NCBI GenBank assembly: GCA_029260115.1
Contig: JAJDDW010000064.1
Location: 1-64,000, forward strand
DNA from: Phycisphaerae bacterium
GTDB lineage: Bacteria; Planctomycetota; Phycisphaerae; UBA1845
Length of the DNA stretch: 64,000 nt
Reading direction: 5' to 3'
The position numbers and the translations under genes are program-made. Of this stretch, positions 1-64,000 are shown piece after piece; the first letter of the stretch is position 1; each line of letters starts with the position of its first letter. Below the pieces are notes generated by a model. That model worked only from the letters and a program-made list of their open reading frames with translations. It was not told where the DNA came from and did no database searches.

Positions 1-218
1 GCTACTGTAGCTTATGCTGTTTGCGCTGCGTACACGCGATTTATTCTAACGTCAGGCGTGGATTGGGCCAAACGGGGATCAAAATGTGGTCATCGTGGGA
101 TATAGACTTCGCATTAAACTAGGCTTGGCCTGCGTCCAAAAAGACACAGACCACGCCCATTATGCGAGATGAAGGATTTGAGAGCGAGCGACTTCTTTCC
201 TGGTGCCAGCGGTACCGA

Positions 219-1157
219 TTATAGAGCGCCGCTTGTGAACATCGCGTACATACGCAACCCAGCAGGGCCTGCAAGCACAACGAGAATAGCCGGGAAAATG
301 AACATAATCAGAGGAAGCATCAGCTTCACGGTTGTCTTCTGTGCCTTCTCTTCTGCAGCCTGCCGGCGTTTAATACGCAGCGCTTCAGATTGTCGTCGCA
401 AGGCTGTGGCGATGCTGGTACCAAACCGTTCGGCTTGGTTGACAACGCCGACCAACGAACGTGCTTCTTCGACGCCGGATCGCGCGGCGAAATTAGCCAA
501 CGCTTCTGATCGGGGCACACCCATTTGAGATTCCACGGTAACCATCTGCATTTCTTCGGAGACCGCCGGGTGAACGTTCGACATTTCGTCACCCACACGC
601 TGCAAAGCTGCATCCAACCCTAAGCCAGATTCCACAGAGATGACAAGCAGATCCAGCGTGTCGGGTAGCCCATTACGAATCAGATTGGATCGTTTGGATA
701 TAGCCATCGACAACCAAATATTTGGCGCAAGGAATCCGACACCTGCGCCCAGCAAGGTGTATCCGGCGCCGTTGATAATATCTGCCCCTTTACCCCAAGA
801 GTAAAGCAGGCCAGCTATACCAAGCAAGATTGCTAGCATCGTCTTACTGGCAAGAAAAGTCGTGACCACGCCCTCGCCGCGGATTCCGGCATTGGCCAGC
901 TTCATACGCAGCTTAGACATTTCCTCCGAGCTATGCATCTGCGCTGGTCGCACCGCCATGGGCGCTACCGTATCGAGCATTTTCTTGGCGACCGATTCTT
1001 TCGCCTCTTTGCGAATCGCAGCGACGCTGGATTGCGCACTTCGGCCTGTCATACGGCGCTTAATAACATCTTCGTTGTCTGTAGGTTTAGGTAAAAATGC
1101 ATAGATGACCAACGCAGCGGCCACCATCATCATACCTGCGAGCAAATAAACTTCCAT
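219..1157 (-). CDS. tadC: Tad pilus assembly inner-membrane protein TadC (type II secretion F family)
   Basis: 312 aa with several TM segments and a T2SF-type core (GLPDTLDLLVISVESGLGLDAALQRV...); last gene of the tad cluster, downstream of tadB. Confidence 0.88.
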   Translation of the reverse strand: MEVYLLAGMMMVAAALVIYAFLPKPTDNEDVIKRRMTGRSAQSSVAAIRKEAKESVAKKMLDTVAPMAVRPAQMHSSEEMSKLRMKLANAGIRGEGVVTTFLASKTMLAILLGIAGLLYSWGKGADIINGAGYTLLGAGVGFLAPNIWLSMAISKRSNLIRNGLPDTLDLLVISVESGLGLDAALQRVGDEMSNVHPAVSEEMQMVTVESQMGVPRSEALANFAARSGVEEARSLVGVVNQAERFGTSIATALRRQSEALRIKRRQAAEEKAQKTTVKLMLPLIMFIFPAILVVLAGPAGLRMYAMFTSGAL

Positions 1158-1233
1158 AACGCATACTCCGCCACTATGTCGTGCGCAATAACAATATTCT
1201 TAGCCAAAATCGTCTAACGAGCAGCCTCTCGAG

Positions 1234-2271
1234 CTACACTTTGATGTTGACAATCCATCGAATCATCGCCAGCCCCATTAGCTGCATACCACCGGCTACG
1301 ATCAATAAAATCTGACCGATTGGATCCTCTAACAATACACCTGCGTAGTTCGGATTCATCTTCAAGGTGGCCATATAGATACCAATCGGTAGGGCAAATA
1401 GCACCCATCCCGAAAGGCGACCTTCCGCCGTCAATGCACGGACTTGGCCCGCTAATTCGATACGTTCTCGGATGACCCCACTAATATTTTCTAAAACCTC
1501 AGCCAAATCGCCACCCGTTTGTCGTTGAATGATGACGGCGGTGACGAAGAATCTTACGTCGAGCGAATTCACACGATTAGCCATGGAAAGCAGCGCATCT
1601 TCAATTTTTATACCCAGATTTTGTTCGTGATAAACCTGCGCAAATTCCGTGGCGATGGGTGCGGGCATTTGCTCATAGATATTCTGAACCGCCCCGGCTA
1701 GGGAGTGCCCCGCACGCAACGCCTGCCCCATCATGTCAAACACGTCTGGCAACTGATTACTCAACTTAGCCAGGCGCTTTGTGCGTCGAAAGTATAGAAA
1801 CATGATGGGGAGAAAGAATATTGCCAGCCCGGAGCCTACAGCGGCTATGGGATGCGCACCGATGACAATTAATCCAACGCCGATCAAACCAGCGATACCC
1901 GTGAGGTTCAGCAACATCTGCGAGGCTGACCACGGGACCGCGCCTTGGTCCAAGAGCGTTTGAATTTTCGGCACGATACTAAGCTTGCCGAGCATGGCAT
2001 CGGCGATGGACTTGGTCTGCCCCATGCCACCGCGTTTGATAATTGAGTCTAATTCGGTGCTCTTCTCGGAGCGTGTCGCACGGCCACGCAGTCGATCCTG
2101 CATCTTTTTGCGTGACGATGTTTTAGACTCTGACGCCGCTTGATAGATGCCGAAAAACAGCAACATCGAGCCGGCTATAGGCAATATATAAACCAATATG
2201 CCTTCAGTCTGACCCAGCGTCCAGCTTTGTAGCGATGGGATCATGCCTAATTGAATATAAGAAAATAACAT
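1234..2271 (-). CDS. tadB: Tad pilus assembly protein TadB (type II secretion F family)
   Basis: 345 aa, T2SF core (QLPDVFDMMGQALRAGHSLAGAVQNIYEQMPAPIATEFAQVYHEQNLGIKIEDAL); sits between the ATPase and tadC. Confidence 0.88.
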   Translation of the reverse strand: MLFSYIQLGMIPSLQSWTLGQTEGILVYILPIAGSMLLFFGIYQAASESKTSSRKKMQDRLRGRATRSEKSTELDSIIKRGGMGQTKSIADAMLGKLSIVPKIQTLLDQGAVPWSASQMLLNLTGIAGLIGVGLIVIGAHPIAAVGSGLAIFFLPIMFLYFRRTKRLAKLSNQLPDVFDMMGQALRAGHSLAGAVQNIYEQMPAPIATEFAQVYHEQNLGIKIEDALLSMANRVNSLDVRFFVTAVIIQRQTGGDLAEVLENISGVIRERIELAGQVRALTAEGRLSGWVLFALPIGIYMATLKMNPNYAGVLLEDPIGQILLIVAGGMQLMGLAMIRWIVNIKV

Positions 2272-2292
2272 GACAAGTCTCTTTCCGTAAGG

Positions 2293-3756
2293 CTACTCTA
2301 GTGCATCATCTTTCATCAGCACTTGTCGATTGAACAACGCGGGGTCTATGTTTGCTCCACAAGCCTTGATCCGTTCTAAAAACGATGGCCTGATACCGGT
2401 CGCAACGAACTGACCCATGGCTCGACCTTTTTCATCGATGCCAACTTGCTCGAACTGGAAGATGTCCTGCATGGTGACAATTTCGCCTTCCATGCCGGTC
2501 ACTTCTGTAATACTAACGATCTTACGAGGACCACCAGTTAGTCGTTGAGCACTGATAATAATATTTACAGCCGATGCAAACTGCTGACGAATAGCGCGAA
2601 CTGGCAAATCAAAACCAGCCATCATGACCATGGTTTCCACACGGGAAACACAATCGCGTGTACTGTTGGCGTGTAACGTGGTTAACGAACCATCGTGGCC
2701 AGTATTCATCGCCTGCAACATGTCGAGCGTCTCTGGACCTCGACACTCACCGACAACAATTCGATCCGGTCGCATACGCAAGCTATTGATAAGCAGGTCA
2801 CGAATAGCAATTCTTCCTTTGCCTTCAATATTGGCCGGTCGCGTTTCCATGCGAACGACATGAGGCTGGCGTAACTGAAGCTCAGCGGCGTCCTCAATAG
2901 TTACGATGCGCTCTGTTTCCGGAATAAATGACGACAGGTTATTTAACAGCGTGGTTTTACCAGAGCCCGTACCGCCGACCACGATAATATTCAAATGTCC
3001 CTCAACGCATGCCCTGAGAAAATCGCGTATCTCTGGCGTACAGGATTTGAAATTCACGTAATCTTCCCACGTGAGTGGGTCCGCCCCGAAGCGCCGAATC
3101 GACATGCTCGCCCCATCAATCGCCAAGGGCGGAATCACCGCATTCACGCGGCTACCATCTTTGAGGCGGGCGTCTACAAGCGGGCACGTTTCGTCGCAAC
3201 GACGTCCAACGCCCGAAACGATTTTGTCAATCACATGCATCAGGTGGGCGTTGTCGCGGAACTGCACTTCCGTCAGGGTCAATCGCCCGCCCTTCTCCAC
3301 ATACACCTGCTTAGGCCCGTTGACCATGATGTCGCTAATGCTATTATCCGTCAGCAAAACTTCCAATGGACCAAGACCAAATGTCTCGTCTAATACTTCA
3401 CTAACCAGTCGCTGCCGTTCATTATAATTGAGTAGCGTATTTTCTTGGTCCGCGAGTTGCGTCACCAACTCCTTCACCTGTTGGCGAAGTACGTCCTCCT
3501 CACCCACCATGCGCGATAAGTCGAGCTGGTCGATGAGCTTTCGGTGAAGCCGCATCTTGAGGGCGTTAAACTGTTCGATTTTACCCATAGCCATCGCAGG
3601 ACGCACAGGTGCGGATGTACGGCTAGCGGGCAATGGTTTTTTCGGAGGGGGCGTGGCTGTATTACCAGCATTACCATTAGGCGGCGTAGTCGGAGGGGGA
3701 GGAACAGTGGCATTAGGCGCACTACCTGGCGAACGTTTTCCAAACATGCACAACAC
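2293..3756 (-). CDS. tadA: Tad/CpaF-family secretion ATPase
   Basis: 487 aa; Walker A GGTGSGKTTLLNNLSSFIP, IEDAAELQLRQPHVVRMETRP and MRPDRIVVGECRGPETLDMLQAMNTGHDGSLTTLHANS are typical CpaF/TadA motifs. Confidence 0.95.
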   Translation of the reverse strand: MLCMFGKRSPGSAPNATVPPPPTTPPNGNAGNTATPPPKKPLPASRTSAPVRPAMAMGKIEQFNALKMRLHRKLIDQLDLSRMVGEEDVLRQQVKELVTQLADQENTLLNYNERQRLVSEVLDETFGLGPLEVLLTDNSISDIMVNGPKQVYVEKGGRLTLTEVQFRDNAHLMHVIDKIVSGVGRRCDETCPLVDARLKDGSRVNAVIPPLAIDGASMSIRRFGADPLTWEDYVNFKSCTPEIRDFLRACVEGHLNIIVVGGTGSGKTTLLNNLSSFIPETERIVTIEDAAELQLRQPHVVRMETRPANIEGKGRIAIRDLLINSLRMRPDRIVVGECRGPETLDMLQAMNTGHDGSLTTLHANSTRDCVSRVETMVMMAGFDLPVRAIRQQFASAVNIIISAQRLTGGPRKIVSITEVTGMEGEIVTMQDIFQFEQVGIDEKGRAMGQFVATGIRPSFLERIKACGANIDPALFNRQVLMKDDALE

Positions 3757-3847
3757 CCCTTTTACGACCTAGCACTGATACTCATGCGCATGACTACGGC
3801 CAGCACATTATTGAAACTATACGATTCGACACCGTAGAAGATGCCAA

Positions 3848-5035
3848 TTAAGCGTTGGAAAATATCCGCCCCATCAGGCCCTTCTTAGGTGCATATTTAT
3901 CATCGGATTGACTCGAAGGGTCATGCAACTGTTCAGCAATTTCTCTAATAGCAGCCCGAACTTTGCTTTTAGGACTAAACGATTCGAGTGTTTCCCCTAG
4001 ATTGATAGCCCCACTAACAGATTGCCAATCGTCCGGTATTTCCGCAAAGACTGACTTAGAAAGTGTGCTGACTACGTCGTCAACTTGGAGTGTACTTGAA
4101 TCGCGCCCCACGCGATTACAAACCAACTTGGTCCGATCAAGGTTATATCCGTTATCGCGCATGACTTCGATAATGCGGGCGGCATTACGGACTGTGGGCA
4201 CAAGTAGTTGCACAACCATCAGGTTCACGTCCGAAATGTCTAAAATGTTCTGCGCGCCAGTGTCTGATCGAAGCGGACCATCGACGACAATATAATCGTT
4301 GAATTGCTGCAAGGTAGATAACACGCCAACACACGACGCCGCTGTAATTTGATCGGCCTGGGTGAAACTCGGCGGTCGACTTAACACGGCCAGCCCGCTC
4401 GGATGCTTGACCAACGCACGCTCAATCACTTGTATTTCTAAGTGTTCGGGAGACTGACACAAATCGGCCAGCGTAAACGTAGGCTCAACATCCAAGAGCA
4501 TAGCTACTTGGCCGAATCGATAATCTAGGTCTACAACCGTGACTTTCCCGCCGGTTGTAGCGACTAATTCTGTAGCTAGATTGGTCGCCAGCATCGAAGC
4601 GCCCATACCACCAGCCGCCCCCATGACAGTAATAATTTTTCCGAGCTTAGTGGTTTCAGTTTGATGCGTCGCAATTTTATTGACGGCTTCTACCAGCATG
4701 CTCTTTTCGATCGGGATGGGAAGAAATTCACGCACACCCGCTCGCATGGTTTTAAGAATTAGTTGCCCATCAGTCGAATCTGAAGCCGCGAAAATGATAA
4801 CTTCCGGATGATCATTCAAAACTTGATCGATTTGTGCCAATACGACGTCAGGTGAGAGACCTAAATTGACTAGAAGCGCCTGCACAGGAAACTGCTTGAC
4901 GGCTTGGGGTAATAGCGCAGGCTCCTCAACCTCCGCCAAGATCTTGATACCATCAAGACCGAGAAGAAGCCGGCGCCACTCGCCGCTGAGCGCCTCATCT
5001 GAGTTCAACACGATGAATCGAATATCTTGTGCCAT
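3848..5035 (-). CDS. cpaE: CpaE/TadZ-like protein (receiver-like N-terminus plus MinD/ParA-like ATPase)
   Basis: 395 aa; deviant Walker A-like region VMGAAGGMGASMLATNLATEL and VTVVDLDYRFGQVAMLLD; located in the tad cluster. Confidence 0.85.
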   Translation of the reverse strand: MAQDIRFIVLNSDEALSGEWRRLLLGLDGIKILAEVEEPALLPQAVKQFPVQALLVNLGLSPDVVLAQIDQVLNDHPEVIIFAASDSTDGQLILKTMRAGVREFLPIPIEKSMLVEAVNKIATHQTETTKLGKIITVMGAAGGMGASMLATNLATELVATTGGKVTVVDLDYRFGQVAMLLDVEPTFTLADLCQSPEHLEIQVIERALVKHPSGLAVLSRPPSFTQADQITAASCVGVLSTLQQFNDYIVVDGPLRSDTGAQNILDISDVNLMVVQLLVPTVRNAARIIEVMRDNGYNLDRTKLVCNRVGRDSSTLQVDDVVSTLSKSVFAEIPDDWQSVSGAINLGETLESFSPKSKVRAAIREIAEQLHDPSSQSDDKYAPKKGLMGRIFSNA

Positions 5036-5601
5036 GGGCCTACGTGTAAGCCTCCACCTTGCTACGCCATAAGCCTCGACCGGCTGTTAGACTGCAATCG
5101 AACGTCGTGTATCGACTGTTAGATACGACCATCGTTGAAATTATCTTCCGCAAAACTTCGCATCCCCCTTCAGCCATGCCGAACGCCTTGTTCGATAATG
5201 TGTATCTCATCAATCTGCACAGGCCTCACAAAACTTCCGCGCAAACGCCTACACTTTTCATATATCGGCAATATCACAGGGCTGAATCTGCAATCGAGGC
5301 GCTGTCATTGAGTTGAAACGGTCCGAAATTATGTAAACCTACCCGACTTATAACTGATTTTTTTCACATAGGACCATGCACCAAGAGCTGCGGATGGTGG
5401 CTGACACGGTCGCAACCCCATCAGCCAACTAATGGACCATAGAAACAGCGGGACATTTTCCATGCTCAGGGGCGATAACCATATACCAAATGCGCCGATG
5501 AGATGGCACTTATCAGACGGGTGCCGACACATATAGTTTGCGCTAGCCTTCCCAATTCAGACTCGCATACAGATAAGCGATGCGTGACCGCCGTCCTACA
5601 A

Positions 5602-5640
5602 ACAAAAAAAACCGCGTCATCACAAATGCAACGACGCGGC
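5602..5640 (-). terminator. Intrinsic terminator downstream of the secretin gene
   Basis: Minus-strand stem CCGCGTC...GACGCGG followed by a T8 run. Confidence 0.75.
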
Positions 5641-5709
5641 CTAAGGTAGAGTTCGATATTTAGGTGCTCCCCAGATCGAATCGACCCGGCTGAAGCACTT
5701 CATGTCGTG

Positions 5710-7311
5710 CTATTGGAAATCATCAGACGCCGCATAACCCCAAGGTCCGTGCAAATGTTTTTCATCTGGCTGCGATTTCATCATGGCTTGCAACGTTAGT
5801 GACTCTTCACCATCGGCATCCACGCGCCGCTCGCCTTCAATCATACCAAGCATGTACAACTCAAAATTATTCGGATCACTTGCACCATCGGTCGGTAGCG
5901 TAATCGGTTGATGAGCCTCCAAGGGTGCCACGATTTCAGGAGTCACCAATACAACCAACTCACTTAATGAGCGTTGGTAACTTACGGACCTAAACAAAGC
6001 GCCAAGCACAGGCAACTCACCCACACCCGGCAACTGGCTCTGTAACCCGTTTATTCGCTCGTTTAGCAGACCCGCAATAGCTATCGTCTGACCACTGCCC
6101 AATTCAACCGTCGTTTCGGTCGCCCGTGTGGTGAGTCCTGGCACGACAAAACCTTCAATCTGAACAGCGGTGGTGAAATCAAGCTCCGATACTTCCGGCG
6201 CGACCCGCAGTCTAATGGACTGATTTGATCGCACGATGGGCGTGAAATTCAAACGCACACCAAACTCACGAAACTGAATCGTCACCTGCTGATTACCTTG
6301 TGGAACCGGAATTGGAAATTCGCCACCCGCAAGAAACGTCGCCGTTTCACCACTGATAGCCACTAAGTTTGGCTCAGCGAGAATATGCGCCAGTTGGTTA
6401 TCAACCATCGCTCTTAAAAACAACTGCATCTGCAGACGCGGGAAACCCAGGGATGCCGTCGCTGCGTTACCAATGTTAATTCCATTTTGATCCGTAAGAA
6501 ACGGAATGGCCCCAGTAACCGACGCACCGCCGGCTGCTCCGATGTTAATCGGATTGATGCCGCCAATCTGGTTGACCGCAAATCCATCGCGTAAGTTATC
6601 ACCGGCCAGGAAACCGTTGATACCTAATTCGCGCGTTGCACGACGAGACACTTCAGCTATTGTACATTTCAACAGTACCTGTTGCTCACCGGCAATCTGA
6701 AGATAATTCAATACCGGCGGCTGTTCGCCGCCAGGACCGTTTTGCTCACCCGTTGGTGCAAATAACGCCGCTAAGCTAGCCATGCGTTCCGCCCGTAGCG
6801 CACTAGTAACGGTACCAGTCAGTACGATGCGACCCATCAGCGAACTGGCGCTGGCATCACCCAAAGGATCAATTTCCTTGAAGGACGCATTTAATCTATC
6901 CAGATCAATCTCGACCGTCACATTCAATACGTACTGCTGATCGGATTTATCCCACAATACGATATTGGTTTGGCCATGGCTCTTACCAGTAAGCAATAGT
7001 TGCTTAGGGCTGATTGGCTGAACCGCTACAATCTCGCCGGCAATAACATCTGCACGCGCGACTTCGACAGTCGTTTGCACTATGATATTGCGGTTTAGAG
7101 GAACCATAACTTGGCGCGATTCGCCAGCTACGTCGACGACCTTCAAGTCAAATTTAGACTTTTGGTCACTCTGCGCCTGAGCCGTAGTAACTGAGGCAAA
7201 GAAAATGCCACTCACGACTATGAACATCAATCTATAACGAATCATTGTATTCACCCTTGCTGCACTCTTATGTTTTGGAGCGCGCTGATCTTCCATGACC
7301 TTCAGACGCAT
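5710..7311 (-). CDS. cpaC: Type II/IV (Tad) secretin, CpaC/RcpA family
   Basis: 533 aa; signal peptide; secretin core with VPGLTTRATETTVELGSGQTIAIAGLL and ELPVLGALFRS. Confidence 0.92.
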   Translation of the reverse strand: MRLKVMEDQRAPKHKSAARVNTMIRYRLMFIVVSGIFFASVTTAQAQSDQKSKFDLKVVDVAGESRQVMVPLNRNIIVQTTVEVARADVIAGEIVAVQPISPKQLLLTGKSHGQTNIVLWDKSDQQYVLNVTVEIDLDRLNASFKEIDPLGDASASSLMGRIVLTGTVTSALRAERMASLAALFAPTGEQNGPGGEQPPVLNYLQIAGEQQVLLKCTIAEVSRRATRELGINGFLAGDNLRDGFAVNQIGGINPINIGAAGGASVTGAIPFLTDQNGINIGNAATASLGFPRLQMQLFLRAMVDNQLAHILAEPNLVAISGETATFLAGGEFPIPVPQGNQQVTIQFREFGVRLNFTPIVRSNQSIRLRVAPEVSELDFTTAVQIEGFVVPGLTTRATETTVELGSGQTIAIAGLLNERINGLQSQLPGVGELPVLGALFRSVSYQRSLSELVVLVTPEIVAPLEAHQPITLPTDGASDPNNFELYMLGMIEGERRVDADGEESLTLQAMMKSQPDEKHLHGPWGYAASDDFQ

Positions 7312-7320
7312 GGCTTCTCC

Positions 7321-8394
7321 CTAGTTATCGGAGTTCTCGTTCTGATTTCTAAAGTTATCTGACGTACCCGAACCAGAGCGTGGCTGGGATGCGTTATTCG
7401 CCCTAGGGCTTGCTCCACCGTTACCACTTGGCGCGTTACGCGACACTGGCCCAGAGCCTATACCAACCACGCGACGCGAGTTTGGCCCTTCAAAAGTAAG
7501 CTGTTCTACAGTCGTCTCTCCGGATTTTGCTGAAGTCGTGTAGACAGCAACCCCCACAGGGTCCGCTTCTTCTACCGTGGGTTTTCCTTGCGCAAACATG
7601 TTCATTAGTGAACTTGGACTAGGTTGGGTAGTCTGGGTTACAGGCTCTGGCTTTTTGGGGCCATGGTTGTATAGATCATCATCGCTAGCAACTTCACTAG
7701 TGAATTCCATTTCGTCACCTCGTCCACGCATTGAAAGTGTAATTTTACCTCTCGTTGACGCTAGATGAAGCTTGGGTACATTTTTCACCGCTACGAGAAG
7801 CGTGGCAGACTTAGCTGGTTTAACATTTCCTTGACCAGACTCATGACCTACTGTAGTTCGACCGATGGCTGCCACTTGTACATTTTGCAGAATCACTTCA
7901 GCGATCGTCTGTTTCTTGGCTTTAATGGTGCCATCGACATCCATCACTACAATTACATCAACCCAATCACCCGGCTGAAGCTGATACGCTACGCCCGTGA
8001 CTTCATCTATCTTAACAGACACGGCACGGAAGCCTGCCGGAATTCGCCCGGTCATACCAGAAGGCGTCCCCTTCGGTGCTAACATGGACGACAGGAGTAT
8101 AGAATTTTGAGGAATGCCTTTACTAATGACCCGGCCCTCCAGACTTTCCAATGTCAACGGTTTTTCGTTGGACGGAAACATGTTGGCATCTACCGTTTCA
8201 AATTCTTCTACTAACTCTGGCGTTATTTCGGTAAACGCATCCAAATCTTCACGTGCTCGGACTAATTTCACGGTCGTCGCGGGCCCCGTAGCGCCTCGTG
8301 CCTTCTGAAGTGCATCCGATAGAAGTTTGACCGCGACGATACCGACGCAGAGTCCCAATGCCAATGGTATGATGGCCTTTCCCTTCATGATCAA
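7321..8394 (-). CDS. cpaB: Flp pilus assembly protein CpaB/RcpC
   Basis: 357 aa; N-terminal TM, SAF-like segment (IPAGFRAVSVKIDEVTGVAYQLQPGDWVDVIVVMD) typical of CpaB. Confidence 0.9.
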   Translation of the reverse strand: MIMKGKAIIPLALGLCVGIVAVKLLSDALQKARGATGPATTVKLVRAREDLDAFTEITPELVEEFETVDANMFPSNEKPLTLESLEGRVISKGIPQNSILLSSMLAPKGTPSGMTGRIPAGFRAVSVKIDEVTGVAYQLQPGDWVDVIVVMDVDGTIKAKKQTIAEVILQNVQVAAIGRTTVGHESGQGNVKPAKSATLLVAVKNVPKLHLASTRGKITLSMRGRGDEMEFTSEVASDDDLYNHGPKKPEPVTQTTQPSPSSLMNMFAQGKPTVEEADPVGVAVYTTSAKSGETTVEQLTFEGPNSRRVVGIGSGPVSRNAPSGNGGASPRANNASQPRSGSGTSDNFRNQNENSDN

Positions 8395-8622
8395 TCCTCT
8401 TTTTTTTTCTACTTGTAGTCTTATGAGGCCGCTGTCTTCTCTGATCTCGGATGATCTGAATCAGCCTGCCCCGTAATTGTCACACTATCTCGTGTAACCT
8501 GTATGGTTTATCGGAATGTTTTCAAGGTAATGAAACCAATAGCCATAAATTTTTATTGGGGCATATCGAATCGCCCTGTTACGTGCATTAGCACTTCAAT
8601 AAGAGTCTATACGCGCGCGAAA

Positions 8623-8646
8623 AGAGGACGCCCTCCGGCGTCCTCT
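8623..8646 (-). terminator. Hairpin (probable terminator) downstream of the tadE-like gene
   Basis: Perfect 10-bp inverted repeat AGAGGACGCC-CTCC-GGCGTCCTCT; only a weak T tract. Confidence 0.5.
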
Positions 8647-8732
8647 CGCATATCGTCGTAACTGGATTTTCAATACTGTAAACACTGTTCTAGGTTCGGT
8701 TACTTAATACCTCGTAACCCAAACAACGGTTA

Positions 8733-9158
8733 TCATGTGCCTTCCTTACGCATCGTACATGACCCTTTTAACGTGCCTCCGGAAAACCCGAAGTAGCCCC
8801 CGACCAAGGATACGTCGTCGTATGGCACCGTCAGCGCAACAGTTTCTACCGGCGTGCCCGCGGTGGCGTGCGTCATAGTAACTGAATACGTGGATAGCCC
8901 AGTCGGTGACATCGCGTCGGTAATGCGGTCCGTCACTAGCGTATACGGATTAACCGTGGTCTGCAAAATCGCGACACGACAGCCTTCTCGTGCCGCGTGT
9001 TGCAATGTTTGCCGCACCATAAACACATAACCAAACTCAATAATGCCTAACAACATAGTCATCAAAAGCGGTAAGACTACTGCGAATTCTACAACCGCTG
9101 TAGCACGTCTGCGCTCTTGGCCCTGACGACAACGCGTGAGCAATGCGAATTTCTTCAT
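8733..9158 (-). CDS. TadE-like pseudopilin protein
   Basis: MKKFALLTRCRQGQERRRATAVVEFAVVLPLLMTMLLGIIEFGYVFMVRQTLQHAAREGCRVAIL matches the TadE N-terminal pattern; start chosen at the internal MKK. Confidence 0.88.
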   Translation of the reverse strand: MKKFALLTRCRQGQERRRATAVVEFAVVLPLLMTMLLGIIEFGYVFMVRQTLQHAAREGCRVAILQTTVNPYTLVTDRITDAMSPTGLSTYSVTMTHATAGTPVETVALTVPYDDVSLVGGYFGFSGGTLKGSCTMRKEGT

Positions 9159-9160
9159 GA

Positions 9161-9745
9161 TTAAATCCCCCACCAACCAAACATTTTGGCCGCCAGGATC
9201 ACAAGTGTCCCAGCAGTCAGCGGTACGCCATAAGGCAGTAGCTGCGACGTGTTACCGAAACTCTTGGCGGACCCAAACTCAGTAAACATCGTTTGACCGT
9301 TGGTACACTTCGCCCAGATGATACTCATATTGGCACAGGCCATACGCAGTCGGCCGGAACCAACAATCATCATCACGGCTACGACACCACCGATCATGGC
9401 CCCTAACGCAAAGGAGTACAGCGTGAGCATAGGCCCCATCCATACACCAATCGCTGCCATCAATTTGACATCCCCAGCCCCCATACCGTGCATCATCCAC
9501 GGAACAATCAGCAGTCCAAATCCTGTCAACAATCCTAGCAACCCTACTTGCATTCCGGATCCACCAAAAAACCAACCCTGTACGGCAAACCCCGCAACGA
9601 TAAGCGATAGGTTCAACCAATTAGGTACGCGACGTTGCGCGTAATCGATCCATGATGCCACAAGAACACCAGGCACCAATATTGCACATGTGACAGGCCA
9701 AAAGCTCATGTCCATGGAATCAACTCCTTCTGCAGGCTCCAACAT
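9161..9745 (-). CDS. cpaA: Prepilin peptidase, TadV/CpaA type (A24)
   Basis: Multi-TM protein with DYAQRRVPNWLN and GMGAGDVKLMAAIG (the GxGD aspartyl motif). The true start may be an internal Met near 9709-9715. Confidence 0.88.
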   Translation of the reverse strand: MLEPAEGVDSMDMSFWPVTCAILVPGVLVASWIDYAQRRVPNWLNLSLIVAGFAVQGWFFGGSGMQVGLLGLLTGFGLLIVPWMMHGMGAGDVKLMAAIGVWMGPMLTLYSFALGAMIGGVVAVMMIVGSGRLRMACANMSIIWAKCTNGQTMFTEFGSAKSFGNTSQLLPYGVPLTAGTLVILAAKMFGWWGI

Positions 9746-9950
9746 TCAACACATGCTTTTGGTAACCACCTAGGCCGCCAAAGCATCACACATACGCACG
9801 CCTTTCCCCCCCGGAAATACGTTTCGCTGTGCAAAAAAAACAGGCCGGCAGGTGCCGTGGATCGCACGGCCCCCACCGACCCAGAATTCGAACGGGCATC
9901 CCTATGTGGATAATCCACAAGCTCGCCCAGAGCCGCTCCAGCCACAAAGG

Positions 9951-10130
9951 CTAGATAGCATCGATTTCTGTTTTCACATCCGCGAACACGGTGTTCACAG
10001 ACTGGCCGAGTGCACCAACCGTAGCAATGCAAGCCACGATAATCAGCGCTAGCATAACGGCATATTCCGTTGCCGTTGGGCCATCTTCAGACTTCAGGAA
10101 ACGCTTGGCAGTGTTCATAAACGAGTTCAT
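9951..10130 (-). CDS. flp: Flp-family type IVb pilin (copy 1)
   Basis: MNSFMNTAKRFLKSEDGPTATEYAVMLALIIVACIATVGALGQSVNTVFADVKTEIDAI; G/PTATEY processing site; GGAG RBS upstream of the internal start. Confidence 0.93.
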   Translation of the reverse strand: MNSFMNTAKRFLKSEDGPTATEYAVMLALIIVACIATVGALGQSVNTVFADVKTEIDAI

Positions 10131-10517
10131 GCGAAACTCCTCTCCGTAACGGGGCAAAAACGCCCCATCGATTAATTGTGAAGGTTATCAGGACGGCATC
10201 AAATGGCCGCCCGTACCCTCAAAGGCAAACCCGCGTCTCCAAAGGTCGCGAGCATAAGGACCATACTGAAAAGCGTAACGCTTGGTGTCGTTCTCGACGC
10301 GTCGCTTTTTCGTGCAGGGCGCATTCATTGGCGTGTTTATTGCCTCACCCCCGCTTTGCGTTCAAGGTTTGTCGTGGTCGACATCACCTTGTCATCTTCA
10401 CTTACAACGTATGAAACAAACAGCCAGCAAGCAAATCATTTTTTGCAATTTTTTTCTCTTTGGCTTTATTCACGTAATTGTACACAACACACACTCCCAG
10501 CCCCGCACCCAAACCAC

Positions 10518-10673
10518 TTAGACAGTAGACGCGATAAGCCACGTCATGGGGACGTATCCCGTGAGCATGCCGATAAAAGTCACCACAAACAACGTCAGCA
10601 GCAGTGCGCATTCTGTCGAACTAACTGCACGCTCTGACACAATTAATCGATTGAACATATTTTCGCTTTTCAT
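10518..10673 (-). CDS. Divergent Flp-like small pilin (copy 2; not in ORF track)
   Basis: Manual translation: MKSENMFNRLIVSERAVSSTECALLLTLFVVTFIGMLTGYVPMTWLIASTV*, 51 aa; short basic leader, xxTE then hydrophobic stretch as in Flp, but Gly and Tyr of the G/xxxxEY motif are absent. Confidence 0.6.
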   Translation of the reverse strand: MKSENMFNRLIVSERAVSSTECALLLTLFVVTFIGMLTGYVPMTWLIASTV

Positions 10674-10698
10674 CCCCACCATCCTTTAAACAAAGGCA

Positions 10699-10878
10699 TT
10701 ACACAGCATTCACTTCGGCCATGATGGCGTCATAAAGCCCCTGCACACTGCTACCAAAAGCGCCCATCGTGCTTATCACACCGAACAATACAACAGCCAG
10801 CAGGACTGCGTATTCGGTCGTAGTTGGGCCATCGTCTTCAGAGTAGAATCGTCTTATTTGGCGAATTAGTTTTTCCAT
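10699..10878 (-). CDS. flp: Flp-family type IVb pilin (copy 3; not in ORF track)
   Basis: Manual translation: MEKLIRQIRRFYSEDDGPTTTEYAVLLAVVLFGVISTMGAFGSSVQGLYDAIMAEVNAV*, 59 aa; canonical G/PTTTEY site. Confidence 0.92.
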   Translation of the reverse strand: MEKLIRQIRRFYSEDDGPTTTEYAVLLAVVLFGVISTMGAFGSSVQGLYDAIMAEVNAV

Positions 10879-11190
10879 AGGATCGCCTTCCCCCCGCGTT
10901 ATAATCTTCTGCTCCCCTCGCGGCTCTCCTGCGCCTTAGCACGCATACAAGAAAGACCGCCAACCTCAAGGTTCAAATACGAATCACGGTTTGGCAAACA
11001 TAATTTGCAACTATTTTGGGTATGAAACTCGTTACTGGACTTAACGAACGTTATCGCGGCAAAGATAGCGTCCTATATATGTCATATCGTGGTATCGGCT
11101 AAGATTGTAGGATGCCTCATTGCACATGCTGAATGCAGCGTGACATGCACTTGACGTGTACTGCGTTGATGGCAGGAAATACGGAAAGAA

Positions 11191-11219
11191 AAAAGGGCGC
11201 TGCCAATGGCAACGCCCTT
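11191..11219 (-). terminator. Intrinsic terminator downstream of the PDZ protein gene
   Basis: Minus strand AAGGGCGTTGCC-ATT-GGCAGCGCCCTT followed by TTTT. Confidence 0.8.
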
Positions 11220-11252
11220 CAAATACTTACTATACTATAGGGATGTTATAAA

Positions 11253-12689
11253 CTACTTCGATTCGGCGCGTAAGTCCTGATATTTTTCATATAGATCGGG
11301 ATTACGATTCGCCAGATCATCCTCGTTTTCATATAGATCAATCAACTCGGAGTCACCCTTACGCACTTTAACTTCGATCATGCCATTAGGCCGGACTTCA
11401 AAGCTTTGCTTGGCACGGCTCAAATGCGGAGCGCCATTCATGCCTCTAATTTTGAACATATTCGGCAGGGACTTAAGCTCATCTTCTGATAAAGCGCCAC
11501 TGTCTTCAATCTGTTTCATCGCTTCTTCTATGTGTAAGTGAGCATTTTCAAAAGCTTCATGGGCATCTTCAAAGCCCTCCATACCTTGTGTCCATAGATT
11601 TATGGAGGCAGGGAGGTTTTCGGTATCAAAATCAAAATTGAAATCGAAATGTAGGTCGTCGAGATCGAGATCGTCCATTTTGAATTCAAAATGCCCGCCG
11701 AAGTCTCCAAAAAGTTCCGCAGCTTCTTCATCCGCGGCTTGCAACGCTTCGAGGTCAGCATACGTTTCAACTGTTTCGTCGCCGCTCTCGTCGCCTCTCG
11801 TCACGGTGATCGGTCCATCGCCCTCTTGCTCTATGGAAATATTAACGCCGTCTAGCGAGGTCGTTGTCTGTATACGCTTACCATCGTCACCGACGAAAAT
11901 TTTCGTCATATGACTGCCCGCTTGGGGCATTAACAATTTAATATTTGCTGGCAACCCTTCTAAGTCAGACAAATCGCCAAGATCCTTGTAAATCCACTCG
12001 CCATCATCATCGCGATGCAAAAATTTAGCGCTGGTGTGAATATTTTCTTCTATCTCTGCCAACGGCGCGTTATTAAATTTCCACTCAAACTTATTTGATG
12101 CCGCGCGCGAACCGAGCGTTACGGCGAACGCCTTCTCTTCGCCATCACGCAAGACAACAACGTCGATCTCATCGCCAGGCTTATTGGTCGCGACAAGCTT
12201 TACTAAGTCGCTAACGTTTGAACCGACCGCCTGGCCATCGATCGAAACAATCACATCCTTAGCTTGAAGACCAGCTTGATCAGCCGGGCTGTCGTCTACC
12301 ACATTTGTAATGACCACGCCAACTTCTTCTTGGCTATCAGCCCGTGCTTGAATATTCACCAACGAAACGCCCAACCAGCCGCGACTTGCAGCCTCGTCAT
12401 CGCTACCGTTAATTATAGTACGTACTTCTACCCGATGCTTTTCACTGCGACCATCATCCTTCAAATCATCGCCAGCGTAAGCAACCACCACATTATGGCC
12501 AACATGGCCAGCTAATTCACCGTCATCTGCAGTGACAAACACATGGTTGCCACCATCGGCACCCAGCACTTTCACTAAGACTTTTGCCTTACCATTACAT
12601 TCACCATCATCGCCCGTCACACCAACTATCGCCTGCGCGAAAAAGTGTGGCGCTACCGCCATCAAAAGATAAGAAATCATCGTAGCCAT
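11253..12689 (-). CDS. Exported acidic PDZ-domain protein
   Basis: 478 aa; hydrophobic N-terminus; PDZ signature GWLGVSLVNIQ...GVVITNVVDDSPADQAGLQAKDVIVSIDGQAV; Asp/Glu-rich remainder. Confidence 0.75.
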   Translation of the reverse strand: MATMISYLLMAVAPHFFAQAIVGVTGDDGECNGKAKVLVKVLGADGGNHVFVTADDGELAGHVGHNVVVAYAGDDLKDDGRSEKHRVEVRTIINGSDDEAASRGWLGVSLVNIQARADSQEEVGVVITNVVDDSPADQAGLQAKDVIVSIDGQAVGSNVSDLVKLVATNKPGDEIDVVVLRDGEEKAFAVTLGSRAASNKFEWKFNNAPLAEIEENIHTSAKFLHRDDDGEWIYKDLGDLSDLEGLPANIKLLMPQAGSHMTKIFVGDDGKRIQTTTSLDGVNISIEQEGDGPITVTRGDESGDETVETYADLEALQAADEEAAELFGDFGGHFEFKMDDLDLDDLHFDFNFDFDTENLPASINLWTQGMEGFEDAHEAFENAHLHIEEAMKQIEDSGALSEDELKSLPNMFKIRGMNGAPHLSRAKQSFEVRPNGMIEVKVRKGDSELIDLYENEDDLANRNPDLYEKYQDLRAESK

Positions 12690-12804
12690 CGGAAAAACTC
12701 CTTTTTGTTATTGCTCTATTAGCCTCACGCAATGTGCGACCAAACCCATATCCATTTGTTCCGTTAATTTAAGCGACACACTACATGCCGTCGCGTCCAC
12801 ACGC

Positions 12805-13416
12805 TTACATTTGCCCCCACTCATTGGAAGGCACCATACGTTGCTTTGGTTTTCGAATCGTCCGCGTTCGATTCACTTCTATCCAATATAGATTTCCGTC
12901 ATCACCCTGCACGCCGATGACCTCTCGGCCATTGTCACGCTGAATACGCGGCTGACGCCAATCAACATAATTCATCATGCCACCCTGTTGGTTTGGCTGC
13001 GTGGTCACAGGCCGCATTGCGTTCATCGGTGCGGACATCTGAGTGGGATGCTGCACCACCAGAGGTGATTGAGTCTGATCGAGTTGGAGCGACGGGACAG
13101 GGACAATCAGCGCCAACACAGCCGCCGCAATCGCACCAACTACTAGCCAGCCATATCGTTTACGCGTCGACCAGTCATGTGCCGTTACCTGCAACGGCAA
13201 CGCTACACGGTCAAACCGAGGCGTAACAGAAGCGTACTCATTATCCATCGCAGCTGAAGCGCGTGTGTCAATTTGTTTGTAGTCGTCAAACAACTGTCGC
13301 GCATCAGGATTTCTAAGCAATTCGCGGTCAAGCGCTAGCGATTGATCCGGTGACAACTCGCCGTCAAGCTTTCGCACAATCAATCGTTCAATGTCATTCA
13401 AATCATAGTCTGTCAT
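12805..13416 (-). CDS. Putative single-TM anti-sigma factor
   Basis: DYDLNDIERLIVRKLDGELSPDQSLALDRELLRNPDARQLFDDYKQID resembles anti-sigma N-termini; one TM; overlaps the upstream ECF sigma gene by 14 nt. Confidence 0.7.
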   Translation of the reverse strand: MTDYDLNDIERLIVRKLDGELSPDQSLALDRELLRNPDARQLFDDYKQIDTRASAAMDNEYASVTPRFDRVALPLQVTAHDWSTRKRYGWLVVGAIAAAVLALIVPVPSLQLDQTQSPLVVQHPTQMSAPMNAMRPVTTQPNQQGGMMNYVDWRQPRIQRDNGREVIGVQGDDGNLYWIEVNRTRTIRKPKQRMVPSNEWGQM

Positions 13417-14002
13417 GACGTAATCTCACTTTGTCCTTTAACGATTCACGAAGCAATCGTCGCGCACGAACCAAGCGCGTTTCAATAGAGTCCACCGGCA
13501 TAGCCATCGCGTCGGCTATCTCCCGATAAGACCATCCGTTCATATGACGAAGCACAAACGGCTCGCGATACAAAGCCGGCAACGCCTGAATAGCGGCCAT
13601 CACCTGCTGGTGCTGTTCGTCTCGTATCACGCCAGTCGAACCAACTGCCCGATCATGGGGCTGTGTGACCTCAAAAGGCATAGGCTCGGATCGCTTTCGT
13701 CGGCGCGTTATATCACGACCAGCGTCGATGGCGGCGTTACGCGCCAAGCGATAAACCCAAGATCGCCATCGCCGCGTATCACGCAGCTTCTTCGCCTGCG
13801 ACCAAATACCTAACCAAGCCTGCTGAACGACGTCTTCGCAGCGATCCGGGTCGCCCAACACGCCATAAACCACACCATGAACCCAACGATGCTGCCTGCG
13901 CACAAACTCGTCAAACGCGTAACGGTCACCCGTTTGAATCGCCTCGAAAACCGGAACTTCCGGATCAAAATCGTCGGTCAACGCCACAGTCATCTCATCC
14001 AT
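13403..14002 (-). CDS. ECF-type RNA polymerase sigma factor
   Basis: Region 2 (EDVVQQAWLGIWSQAKKLRDTRRWRSWVYRLARNAAID) and region 4 (ALPALYREPFVLRHMNGWSYREIADAMAMPVDSIETRLVRARRLLRE). Confidence 0.9.
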   Translation of the reverse strand: MDEMTVALTDDFDPEVPVFEAIQTGDRYAFDEFVRRQHRWVHGVVYGVLGDPDRCEDVVQQAWLGIWSQAKKLRDTRRWRSWVYRLARNAAIDAGRDITRRRKRSEPMPFEVTQPHDRAVGSTGVIRDEQHQQVMAAIQALPALYREPFVLRHMNGWSYREIADAMAMPVDSIETRLVRARRLLRESLKDKVRLRHDRL

Positions 14003-14145
14003 ATAGACGTTCGTCTACCCTGCTAACCTGTCATGTAAATTAAATTTATTCGCCCGATAAGTATGGCGATACAAGCGCATTCGTAGAATCGCCTAAAATG
14101 GGGTTTTGGATGAGTAGAAATGGGGAGACCCCCCTACGGCGGTAC

Positions 14146-17100
14146 TCAGACCGCTACCGGCTGTCTAGTTGCGTCAGCCAACCTAGAGGGGATGCGTGGC
14201 ATGAGGCGCTGCCTCGGACCAAGGACATTGACCGCCCCCGCGCCTAAAAGCGATGACAACGTGTCTAATAACGCCGGGTTACACAGCACCCGCATCGTCG
14301 GATGGCACTCTATCTGAACAATGAAACGATCCGCGGTCGGCACGCGCACGTAAACCGGACATTCGCCTTTATGCTGACGTAACAGCTCGACTAGCTGGCC
14401 TATCGGTGATTGCTCGGTGACATCAAGAATAAGCGCCGAAGCCAACTGCCCAGCCGCTTTGCTCAGCGGTACGATGCCACTGACACGAAGCGATGGTTCT
14501 TCTCGTTTACGATCGACCGTACCCTCCAAAAATACAATCGCGTCTGGCACCAGATCCGCTCGAAACGCTTCCAAATCCTTGGGGAAGACGAGGGCTTCGG
14601 TGCGCCCCTTCAAATCTTCAATTGAAATAATACCCAATTTCTTGCCGGGATTGCGCCCGCCGCGTGCTGTCACTATTCTGACACTAGATATCATGCCGCC
14701 AAGCACTACACTGTCGCCGTCGTTATACTTCGCTAAATCAATCGTCGTCACTGTAGCGCAGGCATTGAGCAGCGCCTCGTGAGAAGTGAGCGGATGCTTG
14801 GTGACATAAAAACCCAGCACGGCTTTCTCGCGGACGAGCATCTCAGCTTCCGTCCACTCGGCGTTACCAATCGGTGGGGCATTAGAAACCTCAGCATCAT
14901 CGCCACCACCGAAAAGGCTGATCTGTCCCGCACGCACATCTTGTTGATGAGCCTGGCCTACGGAAATGGCGCTTTCTAATACGTCCACCAAAGCTTTACG
15001 CATCGCGCCAGTCACATCAAACGCGCCCGCACAGATTAATGACTCCACAGCTGCGCGGTTGACTCTAGTAAGGTCCACCCGTTCACAAAAATCGTACAGG
15101 TCTTTGTATACGCCGTTCTTTTCACGCCCTTCTACAATACCCTCGACAGCCTTGCTGCCAACGCCTTTAATCGCGCCGAGTCCGAAGCGAATTAACCCTG
15201 GCCTAGCTTTGATTTCACCTTCCGCACGAACCAATCTCGATTCGACGGCGAAATCCAACTTGGAACTGTTGATACTGGGAGGCTCAACACTGATCCCCAT
15301 ATCCCGGCAGGCTTCGCGATATTCCGCGATTTTGTCCGTACTCGACATTTCATATGTCAACAACGCAGCCATGAACTCGACAGGGTGATAGGTCTTTAGC
15401 CAAGCGGTTTGAAAAGCTACGATCGCATAACCCGTTGAGTGGGCCTTGTTGAAAGCGTATCCACCGAATTTCAAAATGTCTTCAAATATTTGCTCTGCGG
15501 TTTTTCGATCCACTCCGTTAGCATCACACCCAGCGACGAACGGTTCGCGCATGGACTCGATCAAGTCGATTTTTTTCTTGCTAATCGCTTTGGCTAATCT
15601 AAATGCTTTTTTGAGTTCAATACCGCCTAGACGATTCACCAGCCGTGAGACTTGCTCCTGGTAAACCATAATCCCATAGGTTTCTTCGAGCACCTCCGTC
15701 ATCGCGGGGTGCGGCGTACTCCAAGCTTGCCCATGCTTTCTTGAAATATATTCCGGAATATATTCCATAGGCCCGGGTCGATACAACGCATTGGCAGCGA
15801 TGAGGTCTTCGATGCGGTTAGGGCGCATGCGCATGATAACATCACGCATCCCGCCGGACTCAAACTGAAACACACCCTTCGTTTCACCACGAGCTATTAA
15901 GCTATACACGCGCTGGTCGGCTAGGTCGATTTTTTCCAGGTCGATCTTTTCACCGGTGCTCTGCTCGGCTAATTGGCGTGCTCGTTCGATCACACTAAGC
16001 GTGCGTAGACCTAAAAAATCCATCTTGAGCAGGCCAACACGCTCTACGGTGGGACCGTCGAATTGCGTAATCAGCGCGTCTTGCCCGGCGGCTTTATATA
16101 GCGGCAGAAAATTCGACAAAGGCTTATCCGCGACAACAACCCCAGCCGCGTGTATGCCCGCGTTACGCGCGACACCTTCTAACCTCCGCCCAATGTCAAT
16201 GACTCGCTTTACCGTTTCGTCGGCCTCGTATTGCTTGCGCAATTCTGGCTCTTGATCCAACGCTTTATCCAGCGTCATTTTCAATTCGGTCGGAATGAGT
16301 TTGGTTAACTCATTGGCTCGTGCAAAGTCCATGCCCAGTACACGGGCAACGTCTTTGACCGCAGCTTTGGCTTTGAGCGTGCCAAAAGTGATAATTTGCG
16401 CAACATGGCCATACTTGTTGCGCACGTAATCAATGAGCTTCGTGCGACTGTCCTGGCAAATGTCCAGATCGATATCCGGCATTTCGTCGCGGTCGGGGTC
16501 CATAAAACGCTCGAAATAGAGTCCATAACGAATGGGGTCTGGTCGTGATAAATACAGCGTATAAGCCACGACCGAACTGCAACCACTACCGCGCGTGTTG
16601 ACCGGTATCCCTTCCTCTATGGCGTACTTAACGCAATCCCAAACGATCAAAAAGTAACTGGCAAAGCCCTTACTGGTGATGACCTCCAACTCATAGTCGA
16701 TGCGCTCTCGCAACTCTGGTGTGATCTCTTTATAACGCTCAGCCGCACCCTGATACACTAACTGCCGAAGATAAGCCGCATCGTCCAGTGCCTCTCCTTT
16801 GTCACTTTTTATCTCAGCGGGAACTTGATATACCGGGGCGTGCCGCTGGTTTAAGTCCAGCTCCAAATTACACATGTCCGCGATACGGAGTGTATTGGCC
16901 AGCGCTTCTGGATGTTTTGGAAAGAGCGAAGCCATCTGCTCGCCATTTTTGAAAAAGAATTGGTCGGTTGGAAACTTAAAGCGATCTTCATCTGCTAATT
17001 GTTTGCCGGTATTGATACAACACAACACATCATGAGCCTCAACGTCGCCGTGCTCAAGATAGTGAACATCGTTCGTAGCAATCACCCCCACGCCCAAACG

Positions 17101-17691
17101 CTTAGCCATGTCAATAAGTTCTGGATTCAGTCGCTGCTGATCCTCTATTTTGTGATCTTGCAACTCCATGAAAAATCGGTCTGGGCCGAAAATGTCTAAA
17201 TAAGTCTTAGCGGACTCCTCGGCTGCGGCGCGATCTTTCGTGAGAAACTGTTGCGGCACCTCACCACCGATGCAGGTACTGGTGCAAATGAGTCCGCCCG
17301 AAAACTCTCGAAGCACCTCCTTATCAATCCGAGGCTTGCGATAAAAACCTTCGGTATACCCAATACTCGAAAGGCGCATGAGGTTTTGATACCCCTCAAG
17401 ATTCATGGCTAACAGCAGCAGGTGATAGGTTTCTTTGCCTTTCGTCGCTTCCCGTGAGCTTCGATGGGTCTTTGCTAAATAGGTCTCGCAGCCAATGATC
17501 GGTTTAATACCGGCCGCTTTAGCTGCGGAATAAAATTCTATCGCGCCAAACATATTGCCGTGGTCAGTAATTGCCACGGCTGGCATATCAAATTCTTTGG
17601 CGCGATTGATAAGCGCCTTGATACGCGTAGCCCCATCCAACAAGCTGTAATGGGTGTGAACATGAAGATGAACGAAATCAGTGTTGCTCAT
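14146..17691 (-). CDS. dnaE: DNA polymerase III subunit alpha
   Basis: 1181 aa; PHP domain FVHLHVHTHYSLLDGA, RGSGCSSVVAYTLYLSRPDPIRYGLYFERFMDPDRDEMPDIDLDICQDSR, FGGYAFNKAHSTGYA. Confidence 0.97.
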   Translation of the reverse strand: MSNTDFVHLHVHTHYSLLDGATRIKALINRAKEFDMPAVAITDHGNMFGAIEFYSAAKAAGIKPIIGCETYLAKTHRSSREATKGKETYHLLLLAMNLEGYQNLMRLSSIGYTEGFYRKPRIDKEVLREFSGGLICTSTCIGGEVPQQFLTKDRAAAEESAKTYLDIFGPDRFFMELQDHKIEDQQRLNPELIDMAKRLGVGVIATNDVHYLEHGDVEAHDVLCCINTGKQLADEDRFKFPTDQFFFKNGEQMASLFPKHPEALANTLRIADMCNLELDLNQRHAPVYQVPAEIKSDKGEALDDAAYLRQLVYQGAAERYKEITPELRERIDYELEVITSKGFASYFLIVWDCVKYAIEEGIPVNTRGSGCSSVVAYTLYLSRPDPIRYGLYFERFMDPDRDEMPDIDLDICQDSRTKLIDYVRNKYGHVAQIITFGTLKAKAAVKDVARVLGMDFARANELTKLIPTELKMTLDKALDQEPELRKQYEADETVKRVIDIGRRLEGVARNAGIHAAGVVVADKPLSNFLPLYKAAGQDALITQFDGPTVERVGLLKMDFLGLRTLSVIERARQLAEQSTGEKIDLEKIDLADQRVYSLIARGETKGVFQFESGGMRDVIMRMRPNRIEDLIAANALYRPGPMEYIPEYISRKHGQAWSTPHPAMTEVLEETYGIMVYQEQVSRLVNRLGGIELKKAFRLAKAISKKKIDLIESMREPFVAGCDANGVDRKTAEQIFEDILKFGGYAFNKAHSTGYAIVAFQTAWLKTYHPVEFMAALLTYEMSSTDKIAEYREACRDMGISVEPPSINSSKLDFAVESRLVRAEGEIKARPGLIRFGLGAIKGVGSKAVEGIVEGREKNGVYKDLYDFCERVDLTRVNRAAVESLICAGAFDVTGAMRKALVDVLESAISVGQAHQQDVRAGQISLFGGGDDAEVSNAPPIGNAEWTEAEMLVREKAVLGFYVTKHPLTSHEALLNACATVTTIDLAKYNDGDSVVLGGMISSVRIVTARGGRNPGKKLGIISIEDLKGRTEALVFPKDLEAFRADLVPDAIVFLEGTVDRKREEPSLRVSGIVPLSKAAGQLASALILDVTEQSPIGQLVELLRQHKGECPVYVRVPTADRFIVQIECHPTMRVLCNPALLDTLSSLLGAGAVNVLGPRQRLMPRIPSRLADATRQPVAV

Positions 17692-17882
17692 AAAGCCTCG
17701 AAAATCCTTTTCCGGCGTTGGTCAACCACGAGGGCCATTCGTCATGCACTACGCGAATGGCTATCGTATCCATTCAAACAGAGACGTCCACGGCGCACTT
17801 CCTGCATAACCATAATGGAGCGCGACAAGGTCGCATACCGCAACCACAGATTTCACAAAGGTTTCACAGCGTAAGATACTGC

Positions 17883-20315
17883 TTAATCAACGGCATCAAG
17901 GCGCCGGCGGAATCCTGCGATAAAATTTTGACAGTCTGTAGCGTTACACTGCTGTCCACAGAGGTCGACAAACTTACGCGCGTACTCAACTTGCCCGTCC
18001 GCCAGCCAAAGTTCACTAGCAACACATAACGTCCAAGGCTGTTCGGGATATTGCATACCCCAATTCCCCAGCGCCTGCTGAAGCCTTTTGCGAGCATCCA
18101 CCGAATCAGAGTCGCTCCCCGTCAAAGTTGAAACGAGCGACGCGGCTTGTACAAAATTTCCTTCATGAAAATCGATCAACGCCCGCGTCGCTCGCACCAA
18201 CGGCACATCCCGGTCTGATGATATCGTATCCAGCATGACTGAGGCGTTGGCCACATCCCCTGCTTGCACCTGGTCAAAGAGAAGTTGGGACAGGTTCAAA
18301 GTAGCAAAAATATTTTCTGGGTCTTGCTGTAAAACTTCATGATACGCCCGCATCGCTTCCTGCTTTTTTCCCAGGGTGGCCTGGGCGACTCCCAGGTTGA
18401 TACGGGCGGTGATGTTTTCTGGCATCCACGAAACCAAAATTTTCAGACGATCAATAGCTGCGACATACGAAACAGGCGTTGCCTGGGCGATATCAAGTTC
18501 AGCCAGTGCTAAAATAGCCGGCACTTCGTAAGCGTTATTGCGAACCGCTTGCTCGTACATCCGTCGGGCGTCGTCCGCTCGCCCTTGGTCACGGTAGATT
18601 TGGCCCAACTGATTGATCCATGGGTTTTTCAAGGGCGCTTTTTCAATCGCTTGTTCAAAGTAATCGATGGCTTTGTCCAGTGGACCAATCTCTTGATAGA
18701 TTGTCGCTAAGCGATGATCTACCGACGCACTTTTGGGATCGCGAACCATCGCCTTGTGCAGTGTGGCTATCGCCTCCGTGACTAGACCTAATTTGAACTG
18801 AGACGCTGCGATCGCCTGAAGCGCATCGCCAATTAATTTATCATCGTGCTCATGAACAAATTCCTGCTCAGCCTCCGCTATCGCTTTTTCAAACTGATCG
18901 TCGTTATAATATGCCCAAGCAAGTCTTTCGTGTACATGCGGAAAGCCTTCAAACAGGCTCGCAAGGCGCTGAGATTTCCTTAGCGGTAATTCGTAAAACC
19001 ACGCCACATGCCAACTCATAGCCAGCATCGAGACGACTAACGCGCCGCCGCACGCAAACAATGTCACATGAGCGGCACGTCTCCCCACCCTGCGCATCAG
19101 GTATTCATAGAAATAAACCATGGCCAGTGCCGTCAACCAAAGTAAGCCTATAATCGGCAAATACATATATCGATCAGCCGCAAGCGTATTTCGCGTAGGC
19201 ACTAACTGAAGCGTGACAGCTATCGTGACCAGGAACCAACCGAAGGCCAGCGCCGCAGACCTGGAGCGTCTCGCCCATAACCCTACCAACACAAAAACGG
19301 GAATAGTTTTTGCTAAGGCAACGAACGTGCGCCCTTCGAGCCAATGCACATTCCCTGGCGCAGGATACCAACTAGCCAACCCCACAGGCCAAACGTAATG
19401 CTCGAAATACCAAGCTAGAGAAAGTAACGCCCGCACCACGGTCGAGCCTAGCATATGCGTACGAGCACCTTCAAACATGCCCGCCTGCGAAGTCGCGCCG
19501 ATATTCACCCAAACAAAAATCCCCGTCACGCCCACGGCTATGCCCCACAGCCAGGCGAATGATCGGTCGAGCTTGTGTCGCTGTACGAGTGGGACGATCA
19601 ATAACAATAATGGCAAACCGACACGAATCTTGCTTATCGAACAAAAAAGCACGCACAAAAGCGTCATCACTGCCCACCGCGCGCGCCGCGCGGTATACCA
19701 CTGCTGCAAACTAGCCATCGCACCTAACGCAAATAGTGTAGACAATAGCATCATGCGTCCGTTAATCCACGCGACAACTTCAACTTGCAACGGATGAACC
19801 GCGAAGCCCATAGCTGCTATAAAAGCGATCAAACACCCCCTGCCACCGGATTGATTTCTCGATAGCCGACGCACCACGAAAAATACGAGCAACGCATTAC
19901 ACACATGCAACAGCACGTTCGTCAGATGAAACAGCCAAGCGCCCGCATCAACACCATCCGCAAAAAGATTGAACTGCTCAGCGATCCAAAACTCAAACGA
20001 AAAACTCAACAGGGGAATAGGCTGATACAAATCGCGATGAATAATGCGAAACAACTCGACAGCATGGGTTAGCGACGGATGATTCACCAACACGTGATTG
20101 AGCACTAATCGATGATCATCGCCACCGATAAACGTGCCCCGTAGCGTGGGCATGCCCATCACTAATGCCGCAGTGGCAATCAGTATAAGATAAGTCGCAA
20201 TCGCGCGCGTGCTTGCCTGCGCCGCATCCGCTTTCAACGAATCTATTTTTTCTGTGACATCTTCTGACATATCAATCAATCTTACCCGAACGACGTCCGT
20301 GAGGAAGCGGGCCAC
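17883..20315 (-). CDS. Multi-TM protein with C-terminal TPR repeats (TMTC/glycosyltransferase-39-like architecture)
   Basis: 810 aa; ~10 TM helices in the N-terminal half, then TPR repeats (DKAIDYFEQAIEKAPLKNPWINQLGQIYRDQGRADDARRMYEQAV). Confidence 0.7.
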   Translation of the reverse strand: MARFLTDVVRVRLIDMSEDVTEKIDSLKADAAQASTRAIATYLILIATAALVMGMPTLRGTFIGGDDHRLVLNHVLVNHPSLTHAVELFRIIHRDLYQPIPLLSFSFEFWIAEQFNLFADGVDAGAWLFHLTNVLLHVCNALLVFFVVRRLSRNQSGGRGCLIAFIAAMGFAVHPLQVEVVAWINGRMMLLSTLFALGAMASLQQWYTARRARWAVMTLLCVLFCSISKIRVGLPLLLLIVPLVQRHKLDRSFAWLWGIAVGVTGIFVWVNIGATSQAGMFEGARTHMLGSTVVRALLSLAWYFEHYVWPVGLASWYPAPGNVHWLEGRTFVALAKTIPVFVLVGLWARRSRSAALAFGWFLVTIAVTLQLVPTRNTLAADRYMYLPIIGLLWLTALAMVYFYEYLMRRVGRRAAHVTLFACGGALVVSMLAMSWHVAWFYELPLRKSQRLASLFEGFPHVHERLAWAYYNDDQFEKAIAEAEQEFVHEHDDKLIGDALQAIAASQFKLGLVTEAIATLHKAMVRDPKSASVDHRLATIYQEIGPLDKAIDYFEQAIEKAPLKNPWINQLGQIYRDQGRADDARRMYEQAVRNNAYEVPAILALAELDIAQATPVSYVAAIDRLKILVSWMPENITARINLGVAQATLGKKQEAMRAYHEVLQQDPENIFATLNLSQLLFDQVQAGDVANASVMLDTISSDRDVPLVRATRALIDFHEGNFVQAASLVSTLTGSDSDSVDARKRLQQALGNWGMQYPEQPWTLCVASELWLADGQVEYARKFVDLCGQQCNATDCQNFIAGFRRRLDAVD

Positions 20316-20459
20316 CTCACATTACAGCTAATTCCGACTGTACTTTCGGTCAATCTCCGTTCGAATTGCGCACCGCTTGATACAGCTCGCTACACGAAGT
20401 AGAAAATCACACTATAATGACTCGAGCAAACGTATAATGATAGCCAACGAGAAATTACC

Positions 20460-20996
20460 ATGAGCGACCAACTACCCTGGATAGAAAGAACTTGGCAATT
20501 CGATTCCCCCGTCGGCTACTACCCCGACGTCCTAGCCCGGTTACGAGGAACGCCTGCCCGCATCGAGGACGCTATCATTGGTTTGACGCAAGATGCGTTG
20601 ACAGGCACGGACCGCGAAGGCGCGTGGTCGGTCCAAGAAAATATTGGGCATCTGCTGGACTTGGAAAGTCTGTTTGCAGGTAGACTAGACGATTTCCTAG
20701 CGGGCAAACAAACGCTACGCGGTGCTGATATGACCAATAGCACGACTCGCGAAGCCAACCACAACAAGATAGCCATTTGTGAAATTACTGCGTCCTTTCG
20801 GACAGCGCGAGGCCTATTCATGGATAGACTTAATGCACTAAGCCAAACTGATTTCGCCCGACAAGCCCAACATCCGAGGCTGAACATCCCTATGCGAGTT
20901 GTAGACATGTGCCAATTTCAGGCTGACCATGACGATTATCACCTCGCACGTATTCACGAACTCAGCACGTTTTTCCGTTTGGCTAACATCGGGTAA
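20460..20996 (+). CDS. DinB/YfiT-like family protein
   Basis: 178 aa; WSVQENIGHLLDLESLFAGRLDDFL and MCQFQADHDDYHLARIHEL resemble the DinB four-helix metal-binding fold. Confidence 0.7.
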   Translation: MSDQLPWIERTWQFDSPVGYYPDVLARLRGTPARIEDAIIGLTQDALTGTDREGAWSVQENIGHLLDLESLFAGRLDDFLAGKQTLRGADMTNSTTREANHNKIAICEITASFRTARGLFMDRLNALSQTDFARQAQHPRLNIPMRVVDMCQFQADHDDYHLARIHELSTFFRLANIG

Positions 20997-21020
20997 GCGG
21001 GTGAGATTGATTTAGCCGAT

Positions 21021-22241
21021 ATGGGTCCAAGCATGACGCATGCGAAACATACATTTCATCTCGCCCTCGGCGCAGTCTTATGGGCATCCGCGCTAACCGG
21101 CTTAGCGATGGCAGGCTACGCAGTCTACGAAACCACCACGCGCCCCAGCGTCACCTATATCATCAACACCGACCAGCCTCACCAGCTCCAGCCTGGCGAT
21201 CTAGTCTACATCCAAACTGTCGTGGGCTTAGAATCTGCGGGAGAAATTATTGATGTCACTGACCATAAAAAGACACTGCGCCTGTCGCTTAAACCGGCCT
21301 ACGCCAAGCAGTGCAGCGCCTCCACACAAGCGACTTTGTGGCAAACGCCGTTTTCTGTAGAAGACGCGCTAGACGCTTTGCTCCCTGCTGACATTCAAGA
21401 TGACATAGCTACACAAATCGCGGCCGAGTGGCAAATTCATCAAACGGCGCTTTCCGCAGCCTGGAACCCTATCGTCGCGGAAATTGCTTCCGACTTCCTC
21501 GCTTTGGTCCACCCGCAAATCGAAGCCGCCTTACAAAAACGCGAAGATGTCATCTGGAGTATCGCACAAGCCCACGGCGAGGAGCTGTCTCAGCATTGGC
21601 CCGCCATTCAACAACAACTGTCGCCCATCTTGCAAGAACATCTCACCCCGGTCCTCGCCCGTTTAATCAACGATGCCTTAGCCGAAGCGCCCAAGCTAAA
21701 CATCGCCTGGCTAATCGCCCGCGGTCGCTACGGCGATGCGTATCAGCAAATGCTAGATTGGATGGCTCAATACCTCACACAATTGCCGGAACAAGATAAA
21801 CAAGCGCTGCTGGTCGCGATACATAAGACCTGGAAGGTTGCCAGCGACGAACCGACGATCAACGAGATTTTTTCCCAGCTGGGCCAACATGTACTAGAAG
21901 ACGAAAGACTAGCGGCCATATTGGCTGACATCTACCGCGAAGCCGTCGCAGACAATCCACAAACCGCCGCCTTTTTTCATGACCGCCTGATCGAATCGCC
22001 CCGTGTCCGCAAAGAATTTTACGACCTGATGGAACGCTTCGCCCCAACAGCCCGGCACATAGCCGCCCGCTGTTTGTTTCAAGCCGATGGCGCAACCAGA
22101 CCAGAAATCGTCCACCTAGTACGCTCAATCGCGCTGCGCCGCCGCGTTTCCTGGATCACACTTACAACGACCCAGGTCAGCACGCCTCAACTTGAAGCAA
22201 ATACGTCTATCCCCGTCACCGCTAAGAGGCCACCGCAATGA
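21021..22241 (+). CDS. MCE/MlaD-like membrane-anchored substrate-binding protein
   Basis: One N-terminal TM followed by an MCE-like segment (LQPGDLVYIQTVVGLESAGEIIDVTDHKKTLRLSLKP); ATGA overlap with the downstream ABC gene. Confidence 0.6.
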   Translation: MGPSMTHAKHTFHLALGAVLWASALTGLAMAGYAVYETTTRPSVTYIINTDQPHQLQPGDLVYIQTVVGLESAGEIIDVTDHKKTLRLSLKPAYAKQCSASTQATLWQTPFSVEDALDALLPADIQDDIATQIAAEWQIHQTALSAAWNPIVAEIASDFLALVHPQIEAALQKREDVIWSIAQAHGEELSQHWPAIQQQLSPILQEHLTPVLARLINDALAEAPKLNIAWLIARGRYGDAYQQMLDWMAQYLTQLPEQDKQALLVAIHKTWKVASDEPTINEIFSQLGQHVLEDERLAAILADIYREAVADNPQTAAFFHDRLIESPRVRKEFYDLMERFAPTARHIAARCLFQADGATRPEIVHLVRSIALRRRVSWITLTTTQVSTPQLEANTSIPVTAKRPPQ

Positions 22242-23809
22242 CAGACCCACAAAACGCCTCATGCGGAATTTCCGCCCGCGATGTCACCATTACGCTGCCC
22301 GACGGTACGAAACTCTTAGACCGCGCCAATCTCGAAGTCCCCGCGGGCGGCTTAGTTATCCTTGCCGGCCCTAGTGGCACCGGAAAAACAACCCTACTTC
22401 GCTGGCTGGCTGGCCTTCCTGATGACACGCCCTCATCTGTTACAATCGAAGGAACCATTGAATTCTCTCACGACAAACAACACGGCAAGTCACTCAGTCC
22501 CAACCACGTGGGCCTGGTCTTCCAAAATCTCGCGCTGTTCGACGAACTTTCTCCCCAGGCCAACGTTCAATTCGCCATCGATCATCGACAGCATCTTAAC
22601 CAGCCCGGCGCAGACGCCCGTGGCCAACTAGAGCATTTACAAGTCCCCCTCGACACGCCGCTTTCTCGACTAAGCGGCGGCGAGAAACAGCGGGTAGCCG
22701 TCGCCAGAACGCTGGCAACCAACCCGCCCGTGCTCTTATTCGACGAACCCACAACTGGACTCGACCCGGCCACGGCTAGGTCCGTCGCCAAGCTAATTGT
22801 AGATACACACCTCGACGCACATACGACCGTCATCGTAGTCACGCACGACTACGAGCCGTTCCTCTCTCACAAACCGGACCTCTACTTATTAGACCCTCAC
22901 GAAAAAAGCGTGCGACGGGTCCAAGAGGACCAACTTCGCACATACTTCCAAAACCCGCTCCCGCATCAGCAGCGAGACCAATTAGCTACCTCACCGGCAA
23001 GCGCCTGGCCAGACCGTTTTTGGGTTAAGTGGCTAACAGGTCCGGGAGAAGTGCTGGCCAACCTCGTTCTTTGGCCTTTGGCCCTACTCGGTGGCTGGCG
23101 GCGACCACGTTGGAAGCTTCGGTATCTTTGGCATTACTGGTGGATGGTCGGGCTTGGATCAACGGCTATTTACGTTGCCATCGCCGGGGCTATGCTGGGT
23201 TTCGTTTTCACCTCGTTCAGTTTTTCGCAAATGCCCTACGCAGAGGTCACCGTGCCCCTGGTCACAGAGGAGTTATTAGCCGCTGTGGGCATAAGCACGT
23301 TTCGCATCATCGTCCCGCTCATGATAGCCGTACTCATGGCCGGTAAATGTGGGGCAGCCATCGCAGCCGACGTGGGCGCTCGCCGCATCACGCAACAGTT
23401 CGACGCCCTATCCAGCTTCGGCGTTGAGCCGCGCCATTACCTCTACGGCAACATCGGCCTCGCCCTGCTCATCGCCTGCCCCCTGCTATCAATCCTAGCC
23501 TACGTCACCAACGTCTACGCCGCGATGATCGCTTATCTCATAGCCACCGGCGACGGATCATTAGCCGTGTTCAATCGCAATTTCTTTTCCACCGTTTGGC
23601 CCATAACGCACGCCCTACCGCGCGGCATGGGGTGGGTTCTCATCAAGGGAGCCATCTGCGGGCTTGTTATCAGCACAATCTCATACACCCTAGGCGCGCG
23701 TCCGAAATCCGCCTCCGTAGAAGTTAGTCGAGATGTAGGCCTATCAATATTCTGGGGATCTCTGGGTGTGCTCACCCTCCACTCTATCTTCACGCTTATT
23801 GAGTTTTGA
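22238..23809 (+). CDS. Fused ABC transporter: MlaF-like ATPase plus MlaE-like permease
   Basis: 523 aa; Walker A GPSGTGKTTLLRWLAGL, signature LSGGEKQRVAVARTLA, Walker B PVLLFDEPTTGLDP; C-terminal permease with GARRITQQFDALSSFGVEPRHYLYGNIGLALLIACPLLSILAYV, typical of MlaE. Confidence 0.85.
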   Translation: MTDPQNASCGISARDVTITLPDGTKLLDRANLEVPAGGLVILAGPSGTGKTTLLRWLAGLPDDTPSSVTIEGTIEFSHDKQHGKSLSPNHVGLVFQNLALFDELSPQANVQFAIDHRQHLNQPGADARGQLEHLQVPLDTPLSRLSGGEKQRVAVARTLATNPPVLLFDEPTTGLDPATARSVAKLIVDTHLDAHTTVIVVTHDYEPFLSHKPDLYLLDPHEKSVRRVQEDQLRTYFQNPLPHQQRDQLATSPASAWPDRFWVKWLTGPGEVLANLVLWPLALLGGWRRPRWKLRYLWHYWWMVGLGSTAIYVAIAGAMLGFVFTSFSFSQMPYAEVTVPLVTEELLAAVGISTFRIIVPLMIAVLMAGKCGAAIAADVGARRITQQFDALSSFGVEPRHYLYGNIGLALLIACPLLSILAYVTNVYAAMIAYLIATGDGSLAVFNRNFFSTVWPITHALPRGMGWVLIKGAICGLVISTISYTLGARPKSASVEVSRDVGLSIFWGSLGVLTLHSIFTLIEF

Positions 23810-24308
23810 TCGGACGTGCTAGCCGCGAAGAAACTACGCCACGCGAACGTCCATTGTAAATTATCCCACGTCCCCGGCCCATAATCGACATATCACGTTG
23901 CTTTTCGCAGAACTATCAACCCCATAAAGACGCCAGCTGCTCGCGCCCACCTACCATATTAACGGTACCAAGCGACTTACGGACCTTTGCGCCTGCTTAG
24001 CGTCCAATACGCCTAAAACTTATACGGCCATAAGGCAACGATACAGGACGTGCGCCATCCCCATATTATTCCAATATTATCTAACATATTTTAGTGTCAT
24101 TATGTTGTCACTATACATCACGTCACGAACTGAGGACGTCCCATTTCACACTATGGAAACCGCATAATCGGCACGAACCGAACAGTAGACAATACTTATC
24201 GCGCCGACAGGTTCGTCCTCTAATTCGTAAAGAAATATATCGTTTCAAGTTCTACTCAGGCGTCGTCGATAGCGATGCAGACGGCACGACGCCGGGGAGA
24301 ATTTGAGC

Positions 24309-25337
24309 ATGAATGCAAAACCAACCATCGTCATCCTAGACACCGACACAAGTCGCTGTGCGCAGTTTGAAACGGTGTTGTCGCAAGACTTCACCTGCGT
24401 CGGTGGATCATCTTGGCCTAGCGTCGCCAAAGATATAAAATCTATAACACGCATCGCTTTCGTGGTGCGTATGGACGATCATAGTCAGGCCCGCATAAAG
24501 TTAGCTATCAGTGCGATTCGACGCGCACATCGCCACCAAGCCATCATCACGATCGTACCTACAGGCTACGCCATGCTTATGCGTGCAGCCTTTCGGGCAG
24601 GAGCGACAGATTGCGTCGAGCAGACCATCAGCGACAACGATTTACGCCGCTGCATCACCCAAGCAATTTTCGTCGCGGGCCTGGCTAACAAGCAGGAAAA
24701 ATTGGGCGATTTAATGGTATTCGCTAGAGACCAATTATCTTCCGAATACGCCGAAACTACCCGCGCATTAGTCGCAGCAGTCGAAGCCAAAGACCCCTAC
24801 ACCCGCACACACTCAATCGCGGTCGCTGACCTAGCAGAAGGTATTGGCCAGCGGCTTGGCTTACCAGACAAAACGCTAAGCGCACTACGAACCGCAGCGT
24901 TGCTCCATGACATTGGAAAAATCGGTATTCCTGATGCGATATTGACCAAGCCCGGACGACTCAACGACGTAGAATTTGACGAAGTAAGACGCCACCCCGA
25001 AACCGGAGCAGCTATCCTAGGGCACGCCAAACAATTTGCTGATGTCCGCCCCATGATATTGCATCACCACGAACACTACGACGGCAACGGCTATCCATCA
25101 CACATCGCCGGCGTGAGGATTCCCATCGGCGCACGCGTACTAGCTATGGCTGATGCACTAGACGCCATGCTATCGCCGCGAAGTTATAAGTCCGCGTACA
25201 GTATCGAACGGGTAGTCGAGGAAATCAAAGCAGCGAGAGGCACGCAATTCGACCCACAAGTAGCCGACGTCACCCTAGCCTGGCTAGAAAAAGAGCCTCA
25301 AGCTTTCCAGGCCAGCGCCGTGCCGCGCTTCGCATAA
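24309..25337 (+). CDS. Receiver-like/HD-GYP domain protein
   Basis: HD-GYP motifs HDIGKIGIPDAILTKPGRLNDVEFDEVRRHPETGAAIL and HHEHYDGNGYPSHIAGVRIPIGARVLAMADALDAM. The start is either 24303 or 24309. Confidence 0.88.
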   Translation: MNAKPTIVILDTDTSRCAQFETVLSQDFTCVGGSSWPSVAKDIKSITRIAFVVRMDDHSQARIKLAISAIRRAHRHQAIITIVPTGYAMLMRAAFRAGATDCVEQTISDNDLRRCITQAIFVAGLANKQEKLGDLMVFARDQLSSEYAETTRALVAAVEAKDPYTRTHSIAVADLAEGIGQRLGLPDKTLSALRTAALLHDIGKIGIPDAILTKPGRLNDVEFDEVRRHPETGAAILGHAKQFADVRPMILHHHEHYDGNGYPSHIAGVRIPIGARVLAMADALDAMLSPRSYKSAYSIERVVEEIKAARGTQFDPQVADVTLAWLEKEPQAFQASAVPRFA

Positions 25338-25450
25338 CGAGTGGCACATAACGCATTGAGTGACGTGGGTAAGCAGCAGCTTACCCGTGTATTAATCGAA
25401 GTGAGGCAAACAGACAAAACCCAGCACACTCCGACTCTCACATCGCAATA

Positions 25451-26248
25451 CTATTCTGCGATAGAAGCATCCGCCATGTTATCGCCGCCCACACAACGCG
25501 ATCGTTCATATAAAGAAATACACAATGCGACTACCATCACCGTCAATAGTGGTAGCAAGAAACTGCGTAATGGAGATTCCATTGCACCGATAGCCATGTT
25601 GCGCCAGAATGTCCAATGCGCTCCCTCAGTGAGTTGCGGTGAGAAATTAAGAAACGATTGTAAATATCCATTTTGAGCGAGGAAACCAAAAACACCAATA
25701 AACAACGGCCCCATGGCCAGGGTGACAATCAAAAAGGTGAACACCGCCGTAGACCAGTAGTAAAAACTTCTCTGGATATGAAATTCTGATCGAGGACGAA
25801 CATGTTGTAGCCGACACGTTAATAGTTCCACGCTAAACATCATTGTAGACAAAATCCCGAGCATACCAACAAATATACAGATGCCTACCAAACAGCGGAG
25901 ACTAGCAGACGCAGGGGCCGGTGCGACCAATGCAACCGCTGCCCCAAAAAGTCCGCACCCAACAACCACTGGCCACCGATAGCGGCGAAGATTGGAAAAC
26001 ACCTTTTGCCGGTCCAACAACCCCTGTTGCTTACGCAATTGCCGACGAATCTCATCCAACGATCCAAAGTCAACCAGCGCGGCCTCAACAGCACTGGCTT
26101 CGCTCATTCCTTCTGCACATTTTGCTTCAACGAGTTGCGACAAGTGATCGCGCAACTCCTCCGCAACCTCCGCGCGACGATCCATAGGCATCCTGCTATT
26201 AGCCAATACGGTTGCGATACTGCCTTCTATCATTGGGTACTTATGCAT
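25451..26248 (-). CDS. Membrane protein with permease-prefix/HAAS-like N-terminus
   Basis: RRAEVAEELRDHLSQLVEAKCAEGMSEASAVEAALVDFGSLDEIRRQLR followed by four TM segments; overlaps the PadR gene. Confidence 0.65.
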   Translation of the reverse strand: MHKYPMIEGSIATVLANSRMPMDRRAEVAEELRDHLSQLVEAKCAEGMSEASAVEAALVDFGSLDEIRRQLRKQQGLLDRQKVFSNLRRYRWPVVVGCGLFGAAVALVAPAPASASLRCLVGICIFVGMLGILSTMMFSVELLTCRLQHVRPRSEFHIQRSFYYWSTAVFTFLIVTLAMGPLFIGVFGFLAQNGYLQSFLNFSPQLTEGAHWTFWRNMAIGAMESPLRSFLLPLLTVMVVALCISLYERSRCVGGDNMADASIAE

Positions 26249-26579
26249 TGATCGATCCTCCCAGCAGCAGGGCCATTCCACGAACCAATTCGTCCCACTG
26301 CTCACTTCGCGCAGTCAATTGACGACGTCCCGCTGGCGTAATGCGATACACCCGCCGCCGTCGCATCCCCGCACACTCATCCCACTTCCCTTTGATCCAC
26401 CCTTTGGTCTCAAGCTTGTAAAGAATCGGATAAAGCGTGCCTTCCCCAAGCTGAAAAATCCCCTCGCTCTTGAGTTTGAGCTGCTTAACGAGCTGATAAC
26501 CGTGAGAAGGCTGCGCAGCTACGACAGCTAAGATAAACGTTTCCGTTGTGCCCTTCAGTAGTTCACGATCGAATTTCAT
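26241..26579 (-). CDS. PadR-family transcriptional regulator
   Basis: MKFDRELLKGTTETFILAVVAAQPSHGYQLVKQLKLKSEGIFQLGEGTLYPILYKLETKGWIKGKW is typical PadR. Confidence 0.93.
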   Translation of the reverse strand: MKFDRELLKGTTETFILAVVAAQPSHGYQLVKQLKLKSEGIFQLGEGTLYPILYKLETKGWIKGKWDECAGMRRRRVYRITPAGRRQLTARSEQWDELVRGMALLLGGSINA

Positions 26580-26691
26580 ATGCACATACCTCGTATAACA
26601 AAGTATACATCGAAAATGCTTCCGGTCCAACAGAAAATATAGTTTTTTTCCAGTTGTCTTGGTAAATATGAAGAAATCGCGATTGGAGCGA

Positions 26692-27459
26692 TTAAAGCCC
26701 TAGCGTCATTGCCGTGCCACAAGCCAAAACCACAAATCCGGCCAGCGCGTGACTATATCGCTCCAGACGCTGCATCAACGTCGCACTGACCCCAGCCCCA
26801 ATGAGCAGCACGATGGTCGTCATCGTCACTAATGTCACCACCGCAAAAATGCCGGTCACAATAGCGACTTCCAGCCAACTACCAATCGCAGCCGGGTACA
26901 TCACCACAGGAATCAAAGGCTCACACGGACCAAACAGAAAAATGGTAAACAAAATCCACGGTGTCAGTGAGGGCGCAGCCTGGCCAGCAATGTGGTCGTG
27001 GTCAGCGGATAGCGTCACATCAATCTCCGATTTAGCGCGCGCATGATGCACGTGCAAGTGTTGACCGGCATGCGTATGTTCGTGCGCGTGAACCGTTCCA
27101 TCCACATGAACGTGCGTATGCGTATGAGGCTGATTGCGCATCGCCCGGCGCACACCCCACATAAAATAGATCAGACCAAAAGCGACCAACAGCCAACCAG
27201 CAATCCGCCCACGCGCGCTTTCTAACCAGGACAATTGATCCACGCCCGCGCCTAACGCGATGCCAATCGCGCCAATGGCAATCGAACTGAGCACATGTCC
27301 CAGCCCGCACGAAAGCGTTATCGCAACCGTCTTAGACGTTGACCACCGACGCGCACGTGACATTGCAACAAACGGCAAATAGTGGTCCGGGCCTAGCAGC
27401 GTATGCACAAACCCCACACTAGCCGCCGTCCATCCCAATATAACCATATGATCATTCAT
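26692..27459 (-). CDS. NicO/UreH/RcnA-like TM transporter with His-rich loop
   Basis: 255 aa; GFVHTLLGPDHYLPFVAMSRARRWS, His-rich loop HTHTHVHVDGTVHAHEHTHAGQHLHVHH, six predicted TMs. Confidence 0.75.
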   Translation of the reverse strand: MNDHMVILGWTAASVGFVHTLLGPDHYLPFVAMSRARRWSTSKTVAITLSCGLGHVLSSIAIGAIGIALGAGVDQLSWLESARGRIAGWLLVAFGLIYFMWGVRRAMRNQPHTHTHVHVDGTVHAHEHTHAGQHLHVHHARAKSEIDVTLSADHDHIAGQAAPSLTPWILFTIFLFGPCEPLIPVVMYPAAIGSWLEVAIVTGIFAVVTLVTMTTIVLLIGAGVSATLMQRLERYSHALAGFVVLACGTAMTLGL

Positions 27460-27477
27460 CAGTAACTCTGAATTCGT

Positions 27478-27954
27478 TTACGGAAACAGCGCTCCACAAT
27501 CAGGGCATCGCATGACACCATCTGTTTCGACCGGCGCAACCCATTGACCATTACACGTCGAGGACATACATCGCCGCGCCGCTTGCCCTGATAACTGCTG
27601 ACACTGTGGACACGTTACCGGAAAGTCATCAAATCCGAACGCTCGGTTGATAATAAAATGTTGGCCACAACTTTCGTCGCTACACAACACGGGAAAATCA
27701 CCCGTCGAAGACAAGGCCTGCGCATCCGCTGGCAATGGCGTAGACAACATATTCTTCGCGAAGCTACAGCCCCACAATACGATGATGGCGGCGAATGCAT
27801 ACGTCCCATACCGCACCGCAGCTGTTTCCCAAATCAGATAAGGCTCTTCTTTACAATTTTCAAACCATTCCGACAACCGACGACGCAACACCGGTGCTTG
27901 CTCACGCACTATCAGCACCAAGTCAGTCAATCGATTCGGTTTTTCTTCAGCCAT
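27478..27954 (-). CDS. Single-TM protein with C-terminal zinc-ribbon-like Cys pairs
   Basis: 158 aa; one TM; CPQCQQLSGQAARRC and MRCPDCGALFP. Confidence 0.55.
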   Translation of the reverse strand: MAEEKPNRLTDLVLIVREQAPVLRRRLSEWFENCKEEPYLIWETAAVRYGTYAFAAIIVLWGCSFAKNMLSTPLPADAQALSSTGDFPVLCSDESCGQHFIINRAFGFDDFPVTCPQCQQLSGQAARRCMSSTCNGQWVAPVETDGVMRCPDCGALFP

Positions 27955-28592
27955 ACACTTCCACCTTGAAATCGTTACGAATCATTGTAGCTACGATCCC
28001 ACGAACAGGCGAAAAAATGCAACCAAAGCCCACGACGTAAAGTTTTGGGAATAATGGGAAGGGCATCGCTGTTTAATGGGTAAGTACCCCCAGACGCGCT
28101 TCTTCTTAGGATAGACTCCTCGCTCAAACATGCGAGGCGGTCGAGGCATCAGCAATTCGCTTGTACCCCGACCGTCCTCGCGGCGCGTTTCATCTTCTAT
28201 GGACGTGCGAATTCCGCACGGCAATCGCCACAACACGAACGATTATGGCTAGACTAGCCAATTGAATTTTTCAAAATGTCTTATCGCATCTTGGCAACCC
28301 CTCGCGTGGTCCAGCGCGTTAAACACATGTAGCCATTATAGAAGCGTAAATCGAAGCGGTTAGAACCTGCACGTAAGTCCTGTATAGTAAAAGGCTTACC
28401 GCTCGCCAATTAGTCAAGACACTTGGTGCACAACCGGAGAATATCCGCCTCAACCAGAAAACGCTGTCAAGAGCCAAAATTATGTGACATTTTCAAATTT
28501 AACAGCGATCGCTAATCCCGTAACCTTTTCCAAGGAAACGACTTATACCATATAAAGTGCCACTCATTATTTCTCACATTGACGCCCGACCC

Positions 28593-28745
28593 GCCTCGAC
28601 GTAGACATAGTGCTTAGAGGCGATGACATAGCTGTCCTGCCAGCGAAAAAATGCTTTGCTGGCGTGGCATACGAATGACGGCTTCCCATAGCCGTGGCGG
28701 GCTTCCGGAATCGAGATTATTCTTCGGTTCCGGAAGTTTTTTTTT
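28593..28745 (+). promoter_or_regulatory. Structured leader ending in a terminator immediately 5' of pyrK (candidate attenuator)
   Basis: Four consecutive stems: GCCTC/GAGGC; GCCAGC/GCTGGC; ACGGCT/AGCCGT; CTTCCGGAA/TTCCGGAAG followed by T9 ending 10 nt before the pyrK ATG. Confidence 0.6.
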
Positions 28746-28755
28746 ATAGCATCGC

Positions 28756-29736
28756 ATGGCTAGCTTTATGATTACAACAAATAATTCATCTATCCCAAGA
28801 ATACAAGTTGGCAAAGTCCATTCGCTAACTCAGCTTTGCGAAGAGCATTACCGACTCACAATCCAAGTTCCCAACCTGCGCGAAGCCTTGCCTGGACAAT
28901 TCGTCCACTTATGCGCTCCTGCAAATGATGACTCGCCATACCGCATCGTCGAGAACAAAGATGATACGCATCACGAAGGTTGGGCTACCCAATGTCGAAC
29001 GCCCATGTTGCGCCGCGCTTTCAGTATCGCCGGGATAGTCACAACACCTGACGGCATACTCGTGGACGTAATCTTTCGCGTCGTCGGCAAAGCGACGCGA
29101 TGGATGGCCTCCCTTGTCCCCGGCGACCCGGTCAGCTTACTCGCACCGCTGGGCAATAGCTTTCCAATATCGAGCACACGAAAAAAAGCCTGGCTAATCG
29201 CCGGCGGCGTAGGACTCCCTCCCATGCTTTGGCTAGCGCAAGCGATGAATAACAAAGAGAAACAGGCCACCCTGTTCTACGGCGCGCAGTCCAGCCATTT
29301 GCTCGCATTGGATTTGGACCACGACACACATTGCAGCCCAGACGCCTCGCAGGCGGTCTTATCCTCCCCGTCCCTAGCCGCCTCGAACGTACCCGTTGTG
29401 ATCAGCACAGACGACGGCTCCGTAGGGCTTCATGGCCACATTGGTGCCGCCATAGAGGCACACTTCGCCAGCGTCGCGCCAGACCCTGACGACTTAGTCA
29501 TGTACACCTGTGGGCCTGAACGTATGATGCGTTTTGTAGCGGATTTCTGTAGTGCCCGAAACATCGAATGCTATGTGTGCGTAGAACGAGCGATGGCCTG
29601 TGGGACAGGCACGTGCCAGTCCTGTGTCGTCGCCATCCGCGACGATACAGACTCACAAGGCTGGCGATACAAACTATGCTGCGCAGAAGGCCCCGTCTTT
29701 AATGCGAAGACCGTCGTGTGGGATACTGTGTTGTAG
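28756..29736 (+). CDS. pyrK: Dihydroorotate dehydrogenase electron-transfer subunit (PyrK-like)
   Basis: FAD-binding region, WLIAGGVGLPPMLWLAQ, and [2Fe-2S] motif CVERAMACGTGTCQSCVVAI. Confidence 0.85.
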   Translation: MASFMITTNNSSIPRIQVGKVHSLTQLCEEHYRLTIQVPNLREALPGQFVHLCAPANDDSPYRIVENKDDTHHEGWATQCRTPMLRRAFSIAGIVTTPDGILVDVIFRVVGKATRWMASLVPGDPVSLLAPLGNSFPISSTRKKAWLIAGGVGLPPMLWLAQAMNNKEKQATLFYGAQSSHLLALDLDHDTHCSPDASQAVLSSPSLAASNVPVVISTDDGSVGLHGHIGAAIEAHFASVAPDPDDLVMYTCGPERMMRFVADFCSARNIECYVCVERAMACGTGTCQSCVVAIRDDTDSQGWRYKLCCAEGPVFNAKTVVWDTVL

Positions 29737-29859
29737 GGCGCGGTCGTGGACCTGCCTCTCCGATTTCGTAACAATATTGAATTGGTTTGCGAAATCCTGC
29801 AGTCCAGGTGCACAGTAAATCTGTTTCGTGAATGGATGAGCAATGAATACCGACAGTTC

Positions 29860-29896
29860 AGGCATGTCAACCTTCCGACAGTAACGAAAAAAAGAC
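29860..29896 (-). repeat. ~40-bp dispersed repeat, copy D (diverged)
   Basis: Minus strand GGTCTTTTTTTCGTTACTGTCGGAAGGTTGACATGCCT. Confidence 0.5.
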
Positions 29897-29940
29897 CTGC
29901 CTTACCGAACTATGATTTAGACTGTATATCGGAGCCAATC

Positions 29941-30348
29941 ATGACTACTGGATACTCAAAGAAACCGCTTCTCTCAAAGCTCGGGATCAAAAGTGGAAAC
30001 AGGCTACTAATACTTGGAATGCCAGATGGCTACCTGAAAACACTTGGAGAACTTCCCAAAGACGTTACCTTGTTGAGCCGCCTCAGCTCTTCCGTACACT
30101 TCATACAGTACTTTGCGACCAACAGATCGAAATTGGTCGTTCGATTCGCCAAGCTGAGTGCCGCACTTACGCCTTCCGGCATGCTATGGATATCCTGGCC
30201 AAAGTTGACTTCCGGAAAAGACACAGACCTGACTCGTGACATCATCAGAGAAATCGGCCTTACGCACGGGTTGGTTGATGTGAAAATATGCGCAATCGAC
30301 GATGTTTGGTCTGGGCTAAAATTCGTCCGTCGTCTAAGCGACCGGTAA
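29941..30348 (+). CDS. DUF3052-like protein
   Basis: GYSKKPLLSKLGIKSGNRLLILGMPDGYLKTLGELPKDV...LTPSGMLWISWPKLTSGKDTDLTRDIIREIGLTHGLVDVKICAIDDVWSGLKFVRR matches this family's pattern; internal start preferred to 29746. Confidence 0.7.
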   Translation: MTTGYSKKPLLSKLGIKSGNRLLILGMPDGYLKTLGELPKDVTLLSRLSSSVHFIQYFATNRSKLVVRFAKLSAALTPSGMLWISWPKLTSGKDTDLTRDIIREIGLTHGLVDVKICAIDDVWSGLKFVRRLSDR

Positions 30349-30560
30349 CACAGTAAACTAGGCAGGTTGAGGACCACCTTTTATTTCATCGCCTACTTTT
30401 ATCATGACAGTAGCTGTTTTTAATCACATAGTCAGCGTGTTTGCAGTAACAGAAATTGGCGATATGCATCGGTCGGTAGTAGTAACAGCTCAACCGGTAT
30501 GGATTCCCGCGTGCGTAAGAAGGACAAAGCATTAAGAATCTCAGCCATGAAAAACGCCTA

Positions 30561-31166
30561 TTACTTCACCGAAGGTGGCGACTCTGGCGGTGGTTGCCAG
30601 CAGGTTTCGCATCGAGGTTCGTAGCTCTCTGCGCCGCCAACCATTGCACCATTGATAACCGGTGTTAATCGTTGCGTCCTATCAGCTTGTTGATCGCACT
30701 TGGCACATGTAGCGTAGAGTCGGGACGTGTTGTCCGCAGACGCAATCAGCCGTTCAACAAGTGGGAATGGCCTGCCCCAGCTATCGCGATCAAGCGAAGT
30801 CGCCAGCACATCCATGCCGCGACCAACCAACAACTCGATCACCGTCGACAATGCCGCATCAAAAAAGTGGGCCTCGTCTAGGCCAACCACATCACAATCC
30901 GCGCCCACAAGCTCAATCATCTGCAGCGCCTGCGTCACCGCCTGCGCCGGCATGGCCCGACCGCCATGAGACACAATCGCATCTGTTGCATATCGCGTGT
31001 CCATCGCTGGCTTGAATACGACAACACGCCGCTTATCGACAGGCTCTATCGCTTTTATCAGTGCGGTAGTCTTTCCTGCAAACATGCAACCACAATATAT
31101 GGTTAATAGACCCCGCTTACCGGAAGTGTCATCGCGTCGGGGCTTGTGGCACAAAGTCTGTGTCAT
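30561..31166 (-). CDS. tdk: Thymidine kinase
   Basis: LLTIYCGCMFAGKTTALIKAIEP, VVGLDEAHFFD, and Zn-binding CAKCDQQADRTQRL...CETC. Confidence 0.93.
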   Translation of the reverse strand: MTQTLCHKPRRDDTSGKRGLLTIYCGCMFAGKTTALIKAIEPVDKRRVVVFKPAMDTRYATDAIVSHGGRAMPAQAVTQALQMIELVGADCDVVGLDEAHFFDAALSTVIELLVGRGMDVLATSLDRDSWGRPFPLVERLIASADNTSRLYATCAKCDQQADRTQRLTPVINGAMVGGAESYEPRCETCWQPPPESPPSVK

Positions 31167-31188
31167 AGTTGATCAAGCGCATACAGCG

Positions 31189-31953
31189 CTATTCCGTTGT
31201 CACCGACACAGCACCAAGATCGACACCTTCGAAGATCGCCCTTCCTATACGAAGATAGGTCGCGCCAGCTTCGATACCGTATTCAAAATCACCGCTCATC
31301 CCCAAAGAAAGCTCTTTGAACGCCGGGCCACAAATACGATCGTGCTCAAACTCTTCAAACAACTCTTTGACCCGACCAAACGTATGTCGAATCGCCGAAG
31401 TATCGTCCGTCAAAGGCGCCATAGCCATCAGCCCGCGCACTTCGATATGTTCCAGCGTCATGAGCTGCTCAGCGAGGTGCGTAGCCGCGGCCACCGCAAT
31501 CCCCTCTTTCTGCCGTTCACCACTCGCGTTTATTTGAAGAAAGATGGGCGTCACACGTTCTAATTTTGCAGATTGAATATCAATTTCTTCCGCTAACCGC
31601 AGACTATCGACAGAATGGATCAGGTCAATCCAAGGCAATAGCGCCTTAACCTTATTACGCTGCAAGTGACCAATCATATGCCACTTAGGTCGAGGTCTTG
31701 CGCCAGCGCTCAAATCCCTAGCCCGTCGCCCTAGCCATTCGTGGATCATACCCGCACGTTGCATCAGGTCTTGCGGTTTGTTCTCGCCAAGGTCCTGCAA
31801 ACCCATATCGACCAGCGTGCGCACGACATCTAGGCTAGCGCTCTTAGTCACCGTCACAAGCTTTATCCGTGACGGGTCTCGCCCATACTTCTCGCAGGCG
31901 TCGGCTATGCGCTGGTTAACACGTTTCCAATTTTCTTGTAGCTTTCGTTTCAT
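31189..31953 (-). CDS. YggS-family PLP-binding protein
   Basis: LVTVTKSASLDVVRTLVDMGLQDLGENKPQDLMQRA, WHMIGHLQRNKVKALLPWIDLIHSVDS, LSLGMSGDFEYGIEAGATYLRIGRAIF. Confidence 0.93.
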   Translation of the reverse strand: MKRKLQENWKRVNQRIADACEKYGRDPSRIKLVTVTKSASLDVVRTLVDMGLQDLGENKPQDLMQRAGMIHEWLGRRARDLSAGARPRPKWHMIGHLQRNKVKALLPWIDLIHSVDSLRLAEEIDIQSAKLERVTPIFLQINASGERQKEGIAVAAATHLAEQLMTLEHIEVRGLMAMAPLTDDTSAIRHTFGRVKELFEEFEHDRICGPAFKELSLGMSGDFEYGIEAGATYLRIGRAIFEGVDLGAVSVTTE

Positions 31954-32288
31954 ACAGTCTTTGGCCTATCCGCGCATGCCTTTGTAAATCTAGCTAGCGA
32001 CCACCCTGCCCATCGGCCTATCGCCCAGCGCTTCGACGTCCCCATTATAGCCGAAAATGGACTTTCCGCCCGCGCTACACGACTGCTAGTATAATCGTGC
32101 ACGCGTTTTCCTCCACTATTTTTTGATAAGTAATCATTCTACACCTGTGAGTTTCCCAGAGATTCATCCAAGACCGTCGCCAGAAGAGCCTTTGCCCGCT
32201 ACGATGAACGCATTGTCGAAGGATCATGAAACCGCGTCCCCAGCTGACAGGTGTGGGCGCTGAAATTTAGCGAATCGCTCTCAAAACT

Positions 32289-32915
32289 ATGTCCCACGAA
32301 CCTAAACATGTGATGAACAAAGAATTTGAAATCGAGCAGCCCGATGAGGGAACTATCATCGACCCTATGTCCTGGTACGACTCGCCAGGCCCGTGGGAGC
32401 TGGAGATTGGCTGCGGAAAAGGCAGTTTCTTACTTAGCCGAGCAAAAGACAATCCACATATACGCATGCTCGGCATCGAATGGGCAAACAAATATTATCG
32501 CTATACCGTCGACCGCATGGCCCGCTGGCAACAGACTAACGTCCGGGTCATGCGTACAGATGCTAACGTTTTCGTGATGCGACATCTTCCGCCGCAATGT
32601 CTGGATGCGCTTCACGTATATCACCCAGACCCTTGGCCCAAAAAACGCCACCACAAACGACGTCTCATCCAATCTGATTTTGCCGACATCGTATCAAAGC
32701 TATTAAAACCCGGCGCAGCTTGGCTACTACAAACTGACCATCGTGATTACGCGGATCAAATGCAGGAAGTTCTCTGTCAACGCACTGATCTAGAACAACA
32801 ACACGATCAATCCATCGCCGACGTCGCAGGCCCGGAATGGGCAGGGACAAATTTTCAAATCAAATACGCCCTAGAAGGCCGACCCATCTATCACTTCGCA
32901 TTCAAAAGAAAATAA
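32289..32915 (+). CDS. trmB: tRNA (guanine-N7)-methyltransferase
   Basis: LEIGCGKGSFLLSRAKDNPHIRMLGIEWANKYYRYTVDRM, LHVYHPDPWPKKRHHKRRLIQSDF. Confidence 0.94.
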   Translation: MSHEPKHVMNKEFEIEQPDEGTIIDPMSWYDSPGPWELEIGCGKGSFLLSRAKDNPHIRMLGIEWANKYYRYTVDRMARWQQTNVRVMRTDANVFVMRHLPPQCLDALHVYHPDPWPKKRHHKRRLIQSDFADIVSKLLKPGAAWLLQTDHRDYADQMQEVLCQRTDLEQQHDQSIADVAGPEWAGTNFQIKYALEGRPIYHFAFKRK

Positions 32916-33016
32916 CGCACTCACGATGTCGGATAGCCCAGGTGAAACACTAGTTTACCCGTGTGTTTGTTCATGACGCATGCAGCGATAATTTAACAAA
33001 GATGCGAGAACAAAAC

Positions 33017-35050
33017 CTAAGGTGCGGGTGCGGGCGTAAAATGAAGTGACACCCGCGCGACTTGTCGAGAATTTGTACTGGATTGTACCGAAAGCGTTGC
33101 TGAGAGTAGCGTTTTACCAAAACCCGCGATAGCACGAACAGCGTCCGCCGGAACGAATGATCGACTACCCGCACCATCTACATCGCGATTCGCCTCGACC
33201 TTAACCTCCACAATCGCACTACCACGAAGGATGCGAAACGTAAAAGGTTCGGTCACTTCATCCTGCCTCAAGCGATCTAGAAAATCAACATGAGGCTGCG
33301 CCAAATCTAGCACTTCGTCATCGACAGCCAAAATACGATCGCCCCTCAACACAACCTTGGCAGCCGCACTTCCCGGACGAACGCCCGCCACCAAAATCGC
33401 GCCAGCTTCATCACCAGCTGCGACATCAATACCTAAGACGTTAGGCCAACCCTGCTTCGCTACTGGAATATTCCACCAGCTAGGACTGAGTAGTGACGGC
33501 GCGCCGGCATCAAGCGCCAACAGCCAACTATCTAACTCGTGCGATGCCAACTCCAATTGCGATATAGCCAAACTACGTTGACCGGGCCTCACAGCGAGCG
33601 CATCGGCGACGCCTGGGATCGACGACAAACGCGGGGCTAACCCGTGCTGGGCATCTAAAATGCTCTCGATATGACTCGACGTCACAGCCAAGATAAGCCA
33701 ATCGTCATACGTCGACCACGCAGGATCCGCGTTTCGCAATAGCGATAAAAATGAAAATCGCGATTGACTAGCATATTCGCTCAGTGGCACGTGAATAATG
33801 TGCGAACCCAAATGAGTTTTCAATTTGAACGACGGCGTGCGGCGCTGATCTACCGGGTCTAGAAGCGCGGCTAGCTTGAGTATATTCGCAAAAACGCGCG
33901 TCACCTCTGCACGAGCCTTTTGCTGGTTGTTGGTCCGTATCATCAACGCCACCTGCGGCAGCGACCCCTCAGCCGTGAGCGTCTGTCCCCACACAACAAC
34001 AACATCAGGACCAAGATGGTCCACGATCGAACGACTCGGCGTCTGCTCACCCGCTACGCCCGAGAGCAATGACAAATAACGTTGCCCCCACTGCTTCCCT
34101 TCGTTGGCTAGCAGCGAATCATATAGCGCACCAAAATCAACCGTGCTAGCGGCGGCGAATAATGTGGAATGCGGCAAACGCCGAAATGTCAGCATCGACG
34201 GCACCGAAAGTGGCGGCGAAGCCTTCTTATTCGCCTCCGCAGTCCGCAACACCACATCCAACTGGTCGTCGCCTTCGTATAAAGCGACCATCGTATACCC
34301 AGCGCCTGACCATAGAACAGGAGACTGCGTCGGATCCCCCCCCCTTTTTGGCACATCCGACGATACAAAAATGGTCGCTAAAGGTAGGCCATCTAAATCC
34401 TGTAGCACATTACGAAACGCAGCAATCTCGGCCTTGTTACGCAGCTTGGCACTAATCATTAACCGCTGCGTCTCACGAAGCAGCGACCGCGATGCACTGC
34501 GCCGCGCGATCACCATATAGTGATCGCGTACACACACAAACAGCCCGTCATTAAGATTGATAAACGTAGCCTCACCAAGCTTGCTACTACGCCGACGCTT
34601 TTTCTTAGGGAACCAGCGATCCAACACAGATAAGTCTTTCAAGCGTATTAAAAAATGAGCTTGACCAACTTCGCTCCAGGACGGCGCTATCAGCGCAACA
34701 TCCGTGTGCATCAACTCGTTCACGTCTATAGCGCTATTAACACTTACATATTTTTTCAAACTTTCGCGTAAATCTACCGTCGTATCCAAACTGGCCACGT
34801 CCCCAGTCAAAGCCGGAAGTAAACGACCCGCGCGGGTGCGGGCCAGCGCCTTGTTGAGTATGATCGGCTGACGAATCGTGACGAACAGTCCGGCGGACTC
34901 CGGTACAAAACAGGACATCTCCAGGATACGCCGCTGCGTGACCGACGTAGCTTTGGTCTGCGCAAATGATGGCCCAACCAGCATCAGCCAACAGATAGCT
35001 ATCATGGGTAAGCGAGCGATCATGCGTAACACAGCCCTAAGAAAATCCAA
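33017..35050 (-). CDS. Exported protein with C-terminal PDZ-like domain
   Basis: 677 aa; signal peptide; C-terminal GAILVAGVRPGSAAAKVVLRGDRILAVDDEVLD. Confidence 0.55.
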   Translation of the reverse strand: MDFLRAVLRMIARLPMIAICWLMLVGPSFAQTKATSVTQRRILEMSCFVPESAGLFVTIRQPIILNKALARTRAGRLLPALTGDVASLDTTVDLRESLKKYVSVNSAIDVNELMHTDVALIAPSWSEVGQAHFLIRLKDLSVLDRWFPKKKRRRSSKLGEATFINLNDGLFVCVRDHYMVIARRSASRSLLRETQRLMISAKLRNKAEIAAFRNVLQDLDGLPLATIFVSSDVPKRGGDPTQSPVLWSGAGYTMVALYEGDDQLDVVLRTAEANKKASPPLSVPSMLTFRRLPHSTLFAAASTVDFGALYDSLLANEGKQWGQRYLSLLSGVAGEQTPSRSIVDHLGPDVVVVWGQTLTAEGSLPQVALMIRTNNQQKARAEVTRVFANILKLAALLDPVDQRRTPSFKLKTHLGSHIIHVPLSEYASQSRFSFLSLLRNADPAWSTYDDWLILAVTSSHIESILDAQHGLAPRLSSIPGVADALAVRPGQRSLAISQLELASHELDSWLLALDAGAPSLLSPSWWNIPVAKQGWPNVLGIDVAAGDEAGAILVAGVRPGSAAAKVVLRGDRILAVDDEVLDLAQPHVDFLDRLRQDEVTEPFTFRILRGSAIVEVKVEANRDVDGAGSRSFVPADAVRAIAGFGKTLLSATLSVQSSTNSRQVARVSLHFTPAPAP

Positions 35051-35217
35051 ATTATGGTAGGCACCAATCCACCATCCAACGTCTAAAGAAACACTACCCT
35101 CAGAAACATGTGCTGAGTATAGCCTGCTCTAGAAAATTTATCGGCTCGGTGTGCGTGTTACAAAGATAATATGACGGATTTGTGCCCGGGCAAAAAAAGA
35201 AACGCCCGCTTGCCCGA

Positions 35218-35868
35218 TTAATTGCCCGATGCGCCAGACTCGGCCCCAGCGCCATTATGCGGTTCAGCGGTCTCAACGGGGGCATGTTCATTCATTTGTT
35301 CGAGAACATCGATTTTTTGCAAAATCGTCAGGTCAACTTTTTCCAGCATAGATTCAACATCCTGCCGTTTCGTGTCAAAATTGTTTTGTGACTGGCGAAT
35401 CAGATGTTGAAGCTCACCGGCTGGGGTATCGCCATTAGTTGATTCTAAATCATCGTCCAAGAACGGCTCGGGAATTTCAGAATCGTCAATGACAGACTCA
35501 ACTTGCCCCGTCTCCGCCTTACCGGCAACGCGACCTTTATTCGAATCGAAAAAGCCGAAAAATCCCATCAGGATTACAGCCGCAGCCGCAGCCAGCGGAC
35601 CAGCGACATACAACCAACGCTGCCCACGACGCATCCACGAAGCTTCTCGCTCATCAACACACGCCAATAGCCTGTCCGTAAAATTAGCGTCCAAAGACAC
35701 TGGCTCACGGTCTGACGTCACGATATGCCCGCTAACTTCCAACAGCGCCAGCGCCCGCCGACAGTCGGCACACTTTACGCAATGCGCCCCCAGCTCCGTC
35801 CGTTGGCTGGCCGACAGCTCGCCGTCCAGATAAGCGTCAAACAATTTTTGCGCCGCTTCGCAACGCAT
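35218..35868 (-). CDS. Anti-sigma factor with zinc-finger (zf-HC2-like) N-terminus
   Basis: CEAAQKLFDAYLDGELSASQRTELGAHCVKCADCRRALA (HxxxCxxC), then one TM; directly downstream of an ECF sigma. Confidence 0.85.
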   Translation of the reverse strand: MRCEAAQKLFDAYLDGELSASQRTELGAHCVKCADCRRALALLEVSGHIVTSDREPVSLDANFTDRLLACVDEREASWMRRGQRWLYVAGPLAAAAAVILMGFFGFFDSNKGRVAGKAETGQVESVIDDSEIPEPFLDDDLESTNGDTPAGELQHLIRQSQNNFDTKRQDVESMLEKVDLTILQKIDVLEQMNEHAPVETAEPHNGAGAESGASGN

Positions 35869-35938
35869 GATAATTACCTAACCTTGTTAGTGACCAAACC
35901 AGTTAGCCAAGGCGCTCTGCCCTAGCGTTCAATACCTT

Positions 35939-36556
35939 CTACCCAGCTAAGCCGGAAAGATTGCGAAATTGTAGCAAATCTTTTTCGCTGGTCGATTCCA
36001 GCATATTTCGCAATCGCAAACGCGCCCTGTGAAGATGGCTTTTCACAGTCGCAACTGGCAGTTCTAGAATGCGGGCAATTTCCTGGCAACTCATACTCTG
36101 CCGATAAAACAACAACACCGAAGCCCGTTGTTGCGGCGACAATTGGTCCACCGCCGACCACACATCGCTACGCAATTGAGCCGCCTCAGCCGACTCAACA
36201 TTCTCGGAAGGTGATTCGTGACTTTGTAGTGGCATCGAAGCAAAATCTATATCACCGTTCACCGCCTGCTTCTTACGCATGCGATTCAGGCACATCCGAT
36301 AGCCAATGGTAAATAGCCAGGTACTAAACCGAAATTCAACACGAAATGATTCAAGTGAGGCAAAAGCCTTCAGGAACGCATCCTGACAAACTTCTTCTGC
36401 ATCGTGATGGTTGCGGGTCATACGCCAGATAAAAGCGAACAGACGATCTTTGTGCTGATCGACCAATTCGCGCAGGGCCAGCTTATCCCCGCTACGCGCG
36501 CGCGCGATCAGCTTCCGCTCCAGCTCTCGGATATTTTCTTCCGCAGCTAATTTCAC
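35939..36556 (-). CDS. ECF-type RNA polymerase sigma factor
   Basis: HHDAEEVCQDAFLKAFASLESFRVEFRFSTWLFTIGYRMCLNRMRKKQ and LSPQQRASVLLFYRQSMSCQEIARILELPVATVKSHLHRARLRLRNML. Confidence 0.94.
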   Translation of the reverse strand: MKLAAEENIRELERKLIARARSGDKLALRELVDQHKDRLFAFIWRMTRNHHDAEEVCQDAFLKAFASLESFRVEFRFSTWLFTIGYRMCLNRMRKKQAVNGDIDFASMPLQSHESPSENVESAEAAQLRSDVWSAVDQLSPQQRASVLLFYRQSMSCQEIARILELPVATVKSHLHRARLRLRNMLESTSEKDLLQFRNLSGLAG

Positions 36557-36706
36557 AATACACCTACCTCCATATATTATAACTCCCGCCGAGCGGATAA
36601 GTTGCCCTATAGTGTAACACCTATAAAATCGGCTCGGTAGCTCGTAGGCATCAGAAGATCGCTAAAAATACGTGCTATAGCATACATTTTACAGTAATAG
36701 TGCAAA

Positions 36707-37183
36707 ATGGCCAAGAAAACGACTAAAAAGAAGCCCGAATCATCCGTCTGCCAGAACAAAAAAGCTGGCTTTCGATACGAGATTCTTGAAAAAATCGAAT
36801 GCGGGATGGTATTATTGGGCACAGAAATAAAAAGTTTACGCGATCAAGGAGCCTCACTCGACGAATCTTACGCCCAAATCCGCGGCGACGAGCTCTGGCT
36901 AGTCGACTGCCACATCCCCGCGTACAAGTTCGGGCACACGACCAACCACGAACCCCGCCGACGTCGCAAGCTGCTATTACACAAACAACAGATGAGCAAA
37001 CTAAAGCCCAGAGTCGAACAACGAGGCCAGACGCTCGTCCCACTTCGCATATACTATAACGAACGAGGCATCGCAAAAATCACGATCGCATTAGCCAGCG
37101 GTAAGAAACATGCTGACAAACGACAGGACGCCCGCAAGAAACAACACCAACGCGACATGGAACGCGCTATGCGCGGAAGATAA
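36707..37183 (+). CDS. smpB: SsrA-binding protein
   Basis: NKKAGFRYEILEKIECGMVLLGTEIKSLRDQGASLDESYAQIRGDELWLVDCHIPAYKFG... typical SmpB. Confidence 0.96.
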   Translation: MAKKTTKKKPESSVCQNKKAGFRYEILEKIECGMVLLGTEIKSLRDQGASLDESYAQIRGDELWLVDCHIPAYKFGHTTNHEPRRRRKLLLHKQQMSKLKPRVEQRGQTLVPLRIYYNERGIAKITIALASGKKHADKRQDARKKQHQRDMERAMRGR

Positions 37184-37306
37184 CGAATCGTTTCGTTATG
37201 CCATAGCATGATCTACTTGGCTGTTCGACAATCGCGATGAAAAGGAGTAGGTTGGGCCTCGTTCGATACAAGTGAATGCGGTCGCCGATTTTCAAAGAAA
37301 TGGATT

Positions 37307-38542
37307 ATGATGTCACGGAAGTTCTACTACCGTCGCGGCAATGAAATCCACGGGCCAGTCGGCGTGCAAGAACTCCGGCGGATGGCAAACGACGGCACGC
37401 TGAATAAGGCGGATCACATCAGGCCCGACGGCGAGGAGAAATGGTACGTAGTTGGGACTGTGAAGGGACTCTTTCCTGACCCAACCGCTAATTCGGCGTC
37501 GTCCGGAGATCGCCCTGCAGCCCCCGATGTCGCCCCTGTGCCGCCGCGAGCGCAAACGCCAGTAGAGGAGCTTTCTGACGCAGTTCGTCGGGGAAGCACG
37601 CCCGAGCTAGTGCACACCCCTGGGTTGTCTACCGTTAATGTCCTACTACCTCGTCGTGGGTCTAGCCTAGGAATCGCAGCACTGGTGTTGGGCATCTTGG
37701 CGTTTTTATTCTGTTGGGTTCCGTTATTGGGCGCTATCACGTTGCCGCTGAGTGGTTTAGGTGCGCTTCTGGGCATCATCGGGATTGTCATCGCATTGAC
37801 ACGTAAAGGGGTCGGAATCGGATTTCCGATTGCGGGCACTGCGGTGTCTGTCTTGGCTCTGGTGATTGCGTTCACAATGACATCGGCTATGGTGGCCGGA
37901 ATCGGAGCAGCGGGCGATGCGATAAGCGAAGCCCACGCCCAGCGCGACGCAACCAACCAAGAGCAGGTCAACAGAGCTGCAACACCAAGAAGCGAAACCG
38001 GGGATGTAGAGTCTGCGAGCCAGCGTTCTGTGCGTACTCCGTCACCTCCACCAGAGCCAGAGTGGGCACTGGCCGACTCTCCGGTCAAGCAAGATGGTGT
38101 GCAGATTCAGGTAGTGACCGCGGAAGTGGGTTATGTGTCGGTGAACGATCCGACATCGATGAGTGATGAGCCCAGCCAGTCGAACAATCCACAACTCGTG
38201 ATTACTATCAAACTCACCAACCTCAGTGTTACCAAGAAACTCGACTATCGCACGTGGGCTGGAGGGAGAATGTCATTCGACCGAGATTTTGGAACGCTTC
38301 AGGATAACTTCGGCAACAGCTACAAGCGAGTGAATTTCGGTATTATGAGCACACCAGTAGGGCGAACCCAATCGTCGTCGATCTTTCCAAAGAAGACGAT
38401 TACCGACGTATTGATCTTCGAACCCCCGATCGACGCGGCCGAACACCTAAACCTCGAGCTCCCCGCAAAGAACTTCGGCGGGACTGGAATGATTCGAATC
38501 CGTATTGCCATAACAATGGTTGAGCGGTCAACAGGCGGGTAG
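37307..38542 (+). CDS. GYF_2-domain membrane protein
   Basis: KFYYRRGNEIHGPVGVQELRRMANDGTLNKADHIRPDGEEKWYVVGTVKGLF (GYF_2-like), two TM segments, C-terminal beta-rich domain. Confidence 0.7.
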   Translation: MMSRKFYYRRGNEIHGPVGVQELRRMANDGTLNKADHIRPDGEEKWYVVGTVKGLFPDPTANSASSGDRPAAPDVAPVPPRAQTPVEELSDAVRRGSTPELVHTPGLSTVNVLLPRRGSSLGIAALVLGILAFLFCWVPLLGAITLPLSGLGALLGIIGIVIALTRKGVGIGFPIAGTAVSVLALVIAFTMTSAMVAGIGAAGDAISEAHAQRDATNQEQVNRAATPRSETGDVESASQRSVRTPSPPPEPEWALADSPVKQDGVQIQVVTAEVGYVSVNDPTSMSDEPSQSNNPQLVITIKLTNLSVTKKLDYRTWAGGRMSFDRDFGTLQDNFGNSYKRVNFGIMSTPVGRTQSSSIFPKKTITDVLIFEPPIDAAEHLNLELPAKNFGGTGMIRIRIAITMVERSTGG

Positions 38543-38628
38543 GGCATCCAGATGCGCATCGGGATTGCCTGTTGTCTTCGACTCATCACAATTTACCACA
38601 TATCCTTTCTTCGAGTAGCATAGAAACC

Positions 38629-40374
38629 ATGTCTACTCATCAATCACCAACAAAACGCACAACGCTAGCCATAGCTGGCGTGATATTTTTTACATCTTTA
38701 TTTTCAACCATCACACAAGCTGAAACTAAAGACCCTACTTGGATTGTTCGTGGTAAAGAGTGCATGGTCGCTAGCGATCATCACTTAGCCTCTATGGCCG
38801 GACTTCGGATTCTTAAGCGCGGAGGCAACGCTGTAGACGCGGCCTGCGCCGTCTCCTTTGCACTGGCTGTCTCCAGACCACAAAGCACGGGCCTGGGCGG
38901 TGGCGGGTTTATGATGGTGCGGATGGCTAATAGCGGTGAGACCACCGTCATTGATTCACGAGAAACAGCCCCGGCTGCGTCTTCATCAAATATGTATGAT
39001 CTAGCAGTCGCAGCGGATCCTACCATGGCCCCGCCAAGTCGTTACGCTCACCTTGCCGTAGCCGTGCCCGGCCTGCTAGCAGGTAATACCCAAGCCCTGC
39101 AACAATTCGGCACCATGAAACTCGATGAGCTACTCGCTCCGGCCATTGAGATCTCTACGAACGGTTTCGAGGTTGACGATCATTACGTCAAAGCCTGCCA
39201 TGACGTGCTATCGGCCTATGAAGCGCATCCCACCTTGCGGCAAAGTTGTTCGTATGTATACGAGGTGCATCTTCGCAAGGGAAAGCTACCACGCATCGGA
39301 GACCGTCTACGACAACCGGCACTAGCTAAGCTACTTCAAGCCATTGCAGACCAAGGCCCAAACGTATTTTATCATGGCCCTGTTGCCGCTGCCATTGAAC
39401 AAGAAATGAAGCGACACCACGGCATCATGACGCAGGCAGACATGGCTAACTATCGCGTGTCTCTGCGAGCGCCACTGGTGTCATCCTATCGAGAATTTCA
39501 AATCATCACCGTACCACCGCCTTCGTCAGGTGGTACTTGTATTATAGAATCACTCAACATTCTCGAAAATGTTGATCTTGCCGCCGTGGACAAGTCCAAC
39601 GCGCCACTTGCCCGTCACTATATGATCGAGACGATGAAACACGCCTTTGCAGATCGGGCACGATGGATGGCTGACCCGGCTTTTGCCGACATCCCCACAA
39701 AGCTCATCACGTCCAAGCCTTACGCAAAACGGCTGGCAAGTCTGATCAATCATCACGCCGTTTCGAAAGCGGCTTATGGAACAACGCAATTACCAGAGGA
39801 CAAAGGGACGAGTCATTTTTCGATCGTTGACCGCTGGGGCAATTGTGTCGTTAGCACCGAGACGATTAACACAGAGTTTGGTTCGCTGTCTGCCGTGGGT
39901 GAGTGGGGATTAATTCTTAACAACGAGATGGACGACTTCGCAGCCGAGCATGGCCGCCCCAATGCCTTCGGCCTGACACAATCTGACCGCAACGCACCCG
40001 AACCCGGGAAGCGGCCATTATCGAGCATGTCACCAACCATCGTCTTGAAAGAGCAAAAGCCTGTCCTGTTACTCGGCGCCTCGGGCGGGCCTAGAATCAT
40101 CACCGCAGTACTCAACGTAATGATCAACGTACTCGATTTTAATTTACCCTTAGCCAAGGCCATCGAAAACACGCGGGTACACCACCAATGGATGCCAAAC
40201 GAAGTTGCGTTCGATCAAAAACCCGACGAGTCTATCGCGACAGCATTGCGATCGCTCGGACACACGTTGGCTAAGAAACAAAAAAAAGCCATGGTTCAAG
40301 CCATCCAAATCCACGACGGTGCATTGATCGGTGCCAGCGACCCTCGAAAAGGTGGCAGGCCCGCTGGATATTGA
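38629..40374 (+). CDS. ggt: Gamma-glutamyltransferase
   Basis: GLRILKRGGNAVDAACAVSFALAVSRPQSTGLGGGGFMMV; catalytic Thr region EDKGTSHFSIVDRWGNCVVSTETINTEFGS; signal peptide from the internal start. Confidence 0.93.
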   Translation: MSTHQSPTKRTTLAIAGVIFFTSLFSTITQAETKDPTWIVRGKECMVASDHHLASMAGLRILKRGGNAVDAACAVSFALAVSRPQSTGLGGGGFMMVRMANSGETTVIDSRETAPAASSSNMYDLAVAADPTMAPPSRYAHLAVAVPGLLAGNTQALQQFGTMKLDELLAPAIEISTNGFEVDDHYVKACHDVLSAYEAHPTLRQSCSYVYEVHLRKGKLPRIGDRLRQPALAKLLQAIADQGPNVFYHGPVAAAIEQEMKRHHGIMTQADMANYRVSLRAPLVSSYREFQIITVPPPSSGGTCIIESLNILENVDLAAVDKSNAPLARHYMIETMKHAFADRARWMADPAFADIPTKLITSKPYAKRLASLINHHAVSKAAYGTTQLPEDKGTSHFSIVDRWGNCVVSTETINTEFGSLSAVGEWGLILNNEMDDFAAEHGRPNAFGLTQSDRNAPEPGKRPLSSMSPTIVLKEQKPVLLLGASGGPRIITAVLNVMINVLDFNLPLAKAIENTRVHHQWMPNEVAFDQKPDESIATALRSLGHTLAKKQKKAMVQAIQIHDGALIGASDPRKGGRPAGY

Positions 40375-40419
40375 AACATTTCATGTCCATCTAAATGGAC
40401 CCAGCCCACCCGAAATACC

Positions 40420-41265
40420 CTATTTCTTATGCATTTGGTCAATCATGCTTCGCAAGTGACGATTGAATTCATCTGGCTTCTCTAGCATGATGAAGTGTCC
40501 AGTATCTGGCATAAGCACTGCTTCAAAATCGCCGTACTTACGGTTTATCTTGACTTCGGTTTTATACGGAGTCGCCGCGTTTATGGCCCGGACTGGAACG
40601 CCCGCCGCTGCCAGCGCCGACTTCCCGTCGAATGTGTTGTGAGCGATCAGCAATGAGGTTGCTGCTTTTCGGTCTGCCATAACAGGATTTTGCAGCATTG
40701 ATTTAAGTATTGCGCTATTGCGATCTGCGAAAAAACCGCTTAAAAATCGCGCCCGTGCCCCTTCGAAATCGTCTTCAAATTTCTTAACGAATCGTTTAGT
40801 CGCATCGGGAGACGAAATGTACTCCACATTTTGCAACGCATCCACCGCGACAACGCCCCGAGCAATACCACGCAACTTCGATGCAGCCGCGAGTACGACA
40901 GGACCGCCCATGGAGTGACCCACAAGGACAACTTGTTCAAGTGACAAACCACGAACAACAGACGCAACGTCGGCACCTAACCCATCGATCGACCACGAGT
41001 CACGGTTCGCTCCCGAAGCGCCGTGCCCTGGCAGGTCGATGGTAATGACGCGGAACGACTTACGAAACTCCGGGATTTGCATGCGCCAGTGAGTGTGATC
41101 ACAGGTCCATCCATGCACGAAAACAATGGCTGGTTCGCCGTGCCCCACAGAGGTATAGAAAATGTTAACGCCATCCTCTGCCTGTATCTTCCCAGTCTCA
41201 AGCCCGTTAGCCAAAGCCGTGCCCACCACCATGGAAAACAGTGCCAATGCCAGTCGCATGATCAC
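40420..41265 (-). CDS. Exported alpha/beta hydrolase
   Basis: IVFVHGWTCDHTHWRMQIPEF, VVLVGHSMGGPVVLAAA, DTGHFIMLEKPDEF. Confidence 0.9.
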   Translation of the reverse strand: MIMRLALALFSMVVGTALANGLETGKIQAEDGVNIFYTSVGHGEPAIVFVHGWTCDHTHWRMQIPEFRKSFRVITIDLPGHGASGANRDSWSIDGLGADVASVVRGLSLEQVVLVGHSMGGPVVLAAASKLRGIARGVVAVDALQNVEYISSPDATKRFVKKFEDDFEGARARFLSGFFADRNSAILKSMLQNPVMADRKAATSLLIAHNTFDGKSALAAAGVPVRAINAATPYKTEVKINRKYGDFEAVLMPDTGHFIMLEKPDEFNRHLRSMIDQMHKK

Positions 41266-41308
41266 ACGAAGTCTCCTAACTCAAATGAGCCAAGTAGCCC
41301 ATGTCGTT

Positions 41309-41347
41309 TGTCGTTCTTTCACCTACTAGCCGAAGGTTGACAAGTCT
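41309..41347 (+). repeat. ~40-bp dispersed repeat, copy C (diverged)
   Basis: TGTCGTTCTTTCACCTACTAGCCGAAGGTTGACAAGTCT. Confidence 0.6.
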
Positions 41348-41561
41348 TTATCATCAAACCCGTAGCCACTGGCGCCCAATCCTTATCGTGACAAATGCAT
41401 AATAACCATAAAAAACCGAAGTGCGACTATAAAAAGCAGATCAGCGTACCGACCCACAGGTGTGCCTCATAAATTGTCTCCCCTCCCATTTGACGACCAT
41501 CCCCCATCGCGCATAGGCTAACCATGTCCGGTGATAACCAAAACAAAAGCGGAGCCTGCTC

Positions 41562-41993
41562 GTGAACCAAAATACATCTAACATGCTACTATACGACGAC
41601 GGTTGTCCGCTTTGCACCTTCCAAATGCGCATCATCACCTGGCTAGATTGGTTCAACATCGTGAGCCTAGTCCCGCTGTCACACCCCGATGCCAAGCTCA
41701 TCGCCCCGCAGCTTTCGCGTGAGCAATTACTCGAAGCTGTCCACTGCGTCATGCCCACAGGCCGAGTGCTTCGTGGGGCGCGGGCGTTACGCTTTCTCTT
41801 CATGCGCATGCCGCTACTTATCCCCGTCGGCCTATTCCTTTGGCTGCCCGGCGTCATCTGGGTGGCAGAGATTGTCTACAACGCTGTTAGTCGTAACCGT
41901 CACCTGCTCAGCAAACTTTTCGGCTGTAAAGAAGCCTGCTCGATCATGCCCACGCGCAAACGAGAAGGCGATGTCAAACAAGCGGATTCATAA
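41562..41993 (+). CDS. DCC-family thiol-disulfide oxidoreductase-like protein (DUF393)
   Basis: MLLYDDGCPLCTFQMRIITWLD: the DxxCPxC motif of DUF393. Confidence 0.8.
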   Translation: MNQNTSNMLLYDDGCPLCTFQMRIITWLDWFNIVSLVPLSHPDAKLIAPQLSREQLLEAVHCVMPTGRVLRGARALRFLFMRMPLLIPVGLFLWLPGVIWVAEIVYNAVSRNRHLLSKLFGCKEACSIMPTRKREGDVKQADS

Positions 41994-42017
41994 AATTCTG
42001 TTTAGAAAATAACAACG

Positions 42018-42509
42018 ATGGCTAAAGCCCAACAATGCGAAGCGACGCTCGAACTCATCGAAGCTTGGCAGACCAACCACCGGATCAATATGCTACTCAT
42101 CGACAAAATCACTGACGAGGGCATGCTACAAACACTATCCAAGCGCGGTGGCCGAGGCGTTACGGGCGAGTTCGCGCACATGCACAACAACCGCGTGTGG
42201 CAGCTTCAAAAACGCGCGAAGGACTTAGCCGAGGGGCTAACCATTTTCGAGACGAAATCACTACCCAGTAAGGCCCAACTTCGCAAAGCCATGAAAGCCT
42301 CGACCCAAGGTATTCAAGCCCTGCTCACCGGCATATTAAACCATGAGCCTAAACGTCGCGGCTTCAAAAAGGGCCTATTCACCACCCTCTCCTATTTCGT
42401 CACCCACGAAGCCCACCACCGAGGCCGGATTCTACTCACCCTCAAAGTCAGCGGCCACACGCTTGATAAAACTACGCAAATGACAATCTGGGGTTGGGAT
42501 CAATTGTAG
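42018..42509 (+). CDS. DinB-like protein
   Basis: GGRGVTGEFAHMHNNRVWQLQ and TLSYFVTHEAHHRGRILLTLKVSGH; His-containing helices of the DinB fold. Confidence 0.7.
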   Translation: MAKAQQCEATLELIEAWQTNHRINMLLIDKITDEGMLQTLSKRGGRGVTGEFAHMHNNRVWQLQKRAKDLAEGLTIFETKSLPSKAQLRKAMKASTQGIQALLTGILNHEPKRRGFKKGLFTTLSYFVTHEAHHRGRILLTLKVSGHTLDKTTQMTIWGWDQL

Positions 42510-42705
42510 CTAGTAGGCCTAGCATGTGCCAAGACTATGTCATTATTGGGCAGAAAGTATACCACATGCACAGCGAGCCGCATGCTTCAGCTTGCGCGGA
42601 CACACGAACCAATGAACGCTCGCCAGCGGTATCGGCATACTATTGCATGACTCTTAGACGTTCGCGTCATGCAATAGCATGACCTACTTGCTGCACCTTC
42701 ACCAC

Positions 42706-43107
42706 TTATGACTGCGCCTTAGTAGCTAGCAAACTACGCACCAATTCTGTCAGCGCTGCACGATCAATCGGCTTAGCGACATAATCATCCGCCCCGCACT
42801 CTGCGGCCCGCTCCACATCGCCCGGTTCGTTCAGTGCCGTGACCATGACAATGACAATTTCGCGCGTCGCGGGATCGCTTTTGAGTCTACTGCACACTTC
42901 AAAGCCAGATATTTTGGGCATCATAATATCCAGCAAAATCAAATCCGGCGACTCCTGCTCCACCACCGTGATCGCCTCTAGGCCATTCGTCGCGGTCAAC
43001 ACGCGTACCTCAGGAATGCCCTCCATATACACCGCGAGCAGCTCAAGATTCTGCGGATTATCGTCCACCAATAACACCGTTTGTTTTTGATCCATCGAAT
43101 CTGCCAT
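42706..43107 (-). CDS. Stand-alone response regulator receiver protein
   Basis: TVLLVDDNPQNLELLAVYMEG, DLILLDIMMPKISGFEVCSRLK, VTALNEPGDVERAAECGADDYVAKPIDRAAL. Confidence 0.92.
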   Translation of the reverse strand: MADSMDQKQTVLLVDDNPQNLELLAVYMEGIPEVRVLTATNGLEAITVVEQESPDLILLDIMMPKISGFEVCSRLKSDPATREIVIVMVTALNEPGDVERAAECGADDYVAKPIDRAALTELVRSLLATKAQS

Positions 43108-43283
43108 AAGAAAAAGCATCCTTCCAAGCCGAACACCATCATGCCCATATGCGATCGCCTTCATCGCCCGCCTTCATCGCCATTGAATCCTAACGCCATC
43201 AGCCATAGCCGTCACGAAACACCGCAAGTACCACTGGAAGAACATACATCGGCTATAGAACTGTAGGATAATTTCCAAGTGCC

Positions 43284-43313
43284 GTCATTCCCGCGCAGGA
43301 GAGTGGGAATGAC
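43284..43313. repeat. REP-like palindrome copy 1 (GTCATTCCCGCGCAGG..GGGAATGAC)
   Basis: Inverted GTCATTCCC/GGGAATGAC; similar copies at 48398, 59281 and 63761. Confidence 0.8.
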
Positions 43314-43423
43314 CATGTATATCGAAGACATGAAAGTGCTGAACGAGTCCAATCAGCGCTACAGGACCGAAACCCTAGCGCCTATCCGATTCACAAATGA
43401 CGATTTTCAGCCGTAAACAGTCC

Positions 43424-43470
43424 GAAAAAAAAATGAGCCGGGCGATGGAAAGATTCCACGCCCGGCTCAT
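43424..43470 (-). terminator. Intrinsic terminator downstream of the PEP-CTERM gene
   Basis: Minus strand ATGAGCCGGGCG...CGCCCGGCTCAT followed by a T-run. Confidence 0.9.
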
Positions 43471-43510
43471 ATATCCGGAATTAAAAGGGTTGATTGTCCC
43501 CAGTTTTAAC

Positions 43511-44185
43511 TTATTGCGAACGTCGTCTTCGACGACGAATCGCTGTGACTGAACCCGCAAGACCAAACAACACGAGCGTAGCAGGCTCTGGCACGACGAT
43601 GAACGTCAATGCGCCGCCAGCTAAACCTTCATTGCCTAACGTCCGAGTAAGCAATTCACCTGCGGTAAATCCTGTGGTAATGACCCCGCCAACAGCACTG
43701 TTGTTCGGATTACCAGCCAAGAGCACATCAAGATCATAAGAACCTTGAACGGCTGGCAACTGTACATCAAAAGTTGCCAGTAATACGCCTGGTTGACCAG
43801 TAACAATTTCCCACTGAACATTCGCATCGCCTGTCAATGGCATGAAGACCGCTTGGGGCAAAGGCGTCGCGTTCGACGTGACCCAAGAGGAACCACCTGT
43901 CCCTGAAGCAGTTTCAGAGAAGTCCCATTGAAAGTTACTTACATTGAGCGCAGCGTCGGTATTTGCAAAATCAAGCTGGGCGAATCTTATCAACGACGAA
44001 GCCGCCGTTGGTTCAGATACCCGTACCTCAATATTGAGGTTTTCTCCACCAGCGAATCCCGGCACGGAGCCAGAAGTCGCTAACAGCGAGCTTGAGTTTA
44101 CCACAAAATCTAGCTGAACATCAGCCGTGGCTTGCGCGACAGACGTTGTCGCTAATAATAGGGCTATTAGTCCTAATTTTGCCAT
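43511..44185 (-). CDS. PEP-CTERM exported protein
   Basis: Signal peptide; C-terminal VPEPATLVLFGLAGSVTAIRRRRRRSQ. Confidence 0.88.
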   Translation of the reverse strand: MAKLGLIALLLATTSVAQATADVQLDFVVNSSSLLATSGSVPGFAGGENLNIEVRVSEPTAASSLIRFAQLDFANTDAALNVSNFQWDFSETASGTGGSSWVTSNATPLPQAVFMPLTGDANVQWEIVTGQPGVLLATFDVQLPAVQGSYDLDVLLAGNPNNSAVGGVITTGFTAGELLTRTLGNEGLAGGALTFIVVPEPATLVLFGLAGSVTAIRRRRRRSQ

Positions 44186-44337
44186 AACATTATCCCCAGT
44201 ACATCAGTTTCCATCCTGGAACCTTACTCCATCACAAGACGACGCGACACCCCACAAGGATAATCCATCGCCGGTAGCGCGGCCGCTACCACAAGTCACG
44301 CGCTGCTGCACGCAACCAAAGGGAAACTAACCACTGA

Positions 44338-44979
44338 CTACGCAGTACGACGACGTCGCGCTACGGCAACCAAACCACCAATACCTAGTAGAGCAAGCGT
44401 AGCTGGCTCTGGAACAACGACATTTAATTCAAAGCCGGTGATACCATCAATAGCTGCATCGCCAAAGCCTTCAAGGAAAGATGGATTACCAGTTCCAGCA
44501 GTATTCCCAACACCAATTTCGACAGGTCCCAGCGGGTAACCAGCTGGCACTTGGACGTCAAACGAAAGAACACTACCAGCGCCAAAATCGCCTGAACCTA
44601 GGAAGTTCGAGAATTTAAGATCCACTGGGCCACCAGCTACACCGAAGGTGCTATCACTAATCACGACAGGCAAATCGGTAACTTGTGGAACGCTAACATC
44701 GTCACCACCATCGGTTACATATGGGGCTCCCCAAGCGAAATTTGTTAGAACAAGACCGGCACTGGAAAAGGTTACAGCAAATTCACTTGCCGTATGTGCG
44801 CTGTTACCGTCTAGCACAACATTCAAATTCATTGTGCCTGTTCCATCGTTTCTCACATCGGCACCTGAATCACCCATGCCATTTTGCACCGAAACCACAT
44901 AGCTAGCATTCGCAGTATTAGCAAAAGCAAACACAGCCCCAAGAACCAATAAACCACTTAATCTCATTGTCTTTCCCAT
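44338..44979 (-). CDS. PEP-CTERM exported protein
   Basis: Signal peptide; C-terminal VPEPATLALLGIGGLVAVARRRRTA. Confidence 0.92.
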   Translation of the reverse strand: MGKTMRLSGLLVLGAVFAFANTANASYVVSVQNGMGDSGADVRNDGTGTMNLNVVLDGNSAHTASEFAVTFSSAGLVLTNFAWGAPYVTDGGDDVSVPQVTDLPVVISDSTFGVAGGPVDLKFSNFLGSGDFGAGSVLSFDVQVPAGYPLGPVEIGVGNTAGTGNPSFLEGFGDAAIDGITGFELNVVVPEPATLALLGIGGLVAVARRRRTA

Positions 44980-45107
44980 TGTTTCAACCCTTTCACGAAA
45001 AATAAACGCCCTTTTATCCGGAGAGCTTTGTCTACCAATCTATACTCAAAATCACAAGCCTCAGTCGAAACCAATCGACTGTGCATTTAAACACAAAAAT
45101 CAAACTC

Positions 45108-46535
45108 TTATGGACACAAGCCAGTTGGCTGTGGCACGGAGTCACGGGCCGTACGGACCAAACCAAGGTCGCCGTTACTTACCGTGTTGTCATTATTAAT
45201 ATCAGCACGAATCTCGAACACGCCAGTAGCGCCGAGCGGATCAATAACCTGCATACCCGCTGGTCGAGCTAGAATAATATCGCGAGCCGAACGCACAAAG
45301 CCAAGGTCGCCATTGTTGACCGTAATCGGGGAGGGATTGGCATCACCGAAAATCGCCCAGGCCGTGCGGGTTTCATCTGCGATTGGCGCGCCACCGGCGG
45401 CACAATCAACACCTGAAATCGTAATGTCATACTTAACCGGAGTCTCACCGATTGCGGCGTTGTTACCTGGAAGCGATGGGCTAAACAACAGCACCGCTTC
45501 GTTAGGATTCGCACCAGCGACGACCGACATAGTAATGCCAGTCAAATCGGTGACTGAAGCACCTAAGGCCGTACACCCCACAGCCGATACAGTCGCACTT
45601 GTGACGTCAACGGCAACATCGTAAGCAACGACGATCTTATTAATACCTGTTGAGCGTGATTCCGAGAAGCCGCCAGCCGCTGAAATATCCTGGCCATATT
45701 CTGCACCACCACATGTGGGATCGAACAAACAACCCGGACCGTGCTGACCGATTGAGGTCCACGATTGCGGAACAGGTTGAGCACAAGCACTGACATTGAA
45801 TACCATGGAACCACCGGTCAGCTCACCATTAATGGCTCGCCAAATGGTGACAGGTTCTATATCGTCAGCCGAGCCACTTGATAAACCAAAGCCAAAAGCA
45901 AGCGTTGCCGCGTTGCCTGGAGCCATACAAGTTTCGTCAACTGAAGCACAAGTACCTTGCCCCGTACCAGTACACATGGCACCGGAGGACAGGCCAGTCC
46001 GCGATCGATTGATGCAGACCTTTGATTCATCACTGTTGAGTACATCTAACGTATACATGCCGGGCGAAACAGGCATAGTGACAGACAGCGTCGCGACTGT
46101 CACAGCCGTTGGCGTAGCGCCACCGACCATGTTGTGCTGTAACGATGCGTTAGAAGCTAGGTTTGGACTAAGCATGGACAAATCGCTCGCCGAGATAAAG
46201 GCGAACGCAGCACCAGCAGGACCAGCCGTGAGCGATGGGTCCACATAATAACAGCTACTAGGATTGCCGGCATCAAAGCAGCCAGTTAATCCAGTAAAAT
46301 CAAACGCAGCCGACACGGCTAGTGCCGGATCGGTGTCATCGAGATTTAGTTGCACCTGACGAAGCAGATGATCGGACCCGGCCGTATCTTGTAAAATATT
46401 CACGGCCACTGGAACGACCTGGCCAGCGCTATACGTTGCCTGGTTAGGTGTAGGGACCAACTGCACAGTTGCGCCCGCATGCACAACGGTGGCAAAGCTA
46501 AGCACTGCGATGAGCGCGATACCTCGTGTCAACAT
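45108..46535 (-). CDS. Exported cohesin-like/dockerin-like protein
   Basis: Signal peptide; N-terminal cohesin-like beta region; two C-terminal dockerin-type repeats (TVNNGDLGFVRSARD and DINNDNTVSNGDLGLVRTARD). Confidence 0.65.
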   Translation of the reverse strand: MLTRGIALIAVLSFATVVHAGATVQLVPTPNQATYSAGQVVPVAVNILQDTAGSDHLLRQVQLNLDDTDPALAVSAAFDFTGLTGCFDAGNPSSCYYVDPSLTAGPAGAAFAFISASDLSMLSPNLASNASLQHNMVGGATPTAVTVATLSVTMPVSPGMYTLDVLNSDESKVCINRSRTGLSSGAMCTGTGQGTCASVDETCMAPGNAATLAFGFGLSSGSADDIEPVTIWRAINGELTGGSMVFNVSACAQPVPQSWTSIGQHGPGCLFDPTCGGAEYGQDISAAGGFSESRSTGINKIVVAYDVAVDVTSATVSAVGCTALGASVTDLTGITMSVVAGANPNEAVLLFSPSLPGNNAAIGETPVKYDITISGVDCAAGGAPIADETRTAWAIFGDANPSPITVNNGDLGFVRSARDIILARPAGMQVIDPLGATGVFEIRADINNDNTVSNGDLGLVRTARDSVPQPTGLCP

Positions 46536-47149
46536 GACCCTCTTCCTCCCCTAATCCCAAAAATGTTCGGCAATGAAGCAATGCAGGATTGACAGTCCAA
46601 AAACCCGGACGCCCCTTTGCTGCTCACGTCTTCATGCTAACCACACGCCATATATGAGTGCGACTAACCCCAATGCTACCTGCATCGCGATGCCCCGAGG
46701 CCTTAACCTCCCACCAACCCATCACGCCCCAAAGAGCGCTCACAAATCAGTACATCACAACACGCCTATTAAATCGGAGAACAGGTGAATAGTCAAGCTT
46801 AAACCCATATTTTCCTACATTTTTTCCTTCCCACTTTAGATAAAATTCTAGTTCAAGGAGCGATAATAAATTACCGGCAATCTCGATCGACAAGAACATG
46901 CAATAAACGGCATATCAGACCACTAATCGAGTCTTTTATCGGACTATCATCGAGTCACTTTTTGCCAACATTATCACGTTATTGCACCCTTGGGAGACGA
47001 AAATTAAAGCTACAAAACTATAGGACTCACAGGTCTGGGCAAGCCGAGATCGCGATGCGCAGAGGCGATGAGATGAAGCGAATTTTTAGTTGACGTTCAC
47101 GTGAAGCCAGCATTTGACGCTTTGCGGACCACCACGGCCAACGGCATTA

Positions 47150-48307
47150 CTAGACCTGATACCTGCGTCGGCGGTGGGACCGCATACCCGTCAGCCCCAT
47201 AGCGATTAGCCAAGACGAGATCAGCATGCCCACGCCGCATGGCCCGCTTACCCGAGGACCGGCGTTGGCATTGCCAGAGTCGACATCGGCATTATCCCCC
47301 GTCCCGTCACCGTCACTGTCCATCGTTTCCAATGGGTCCAGAGGAAACGCATCATCGACGTCAGCTACGCCGTCCCCGTCGTCGTCCGTATCAGCCTCGT
47401 TGCCAATGCCGTCACCGTCGGTGTCCAGAGACTCATTCGGATCGTTGGGGAATGCGTCGCTGAAATCTCCGACGCCGTCTCCGTCCGTGTCACTAATCTC
47501 AGCCGGGTTCAGCGGGAAGGCATCGTCAATATCGGCGACATTATCACCATCGTCATCGGCGTCAGCCTCATTGCCTATACCGTCCGCGTCAGTGTCGGTG
47601 GTTTCAGCCGGGTCTGTAGGAAAAGCATCCAAATTGTCGCCCACGCCGTCGCTGTCGGTATCAACGGTTTCAGCCGGGTCAGTAGGAAAAGCATCGTTGT
47701 CATCTGTCACACCATCGCCGTCGGTATCAGCCGTCCCACCCGTACCCGTATCGCCACCCGGGTTACTGTCGCCGCCGGTACCGACGGTGAGGATGAATGT
47801 CCCGCCGGACGATGGCACGATAGTCACAAACCCATCTAAAAAAGCGCCATCGAAAGGGTTAATATCAATCGTGCTGTCAGGAAAGTCAGCCGGGACCATG
47901 AGGTCCACCCGCAATAATGTACCCACACCAAAATTGCCCGTAGACAAGAAGTTGGTGAACTGAATATCAAAGGCTGAGTTGGCAGCGCCGGTTGTGTCGC
48001 GGGCAATTACGGTGGGCAAATTCGCGAGGTCGGGCATGCTACGGTCGTCGCCATTGGCGGCGCCAGTGGGGAAATTTCCGGACCATTCGTAGGCCACGTA
48101 CGCTAACCCGCCCAGCGAGAAGTTGATGACAAAATCGTTGGAAATATGCGTCGAATCGCCGGATAAAACGATGTTTAAGCTGACCATCTCACCCTGCACG
48201 AGAGCAGCTGTCGCGCTATTGTCAGCCGCGTTTTCGATGGAAATGGTGTACTCGGCATGAGCGACGGAAACGACTAGGAGCATGGCTGAGAAAAATGTCT
48301 TCAACAT
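47150..48307 (-). CDS. Exported protein with thrombospondin type 3-like Ca-binding repeats and a C-terminal Cys/TM/Arg tail
   Basis: Signal peptide from the internal start; DTDGDGVTDDNDAFPTDPAETVDTDSDGVGDNLDAFPTDPAET repeats; C-terminal GPCGVGMLISSWLIAMGLTGMRSHRRRRYQV. Confidence 0.75.
   Translation of the reverse strand: MLKTFFSAMLLVVSVAHAEYTISIENAADNSATAALVQGEMVSLNIVLSGDSTHISNDFVINFSLGGLAYVAYEWSGNFPTGAANGDDRSMPDLANLPTVIARDTTGAANSAFDIQFTNFLSTGNFGVGTLLRVDLMVPADFPDSTIDINPFDGAFLDGFVTIVPSSGGTFILTVGTGGDSNPGGDTGTGGTADTDGDGVTDDNDAFPTDPAETVDTDSDGVGDNLDAFPTDPAETTDTDADGIGNEADADDDGDNVADIDDAFPLNPAEISDTDGDGVGDFSDAFPNDPNESLDTDGDGIGNEADTDDDGDGVADVDDAFPLDPLETMDSDGDGTGDNADVDSGNANAGPRVSGPCGVGMLISSWLIAMGLTGMRSHRRRRYQV
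47249..47734 (-). repeat. Tandem coding repeats (thrombospondin type 3-like D-rich units)
   Basis: Repeated GACxxCGACGG... units encoding DTDGDGxxDxxDAFPxDPxEx. Boundaries are approximate. Confidence 0.75.
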
Positions 48308-48397
48308 GGCTGGTAACCCCTTGCTAATACTGATTCTATTCCTTGGAATCTGTTGGAGGCGAGGCACGTTTTCACAATAGGTTCTTCTTCGCGTATC

Positions 48398-48423
48398 GTC
48401 ATTTCAACGCAGGCGGGAATGAC
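48398..48423. repeat. REP-like palindrome copy 2
   Basis: GTCATTTCAACGCAGGCGGGAATGAC. Confidence 0.75.
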
Positions 48424-48535
48424 GGATAGCCAGACCACTTGCGGATTCTACGCAATATTATGGCTTATGAGACACGGGCAAGCAGTAGCTTATCCATGCC
48501 ACACGATAATTTTTTACTTACCGCCTGACATTATA

Positions 48536-48583
48536 CAAAAAAAACCGGCGTCCCTACCACATAAGATCGGCTGGGACGCCGGT
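48536..48583 (-). terminator. Intrinsic terminator downstream of the peroxiredoxin gene
   Basis: Minus strand ACCGGCGTCCC...GGGACGCCGGT followed by a T-run. Confidence 0.88.
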
Positions 48584-48616
48584 ATTGTTCTACCAATAAT
48601 TGTCTAGCGTCAGCAA

Positions 48617-49225
48617 TTAGCTGGCGACAGCATCTTTATCGGCCCAGTTCTTGAAGAATGCCTTGGAGCTATCAACCCCGGCTTTGATGGTATCTTCACC
48701 CGGACGCCAGTTAGCTGGGCATACTTCGCCGTTTTCTTCGAAGAATTTGAGGGCGTCGACCATGCGCAAGGCCTCGTCCACGCTCCGGCCTAGTGGCAGG
48801 TCGTTGATGAGCATATGGCGGATGTTGCCTTCTTTGTCCATCAGATACAAACCACGGAACGCCACGCCCTTTTCTTCACAGAGCACGCCGTAAGATTTAC
48901 TGATATTGTGGGTGAGGTCTGAGATCATCGGGAAGGCGATGTCGCCTAGTCCGCCATCAGCGCGAGGGGTGTTCTGCCATGCGAGATGGGTGAATTGGCT
49001 ATCGACCGACACGCCGAGTACGGCACAACCACGCTCTTTGAAAGCGGCGGCGCTTTCGCTGAAGGCAACGATTTCCGTAGGACAAACGAAGGTGAAATCC
49101 AATGGCCAAAAGAACAATACGACGTATTGACCGCGATAATCCGAGAGACTGACCGACTTAAATTGCTTGTCGACGACAGCCATCGCTGTAAAATCCGGGG
49201 CTGCGCTTCCGATGCTAATGTCCAT
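48617..49225 (-). CDS. 2-Cys peroxiredoxin (AhpC-like)
   Basis: [24 protein letters not shown] and [14 protein letters not shown], both redox Cys motifs. Confidence 0.94.
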
Positions 49226-49564
49226 GACATCCTTTCTCTTTGCTCTCCAAAAGAGCGTTACAAGTTGATCCGCTATGATCCGTTACTATTAAATTCCCAA
49301 AGCCATGCCCTATGATGGTTTGAGTTACCCACGGGGTCATTGGCTGAATACCAGCTTTACATGGGTAGGATATGCGCGTAACGGTAATGTGAAAATAGCT
49401 GAAATTCCGTAATTTTGATTAGGTTGAGTAAATCTGCGTAAAGGCCGATTTTTTCTAGCATTACCATCATATGTGTGGCTGGATAACGCATTCTATCGCT
49501 TCCTCACGCTTGCAGGACGCGCGACGGCTGAAACCCGTGGCTCGTGTTGTAGGAAGGATCATTA

Positions 49565-51016
49565 CTAAAACTGGCGGCGCTGGCGGGCGGAGGGGATGCT
49601 TAGCTGCTGGCGATATTTAGCTACCGTACGGCGCGAAATTTCTACGCCCTCACTTTTCAACAGAGCGGCGATCTTATCATCTTTGAGCGGTTTCTTTTTG
49701 TCTTCCGCGTCGACAAGCTCTTTGACGCGGGTCTTCACGCGGTCCCAGCCAACGCTTTCACCGTCTTCGGTTTCGGTCCCACCGGTAAAGAAATAACGCA
49801 GGGGGAATATGCCGCGCGGTGTCTGTACATATTTCTGGGCCACGGTGCGGCTAATGGTGGACGGATCGCATTCTAGTTCCTCGGCTAAGTCGCTCATACG
49901 AAGGACTTTCAAGCCGGAAGGCCCCATATCGAAGAAATCACGCTGTTTTTCTATAATCGCACCCGTAACCTCAAGGATACGGCCTCGCCGAAACGCCACT
50001 GCGTCAATAATGGCGTGAGCCGACTCAACCTGTTGACGGGCAAAATCGCGTGTCTCTTGGCCATTGATTTTGGTTTTAGCCATCTCCATCACATCATCGC
50101 GGACGCATAACTCAGGCACGTTGCTTCTGGGCAAGCGAACGGTAAGCCCGCCGCCGGTTTCTGCATATTCAACAATGACATCCGGGCGTATGGGAGGCTC
50201 AACACGGCCTCCTACCAAATTGCCAGGGTGCATATTCAGCATCGAACCCATCGCAGTAATAGCTGCGTTTATCTCACCCACTGCATAACCAGTCGCCTTG
50301 GCGATGGCGGGAAGTCGGTTGTTGGCGATGTCACTTAAATGTTTTTCAATCAGCGTTCGTTCGATCTGATTATCACCAGGTAAAACAGCAAGTTGAAGCA
50401 GCAAGCACTCTTTCAAATCGCGCGCGCCCACGCCGGAAGGTTCAAGCTTTTGAACTTCCGTCAGCGCAGCTTCCATCACCTCGTCAGATTCACGACGTTG
50501 CATGTTCTCGGCTACTGCCTCCAATGACATGTGCAAATAACCATCAGAGTCGATGTGATCGATGATGGCTTCGCCAGCCCGCAAAATAGCTTCATCCCAT
50601 TCGAGCACCGACCACTGGGCGTGTAAATGTTCTTGCAAACTTTCCGCCCGGCCCGGTGTGTTGGCCAGCGCCGCCATTTTTGGATCACGATCAGAATCAG
50701 CGACGCGACGACTGCCTAAAAGTGATCGACTATCGTCATCCAAGCCATAATTTCTGGTGATGTTGGCTAACTCAGCGAAGCGGTCACCGTCGTGATCAGT
50801 AAGATGATCTCCCTGCGTGCCTTCAGTAATTGCGTCCGGGTTTGGCTCGGGATCTTTAATCTCCAGCGCGGCGTTAGATTCTAACGACTCATTGATATAA
50901 GTTTCGAGGTCCGCAATATGCTTTTGCAAAATGGACATCGACTGAATGAGCTGCGGCGTGAGCCTTTGCTCCATCCGAAGATGCTGTCCTAAAGATTGCG
51001 AAAACATATGTGACAT
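49565..51016 (-). CDS. rpoN: RNA polymerase sigma-54 factor
   Basis: LGQHLRMEQRLTPQLIQSMSILQ N-terminus; RpoN box ISRRTVAKYRQQLSIPSARQRR. Confidence 0.95.
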   Translation of the reverse strand: MSHMFSQSLGQHLRMEQRLTPQLIQSMSILQKHIADLETYINESLESNAALEIKDPEPNPDAITEGTQGDHLTDHDGDRFAELANITRNYGLDDDSRSLLGSRRVADSDRDPKMAALANTPGRAESLQEHLHAQWSVLEWDEAILRAGEAIIDHIDSDGYLHMSLEAVAENMQRRESDEVMEAALTEVQKLEPSGVGARDLKECLLLQLAVLPGDNQIERTLIEKHLSDIANNRLPAIAKATGYAVGEINAAITAMGSMLNMHPGNLVGGRVEPPIRPDVIVEYAETGGGLTVRLPRSNVPELCVRDDVMEMAKTKINGQETRDFARQQVESAHAIIDAVAFRRGRILEVTGAIIEKQRDFFDMGPSGLKVLRMSDLAEELECDPSTISRTVAQKYVQTPRGIFPLRYFFTGGTETEDGESVGWDRVKTRVKELVDAEDKKKPLKDDKIAALLKSEGVEISRRTVAKYRQQLSIPSARQRRQF

Positions 51017-51228
51017 CGATCAATCCTATTTCGCCAAAGTTGCGACGCTCATCGCCGTATGATACACGATACCAAAGATATACGCATCTAACGGTTCAAC
51101 CGCCACATTATAGCCTACGAATATGATCCGCGTCTTGACTGTAATAATCAGCTATCGGACGATGCCTTGGTTCGATAAGTCTTTATAGCGTAGTTGATTA
51201 ACGTCAGGGAAGTGTCTTTGATCGCGGG

Positions 51229-51840
51229 CTACATTTTCGTCCGCCCACGAATCGCGGATTCGAGCATACCGAGATTTGCATACTCCAACTGAGAACCGAC
51301 GGCTAAGCCTCGCGCGGGCCTGGATACGCCGACGTCGTATTCGCTCAACAAGCTTTGAATATGCAACGCCGTGCCATCACCATCGATCGTTGGATTTAAC
51401 GACAAAATCACCTCGCGTATCCCACCTTGACGCACGCGCTCGATCAGCGCGTTGATCGTTAAATCTTCCGGGTCAACACCTTCCAACGGCGCGATGTGCC
51501 CCATGAGCACATGATACTTTCCATGAATCAGCCCAGTCGCTTCTAACGATAAAACATCTTTGGGCTGTTCAACCACCCACAACTCACCCGCGTCACGAGT
51601 CGTGTCAACGCATATAGAACAAGGGTCAGTTTCGGTCAGGTTGAAACAAGTGTTGCAGTGAAGAATTTTATCTTTGACGTCCAAAATAGCGCGTGCTAAT
51701 CCGTCGGCTAAGTCGCGCGACTCTCGCAGGATGTGAAAGGCTAAACGCTCTGCGCTGCGCGGACCAATACCAGGAAGCTTTTGAAAATGCGCCTTCAAGC
51801 GACCTAAAGATTCTATCGATTCCATCTTCACGAATGACAC
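51229..51840 (-). CDS. recR: Recombination protein RecR
   Basis: FQKLPGIGPRSAERLAFHIL, CxxC zinc finger, Toprim region YHVLMGHIAPLEGVDPEDLTI. Confidence 0.95.
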   Translation of the reverse strand: MSFVKMESIESLGRLKAHFQKLPGIGPRSAERLAFHILRESRDLADGLARAILDVKDKILHCNTCFNLTETDPCSICVDTTRDAGELWVVEQPKDVLSLEATGLIHGKYHVLMGHIAPLEGVDPEDLTINALIERVRQGGIREVILSLNPTIDGDGTALHIQSLLSEYDVGVSRPARGLAVGSQLEYANLGMLESAIRGRTKM

Positions 51841-51857
51841 TCACATCAACGAATAAA

Positions 51858-52208
51858 TTAAGACTGCCCGCCGCCGCCGCCAAGCATATCGCTTAGACCA
51901 GGAATGTTCATCCCGCCAGTCAGTGCAGCCATCTCGTTTTTTCCTGCCTCTTGCGCCTTGGCTACTGCGGAGCCTACGGCTGCTTTGATGAGGTCTTCTA
52001 ACAGCTCGACGTCTTGAGCCGCAGTGGGTTCGATTCTGATATCAATCAATGTCCCCTTACCATCAACCGTAGCCCGCACTGCCCCGCCGCCAGCGTCAGA
52101 ATCATAGCGCCGGCTAGCTAACTCTTCTTGTAGTTGCGACATGTTGCCCTGCAGTTGCTTGGCTGCCTTCATCATTCCCGCTATGTCAGAAATTCCACCG
52201 AACATCAT
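51858..52208 (-). CDS. YbaB/EbfC-family nucleoid-associated protein
   Basis: GMMKAAKQLQGNMSQLQEELASRRYDSDAGGGAVRATVDGKGTLIDIRIEP; syntenic between dnaX and recR. Confidence 0.93.
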   Translation of the reverse strand: MMFGGISDIAGMMKAAKQLQGNMSQLQEELASRRYDSDAGGGAVRATVDGKGTLIDIRIEPTAAQDVELLEDLIKAAVGSAVAKAQEAGKNEMAALTGGMNIPGLSDMLGGGGGQS

Positions 52209-52255
52209 TTACTCCTTCGTAGTCCTGCTAAAATCAGACGGCCATCCGAGGATTA

Positions 52256-53776
52256 TCATGTCCCAGGCTCGGCCTTCGTCGACGTATGAACTTGATCTTG
52301 ATCGTCCATGGGACGCACGTCAAACAATGTGCCCGCAACCTCCTCCGTGACGCGAATCACCAACGGGTCTTTAGCCGCTTGCGCCCATTGGGCCGCCGAT
52401 ATTTGTACCGGCGCTTTCATGGTCATCTCGGCCGGCGGCGCTTTCTCCGTAGGCTGTAGCGTAGGCTTGGCTGATGAATCCGCTGACGGCAGAACCTCGG
52501 CTACGGGCTTACTTTTGGTTGATATCGGCTCAGGATGCTTAATCGGGACGGCTTTAGGGAGAGGCGCTGAATCTTTATTAATCGTTGACGATGCTAACTT
52601 AGGCGTTACTTTTTTTTTTGCCATCACGGCATCTTCGCCGCCAGCTTCGATACGCGCTACAAGCTCGTTAATATCCGAGAATTGATGGCACATAGCTAAC
52701 CGAACAATCGCAGCATCGGCTAGGGCGCGAGACGCACCGCTGTAGCGAACATTGCGACGTAACTCTTCAAGCATCGACACCATATAAACAAACGTGGGAG
52801 CATCAAAAGCGCTGGCCTGCTGAGCAAGTTTTTCGCGTAGTTGAGCAGCGACATCGACCAGTTCGGTCTGAGCGCCGCACACCCGCAGCATCATCAGAGT
52901 CCGCGCATGATTGATGAGATTATCACAAAAGCGATCAACCGTGCGCCCACCTTGCAGCGCCACATCAAACGCTTGCAACGCCCCAGCCGCATCACCCAAA
53001 GCGACGCAGGCCATGACGTTGGCGGCTAGTTCGTCGTGTGGTGGCGGAATGATTTCATCCACCACATCAGACGTCAAATTTTTCGACTCGAACGACAACA
53101 CCTTATCGAGCAGTGACAACGCATCACGCATAGATCCATTGGCCAGGCGGGCGATGCGGCGGAGCACCCCGTCTTCAGCTTGAATTTTTTCGGCGTCGAG
53201 GATGGCTCGAAGATGTTCGGAAATCGAATTCGCGTCGATGGCTTTGAAGTCAAACTGTTGGCATCGGCTTTGAATGGTCGCGGGGACTTTTTCGGGGTCC
53301 GTCGTAGCCAAGACAAATTTGACGTGCTCAGGCGGCTCTTCCAGCGTTTTCAACAGCGCGTTGAACGCACCCGTGCTAAGCATATGCACTTCGTCGATAA
53401 TATATATTTTGAAACGAGAGCGTGTGGGACGGAAGGCCGCGTTGTTTCTCAGCTCGCGGATGTTATCAACACCGGTATTGCTCGCAGCATCAATCTCGAC
53501 CACGTCAACATCTTCACCTTCGGACACCGACCGGCAAGAATCACACACACAACATGGCGTGATGGTAGCCGTATCACTGGAGAGACAGTTCATCGCTTTG
53601 GCGAGAATCCTAGCCATGGAAGTTTTTCCGACACCGCGTGTGCCGGTGAACAGATATCCATGATGCACACGGCCTGATGAAATCGCATTTTTGAGCGTAG
53701 TTGCAATGGCCCCCTGCCCGACGACCTCGTCGAATGTGCTGCTTCGATATGCCCTAGCCAGGACGCGATACGCCAT
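52256..53776 (-). CDS. dnaX: DNA polymerase III subunit gamma/tau
   Basis: YRVLARAYRSSTFDEVVGQGAIATTLKNAI, GYLFTGTRGVGKTSMARILAKAMNC, IIDEVHMLSTGAFNALLKTLEEPPEHVKFVLATTD. Confidence 0.95.
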   Translation of the reverse strand: MAYRVLARAYRSSTFDEVVGQGAIATTLKNAISSGRVHHGYLFTGTRGVGKTSMARILAKAMNCLSSDTATITPCCVCDSCRSVSEGEDVDVVEIDAASNTGVDNIRELRNNAAFRPTRSRFKIYIIDEVHMLSTGAFNALLKTLEEPPEHVKFVLATTDPEKVPATIQSRCQQFDFKAIDANSISEHLRAILDAEKIQAEDGVLRRIARLANGSMRDALSLLDKVLSFESKNLTSDVVDEIIPPPHDELAANVMACVALGDAAGALQAFDVALQGGRTVDRFCDNLINHARTLMMLRVCGAQTELVDVAAQLREKLAQQASAFDAPTFVYMVSMLEELRRNVRYSGASRALADAAIVRLAMCHQFSDINELVARIEAGGEDAVMAKKKVTPKLASSTINKDSAPLPKAVPIKHPEPISTKSKPVAEVLPSADSSAKPTLQPTEKAPPAEMTMKAPVQISAAQWAQAAKDPLVIRVTEEVAGTLFDVRPMDDQDQVHTSTKAEPGT

Positions 53777-53876
53777 GCCTGCACTTACCCTGGAAAAACC
53801 CGATGATTCGCCGCCATCCCCATCCGGCGAGATGGTCGGTCGATCCTGTAGCCACCGACGATATTGGCCCCTATTG

Positions 53877-54003
53877 GGCGATAATCATTGACGGCCAGGC
53901 GATCCACGGCACCCGAATGGTACAAGTGGGCTGCTCTGTTTCCAGCCTGACCCGTTGCCCGCAACACCCGCTGCATGGGACCTGGCCGTCAATGATTACC
54001 GCC
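53877..54003 (-). ncRNA. ffs: Bacterial (4.5S-like) signal recognition particle RNA
   Basis: Minus strand contains domain IV core GGGTCAGG-CTG-GAAA-CAG-AGCAGCCC at 53929-53953 (compare E. coli GGTCAGG-TCC-GGAA-GGA-AGCAGCC). An 18-bp perfect terminal helix (53882-53899/53981-53998) extends by 4 bp past one mismatch. Directly upstream of dnaX, as in several bacteria. Exact ends uncertain. Confidence 0.88.
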
Positions 54004-54230
54004 GCAAAGACTACGACCCTCGGCCTGGGCGGATCATAGCATGTTTGGCGCAATAAGTAACTAGCCGCCCGAATGCATAATTGCGATATATCGCGTGGCA
54101 ATGCCTGCTGGGCGAGTCGTGGGCCGACAATTATTGTTACGCTTCGGCCACTATTATGCCATGCGACGCTTGGTAGCGAAGTAGGCTGACATGTTTTTAG
54201 AGATGGCAGATGTGAGTGCTTCAATAGTCT

Positions 54231-54274
54231 AGGCAGGTTAACCTTTCGCCAGTAGGCGAAAGAACGACCGTGCC
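54231..54274 (-). repeat. ~40-bp dispersed hairpin repeat, copy B
   Basis: Minus strand GGCACGGTCGTTCTTTCGCCTACTGGCGAAAGGTTAACCTGCCT; internal TTTCGCC-TACT-GGCGAAA stem. Confidence 0.8.
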
Positions 54275-54298
54275 CAACGCAAATGCGCGCAGTGCGCA

Positions 54299-54343
54299 AT
54301 CCAAAGCCCCGAGGCGTCATGCGGAACGACTCGGGGCCTTTGT
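54299..54343 (-). terminator. Probable terminator downstream of the Cys-rich exported protein gene
   Basis: Inverted repeat CAAAG(G)CCCCGAG...CTCGGGGCTTTG; no long T-run. Confidence 0.5.
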
Positions 54344-54378
54344 ATTTAAGAAGAGCAACTCCATTCTCTTGAAGTTGT

Positions 54379-54993
54379 CTACCCTGTTGGTGTTGGTGTT
54401 ACTGGCTTGGGAGCAGGGTGACAAGAGAACGAACACGAACTCTCATTCGTACCGCAATTCACACCCGCAACACCATGATCACAGGCTCCTACAGCTAGGG
54501 TTACGCACGCGGAGCAAGTCAGGGCAGCAAATGCTGCGGGATCCTCCCCGTCTGGGGATTCGGGAACGACAATAACGCTCTGCCCACTCAAGAGGTTAGT
54601 TACATTGCCCGCAGAGTCTACTAATTGTGTGGTGCCATCTACACTCTTCAGCATGCCGCTTTCGATCGTGTCACCGAGAAAGATCACGGAATCCTTACCC
54701 AACGATCGTTGCAGCCCCACCAATCTAACTGCTTTTGTAACTACCAGTACAGGATGATCACCGCCCAATACAAGTTGATCAAAGCCGTCGACAGCTTGCC
54801 GTGCGGCGCGCGTAAAGCCAACGAACTTCACGGGACGGTCCAGCACGATGTAATCATAGTCAACTGCCTTCACGTCTTGATTCTGCTTCGCCACAACTGG
54901 AGCGTCTTGCTGTTCCGTAGCTACAACATTTTGAACCTCTACAGCAATAACTACCGCACCAAACGCCACCAAACTTACCAAGAGTTTCTGCAT
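54379..54993 (-). CDS. Exported hypothetical protein with Cys-rich C-terminus
   Basis: 204 aa; hydrophobic N-terminus; C-terminal TCSACVTLAVGACDHGVAGVNCGTNESSCSFSCH; SD-like GGAG upstream. Confidence 0.6.
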   Translation of the reverse strand: MQKLLVSLVAFGAVVIAVEVQNVVATEQQDAPVVAKQNQDVKAVDYDYIVLDRPVKFVGFTRAARQAVDGFDQLVLGGDHPVLVVTKAVRLVGLQRSLGKDSVIFLGDTIESGMLKSVDGTTQLVDSAGNVTNLLSGQSVIVVPESPDGEDPAAFAALTCSACVTLAVGACDHGVAGVNCGTNESSCSFSCHPAPKPVTPTPTG

Positions 54994-55020
54994 GAGACTT
55001 CTCCAATCATCGAGTTATAA

Positions 55021-55060
55021 GGAAAGGAGGAAAGGAGGAAAGGAGGAAAGGAGGAAAGGA
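55021..55060. repeat. Perfect 8-bp tandem repeat (GGAAAGGA)x5
   Basis: Exactly five consecutive copies read directly; lies ~28 bp upstream of the start codon at 54993 (minus strand). Confidence 0.97.
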
Positions 55061-55560
55061 GCAGGCATGCCCGCATCATCCAGTCCACATTACATCTGTT
55101 CAATGATTCTACTGTGCAGCCCGATAAAGTCAAGTGTGCTACATTGGAACCATCTTTGCGTATGTCGGCTGAACACACTCAATAAATGAGTTGGTGACCG
55201 GAAAATGCCTTACCAAAGACCAAGAAGTTCAGGGTGATATATCTCGTTATCATTATCACATCAATTCTCGAATTCACCCTGCAGAATACTCGAAAATCCG
55301 TGCGGGCCGGGTTATAGGACAGCCTTTCTGTGTCGCAACCGGACACAATGGCGTCACTTATTACCACATTAAGGATGATACCTGATTCCCAATCTCGTTT
55401 TATGGTATATGATTTACACAGGTGGCGGTGCAGGCGAATTACCCTACCCCGACCGCGTTTGTGCCGCCATCTCTTTTTTTATTTGTTTTAATTGCCTTGC
55501 AATAATTATTTACACTTGGCGTTCGCGCGGGCTAAAGCCCGTGGCTCGATTTATACCGGT

Positions 55561-57225
55561 CTAAGGGCGATGCCATTCGCTGCACGTCGCGCACATATCG
55601 TGATCCGAATAATCATCGCGGCTATGCGCGTCGCGCACCTGCTGATAATTTTTCGAGCGCCAAATCTGGGCGAGAGAATTATCCGTTAACGAACCGATAG
55701 CTGATCGACCGCGAAAATCCTGATCGCACAATACCACATCGCCATTGGCCAAGACCACACAGCGATTGCGAACACGCGAACAAGCCGTGCGGGGCGAGGG
55801 AGCCATGTTCATGACACTGTGATCAGCAAACTGATGGGCGTAGTGACTCGCGCCACTAATAGCTACCGTACCCAGCTTCCCATACCAGCCATCAAAAAAA
55901 ACATCCAACTCCTGCACGTTTTCTTTGGCTTTGGTTATCTCTGGCACGACTAACGGAATCGCACTGCCACGCTGTTGACATTTTTCAGTCACGCGGTCCA
56001 TGTTTCGGCGGACGTGTTCCAAGCTTGCCGATGACGGACTATTGGGCGACATCAATTGCCCATACAAGTCCGGCGACCAAGCATCGAGCACAATGTTTAG
56101 GATGTCAACTTGGTTATCAATCATCGCGTCGATATGCTCGTCTGTCATCACAGCCGCGTGCGTTCGGACGGCTATGCCAAATATCGGCGACCCACTACGC
56201 TGACCCGTGCGAATGGCAGCGAGAATAGCGGGGAAGTGCGGATGCAACAAAGGATCCCCAAACCCGCCGAGGACCATCAAACTATCATCGAAAGCGCTAA
56301 GTTCTTCGGCAATGTTTCGTACTATCTCAGACTTAATAGGCCCGCGCGCCGGCACGCACTGTCCGCGTGGGCGGAGCAACGCATTGGGATAGCTATCCTG
56401 CGTAGTCAACTCAATCTCAACTTCGCGCGGTAATGCCTGCACCGTTTCGCTGGCCCGCTTCATCAACCATCTACCTACGCTGGCTTCGTCATGCACATCG
56501 TCAGCCGCTAAAAACGCTTCGAGCGATGACACCCCCCGGCTGGTATCCGCTTGCAATCGGCCTGCAGCGTATCGAAGTTCGACAGGGATTTCGCAACAAC
56601 CCGGCAAAAAAATCTGATCCTTACGTGGGACATCAGGCTGGTAACCAAACACCCAGCCGATGGGAATACTTTTCTTGGCTAACTCATCCACCGCATCTCG
56701 ATGCAAAAGCAATCCAGACAAACCCGGCGGCGCCTGCGTGAATGTCATGGTGATTTCTTCTTCTTCCGCGACGCAATCTTGATGATCTATCATACGGTCA
56801 GCCAGGACCGGATCGAACGCCGCAGCCGCCGATGGCACGCAAAGACAATAGTCAGCCGTGACGGTTTCCAACACTTGCGCAAGCAGCGAGGCGTCCATAA
56901 ACTCATCGTAACTCGTCGTGCCTCCCAACCCGCCACGCCAACCGTCAAGCGACCATTTTCTAGCCGAGCGCACCAACGAACGCCAAGGGGTGGCTATTAT
57001 CTGTGCCGGGTGCAGCGTAATCGGCGCATCAGCCAAAAGCGCTGCGCACCGCGCGTGTTGCTCAACAGGACAAACTACATGAATCTCCCCGACCCGCATC
57101 GCTTTAGCTACGCGATCAATCGTGCGTCGAAGAACGGGCACACCGTCAAGCTCATCGCACAGTCGGCTGCGCGTGCCCAAAGGCGTTTCGTCAAGATTCG
57201 CGATCATGACAGCAATAACTTTCAT
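55561..57225 (-). CDS. SpsF-like nucleotidyltransferase-type domain fused to a SPASM-type/radical-SAM-like domain lacking CxxxCxxC
   Basis: N-terminus LGTRSRLCDELDGVPVLRRTIDRV resembles SpsF/CMP-sugar synthetases. Mid-region VEIELTTQDSYPNALLRPRGQCVPARGP...MVLGGFGDPLLHPHFPAIL is radical-SAM-like. C-terminal CSRVRNRCVVLANGDVVLCDQDFRG...CATC is SPASM-like. Confidence 0.65.
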   Translation of the reverse strand: MKVIAVMIANLDETPLGTRSRLCDELDGVPVLRRTIDRVAKAMRVGEIHVVCPVEQHARCAALLADAPITLHPAQIIATPWRSLVRSARKWSLDGWRGGLGGTTSYDEFMDASLLAQVLETVTADYCLCVPSAAAAFDPVLADRMIDHQDCVAEEEEITMTFTQAPPGLSGLLLHRDAVDELAKKSIPIGWVFGYQPDVPRKDQIFLPGCCEIPVELRYAAGRLQADTSRGVSSLEAFLAADDVHDEASVGRWLMKRASETVQALPREVEIELTTQDSYPNALLRPRGQCVPARGPIKSEIVRNIAEELSAFDDSLMVLGGFGDPLLHPHFPAILAAIRTGQRSGSPIFGIAVRTHAAVMTDEHIDAMIDNQVDILNIVLDAWSPDLYGQLMSPNSPSSASLEHVRRNMDRVTEKCQQRGSAIPLVVPEITKAKENVQELDVFFDGWYGKLGTVAISGASHYAHQFADHSVMNMAPSPRTACSRVRNRCVVLANGDVVLCDQDFRGRSAIGSLTDNSLAQIWRSKNYQQVRDAHSRDDYSDHDMCATCSEWHRP

Positions 57226-59162
57226 GATTTTTTCTGTGCTTCCTCGACACGATGGCGAGCCTGTTTGATGACATCGAACATTTCCTTTGCACCCTCAGCG
57301 ACTTCTTTCATAAAACGAATGTCCCGATCAAGCTGTTTTTTAGCCCGAGCTTTTTCATCATGCTCAACCGCCCCGATACGCCTATCCGCGGAATATCGCT
57401 GCAGCTCAGCCGTCTGCGTGGCAGCGTTGACAATAAGATAGCCTCGACTCTCGCGCGACACTTTTGTACGCAGCTCGTCAATGCGGACAAGCTTGCGATT
57501 AAACACGTCGGGCTGATCTAACAAGCCCTGTAACTGTCGAAGTAATACCAATAACTGTTCGCAGGTGGACCGGACCTCTTTCAATTCATCCAACCGTGTA
57601 GAAAGCTCGCACCGCGTAGGCTCTAACCCGCTCGTCTCACGCCAGTTTACAGATTCTCGATAAGCAAACCGCTGCGGATCAATTGGCTCATGGCAATAAC
57701 GCTGCGCGGCGTCTTCGAGCGAAATAGGATTCGCGCCGCGAATCGCAGCCCCACCTTCCGTGGCATTGAACACTGTACGCGACACGCCAGCTATATCTTT
57801 TTCAAATTGTTCGAGATAGGTAAACAATAGCTCGTCCGTATAGAGCGTAGAACTATCGACGCCGCGCACCTTACGGAGGATTGGCCCATTACGTGCGATA
57901 CGGTCCCATTCTTTCATTTCGATCGAGTTATAACGATTGATTTCGCTCCGCCAGGCCTGGTGAATCTCTACACCCGGCACGTAAAACACATGCCCCGTAA
58001 AGGCTAAGTCCTGTCCCACGAAAATGATCGGGTCACATCCTAAATAGTTAGCCAGGTAAAAGGCCAGGTGCGCGACAGTTGCCCCAGCCGTTAACCCATC
58101 GCGGGCAGCGAGCGACTCGCCAATCAACAGCTCGGCCCACGCATTATGCAACAAGGAAACTGGGCCTGGATAATGATCGATCACCGCTTCGGATGCTTTA
58201 GGCTCTGCGACAAGATGCACGTTAGTTAGATCGCCAGCGATTTCATAAAACTTTCGGGACATAGCATGAAAATCGAGACTGGTTACAAAATCTGGCACGA
58301 TGCCACGCTGCATTAATGGCTTCAACGAAGTCTGCACCGCAATGATCACCGCTCGGCCTTTCAATGCTTTGAGCTGATCGATATTACGCGACAGCGATGG
58401 GCCTGCTGAAACTATGATGCAAGGATCACCCACGAAACGATCCTTGAGCATGTCAATCGGCGGCGTGGAAACGTAGGTACGCAGATTCATCGCGATGTTA
58501 CGACAAGTAATACGCGAGTTAGCCATCAGCGTCGTGAGGCTCATGTGGGTAAACGTCACAAACTCCGACACGACGTTCGTGATCGCATGCTGCGCACCCT
58601 GAGCAATCTTCATCGAGGCCGCATGGTCAACGAACTGGGCACCAATCATCATCAGCGTATGGTGAGGCTGAAGCACTTGGTGCACGCGCACTTTGTCGTC
58701 GTCTGTTAAAAATAAAAGTTTGCCTGAAGCCAGCATGTCAGACACATCGATATGCGCTAACGCCGTAGCTAACAGCGGAATCGATGGCTCACAGCAGACA
58801 ATGATAAAATCGCTGCGTAGTCGCGCGTATAGTGCCTTGATGTGATACCCCAACCCGAAACCGCGCACGACGAAGCAATATTTTTCGTCTATCTCTACGC
58901 CTTCGATCAGGCTCCGCGCTTCAGCTTGTGGATCGTATCGGCTGTGTAAATAAATCGACTTGCCATCCGGCGTATCCATGCGGGCGGTCAACTCGCCCGA
59001 ACGCGTAGACTCAACCGGTATCCGTGCTTGGTCAGCCACCGCGTCAATCTGCATAGCTAGCTCAGGATCACATTGCCACATCGCACGCATGTTGCCCAAG
59101 AAAATATGATTCACCTGGCTGGTAGAGCTGGACAAAGTTGTTGATGTTACTGTTGCGACCAC
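57222..59162 (-). CDS. DUF115/Maf-like (motility accessory factor family) putative glycosyltransferase
   Basis: 646 aa; CIIVSAGPSLSRNIDQLKALKGRAVIIAVQTSLKPLMQRGIVPDFVTSLD and GCDPIIFVGQDLAFTGHVFYVPG are typical of DUF115/MAF; ATGA overlap with the downstream gene. Confidence 0.85.
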   Translation of the reverse strand: MVATVTSTTLSSSTSQVNHIFLGNMRAMWQCDPELAMQIDAVADQARIPVESTRSGELTARMDTPDGKSIYLHSRYDPQAEARSLIEGVEIDEKYCFVVRGFGLGYHIKALYARLRSDFIIVCCEPSIPLLATALAHIDVSDMLASGKLLFLTDDDKVRVHQVLQPHHTLMMIGAQFVDHAASMKIAQGAQHAITNVVSEFVTFTHMSLTTLMANSRITCRNIAMNLRTYVSTPPIDMLKDRFVGDPCIIVSAGPSLSRNIDQLKALKGRAVIIAVQTSLKPLMQRGIVPDFVTSLDFHAMSRKFYEIAGDLTNVHLVAEPKASEAVIDHYPGPVSLLHNAWAELLIGESLAARDGLTAGATVAHLAFYLANYLGCDPIIFVGQDLAFTGHVFYVPGVEIHQAWRSEINRYNSIEMKEWDRIARNGPILRKVRGVDSSTLYTDELLFTYLEQFEKDIAGVSRTVFNATEGGAAIRGANPISLEDAAQRYCHEPIDPQRFAYRESVNWRETSGLEPTRCELSTRLDELKEVRSTCEQLLVLLRQLQGLLDQPDVFNRKLVRIDELRTKVSRESRGYLIVNAATQTAELQRYSADRRIGAVEHDEKARAKKQLDRDIRFMKEVAEGAKEMFDVIKQARHRVEEAQKKS

Positions 59163-59280
59163 AGGATGCGCCCTTGAAGAATAAAGTTAATGCGCCAATA
59201 TATGCAATTTAATGAGTGGCATGGTCTAGTGCCATCTTATGACCATCCGGTAATTATTTTTAGCCGACGTTACCGCTCAG

Positions 59281-59306
59281 TCATTCCCGCGCAGGTGGGA
59301 ATGATG
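59281..59306. repeat. REP-like palindrome copy 3
   Basis: GTCATTCCCGCGCAGGTGGGAATGAT. Confidence 0.8.
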
Positions 59307-59382
59307 GCCTGCAGGATTTCCCATTTCACATTCTGCATTCTGCTACTGAGTCTGCACATTCCAATATCGGCGGCCCTGATCG

Positions 59383-59985
59383 CTACCCATGAGACGAATC
59401 GTCGCTTACAAACGATCGCGGCAGCTCAATCGCCAGGCTAAGACGATCCAGATATTCGTCGCGCGGAATCTCCTTCGCCCCCAACGAGCTAAGGTGTTCG
59501 GTCATAAATTGAATGTCCAATAGCACGAAATTTCGCTGTTGCAATCGCTGCACCAGATGTACCAGCGCGACCTTGGAAGCGTTCGTGGCCGTGTGAAACA
59601 TGGACTCGCCGAAAAATCCGCCGCCGATGACCACGCCATACAGCCCGCCGACGAGACAGCCATCTTGCCAAGTCTCGACGCTATGGGCAAACCCCAAAGC
59701 ATGCAGCCTTTGGTAAGCAATTAGAATATCTTTGGATATCCATGTACCCTCGCTTCGATCCGCACAACATCGCATCACACCGGCGAAATCGGCATCGAAG
59801 CGCACGTCAAACTCACCGCGCCTCACTACGGCTCTTAGCGACCGCGAAATCACCAACCCATCCAACGGTAAAATCGCCCGAGGGTCCGGCGCGAGCCAGT
59901 GCATCGAACCATCATCGTCAGCCATTGGGAAAATGCCCACGGAATAAGCCGCGAGTAACTTTTCTGGTGATAGGTCAAGATTCAT
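59383..59985 (-). CDS. aat: Leucyl/phenylalanyl-tRNA--protein transferase
   Basis: YSVGIFPMADDDGSMHWLAPDPRAILPLDGL, GGLYGVVIGGGFFGESMFHTATNASKVALVHLVQRL, LLDIQFMTEHLSSLGAKEIPRDEYL. Confidence 0.95.
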   Translation of the reverse strand: MNLDLSPEKLLAAYSVGIFPMADDDGSMHWLAPDPRAILPLDGLVISRSLRAVVRRGEFDVRFDADFAGVMRCCADRSEGTWISKDILIAYQRLHALGFAHSVETWQDGCLVGGLYGVVIGGGFFGESMFHTATNASKVALVHLVQRLQQRNFVLLDIQFMTEHLSSLGAKEIPRDEYLDRLSLAIELPRSFVSDDSSHG

Positions 59986-60752
59986 CGCGAACCTAAACTG
60001 CGTAGCAAAGGTGGCAGCTCATCCAGCCCCGTAATCACGTGACTCCCCCGCACGTTAAGCCTAGGCTGAGGTCGATGGTGCAACACCAATACCGTTTCCA
60101 TGCCGAGCGAGGCAGGCCCTTTGACATCGTTATCCACGCGGTCGCCTATAAACAACGCCCGGCTGGCACTCACCCCCATATGGTCCAGCGCTAATTCGTA
60201 AATGCGCCTGCTCGGCTTCATCACCCTAACCATTGACGAGTAAATACGCGTCGGGAAATAGTCTAATAGCCCTTCCTCCCGCAGGCAGCTATCCACCGCG
60301 ATTCGGGGTAGCCAAGTGTTTGAGACTATACCAAGCTTATAGCCCGATTCATGCAACGCCGCGACTACACTATTGGCTTGATCATCTTTATGGAAAAGTT
60401 TTTCCACGGCGGGCAGGGTTCCGTACACGATGTCCTGCGTCTGCTCGTCGTCGAGATGAATGCCCAGCTTGCGATGGGCACGCGCGACCGTCTCAACCAT
60501 CTGTACTTCTCGTCGAATAATACGCGAGCGAATATATGCATAAACAAAAGTGCGTCGCAAAATTTTCAGATACTTCGCCAGCGGGGGCACAGCGATACCA
60601 TCAGCACACAACGTATCATACGCATGCGTGCCAGCTACAGATACGACCTCCGTCGGGCTGCCCGCATGAAAATGAAGCAGCGTATCACCGAGATCAAAAA
60701 GAACAGCGTCTATCACAATAATCTTCGCTAAGCCTGCGAGACACGAACCCAA
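59982..60752 (-). CDS. HAD-superfamily hydrolase
   Basis: DAVLFDLGDTLLHF (motif I), GIVSNTW, MKPSRRIYELALDHMGVSASRALFIGDRVDNDVKGPASLGMETVLV; overlaps aat start by 4 nt. Confidence 0.9.
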   Translation of the reverse strand: MGSCLAGLAKIIVIDAVLFDLGDTLLHFHAGSPTEVVSVAGTHAYDTLCADGIAVPPLAKYLKILRRTFVYAYIRSRIIRREVQMVETVARAHRKLGIHLDDEQTQDIVYGTLPAVEKLFHKDDQANSVVAALHESGYKLGIVSNTWLPRIAVDSCLREEGLLDYFPTRIYSSMVRVMKPSRRIYELALDHMGVSASRALFIGDRVDNDVKGPASLGMETVLVLHHRPQPRLNVRGSHVITGLDELPPLLRSLGSR

Positions 60753-60930
60753 TTACCAGGGATTCTACCAGTGGCTATCATACACGCTGGTAGAAAGCCT
60801 ATCCAATATTTATTTGGAACGGCATACCTCATGATGTAGACTAGGGGTGAAGCCAAAGGAGAATCTGAGAATGAATGGCTAAGTAGCCTATAATTCTACA
60901 AGAAAACCATGTAAACAATCGAAGCGGCTC

Positions 60931-61434
60931 ATGCAAATACGATTAGAACAAAAAAACGACTGGGCCGACGTACATGCTCTTAATGTCACAGCCTTTGAAA
61001 CCTCGGCGGAGGCTGATCTAGTAGACGCACTCCGAGTACAAGCCAAGCCGATAGTATCGTTAGTCGCAGTGCAAGATAAACATATCGTAGGACACATCAT
61101 GTTCTCGCCGGTTACGCTATCGGAGCATCCTGACCTTAAAATAACGGGCCTAGCGCCCATGGCTGTTCTGCCCGGGCAACAACGCCAAGGTATCGGCTCT
61201 GCCTTGGTACGAGCGGGCCTAGAACACGCAACTCAACTCGGATTTGTCGCGGCGGTTGTCCTCGGTCATCCCAAATTCTACCCCGGCTTTGGCTTCTTCC
61301 CCTCAACGCGATGCGGTATCGACTGCGAGTACGAAGTCCCGCCAGAAGTATTCATGGCTATGGAACTACAACCGGGATCACTCGATGGAAAATCAGGCAA
61401 AATAAAATACCATGCTGCGTTCGAGAGCCTTTAA
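60931..61434 (+). CDS. GNAT-family N-acetyltransferase (YhbS-like)
   Basis: GLAPMAVLPGQQRQGIGSALVRAGLEHATQLGFVAAVVLGHPKFYPGFGF. Confidence 0.92.
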   Translation: MQIRLEQKNDWADVHALNVTAFETSAEADLVDALRVQAKPIVSLVAVQDKHIVGHIMFSPVTLSEHPDLKITGLAPMAVLPGQQRQGIGSALVRAGLEHATQLGFVAAVVLGHPKFYPGFGFFPSTRCGIDCEYEVPPEVFMAMELQPGSLDGKSGKIKYHAAFESL

Positions 61435-61533
61435 TGAGGGTACAACACCTGATAAACGCGATTTCGGATCGCAATATCGTACTACTAGCCTCACTTATGG
61501 CCAACCTTTCCGCCTTCGTATAGAATTCGCCGC

Positions 61534-62691
61534 ATGCAGAATGTCGCTCTCAAACCATCGTCGACCGCTACAGACATTAGCCCGGCTAATACGCCGCCTA
61601 TTAAGTTCAAAAGCGATGATCCGTTTTACCACGATGTCAAAGCCCGTGTTTCACGATACTTCAAAATGAGTGGGCTAAAACCACGAGATTGCCCGCAGAC
61701 GTATTTCAAATCACTAATCATTATGTGCTGGGTTGCGACCTCATACATCCTGCTCGTGTTCGTGTCTAATGCTTGGTGGCAGACCATCCCGCTGGCTATC
61801 TCACTCGGGTTATCCATCGCAGCCGTCGGTTTCAATATACAGCACGACGGCGGACACCGTGCCTACTCGCGCCATAGATGGATCAACCGACTCATGGCTA
61901 GTTCGCTCGACTTCTTCGGTGGCGGGAGTTCATATATTTGGGATCATAAGCACAATACGCTACATCACACGTACCCCAACATAGCTGAACATGACGACGA
62001 CATCGACGTGGGCATCCTAGGCCGCTTTTCACCACAACAAAAACGACTGGGCTTCCACCGTCTGCAACACATTTACATGTGGGCATTATACGCCATGCTT
62101 ACTATCAAATGGCAGCTAATCGACGACTTCCGCGATGTGATCACAGGCCGAGTCGGTACGCACCCATTCAAACGCCCGAAAGGCCGCGCCCTCGCAATCT
62201 TCATATGTGGAAAAATCTTCTTTTTATCTCTGGCCTTCGTCGTTCCGATGTTATTTCATCCGATCGGAACAGCCCTGATAACCTATGCCCTCGTCTCCTG
62301 CTTCGTGGGCATCATGCTGAGCGTCGTGTTTCAATTAGCCCACGCCGTACAGCCTGCTCAATTCCCAGCGCCCGACTTGGCCACTGGACGGATGGAAAAC
62401 GAATGGGCGGTGCATCAAATTGAGACAACCGTGAACTTTTCACGTCATAGCCGGATATTAACGTGGTATCTCGGCGGACTAAACTATCAGGTGGAGCATC
62501 ACCTATTCCCACGTATCTGCCACAAACATTACCCACGCCTAGCCAGACTGGTGAAAAAAGCTTGTGCGAAGCACGGTGTACAATATAACGACCACGGCAG
62601 TTTCCTTGCAGGGGTGACTTCGCACTTCCGCTGGCTACGAAAAATGGGGCAGCCTGACGCGATGGTCAGCCCGACTATGGGTGCGATGTAA
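61534..62691 (+). CDS. Fatty acid desaturase
   Basis: His boxes QHDGGH, HNTLHH and QVEHHLFP. Confidence 0.93.
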   Translation: MQNVALKPSSTATDISPANTPPIKFKSDDPFYHDVKARVSRYFKMSGLKPRDCPQTYFKSLIIMCWVATSYILLVFVSNAWWQTIPLAISLGLSIAAVGFNIQHDGGHRAYSRHRWINRLMASSLDFFGGGSSYIWDHKHNTLHHTYPNIAEHDDDIDVGILGRFSPQQKRLGFHRLQHIYMWALYAMLTIKWQLIDDFRDVITGRVGTHPFKRPKGRALAIFICGKIFFLSLAFVVPMLFHPIGTALITYALVSCFVGIMLSVVFQLAHAVQPAQFPAPDLATGRMENEWAVHQIETTVNFSRHSRILTWYLGGLNYQVEHHLFPRICHKHYPRLARLVKKACAKHGVQYNDHGSFLAGVTSHFRWLRKMGQPDAMVSPTMGAM

Positions 62692-62813
62692 ACGCTGCGA
62701 TCTCGCAATTTCGGTACCATCCCCATAGCATCCGATATGAGGGAGCGGCTACGGCATGGTTTGCTGCCGCGATCGATTTGACTCGAAACAACGACTCATC
62801 ACAAAAGGAATGC

Positions 62814-63143
62814 ATGATGGTTACGATCGGAATGAATTACAACGTGTTGCCTGGCAAAGAAGAAACTTTTGAGAACGCGTTCAACAAAGTGGTTAAGGCT
62901 ATGGGCGGCATTGACGGTCACTCGAATACGCACATGTTCTGCGACATTAATAATCGTCAACATTATCTGATCGTATCGGAATGGAGCAGCAAGCCCGCAT
63001 TCGACAGCTTCATCGCCTCGGACACATTCAAGAACGTAGCGAACTGGGGCAAGGAAAAAATCCTATCAGGCCGACCATCACACGAAGTTTACGGCGGCGA
63101 CAATCCAACCGACACCGGCAAGTGCCCGGTTGGCGCACACTAG
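62814..63143 (+). CDS. Antibiotic biosynthesis monooxygenase (ABM)-fold protein
   Basis: VTIGMNYNVLPGKEETFENAFNKVVKAM...HYLIVSEWSSKPAFDSFIASDTFKN; AAAGGA RBS before the internal start. Confidence 0.7.
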   Translation: MMVTIGMNYNVLPGKEETFENAFNKVVKAMGGIDGHSNTHMFCDINNRQHYLIVSEWSSKPAFDSFIASDTFKNVANWGKEKILSGRPSHEVYGGDNPTDTGKCPVGAH

Positions 63144-63234
63144 TTCAGTTTCGGCATTGCATAACTAGTCATGCTCAACGAATATCACTCAGCGAGCCGC
63201 GGGCTAGGCTTCGTGCGAATTTAATCAGTCTACA

Positions 63235-63272
63235 AGGCCATCCCAATGAAAATCGGGGTGGTCTTTTTTTCA
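63235..63272 (+). terminator. Intrinsic terminator downstream of the ABM-fold gene
   Basis: GGCCATCCC-aatgaaaatc-GGGGTGGTC followed by T7. Confidence 0.75.
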
Positions 63273-63487
63273 AGATAGACCTCCATCGATGATGCACTCA
63301 AGGGCACACCCTTGGTTAATGCTATTCGGTTGTCAAAGAACAGCGGGTACTATGCACTAGGGCGACTGATGACCCGCCACCTAAAGAACGTCGCCGTTGA
63401 TCTCTGATGGGTGTCCGTCTTGGGTGATTTCATAGATCAATTGCCTGGAATACCTGAAATAATAGTGCGTGAAGTCAATATTCGTAG

Positions 63488-63531
63488 GGTACGGTCGTGC
63501 TTTCGCCTACTGGCGGAAGGTTGACCTGCCT
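63488..63531 (+). repeat. ~40-bp dispersed hairpin repeat, copy A
   Basis: GGTACGGTCGTGCTTTCGCCTACTGGCGGAAGGTTGACCTGCCT, near-identical to the reverse complement of 54231-54274. Confidence 0.8.
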
Positions 63532-63760
63532 GCACCATGGAACACACGACACTCATGTCCAACCGAATCTCCGTCCGACATGCGCATCATGGTGGTAATC
63601 ATCGAAGCGGAATAGTAAAGGCAGGTCTATGGCCATGCCCTACAAGAAGTTGCAAATAGCGTTTAAATCTTAGTGCCGCGACCTTGGCCCTGGCGCCTGT
63701 ATACATGGGGTATTTACCCGGGGATTGCGGCGGGCAATAGCCATGCGCTATCGGTTAACT

Positions 63761-63785
63761 GGATTCCCGCCTGCGCGGGAATGAC
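63761..63785. repeat. REP-like palindrome copy 4
   Basis: GGATTCCCGCCTGCGCGGGAATGAC. Confidence 0.8.
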
Positions 63786-64000
63786 GGGGGTGGGTGATAG
63801 ATGCGCACAAGGATGTATCATACGCACTAGGCCATCGAACTACACTTCCGCCGAACTAATCTGTTGTCGGGCGAATTTCTTGTGTGGCTAATCTTCCGTT
63901 GGAATTTCGAGGTTGCGTAGGCTTACTTCTACGTCCATAGCTCCCGAAGATACTAGGGCGCTTTGCTTATGTAATTGCATGCGAACTACCTTGCCTTTTC

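Follow-up and report, generated by a model that had tools for sequence, protein, structure and literature searches.

Nonulosonic acids are attached to flagellin serine and threonine residues by Maf proteins (PMC11339370), and flagellin is bound by Maf proteins in the cytoplasm, before it meets its chaperone and before export (PMC4065374). Such glycosylation is already known; the striking part of the locus described here is that a radical-SAM protein (S), disarmed and strictly conserved, has a defined partner, a Maf-type transferase (M). Searches of the literature on Maf systems found no description of coupling or fusion to an S-like protein, no paper was found that treated Maf, flagellin and DUF115 jointly, and none on flagella and nonulosonic acid in Planctomycetes. 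As a possible precedent, the Shewanella sfm cluster was considered and rejected; its paper makes no mention of radical SAM.

In structure, S most resembles the BtrN-type radical-SAM/SPASM-twitch enzymes (top Foldseek match 4m7t, E 4e-12), and a profile match to their auxiliary-cluster region (1e-10) aligns four cysteines. Unlike these enzymes, S has no CxxxCxxC motif, and hence no SAM-cleaving cluster, and carries an extra N-terminal domain. The fold of that domain is shared with the CMP-nonulosonic acid and CMP-Kdo synthetases and IspD, and there is a weak profile match to NeuA, but the motif-1 arginine of the synthetases is lost in S. Among NCBIfam families, the best match of S is the uncharacterised spiro-SPASM family TIGR04321 (2.5e-32, residues 217-552), at 112 bits compared to a cut-off of 250 bits, which was reached in none of 392 genomes of the phylum. 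The domain plan is probably common to S and TIGR04321, because relatives of S such as L092 match positions 75-506 of the 510 in that family. S gives a handle on it. A literature search on spiro-SPASM found nothing, and a search of viral contigs found no TIGR04321-like member. Plasmids yielded partial matches, covering about half of the query at <30% identity, and among the matches listed most were annotated as radical SAM.

Layout of the gene pair

The window, by which we mean the whole 64-kb stretch of DNA that was analysed, carries M and S as two minus-strand genes that overlap by 4 nt (ATGA), as originally predicted, and all of the segments quoted in that prediction (VEIELTTQDSYPNALLRPRGQCVPARGP, GGFGDPLLHP and CSRVRNRC...NGDVVLCDQD...CATC) are present in S. 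The features discussed below are as follows.

57222..59162, minus strand: M protein, 646 aa, GTG start; predicted Maf-type flagellin glycosyltransferase (PF01973, PseD NF050051, Foldseek)
57996..58499, minus strand: PF01973 (Maf central / MptE-like) domain within M; no other copy in the genome exceeds the cut-off
57222..57225, minus strand: ATGA shared by the stop codon of M and the start codon of S, read from the sequence and consistent with coupled translation
55561..57225, minus strand: S protein, 554 aa, ATG start; degenerate radical-SAM/SPASM protein that begins with a cytidylyltransferase-fold domain (ORF, Pfam, NCBIfam, AlphaFold2, Foldseek)
56491..57225, minus strand: N-terminal cytidylyltransferase-fold domain of S, residues about 1-245 (Foldseek, hhalign, conservation)
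55801..56442, minus strand: radical-SAM-type barrel of S, with no CxxxCxxC, residues about 262-475 (PF04055, hhalign)
56338..56421, minus strand: segment in place of the CxxxCxxC loop, residues 269-296 (61-sequence alignment, position fixed by hhalign)
56239..56268, minus strand: GGFGDPLLHP at residues 320-329, corresponding to the SAM-binding GGE motif (alignment, hhalign)
55582..55782, minus strand: SPASM/twitch domain of S, residues 482-548, with invariant Cys482, Cys500, Cys545 and Cys548 (PF13186, 7e-14)

The DUF115/Maf-like identity proposed for M was borne out. M matches the Maf central domain PF01973 at 8.6e-41 (140 bits, cut-off 34.6), and the best Foldseek match of its model is the Maf protein 5mu5 of Magnetospirillum magneticum (E 7e-20, over 701 columns). 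The model has the three-part Maf architecture, with a Rossmann-like N-domain, the PF01973 core and a C-terminal helical bundle (helices at residues 513-645 in the AlphaFold secondary structure). M shares this fold and the PF01973 domain with described Maf proteins, including PseD, but is only about 14% identical to 5mu5 in the structural alignment and falls below the cut-off of the PseD family NF050051 (1.3e-27). The match to PF20157, which represents the N-domain, is likewise below its cut-off.

The barrel and the SPASM region of S

The AlphaFold2 model of S has a mean pLDDT of 95 and a pTM of 0.93, and contains the TIM-barrel and SPASM folds that had been expected of it. Its C-terminal part matches BtrN, sactipeptide and anSME enzymes in Foldseek, and Pfam, Foldseek and hhalign all recognise the partial TIM barrel of the radical-SAM fold. 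S matches the Pfam Radical_SAM profile (PF04055) at 1.8e-7 (31.9 bits, cut-off 29.5), starting at profile position 22, past the cysteine motif, and all 61 members of the S family match PF04055 at E<0.1. The CxxxCxxC that an active radical-SAM enzyme uses to hold its SAM-cleaving [4Fe-4S] cluster is missing. An hhalign comparison of the S family with the phylum's canonical radical-SAM/SPASM proteins extends over 279 columns (probability 100, E 3.6e-53), and therefore fixes where the missing cysteines would be expected. The segment found there is conserved among the relatives of S as P.E(V/I)E(I/L)ELTT-D-LRPRG, and the lone cysteine within it in the window protein is not conserved in the alignment of 61 proteins. 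Further along the barrel, G321 and G323 are invariant, and position 324 is D in 39 and E in 22 of these sequences.

The original prediction rested on the sequence of the window only, and the missing motif could on that basis have been a local mutation, a sequencing error or a sign of a decaying pseudogene. We now give this explanation next to no probability. CxxxCxxC occurs in none of the 61 order-level sequences, and the survey of homologs likewise found it in none of the phylum relatives that carry the N-terminal domain; moreover, the alignment contains about 30 invariant columns, and the open frames are full-length in the relatives. A match to S was obtained in 97 of 100 related genomes, a few of these being fragments or distant radical-SAM matches only, and a scan of a genome collection with the single S protein returned only one close relative, which is public and labelled Planctomycetota. 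In a phylogenetic tree, one branch parts 47 motif-less proteins from 9 canonical ones (SH-aLRT 96); the N-terminal domain went undetected in a single motif-less protein and in every canonical one. The simplest reading, which depends on the rooting of the tree, would be a single loss of CxxxCxxC at the base of the S family.

Throughout the sampled family the site of the SAM-cleaving cluster has been lost, and S should therefore be incapable of radical-SAM chemistry. Annotation usually takes radical-SAM proteins to be radical enzymes; the S family constitutes a large, strongly conserved branch whose members, by known chemistry, are not, and which has a clear genetic partner and process.

The Cys-rich, SPASM-like C-terminus that had been noted in S is also real, as judged from its PF13186 match. 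Its four cysteines are invariant in all 61 sequences, line up in a profile alignment with the auxiliary-cluster cysteines of BtrN, and form the pattern for an auxiliary [4Fe-4S] cluster, the cluster itself being predicted. BtrN has one auxiliary cluster. The proposal that S kept auxiliary Fe-S clusters thus stands with respect to the retained site and falls with respect to the plural, since four conserved cysteines match one cluster. An invariant site of this kind, with no catalytic cluster to serve, could make S a redox or iron sensor, in which the single SPASM cluster toggles M in response to oxygen or iron. We consider a sensor improbable, as auxiliary clusters may have a purely structural role, and one group of M-S fusion proteins (family f9, below) retains M and the N-terminal domain but has neither the SPASM region nor its cysteines.

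Coupling to M and the N-terminal domain

M adjoins S in 57 of 61 loci, in accord with the predicted conserved pairing of S with a DUF115 protein. Of the four other loci, three belong to genomes that encode M at another place, and the fourth to a genome in which M was not found and whose assembly is 71% complete. Of the 56 M-S pairs measured in other genomes, 42 overlap by exactly 4 nt, which implies that the ATGA overlap is beyond chance. Moreover, M and S are fused into single proteins in two loci of family f9 (L149 and L150) and one of family f90 (L156). A long fusion frame in another locus (L163) was not counted, as M lies in a different frame there. The f9 fused proteins retain the N-terminal domain of S, with its FRGG...DE, HAPAGL and Y.P..PR.D motifs, and the absence from them of the SPASM region and its cysteines is our chief reason for concluding that some members do without the Fe-S site. 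S itself appears to be dispensable for some M proteins, because it was undetected in about 8 of 34 genomes that encode M.

The original prediction also described an SpsF-like N-terminus. At the level of fold this holds, as Foldseek matches the N-terminal part of S to IspD (3q80) and CMP-Kdo synthetase (1h6j); at the level of sequence it does not, as no Pfam nucleotidyltransferase matches the window protein significantly. NTP_transf_3 is matched at E<0.1 by 30 of 61 relatives, and hhalign pairs the domain with NeuA at a probability of 95 in what is a weak profile alignment. By that weak alignment, S lacks AR.GS.GLPGK, the motif 1 in which CMP-sugar synthetases conserve an Arg and a Lys: where NeuA has the R of AR.GSKGLPGK, 59 of 61 sequences have Asp or Asn, and the lysine position is mostly Arg (54 of 61).

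Eight residues of the domain (R89, W91, W96, R97, D107, D203, R223 and D227) are nevertheless invariant in all 61 sequences, and as read from the alignment, R89, W91, W96, R97, D107 and D227 could mean that the domain still catalyses something. S might then be a non-radical enzyme. Either ahead of M or following it, the N-terminal domain would tailor the nonulosonic acid, or else activate a second sugar or transfer it. This is the strongest rival to a role of S as a partner subunit of M, and it agrees with the confident IspD/CMP-Kdo synthetase fold and with the retention of this very domain in the f9 fusions that lost SPASM. We nonetheless regard it as rather unlikely, given the substitution of the motif-1 arginine, by weak profile alignment, and a separate NeuA domain with an intact motif, fused to NeuB and encoded by the same genome.

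Flagellin and nonulosonic-acid genes

The fused enzyme lies on another contig of the window's genome and is followed by NeuC.

L171 5486..7255 (G000:C122): NeuA-NeuB fusion (CMP-nonulosonic acid synthetase with NeuB synthase), 589 aa, intact motif 1 in the NeuA domain

The predicted link to nonulosonic acids was supported by gene neighbourhoods, in which neuA, neuB or neuC lies beside M-S in some genomes; domains were confirmed for representative neighbour genes. One locus (L162) reads M-S-NeuAB-NeuC, and NeuA, NeuB or NeuC is found near M-S in L164, L167, L168, L060, L065 and L068. NeuB was present in 32 of 33 genomes encoding M.

No flagellar gene lies near the M-S pair in the 64-kb window, and on this ground the original prediction had suggested the Tad pilus or an S-layer as the target. 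A surface structure other than flagellin now seems very improbable. The same genome has six flagellin-type matches, with a flagellin locus on another contig (L172). Across the phylum, flagellin is present in all 34 M-bearing genomes compared to 135 of 246 overall (Fisher p=1.6e-10; a correlation among genomes partly related by descent). Moreover, M and S adjoin flagellin or flagellar genes in other genomes, as in the orders flagellin-M-S (L151) and FlgK, flagellin-type protein, FliW, flagellin, FliD, FliS, M (L152). One genome that is 98% complete (G004) has neither S nor M, no flagellin, no FlhA and no strong NeuB match, and its congener (G034) has all of these.

Sequence comparison establishes that M and S are coupled, that they are fused in some lineages, that the motif cysteines have been lost, and that the pair is linked to genes for flagellin and nonulosonic acids. 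We conclude that M and S probably form a flagellin-glycosylation module, with M as the Maf-type transferase and S as a non-radical, co-translated partner subunit. The original idea of a glycosylation module built on a repurposed radical-SAM scaffold is thereby supported by the DUF115 pairing, the absent CxxxCxxC and the predicted barrel/SPASM fold; these are the outcomes of the three checks that had been named as able to refute it, and each went in its favour. In such a module, the NeuA-NeuB fusion and NeuC would make the CMP-activated nonulosonic acid, which M would take and attach to flagellin in the cytoplasm. S would be bound to M, and contact with the donor or flagellin would fall to its CMP-sugar-synthetase-like domain; S might present that donor, dock flagellin or regulate M. 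The one [4Fe-4S] site that S retains would have a structural or modulatory function. S thus probably assists M as a subunit and does not act as a radical enzyme, its biochemical role being deduced from these comparisons.

A fuller history, which we judge about evenly poised between right and wrong, would begin with a single loss of the catalytic cluster from a radical-SAM/SPASM enzyme. Joined to a domain of CMP-sugar-synthetase fold, the protein would have come to serve a flagellin glycosyltransferase as its dedicated subunit across much of the phylum; in one lineage, it would have been fused to the transferase and then have lost its Fe-S domain too. If true, both enzyme domains of S would be disarmed, making it a pseudoenzyme that serves protein glycosylation. 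The findings suggest that Maf transferases in these bacteria operate with a dedicated partner, and they predict that the flagellin of these Planctomycetota bears nonulosonic acid and that S is needed for it.

Several neighbouring genes were also noted. A 1058-aa flagellin with a very large central region is encoded directly upstream of M and S in one genome (L151 6041..9217, G103). In many genomes, a gene whose start resembles an HDOD-type protein, as judged by reading the sequence, lies beside neuC; examples are the window's genome (L171 8502..9413, G000:C122) and L060, L065, L068, L168, L173 and L174. A B12-binding radical-SAM protein (L168 3690..5171, G156), matched by Pfam from profile position 1, is encoded inside an M-S-NeuA-NeuB-NeuC run and possibly tailors the sugar. 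Within the window, a bacterial small SRP RNA (RF00169, 54.6 bits) lies at 53890..53987 on the minus strand, just upstream of dnaX, and the open reading frame at 53871..54320 is probably spurious because it overlaps this RNA. Adjoining the M-S pair, at 54379..54993 on the minus strand, is a gene for a 204-aa secreted-looking protein with a Cys-rich C-terminus.
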